From: Planctomycetota bacterium
Lineage (GTDB): Bacteria; Planctomycetota; Phycisphaerae; Sedimentisphaerales; SM23-30
NCBI GenBank assembly: GCA_029573975.1
Contig: JAKQBU010000030.1
Span: 1 to 8,226 of the forward strand
DNA: 8,226 bases
Reading direction: 5' to 3'
The position numbers and the translations under genes were made by a program. This document shows, piece by piece, positions 1 through 8,226 of the stretch. The notes below the pieces were generated by a model. It did not search any database and was not told the DNA's origin. It saw nothing but the letters and a program-made list of their open reading frames with translations. The stretch's first letter is position 1. Each line of letters begins with the position of its first letter.

Positions 1-269
1 CGGGTGACAAACAAAAATTTGTTATACCCCTTTTTAAACGACACCCCGATCTCCTGGCCGGCCGCCGGCTCCATCTGCCTGGTCGAAACATCCGGTACCG
101 GCAGCGATACGATGATCCGATGTGTCTTCAAGGCGTAAAAGGTCGAATGGTAAACCTGCCAGTTGTTATCCTGCTTATTGGTTATGATGAAGGGCAAATG
201 TTTGCCGGCCGCTTCTTCCAGAAGCAGTCGGCATTCCGACCCGATGGCAAATTTACGATTCGATACCAC
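1..269 (-). CDS. PilZ/YcgR-like protein, N-terminal part (partial, GTG start, runs off the left edge)
   Basis: A minus-strand frame opens with GTG at 267-269 and stays open for 89 codons to the window edge. GGAGGA lies 8 nt before the GTG. The ATG closer to this site (275-277) is followed at once by TAA in its own frame, so GTG is the best start. The product begins VVSNRKFAIGSECRLLLEEA and shows an alternating beta-strand pattern: LPFIITN, NWQVYHSTFYAL, HRIIVSLPVP, then GQEIGVSFKKGYNKFLFVT at the visible end. A short helix, a beta-barrel and a G-V-SF-G-KFLF strand pair resemble the N-terminal region that precedes c-di-GMP-binding PilZ domains in YcgR-like proteins. The PilZ domain itself, with its RxxxR and D/NxSxxG motifs, would lie beyond the window, so the role is tentative. 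Its own promoter at 337-366 suggests a unit separate from the dehydrogenase operon. Confidence 0.65.
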   Translation of the reverse strand, partial: MVSNRKFAIGSECRLLLEEAAGKHLPFIITNKQDNNWQVYHSTFYALKTHRIIVSLPVPDVSTRQMEPAAGQEIGVSFKKGYNKFLFVT

Positions 270-277
270 TGTTACAT

Positions 278-283
278 TCCTCC
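278..283 (-). promoter_or_regulatory. Ribosome-binding site that decides the GTG start at 269
   Basis: GGAGGA on the minus strand sits 8 nt upstream of GTG. The nearby ATG, 0 nt from this site, would make a one-codon product. This spacing is the main reason for choosing GTG. Confidence 0.65.
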
Positions 284-336
284 GAAAAATCTGGTCTGTT
301 GACCGTTATCTTTCGTTCGACTCTTTGCTTCACTCG

Positions 337-366
337 TTTACAAAATGACAATCCAATTCGTGTCAA
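337..366 (-). promoter_or_regulatory. Sigma-70-type promoter of the partial left-end gene
   Basis: A perfect -35 box TTGACA (361-366), an 18-bp spacer and a -10 box TGTAAA (337-342, 4 of 6 consensus bases) face the GTG-start gene at 269. Transcription would begin near 330, giving a leader of about 60 nt. It begins just after the last possible reading frame of the upstream region, which fits a real transcript boundary. Confidence 0.5.
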
Positions 367-501
367 TTACCTATTCTTTCTTTTCGGCTCTCCGCCTGCC
401 AATCCTGAGCGGAAACCCTCCCGGGATAGGTTTTCTGGCACAACCACCCTGCCCCTCCTCAGTAAGTCGTGCATAGTCAAATACTTAAGAGACTCCCCCA
501 T
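367..501 (-). CDS. Possible small protein of 44 residues (weak)
   Basis: An ATG at 501 follows an AAGAGG-like purine run and opens a 44-codon frame ending in TAA at 367-369. The product would be basic (LLRRGRVVV near the middle, KRKNR at the end), with no recognisable domain and no membrane segment. It is in the same frame as the acyl-CoA dehydrogenase, and the frame is open from that gene's stop codon (550-552) to this ATG, so it may only be non-coding 3' sequence that happens to lack stops. The stop is directly followed by the promoter of the next gene. I do not recognise it and consider it more likely spurious than real. Confidence 0.2.
   Translation of the reverse strand: MGESLKYLTMHDLLRRGRVVVPENLSREGFRSGLAGGEPKRKNR
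413..433. repeat. Imperfect dyad in the spacer after the dehydrogenase gene
   Basis: AAACC at 413-417 mirrors GGTTT at 429-433, and TCCC mirrors GGGA at the centre, interrupted by one base on one side and two on the other. It lies about 50 bp upstream of the -35 box of the next gene. It could be an operator or a weak hairpin; it has no U-run in the minus-strand transcript. Confidence 0.3.
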
Positions 502-549
502 CCCCCCTCTTTCTTCCGCCTGCCGGTTATCGGTACCTCTGGCTGCCTC

Positions 550-2373
550 TTATCCTACCGGAACCGGGCCTACCACCGCCTCGTAATCCGTCATGCTGCT
601 CCGGTCCCCGCGCAAAATCTGCCGGCACAGCATTGTCACCCGGGCCGCATGATCGCGGATATACCGCCGGGCCACCACCCCCTTGTGAGCACGCACCTGG
701 CGATAACTGTCTATCCCGTCCCCATTGCCGCCCTGCGCCGGCTGGGTCGTAAAAACATCCTGCCGGCGGGGCTCCGCCACGCTCTGCTGCAGGAACAAAT
801 GCCCCACAATCAGCAGGATCGCCGCATCCACCAGCTTGCGCCCCTGCAAGTCCATATATTCCGTCCCCGGCTGGCTCTTCACAAAGCCAATGGCCTCCGC
901 CAGTTCCGTCCGCCCCTGCTTCAAAAGGTCCACCAATTCCGTTACCTGCTCCGGATACCCATACTCTTCCTGCTCCAGCAGATACTTCTCCGCCGTCCCG
1001 TTGCACACCCCGCGCACCGCCGCAATTATCTGCAACTGGCTGGTCCCCTCATAGATCGTCGTGATCCGAGCATCCCGCGCATACCGCTCCACCGGATAAT
1101 CCTTCATATACCCGCTGCCGCCCAGCACCTGAATCGCGTCATACGCCACCCGGTTGCACATCTCACTGGCGTAATACTTGCTCATCGGCGTCAGCATCGC
1201 CGACAGCCGCTTGTATTTCTTCTCCTGATTCTTCAGCTCCTTCTTAACGTCCTTGTCCAGTTGTTCCTCAAACTCCAGTTTCCGCAAAATACCATTTTCG
1301 TTATCCACGACAAAACAGGTTTCATACGTCAGCGACCGCGCCGCCTCAATATCGATCTTCATCTCCACCAGCAGATCCCGCACCGCCGGAAACGCCTCAA
1401 TCGCCATGCCAAACTGCCTGCGGCTGGCCGCGTAATCCCGCGCCACCCGGAACGCCGCCTCCGCGATCCCCAGCGATTGCGCCGCGATCCCCACCCGCGC
1501 CCCGTTCATCAGGCTCATCACATACGTCACCAGCCCCCGCTGCCGCTCCCCAATCAGCTTGCACGGCGTATGATTGAAAAACAGCTCGCATGTCGGCGAT
1601 CCGTGAATCCCCAGCTTATTCTCCAGCCGCCGCACCTTCACCGTCGGACCCCGGTCGCACACAAACAAACTCAGCCCCAGCCCCCCGCTGCGGTCCGGCT
1701 CGCTCCGCGCCAGCACCAGCAGCACCTCCCCGCACCCGTTGGTGATGAATCGCTTCACCCCGTGCAGACGCCACTGCCCCTGTTCATCCTGATACGCCCG
1801 CAGCTTCACCGCCTGCAAATCACTGCCCGCATCCGGCTCCGTCAGCACCATCGCCCCTGTCAGCTTCCCCTCCGCAAACCCCGGCAGATATTCCTGCTTG
1901 ATGGCCTCGTCCGCAAAGGCATTGATCGTCTCGGCGATCCCCTGCAGCCCGTAAATATTCATCAGCGCCGCGTCCGCCCGCGACACAATCTCATTGCTCA
2001 TCGTATAAAGCAGATTCGGACAATTGAGTCCCCCAAACCGGTGCGGCAGCGTACAGCCCATCACCTGCGCCTGCGCCAGCTTCTCCAGGTTCTCCTGCGT
2101 ACCCGGCGCATAACTCACCGTCCCGTCCTCATGCAGCGTATTGCCCGCCAAATCCACCGCTTCCGCCCGCGGGGCGATGTACTCCCCGCTCACCTGGCCT
2201 ACGATCTCCAGAATATGGTCGTAGTTATCCACCGCCTCCTCCGCGCTGCCCGGCGCCCAGTCATACGTCCCGCTGGCCGAAAAATCCCCCTCCATGATCT
2301 CCGCCAGCCGCTTCAGATCAAAATGCCGAAACAAAAAACGAATGTCATCATTATCCGTATAAAAATTACTCAT
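550..2373 (-). CDS. Acyl-CoA dehydrogenase, long (about 600 aa) form
   Basis: This FAD-dependent enzyme oxidises acyl-CoA to trans-2-enoyl-CoA, or runs in reverse with a suitable ETF. The 607 residues begin with an N-terminal extension, NFYTDNDDIRFLF (3-15), typical of a long family often found beside EtfBA. The core follows: LPHRFGGLN (109-117), MVLTEPDAGSD (175-185; flavin and substrate loop), KRFITNG (207-213), NKLGIHGSPTCEL (252-264), SRRQFG (317-322) and GGSGYMKDYPVER (418-430). IYEGTSQLQ (440-448) carries the probable catalytic base Glu442, matching Glu376 of medium-chain dehydrogenase. A charged segment at 365-390 and a C-terminal domain (about 460-595) complete it. Substrate length cannot be read from sequence. 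The ribosome-binding site is poor (GAGAG, or AAAGG only 2 nt from the ATG), but the N-terminal match supports this start. It is the last gene of the operon. Confidence 0.93.
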   Translation of the reverse strand: MSNFYTDNDDIRFLFRHFDLKRLAEIMEGDFSASGTYDWAPGSAEEAVDNYDHILEIVGQVSGEYIAPRAEAVDLAGNTLHEDGTVSYAPGTQENLEKLAQAQVMGCTLPHRFGGLNCPNLLYTMSNEIVSRADAALMNIYGLQGIAETINAFADEAIKQEYLPGFAEGKLTGAMVLTEPDAGSDLQAVKLRAYQDEQGQWRLHGVKRFITNGCGEVLLVLARSEPDRSGGLGLSLFVCDRGPTVKVRRLENKLGIHGSPTCELFFNHTPCKLIGERQRGLVTYVMSLMNGARVGIAAQSLGIAEAAFRVARDYAASRRQFGMAIEAFPAVRDLLVEMKIDIEAARSLTYETCFVVDNENGILRKLEFEEQLDKDVKKELKNQEKKYKRLSAMLTPMSKYYASEMCNRVAYDAIQVLGGSGYMKDYPVERYARDARITTIYEGTSQLQIIAAVRGVCNGTAEKYLLEQEEYGYPEQVTELVDLLKQGRTELAEAIGFVKSQPGTEYMDLQGRKLVDAAILLIVGHLFLQQSVAEPRRQDVFTTQPAQGGNGDGIDSYRQVRAHKGVVARRYIRDHAARVTMLCRQILRGDRSSMTDYEAVVGPVPVG

Positions 2374-2397
2374 GCCTTTTCTCTCTTGCTATTCTCT

Positions 2398-2411
2398 TCC
2401 GCCGCGGCGGA
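2398..2411. repeat. 14-bp perfect palindrome in the etfA-dehydrogenase gap
   Basis: TCCGCCGCGGCGGA is a perfect palindrome inside the 53-nt gap between etfA and the dehydrogenase gene. In the transcript it can fold into a 5-bp GC-rich hairpin with a CGCG loop. The rest of the gap is almost all purine on the mRNA strand. There is no U-run after it, so it is not an intrinsic terminator. An mRNA-stability element or a protein-binding site are possibilities. Confidence 0.55.
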
Positions 2412-2426
2412 TTTCTTCCTTTTCTC

Positions 2427-3455
2427 TTACCCTTTGTTCCTTATTGTCTTGGTCAATCGCGGCACCACCTCGCACAAATCGCCCTGGATCCGGTAATGCG
2501 CAAACTGAAAAATCGGGGCCTCCGGGTCGTTGTTGATTGCCACGATCTTGGCCGACTCCGCCATCCCCGCATAATGCTGCACCGCTCCGCTGATTCCCGC
2601 CGCGATATACAGCGCCGGCCGCACCGTCGTGCCCGTCTGCCCCACCTGGTGGTCATGGTCGATATACCCCAGGTCCACCGCCGCCCGGCTGGCGCCCACC
2701 GCCCCGCCCAGGCAATTCGCCAGCTCCCACAACATCTGAAAATTCTCCCGGCTGCCCACCCCCGCCCCGCCGGCCACGATAATCCGCGACGCCTTCAAAT
2801 TCACCTTCTTCGCCTCATGGTGCACCTCCAGCACCTTCAGCGCCAGGTCCTCCGCCAACAGCGACACCTTCTCGCTCACCACTTCCCCGGCAAACTTGCC
2901 GTTGCGGACCGGCATCGCCATCACCCCTTCCCGCACCGTCGCCATCTGCGGCCACCGGTCGAAATTCACAATCGTCGCGATGATATTCCCGCCAAACGCC
3001 GGCCGAATCTGCAGCAGCAGATCCTTATGCACTTCCTGGGTCTTGCTGATTTCAAAATCCCCGATCTGCAGGTCCGTGCAATCCGCCGTCAGGCCCGCCC
3101 GCATCGCCGAGGCCACCCGCGGCGCCAGATCCCGGCCCACCGCCGTCGCCCCATACAGCACAATCTGCGGCTTGTGTTTGGTAATCAGCTCACAAAGCAC
3201 CTTGGCATATGGGATTGTCTGGAAATGCTCCAGCAAATCATCTTCCACCACATACACCTTGTTCGCCCCAAAGGCAATCAGCTCAGCGCTCAGCGGCCGG
3301 ATATTCTTCCCCGCCACCACCGCCGCCAGCTTGACCCCCAGCTTATCCGCCAGCTCCCGCCCCTTGCCCAGCAATTCCAGCGGCACATCGCTCAGCCGCC
3401 CCGCCCGCTGCTCCGCGAATACCCACACTTCACCTTTTCGATTCACTTCTATCAT
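2427..3455 (-). CDS. etfA: Electron transfer flavoprotein subunit alpha (EtfA/FixB family)
   Basis: The 342-residue protein is the FAD-binding alpha subunit and partner of the EtfB encoded upstream. The N-terminal domain contains GATAVGRDLAPRVA (102-115) and LTADCTDL (122-129). RPAFGGNIIATI (151-162) ends this domain. The C-terminal FAD domain has VAGGAGVGSRENFQML (227-242), ASRAAVDLGY (255-264), VGQTGTTVRPALYIAAGISG (271-290) with QHYAGM (293-298), and INNDPEAPIF (307-316). These are the classical EtfA signature blocks. Two positions are less usual: Thr276 where a basic residue commonly follows QTG, and AHYRIQGD (319-326) in place of the common ADYGIVGD. The length is within the family's usual range of about 310-350. 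The ATG at 3455 follows an AAGGTAGG site. It is the middle gene of the operon, 53 nt before the dehydrogenase. Confidence 0.95.
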   Translation of the reverse strand: MIEVNRKGEVWVFAEQRAGRLSDVPLELLGKGRELADKLGVKLAAVVAGKNIRPLSAELIAFGANKVYVVEDDLLEHFQTIPYAKVLCELITKHKPQIVLYGATAVGRDLAPRVASAMRAGLTADCTDLQIGDFEISKTQEVHKDLLLQIRPAFGGNIIATIVNFDRWPQMATVREGVMAMPVRNGKFAGEVVSEKVSLLAEDLALKVLEVHHEAKKVNLKASRIIVAGGAGVGSRENFQMLWELANCLGGAVGASRAAVDLGYIDHDHQVGQTGTTVRPALYIAAGISGAVQHYAGMAESAKIVAINNDPEAPIFQFAHYRIQGDLCEVVPRLTKTIRNKG

Positions 3456-3493
3456 CTCGACCTACCTTATTTACTGTTTGTTTTTCTATTCTT

Positions 3494-4363
3494 TTATCCA
3501 ATCGTGTGGTCTTCAATCAGCTCATGCACCATCGCCCGGATCCCCTCCTCACTCGGATCGATATCCTTCTGCTCCGTCGCCGTCAGCACCACACTCTGAA
3601 TCCGGTGCACCTTGGTCGGACTGCCGTCCCGCCCGCACCATTGCAGATCCGCCGCCACATCATCCAGATTCCACTCCTCAATCAATAATCCCTTCTCCTG
3701 CAAGGCTTTCACCTCCGCTTCACCCGCCCCCGCCTTCCGCAACTCCGCCGGACTCTTCGCCTTCTTGTATTTCATCAGCCATTTCGCCCCCGCCGGCCGC
3801 GGCTCATTCGCCGTCTCCATCACCGTCAGCAGAATCGGCAGCCGGCCCTGAATCTTTTCCCAGCCCGCCCCGATATTCCGCCGCACCGTCACCTCGGTCC
3901 CCTGCAAAGCAATCAGTTCCTCCACATACGTAATCTGCGGAATATTCAGCTTTTCCGCCATCTGCGGCCCCACCTGGGCCGTATCCCCGTCGATCGCCTG
4001 CCGGCCGCACAACACCAAATCATACTTCAGCTTCCGCACAGCACAGCTCAAAATGTAACTCGTTGCCAGCGTATCACTTGCGGCACACCGCCGGTCCGTC
4101 ACCAGAATCGCCCGGTCCGCGCCCCGGTACAATCCCTCCCGCAGCACCTCGCAGGCACTCGGCAGGCCCATCGTCATGATTGTCACCGTTCCGCCGTGCT
4201 TCTCCCTGATCGACAGCGCCAGCTCCAGCGCATTCAAATCCTCCGGATTGAATATCGCCGGCAGCGCCGCCCGGTTCACCGTCCCGTCATCATTCATCGC
4301 CTTGCCCGTCACCGCCTTGGTGTCCGGGACCTGCTTCACTAATACCACGCAATCGTATGGCAT
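3494..4363 (-). CDS. etfB: Electron transfer flavoprotein subunit beta (EtfB/FixA family)
   Basis: The 289-residue protein is the beta half of the EtfAB heterodimer, which carries electrons between acyl-CoA dehydrogenases and other redox partners. Visible family marks are the N-terminal strand and loop VLVKQVPDT (7-15), the FNPEDLNALELAL helix start (38-50), LREGLYRGADRA (74-85) and GRQAIDGDTAQVGP (120-133). The last motif lines the cofactor pocket of domain III. In mitochondrial-type ETFs this loop reads DDDxNQTGQ and binds AMP; the DGDTAQVGP form is usual in FixA-like and FAD-bifurcating ETFs, so a second FAD is possible but not proven. The length is somewhat above the usual 250-265, with a charged segment around 198-230. 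The start has a strong AAGGAGA site 8 nt upstream and lies just below a good promoter. It is the first gene of a three-gene operon, 38 nt before etfA. Confidence 0.95.
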   Translation of the reverse strand: MPYDCVVLVKQVPDTKAVTGKAMNDDGTVNRAALPAIFNPEDLNALELALSIREKHGGTVTIMTMGLPSACEVLREGLYRGADRAILVTDRRCAASDTLATSYILSCAVRKLKYDLVLCGRQAIDGDTAQVGPQMAEKLNIPQITYVEELIALQGTEVTVRRNIGAGWEKIQGRLPILLTVMETANEPRPAGAKWLMKYKKAKSPAELRKAGAGEAEVKALQEKGLLIEEWNLDDVAADLQWCGRDGSPTKVHRIQSVVLTATEQKDIDPSEEGIRAMVHELIEDHTIG

Positions 4364-4371
4364 GTACGATA

Positions 4372-4378
4372 TCTCCTT
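4372..4378 (-). promoter_or_regulatory. etfB ribosome-binding site
   Basis: AAGGAGA lies 8 nt upstream of the ATG at 4363, the strongest Shine-Dalgarno match in the operon. It confirms the chosen etfB start. Confidence 0.75.
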
Positions 4379-4404
4379 TTCTTTCTCTTCAGTTAAAACG
4401 GCGT

Positions 4405-4433
4405 ACTCTAGGAAATTCTCTCCTGGCTGTCAA
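4405..4433 (-). promoter_or_regulatory. Sigma-70-type promoter of the etfB-etfA-dehydrogenase operon
   Basis: The minus strand carries a perfect -35 box TTGACA (4428-4433), a 17-bp spacer and a -10 box TAGAGT (4405-4410, 4 of 6 consensus bases). Transcription would start near 4398, giving a leader of about 35 nt that includes the etfB ribosome-binding site. The ideal spacing and the position just before the operon make this a good candidate. It also implies that the etf operon can be expressed independently of rho. Confidence 0.6.
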
Positions 4434-4615
4434 TCCCCCACCCAAACTCCTGTCTTGGCTATGGGTATTTTGAATTTTTTTTTCGTATAGTAAGACAACC
4501 TCTGAAATTTGCCTTATCCAAGCCCCGACCGTGAGGGAGGGGGTCAAATACATTGTTTCACATTTTGAAAATCTTATTTTTAGAGGCTCCCTTACATAGT
4601 AGAATCCATCTTTTT

Positions 4616-5728
4616 CTACGGCAGACTGTCCAAAAACGACTGGTTGGTTGGGTGTTTCTTCATCGCCTTGATTAGCGTCTCCACATCCTGGCCCACCTGC
4701 AGGCTGTCCAGATGCCGCCGCAGCCGGAAAATCTTCTGCAAGGCCTCCTTCCCGATGAGCAATTCCTCCTTCCGGGTCCCCGACTGGGAAATATTGATCG
4801 CCGGGTAAATCCGGCGGTTCGCCAGGTTCCGGTCCAGCACCAGCTCCATGTTCCCCGTGCCCTTGAACTCCTGAAAGATTACTTCATCCATCCGGCTGCC
4901 CGTATCCACCAGCGCTGTGGCGACAATCGTCAGCGAACCGCCCCGCTCATTCTTGCGGGCCAGCCCGAAAATCTGCTTCGGAAGCTGCAGCGCCCGGATG
5001 TCAATCCCGCCGCTCAGCGTCCGCCCGCTCGACTTCGTCCAACTGTTAAACGCCCGCCCCAGCCGCGTGATCGAATCCAGCAGAATCACCACGTCCCGAC
5101 CCACCTCCACCTGCCGCTTCGCCTTCTCCATCGCCAACTGCGCCGTCCGCACATGGCTGTCAATCGTCTTGTCGTTCGACGAGGCGATCACCTCCCCCTT
5201 GATATTCCGCCGCATATCCGTCACTTCTTCCGGCCTCTCATCGATCAGCAGCACAATCAGGTCAATCTCCGGATGATTCGTCGTAATCCCGTTGGATATC
5301 TGCTGCAAAAGTATCGTCTTCCCCGTCCGCGGCGGAGCCACAATCAGCCCCCGCTGCCCTTTCCCGATCGGCGTCAGCAGATCAATCACCCGCGTCCCCA
5401 GCGGCTCCGGACCCGTCTCCAGCCGGATCCGCTCCTGCGGATCCACAACAATGAACGTATCGAAACTCACCCGCGTATCCAGATAATCATCTGCCTTCAG
5501 ACCGTTAATCTTCAGCAGCTCCACGACATCCGGGCTTTTCCCGCGTTTGCCCTCATACCGCGCCTCGATCATCAAGCCGTTCCGCAAACGCAGATCCTTG
5601 ATGGTATTCATGCTCACAAACGGATCGATATCCCGCGGGATATAAAAATACCCCGGGTCCCGCAGAAAGCCATGCCCCTTCTCCGTTATCTCCAGCATCC
5701 CTGATACAATGTTATTTTCTTCCGTCAT
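4616..5728 (-). CDS. rho: Transcription termination factor Rho (short form without N-terminal helical domain)
   Basis: This is the hexameric RNA-dependent ATPase helicase that terminates transcription. The 370-residue protein opens with the cold-shock-like RNA-binding domain (about 8-80; GHGFLRD at 18-24). The ATPase core follows: Walker A APPRTGKT (131-138), catalytic glutamate in LIDERPEEVT (Glu164), Walker B VVILLDSITRL (Asp218), Q-loop region GGIDIRALQLPKQ (240-252), R-loop KGTGNMEL (289-296) and arginine finger SGTRKEELL (Arg319). E. coli Rho has 419 residues; the missing part is the N-terminal helix bundle. The reading frame stays open upstream to 5947, but that stretch overlaps the preceding gene and does not look like Rho. 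ATG at 5728 has a strong AAGAGGTG site overlapping the upstream stop codon, so translational coupling is likely. His19 stands where E. coli has an RNA-stacking phenylalanine. Confidence 0.96.
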   Translation of the reverse strand: MTEENNIVSGMLEITEKGHGFLRDPGYFYIPRDIDPFVSMNTIKDLRLRNGLMIEARYEGKRGKSPDVVELLKINGLKADDYLDTRVSFDTFIVVDPQERIRLETGPEPLGTRVIDLLTPIGKGQRGLIVAPPRTGKTILLQQISNGITTNHPEIDLIVLLIDERPEEVTDMRRNIKGEVIASSNDKTIDSHVRTAQLAMEKAKRQVEVGRDVVILLDSITRLGRAFNSWTKSSGRTLSGGIDIRALQLPKQIFGLARKNERGGSLTIVATALVDTGSRMDEVIFQEFKGTGNMELVLDRNLANRRIYPAINISQSGTRKEELLIGKEALQKIFRLRRHLDSLQVGQDVETLIKAMKKHPTNQSFLDSLP

Positions 5729-5730
5729 GA

Positions 5731-5738
5731 CACCTCTT
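5731..5738 (-). promoter_or_regulatory. rho ribosome-binding site overlapping the upstream stop codon
   Basis: The minus strand reads CTAAGAGGTGTCATG: the TAA stop of the upstream gene (5737-5739) runs into AAGAGGTG, with the rho ATG 2 nt further on. The overlap fixes the rho start at 5728 and suggests that ribosomes finishing the one-carbon gene help to initiate rho. Confidence 0.75.
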
Positions 5739-8202
5739 AGCGACTGGTCTTTCGGTTCGCGCGACAGAATTCCCCCATCAATTCCATCGCCTTCATACTC
5801 CGTTCCGCACTGCCGTCCTGCCTGGCAAACGCATCCACCAGCTCCAGCAGTTCCGCATCCACCGGCTTCAGCCCGTATTCGTGCGTCACGTTCACTATCC
5901 CCGCATCCAGGCCATATTCCATCGCCTTGGCCACATAGGCGCGGCATACGCCGATCTTCCGCCCCGGTAAATCCTTCACACTGTTGGATATACCCAGCGA
6001 AGTATGCACTCCCTTCATCTTCGGATCCGTCATGATCTTCCGGATCGTCTCAAACGCCCGGTACGTATAACCGGGGGTGTCCGGCGACATCGGCATATCG
6101 ATCGCCAGCGGAAACACCGTCGAATCAAAGAACAGATCATCCGGCGTAAATCCATATTTCCCTACTGCCGCCTCAAAGATCTCCTGGGCCATCCGGTACA
6201 ACTGATCCGTCGAATACGCTCCATCGCTGCCTGCTTCCTTGTCCGATACCAGAAGCCCAATCACCTTGAAGGGATACTTCTTCCCTAAGGGAAGTATTCT
6301 TTCTATTGTATAGGTCTTCACCGAATTAATCAATGGCTTCGGCGAATTTTTCGGCAGATCCCGGTAATATTCCTCCAGGCCCGCCTGCAAAACATTATCG
6401 TCACTGCTGTCCACGCACGGTGGTACGCCCTGGCTATGCTTCTTGACCAGCCGTACATACTGCCGCATCAGCTCCGCCGCCTGCTTCGGATCGTCCTCCC
6501 CAAACGCATCCACGTTAATCGCAATATAATCCGCATGGTACGCCACCTGCGAGGTAATCAGTGAAACCATATAATCCAGCGCCCCGCTGGGCTTCTCATA
6601 GGCATCCGCTCCCTTCCCCAGCAGCTCCCTCATCGCCGCCCCCGGCTTCGGTATGCTCGCATGCACACTCTCGCCGATCTGGATTAGCTTCACCTTCTTC
6701 ATATGATCTTTCTCAAACAAATAATTCAATATCGAAGACGTTCCTGCCAACTGGGCATCACGCTTGCGGTTCAGCGTCTCCGCCAACCTCTTCAATCCTT
6801 GTTCACCTTCACTGGCGGCCGCCTTGTAAATCAATTCGCCTACACAAGTTATATCCGGATTGTTCCCGCAGGTGCCATCCGGATTCGCGTCGCCACAGGG
6901 AGCATTTGTTAGTCCCTTTTCGCATTTGCCCATACTGCAAATGCCGAAATTCTCGACTAAAAAGCAGTCCCCGCACTCTTCACAGTCAAACATCATGGAT
7001 TTAACTGGCTTCTCAAATCCATCAAAAAACATCTTATACAGCATACCCCGCCCCTCACGCAAGCCTTTACTTGCACCAAATAATTTTTTTAGTCCCCCGT
7101 GCAGCCCCTTGCCCGGTGCCAAAAATACATTATGGAACATATCAAAAGACCGTTTATGGAACCCCGGCGACGGTTTCGACAGCGTCCGCCGCTGATTTTC
7201 CCCTTTATATAGGTAAAATCCGTCCTTTACCCCAAAATCCAGATTATTTTGATACTCCCGCCAGTTTTTTCCTATCTTTTGGGCTTTTTCCAGGATTTCG
7301 ATCATCATCCCAAAGTCCAATAACCCGCCCAGGTCGATCCCCACCGCCCCCATCTCCCGGAACATCGCCACCTGCTGGGCCGCCCGATCCATATGCTGCT
7401 CCGGCGTCTCACTGCCCAGCTTCTCAAACAACTCCTTCGTCACCACACAACCCGGCAGCTTCCCTGTGTGCATCAGCCGCGGCGCCGGCGTCATCGTCGT
7501 CAACACATAAACGTTCCCAAATACCGGCACCGCAAGACCTTGCTCCTTCAGATACCGGAACAGTTCCTCGCATTTCCGCCAATCCCACCCCAGCTGCGTA
7601 ATCAGGCAATCCGCCCCCGCCATTAGCTTCTTGCCCATTTTAAAATACTGCTGCATCTGCGACGCCTCGGTATATTTGTACTGCGATACCGCCGCCGCAA
7701 TATAAAACTGATGCGCCTTGTCAAAACTGCCCGGCTTGGCCTTGCCCAGGCTATCGCAGTTCATCTCCTTCAACAGCGCAATCAAATCCGTCGAGTCCAG
7801 CTCAAACACCCCCTTGCTGTCCGCCGGCTTATCCCCCGTTAGCGCCAGCACCGACTCGATCCCCAGCTTCTGTAAACCCGTTAAATAGCTGATGATACCG
7901 TCTTTATTATGATCCTTCGTCGTCACATGCGGCACCACATCCAAATCCGACCACAGACCCTTCTTATCCAGGATCGAATAGATATCCGCCGGACTCATGC
8001 TGGCCACCCCGCCCGGACTCTGCGGTATCGTGATCCCCGCCAGCTCAAATTCCCCCGGTATCCGGTCCTTCGCCGCCCCATATTCCTGCAAAAACTTCTC
8101 AAAATTCGCAATATTATGCCCCGGCAGAGGCACAAACTCCGCCAGCACTAAAAACCGCTCCGAACGCTGCACCAAACCCTTAAGTCTCTTCTTATCAGCC
8201 AT
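5737..8202 (-). CDS. MetF-MetV-methyltransferase fusion: methylenetetrahydrofolate reductase with cysteine-rich domain and AcsE/MetH-like pterin-binding domain
   Basis: The 821-residue protein has three modules. Residues 1-335 form a MetF-type flavin barrel: EFVPLPGHN (22-30), ALTGDKP (120-126) and LITQLGW (200-206) match the E. coli MetF segments holding Glu28, Asp120 and Gln183. Residues about 338-500 form a MetV (MTHFR_C) domain with eight cysteines (407, 410, 413, 422, 427, 436, 445, 453); known MetV proteins use such a set for two [4Fe-4S] clusters. Residues 503-821 form a pterin-binding barrel aligning with AcsE: IGES (509), CVDSSD (Asp598), INS (Asn626), FFDST (Asp693) and LGISN (Asn740). 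The inferred role is cytoplasmic reduction of methylene-THF to methyl-THF, then methyl transfer to a corrinoid protein; no corrinoid-binding domain is present. The ATG follows an AGGAGT site. The stop lies 8 nt before rho, so co-transcription is likely. The domain calls are firm; joint catalysis is inferred. Confidence 0.9.
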   Translation of the reverse strand: MADKKRLKGLVQRSERFLVLAEFVPLPGHNIANFEKFLQEYGAAKDRIPGEFELAGITIPQSPGGVASMSPADIYSILDKKGLWSDLDVVPHVTTKDHNKDGIISYLTGLQKLGIESVLALTGDKPADSKGVFELDSTDLIALLKEMNCDSLGKAKPGSFDKAHQFYIAAAVSQYKYTEASQMQQYFKMGKKLMAGADCLITQLGWDWRKCEELFRYLKEQGLAVPVFGNVYVLTTMTPAPRLMHTGKLPGCVVTKELFEKLGSETPEQHMDRAAQQVAMFREMGAVGIDLGGLLDFGMMIEILEKAQKIGKNWREYQNNLDFGVKDGFYLYKGENQRRTLSKPSPGFHKRSFDMFHNVFLAPGKGLHGGLKKLFGASKGLREGRGMLYKMFFDGFEKPVKSMMFDCEECGDCFLVENFGICSMGKCEKGLTNAPCGDANPDGTCGNNPDITCVGELIYKAAASEGEQGLKRLAETLNRKRDAQLAGTSSILNYLFEKDHMKKVKLIQIGESVHASIPKPGAAMRELLGKGADAYEKPSGALDYMVSLITSQVAYHADYIAINVDAFGEDDPKQAAELMRQYVRLVKKHSQGVPPCVDSSDDNVLQAGLEEYYRDLPKNSPKPLINSVKTYTIERILPLGKKYPFKVIGLLVSDKEAGSDGAYSTDQLYRMAQEIFEAAVGKYGFTPDDLFFDSTVFPLAIDMPMSPDTPGYTYRAFETIRKIMTDPKMKGVHTSLGISNSVKDLPGRKIGVCRAYVAKAMEYGLDAGIVNVTHEYGLKPVDAELLELVDAFARQDGSAERSMKAMELMGEFCRANRKTSR
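6274..6297. repeat. Inverted repeat inside the pterin-binding domain coding region
   Basis: CTTCCC-TAA-GGGAAG (6280-6294) is a perfect 6-bp stem with a 3-nt loop, and the flanks ATACTTC (6274-6280) and GAAGTAT (6291-6297) form an alternative 7-bp pairing. It lies in codons for about residues 636-643 of the fusion protein. It may only reflect codon choice. Confidence 0.35.
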
Positions 8203-8211
8203 TTATATTCT

Positions 8212-8217
8212 ACTCCT
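8212..8217 (-). promoter_or_regulatory. Ribosome-binding site of the MetF-MetV-methyltransferase gene
   Basis: AGGAGT on the minus strand lies 9 nt before the ATG at 8202. It supports this start. Only 24 nt upstream of the start are in the window, so the promoter and any riboswitch cannot be seen. Confidence 0.75.
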
Positions 8218-8226
8218 GTTAAAATT

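Follow-up and report, generated by a model that had tools for sequence, protein, structure and literature searches.

A gene of the Planctomycetota joins an MTHFR barrel, the C-terminal cysteine domain of MetV and a methyltransferase-type barrel on a single polypeptide. We suggest, with a probability of roughly 0.56, that this fusion supplies the reductase and the pterin module of a split B12-dependent methionine synthase, whose parts are dispersed. The window, meaning the whole analysed stretch of 8,226 nucleotides, contains the fusion gene on the minus strand, where it runs from an ATG at 8202 to 5737 and encodes 821 amino acids with zero internal stops. The features of the fusion gene and its nearest neighbor are as follows.

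8213..8217, minus strand: AGGAG, likely ribosome-binding site of the fusion gene (from the sequence)
5737..8202, minus strand: three-domain fusion gene, MTHFR, MetV C-terminal cysteine domain and methyl-THF:corrinoid methyltransferase-type barrel (reading frame, Pfam, NCBIfam, AlphaFold)
7273..8202, minus strand: MTHFR barrel, residues 1-310, with E22, D124 and Q203
7027..7272, minus strand: linker, residues 311-392, mostly helical and cysteine-free (secondary structure of the model, cysteine list, comparison with two stand-alone MetV)
6793..7026, minus strand: MetV C-terminal (DUF5981) domain, residues 393-470, with C407, C410, C413, C422, C427, C436, C445 and C453 (Pfam, 1.3e-15)
5740..6696, minus strand: methyl-THF-binding methyltransferase-type barrel, residues 503-821, with D598, N626, D693 and N740
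4616..5728, minus strand: transcription terminator Rho, short form of 370 amino acids, whose start lies 8 bases past the fusion stop (Pfam, NCBIfam)

The sequence-only reading had claimed three domains in one uninterrupted frame of 821 codons, which is borne out by the reading frame, Pfam, NCBIfam and AlphaFold. Pfam assigns MTHFR to residues 86-263 (5.5e-20), DUF5981 to residues 393-468 (1.3e-15) and Pterin_bind to residues 543-770 (1.3e-4), the last with 22.1 bits and below the cut-off of 25.5. The NCBIfam methyl-THF:corrinoid methyltransferase domain PRK07535 matches at 1.1e-24, with 87 bits and far below the cut-off of 259. The AlphaFold model is confident (pLDDT 87.6, pTM 0.85), agrees with the three domains as previously named and shows the third as a full barrel with high confidence. 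No Rfam match reached the gathering score in 10 sources covering 143,511 bases, the window extending 24 bases upstream of the fusion gene.

The fusion belongs to a family. Of 8000 candidates scored in a database search, 887 are relatives at E <= 0.001. The best 120 of these 887 have 53-92% identity over 87-100% of the query, and each of the 120 has precomputed MTHFR and DUF5981 domains. At least 120 relatives at such identity reject a chance frame, an assembly artefact or a lone fusion, and the architecture first noticed in a single stretch is not a one-off. A second search, from P0067, found 688 relatives, the best 120 of which are the matches listed. Named sources among the matches listed are Phycisphaerae, Sedimentisphaera..., Acidobacteriota and "Candidatus Amini...", which we take as Aminicenantes; MAGs are the form in which they appear. 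Viral contigs, searched with close patterns only, contained no relatives. A literature search, with most subscription journals outside its reach, retrieved, among the papers listed, no title or displayed abstract describing the three-domain fusion.

Genomic context was drawn from the relatives, using 15 carrier genomes. These comprise 12 loci (L001-L012), all of Planctomycetota, and three more from 199 sampled Planctomycetota genomes. The family is present in four of the 199 (G008, G139, G154 and G169), with G008 also among the 12. All three domains are complete in one frame in 12 of the 15 carriers. The frame of G011 is cut by the contig end within the barrel, and G008 has two copies, both without the first 170-270 residues in frame. 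The family barrel of G010 is a separate frame of 326 amino acids, with the MTHFR-MetV frame on another contig and cut by the contig end; hence, a one-chain fusion is not established there. The stand-alone barrel of G010 also means that not every carrier needs the barrel to be fused. Two-domain relatives with MTHFR and DUF5981 and no third domain occur in G088, G122, G153 and G179 (33-36% identity).

The reductase part has the MTHFR barrel of MetVF reductases with the catalytic glutamate and the flavin/folate residues in place. We take E22, D124 and Q203 to have these roles, and they align with E28, D120 and Q183 of E. coli MetF. These three residues and the eight cysteines at 407-453 are invariant in 121 family sequences. 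A complete MetV was not found, as the fusion contains the DUF5981 part alone and the N-terminal part is missing. Two stand-alone MetV of other Planctomycetota (L094, L029) have ~130 residues with cysteines ahead of the eight-cysteine part. The cysteine-free, largely helical linker at 311-392 takes that place, and the fusion therefore holds half a MetV. The domain named MetV by the sequence-only reading thus retains the eight cysteines and DUF5981 but represents solely the C-terminal half. A sequence profile search found no solved MetV structure. The accessible part of one study (PMC8760232) reports reduced ferredoxin as the in vitro donor for MetVF reductases, which by analogy makes an iron-sulfur electron route into the reductase barrel of the fusion likely.

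The third barrel has the contact residues of AcsE without being part of an AcsE clade. In an alignment counted by hand, D598, N626, D693 and N740 match residues 75, 96, 160 and 199 of AcsE chain 2e7f. The AcsE residues D75, N96, D160 and N199 are presumably the pterin contacts, all of which the fusion retains, and we assume equivalent roles for the four fusion residues. D598 is invariant among the 121 family sequences, and N626, D693 and N740 are conserved in 116, 115 and 114, respectively. The MetF and AcsE alignments together with this conservation uphold the earlier claim that key residues are kept in all three domains. The predicted fold resembles both AcsE and the folate domain of MetH. 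In the barrel tree, the fusion barrels do not group with AcsE and form a clade of their own (support 100/99), with three stand-alone modules of G052, G091 and G179 as the sister group (97/95). Forcing the fusion and AcsE into one clade is disfavored (p-AU 0.022), as is forcing the fusion and MetH together (p-AU 0.042), for a tree of 33 rows with long branches that excludes L065, L066 and the L008 fusion row, has just six Planctomycetota AcsE rows and recovers neither AcsE nor MetH rows as monophyletic. The AcsE-like label is hence supported by fold and contact residues but not by descent within AcsE. The C-terminal domain probably hands a methyl group to a vitamin-B12 protein.

The gene inventory of carriers points to methionine synthesis. 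Neither full MetH nor MetE was seen in 13 of the 15 carriers. Full MetH co-occurs with the fusion in G003 only and MetE is found in G008 only, which also has a fragmentary PF02965 match (46 positions) above the cut-off. As most of the related genomes examined lack an ordinary methionine synthase, the fusion may supply the folate half of a methionine-making system whose parts are dispersed. The homocysteine methyltransferase domain PF02574 was found in all 15 carriers. It is part of a homocysteine-methyltransferase/MTHFR protein in 14 and occurs as a stand-alone protein of 291-390 amino acids in 12; no stand-alone form was seen in G012 and partial ones in G001 (189 amino acids) and G003 (271 amino acids). 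Twelve carriers encode a small corrinoid protein with a strong PF02607 match (E about 1e-22 to 1e-25), which was not seen in G001, G005 and G012. A DLHDIG or DMHDIG motif (D-x-H-x-x-G) is found in 11 of 11 examined among these 12 proteins, and the one protein tested for domains (L043) has both B12-binding domains. A RACo/RamA-type reactivator (PF14574, E <= 6.5e-50) is encoded by 12 carriers. It was not seen in the MetH holder G003, nor in G004 and G011, which are also without MetH.

Searches with PF00809 found, besides DHPS, no methyl-THF-type barrel except the family's own in 12 of the 15 carriers, the other proteins being MetH in G003 and one AcsE-type protein each in G008 and G010. The same model failed to detect the barrel of the fusion itself in G139 and in one G008 copy, so other divergent barrels might escape detection. 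Omitting G010 (n=14) leaves full MetH in 1, MetE in 1, PF02574 in 14, the strong corrinoid protein in 11, strong RACo in 11, AcsB in 2 and CdhD-type proteins in 3. The sequence-only reading had asked whether the genome encodes acetyl-CoA or methionine synthase genes and lacks separate metF, metV and acsE. Among the relatives, AcsB is present in 3 of 15, full MetH in 1 of 15 and a separate AcsE-type protein in each of G008 and G010, and G007 has, besides the fusion, two separate MetF and one MetV.

Carriers differ from other genomes of the phylum. Controls were 30 same-phylum non-carriers, hand-picked among the matches listed for an MTHFR match in a frame of 600-760 amino acids; G070, with a frame of 616 amino acids, was left out and also has PF02965. 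The MetH reactivation domain PF02965 is present in 28 of the 30 controls, with the best match in a frame below 900 amino acids in four of these. Strong PF14574 matches occur in none of the 30, with weaker matches above the cut-off (E 3e-19 to 2e-6) in seven. PF02574 was found in the same frame in five of five controls tested (G146, G102, G192, G178 and G200). Fisher tests give P about 1e-8 for both the PF02965 and the RACo contrast, treating related genomes as independent, which is too optimistic as the genomes are kin. The carriers being mutually related MAGs of unstated completeness, absences and P values are soft. RACo is also found in the four two-domain genomes and in three genomes with a reversed MetV-MTHFR.

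From the observed domains, residues, predicted fold and partner-gene co-occurrence in relatives, we infer the direction of the pathway, its electron donor and its physical partner, as well as the same partners in the window's own genome. The N-terminal flavin barrel would reduce methylene-THF to methyl-THF and, as in MetVF reductases, would probably receive the electrons through the cysteine-rich (iron-sulfur/zinc) domain. The C-terminal barrel would then bind methyl-THF and methylate a separate small corrinoid (B12) protein, which in turn could methylate homocysteine with a separate homocysteine methyltransferase. The corrinoid iron-sulfur protein might be a further acceptor in the few relatives with CODH/ACS. 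Channelling of methyl-folate within the fusion is a conjecture. The separate barrel gene in G010 is expected of a module and counts in favor of a split synthase. The tree also joins the fusion barrel to stand-alone folate modules, including that of G179 (L063) located immediately upstream of a homocysteine methyltransferase. Arguments against are that partner genes were not seen among the annotated neighbors, that some carriers miss the corrinoid protein, RACo or the stand-alone homocysteine methyltransferase, and that G003 has MetH and G008 MetE. A broader proposal is tentative. The fusion could couple methylene-THF reduction, using ferredoxin-level electrons, and methyl handover in one polypeptide, feeding one shared small corrinoid protein that would work in methionine synthesis and demethylation, as well as in acetyl-CoA synthesis in genomes that have it. 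Such a folate-to-corrinoid hub would replace MetH in parts of Planctomycetota and Aminicenantes.

The neighborhood of the fusion gene consists mostly of housekeeping genes among annotated neighbors, and no split-synthase partner genes were seen beside it. Rho likely shares a transcript with the fusion and is probably functionally unrelated to it; the short Rho protein had no match in frames called in L001-L012. Rho is followed by EtfB, EtfA and an acyl-CoA dehydrogenase of 607 amino acids (window 550-4363, minus strand). Among named hits, those nearest to this dehydrogenase are from Sedimentisphaerales. The best or second-best match of the Etf proteins is to electron-transfer subunits of acryloyl-CoA reductase, below the curated cut-offs. 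Eight of the 12 loci have a member of one gene family (L001:8456-9514 and seven others) some 120 to 670 bases upstream, in the same orientation as the fusion, and the two members tested (L001, L006) are ThiD2-thiamine phosphate synthases. The stand-alone barrel of G010 (L098:1550-2527, minus strand) is about 0.5 kb behind a thiamine phosphate synthase-like gene, as read from the translation, which is the place of the whole fusion in other carriers. In G008 (L008:1-12040), CODH and AcsB frames precede the second fusion copy and share its strand, and four frames of the opposite strand separate them from it. In G006 (C68:47090-49471), AcsB and CdhD-type matches share one frame of 1170 amino acids, suggesting an AcsB-AcsD fusion. 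Reversed-order MetV-MTHFR genes (L083:2940-5143, L084:4420-6629) are followed within 5 and 50 bases by a stand-alone folate module, with RACo genes nearby.

A reverse role in methyl catabolism, the main alternative, appears considerably less probable than methionine synthesis. A corrinoid system would draw methyl groups from methylated compounds and pass them to THF on the C-terminal barrel, after which the reductase barrel would oxidize them to methylene-THF, with electrons leaving via the cysteine domain. Two of the three nearest stand-alone barrels (G052, G091) immediately follow a MetV-MTHFR protein whose domains are in reversed order, with RACo and a 207-amino-acid protein with a DLHDIG motif beside the G052 module and RACo beside that of G091. 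A URO-D-family gene adjoins the small corrinoid gene in G169 (L044). The genomes G179, G052 and G091 have MetH-type proteins, which fits catabolism better and implies another or additional job of the module there. The fusion gene itself is in no such operon among annotated neighbors, though, and with neither full MetH nor MetE seen in 13 of 15 carriers, a biosynthetic role is to be expected. As far as the accessible text of a study in Ruegeria goes (PMC12478193), MtgD and MetF2 are proposed for betaine demethylation and MtgD reportedly works in either direction. Both roles are compatible and, by analogy, may occur together.

The sequence-only reading had proposed a condensed Wood-Ljungdahl methyl branch, in which the methyl group would pass from the barrel to the corrinoid iron-sulfur protein and on into acetyl-CoA synthesis. 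We consider this improbable for the fusion. AcsB and CdhD-type proteins are both present in G006, G008 and G010, no separate AcsE was seen in G006 by PF00809, and one G008 fusion copy is 3-5 kb from CODH and AcsB genes. However, no AcsB was found in 12 and no CdhD-type protein above the cut-off in 11 of the 15 carriers, an AcsE-type protein is encoded on its own close to CdhD genes in G008 and G010, and a joint clade with AcsE is disfavored (p-AU 0.022). With AcsB in three and CdhD-type proteins in four carriers, the acetogen methyl branch is rejected as the general role. The earlier interpretation hence survives in the three domains and their key residues, but not in a whole MetV, AcsE clade membership or a general Wood-Ljungdahl function. 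Least probable is a barrel that no longer transfers methyl groups and whose binding of methyl-THF serves to regulate or stabilize the reductase. N626, D693 and N740 do differ in 5 to 7 of the 121 sequences and are less strict than the reductase residues, yet D598 is invariant, the other contacts are 94-96% kept, a full barrel is predicted with high confidence and the barrel stands alone in G010.

If true, a split synthase with the fusion as its pterin module would constitute a methionine route missed by annotation in parts of two largely uncultured groups, whose members would pass for auxotrophs. The fusion would place a folate reductase on one chain with a module for corrinoid methyl transfer, providing a natural construct for testing methyl-folate channelling. 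Among the closest known systems is the split synthase of Phaeobacter and Ruegeria (MtgC, MtgD, MtgE, RamA-like). In the portions available of the two reports, the three-part B12 methionine synthase of Phaeobacter is established genetically with the same set of parts as the carriers (PMC5764234), and Ruegeria depends on its pterin module MtgD to make methionine and to grow on betaine, with metF2 downstream of mtgD (PMC12478193). Both this system and the carriers have a separate homocysteine methyltransferase, a small corrinoid protein, a RamA/RACo-type reactivator and a pterin module outside MetH, and mostly no MetH reactivation domain. In the fusion, by contrast, the pterin module is joined to MTHFR and a MetV-type cysteine domain. 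Acetogen MetVF reductases share the MTHFR barrel and the eight-cysteine DUF5981 domain, whereas the fusion is one chain without the N-terminal half of MetV and with a methyltransferase-type barrel. Unlike AcsE, the fusion barrel is in a separate clade and can be aligned to MetH folate domains at their C-terminal helices, and the corrinoid iron-sulfur protein is mostly absent from carrier genomes. Unlike the MetH folate domain, it has no attached homocysteine, corrinoid or reactivation domains and again falls in a separate clade (p-AU 0.042). Homocysteine S-methyltransferase/MTHFR proteins of the PRK08645 type, found in 14 of the 15 carriers, likewise combine MTHFR with another methionine-cycle domain, but with a different partner and in a different order.
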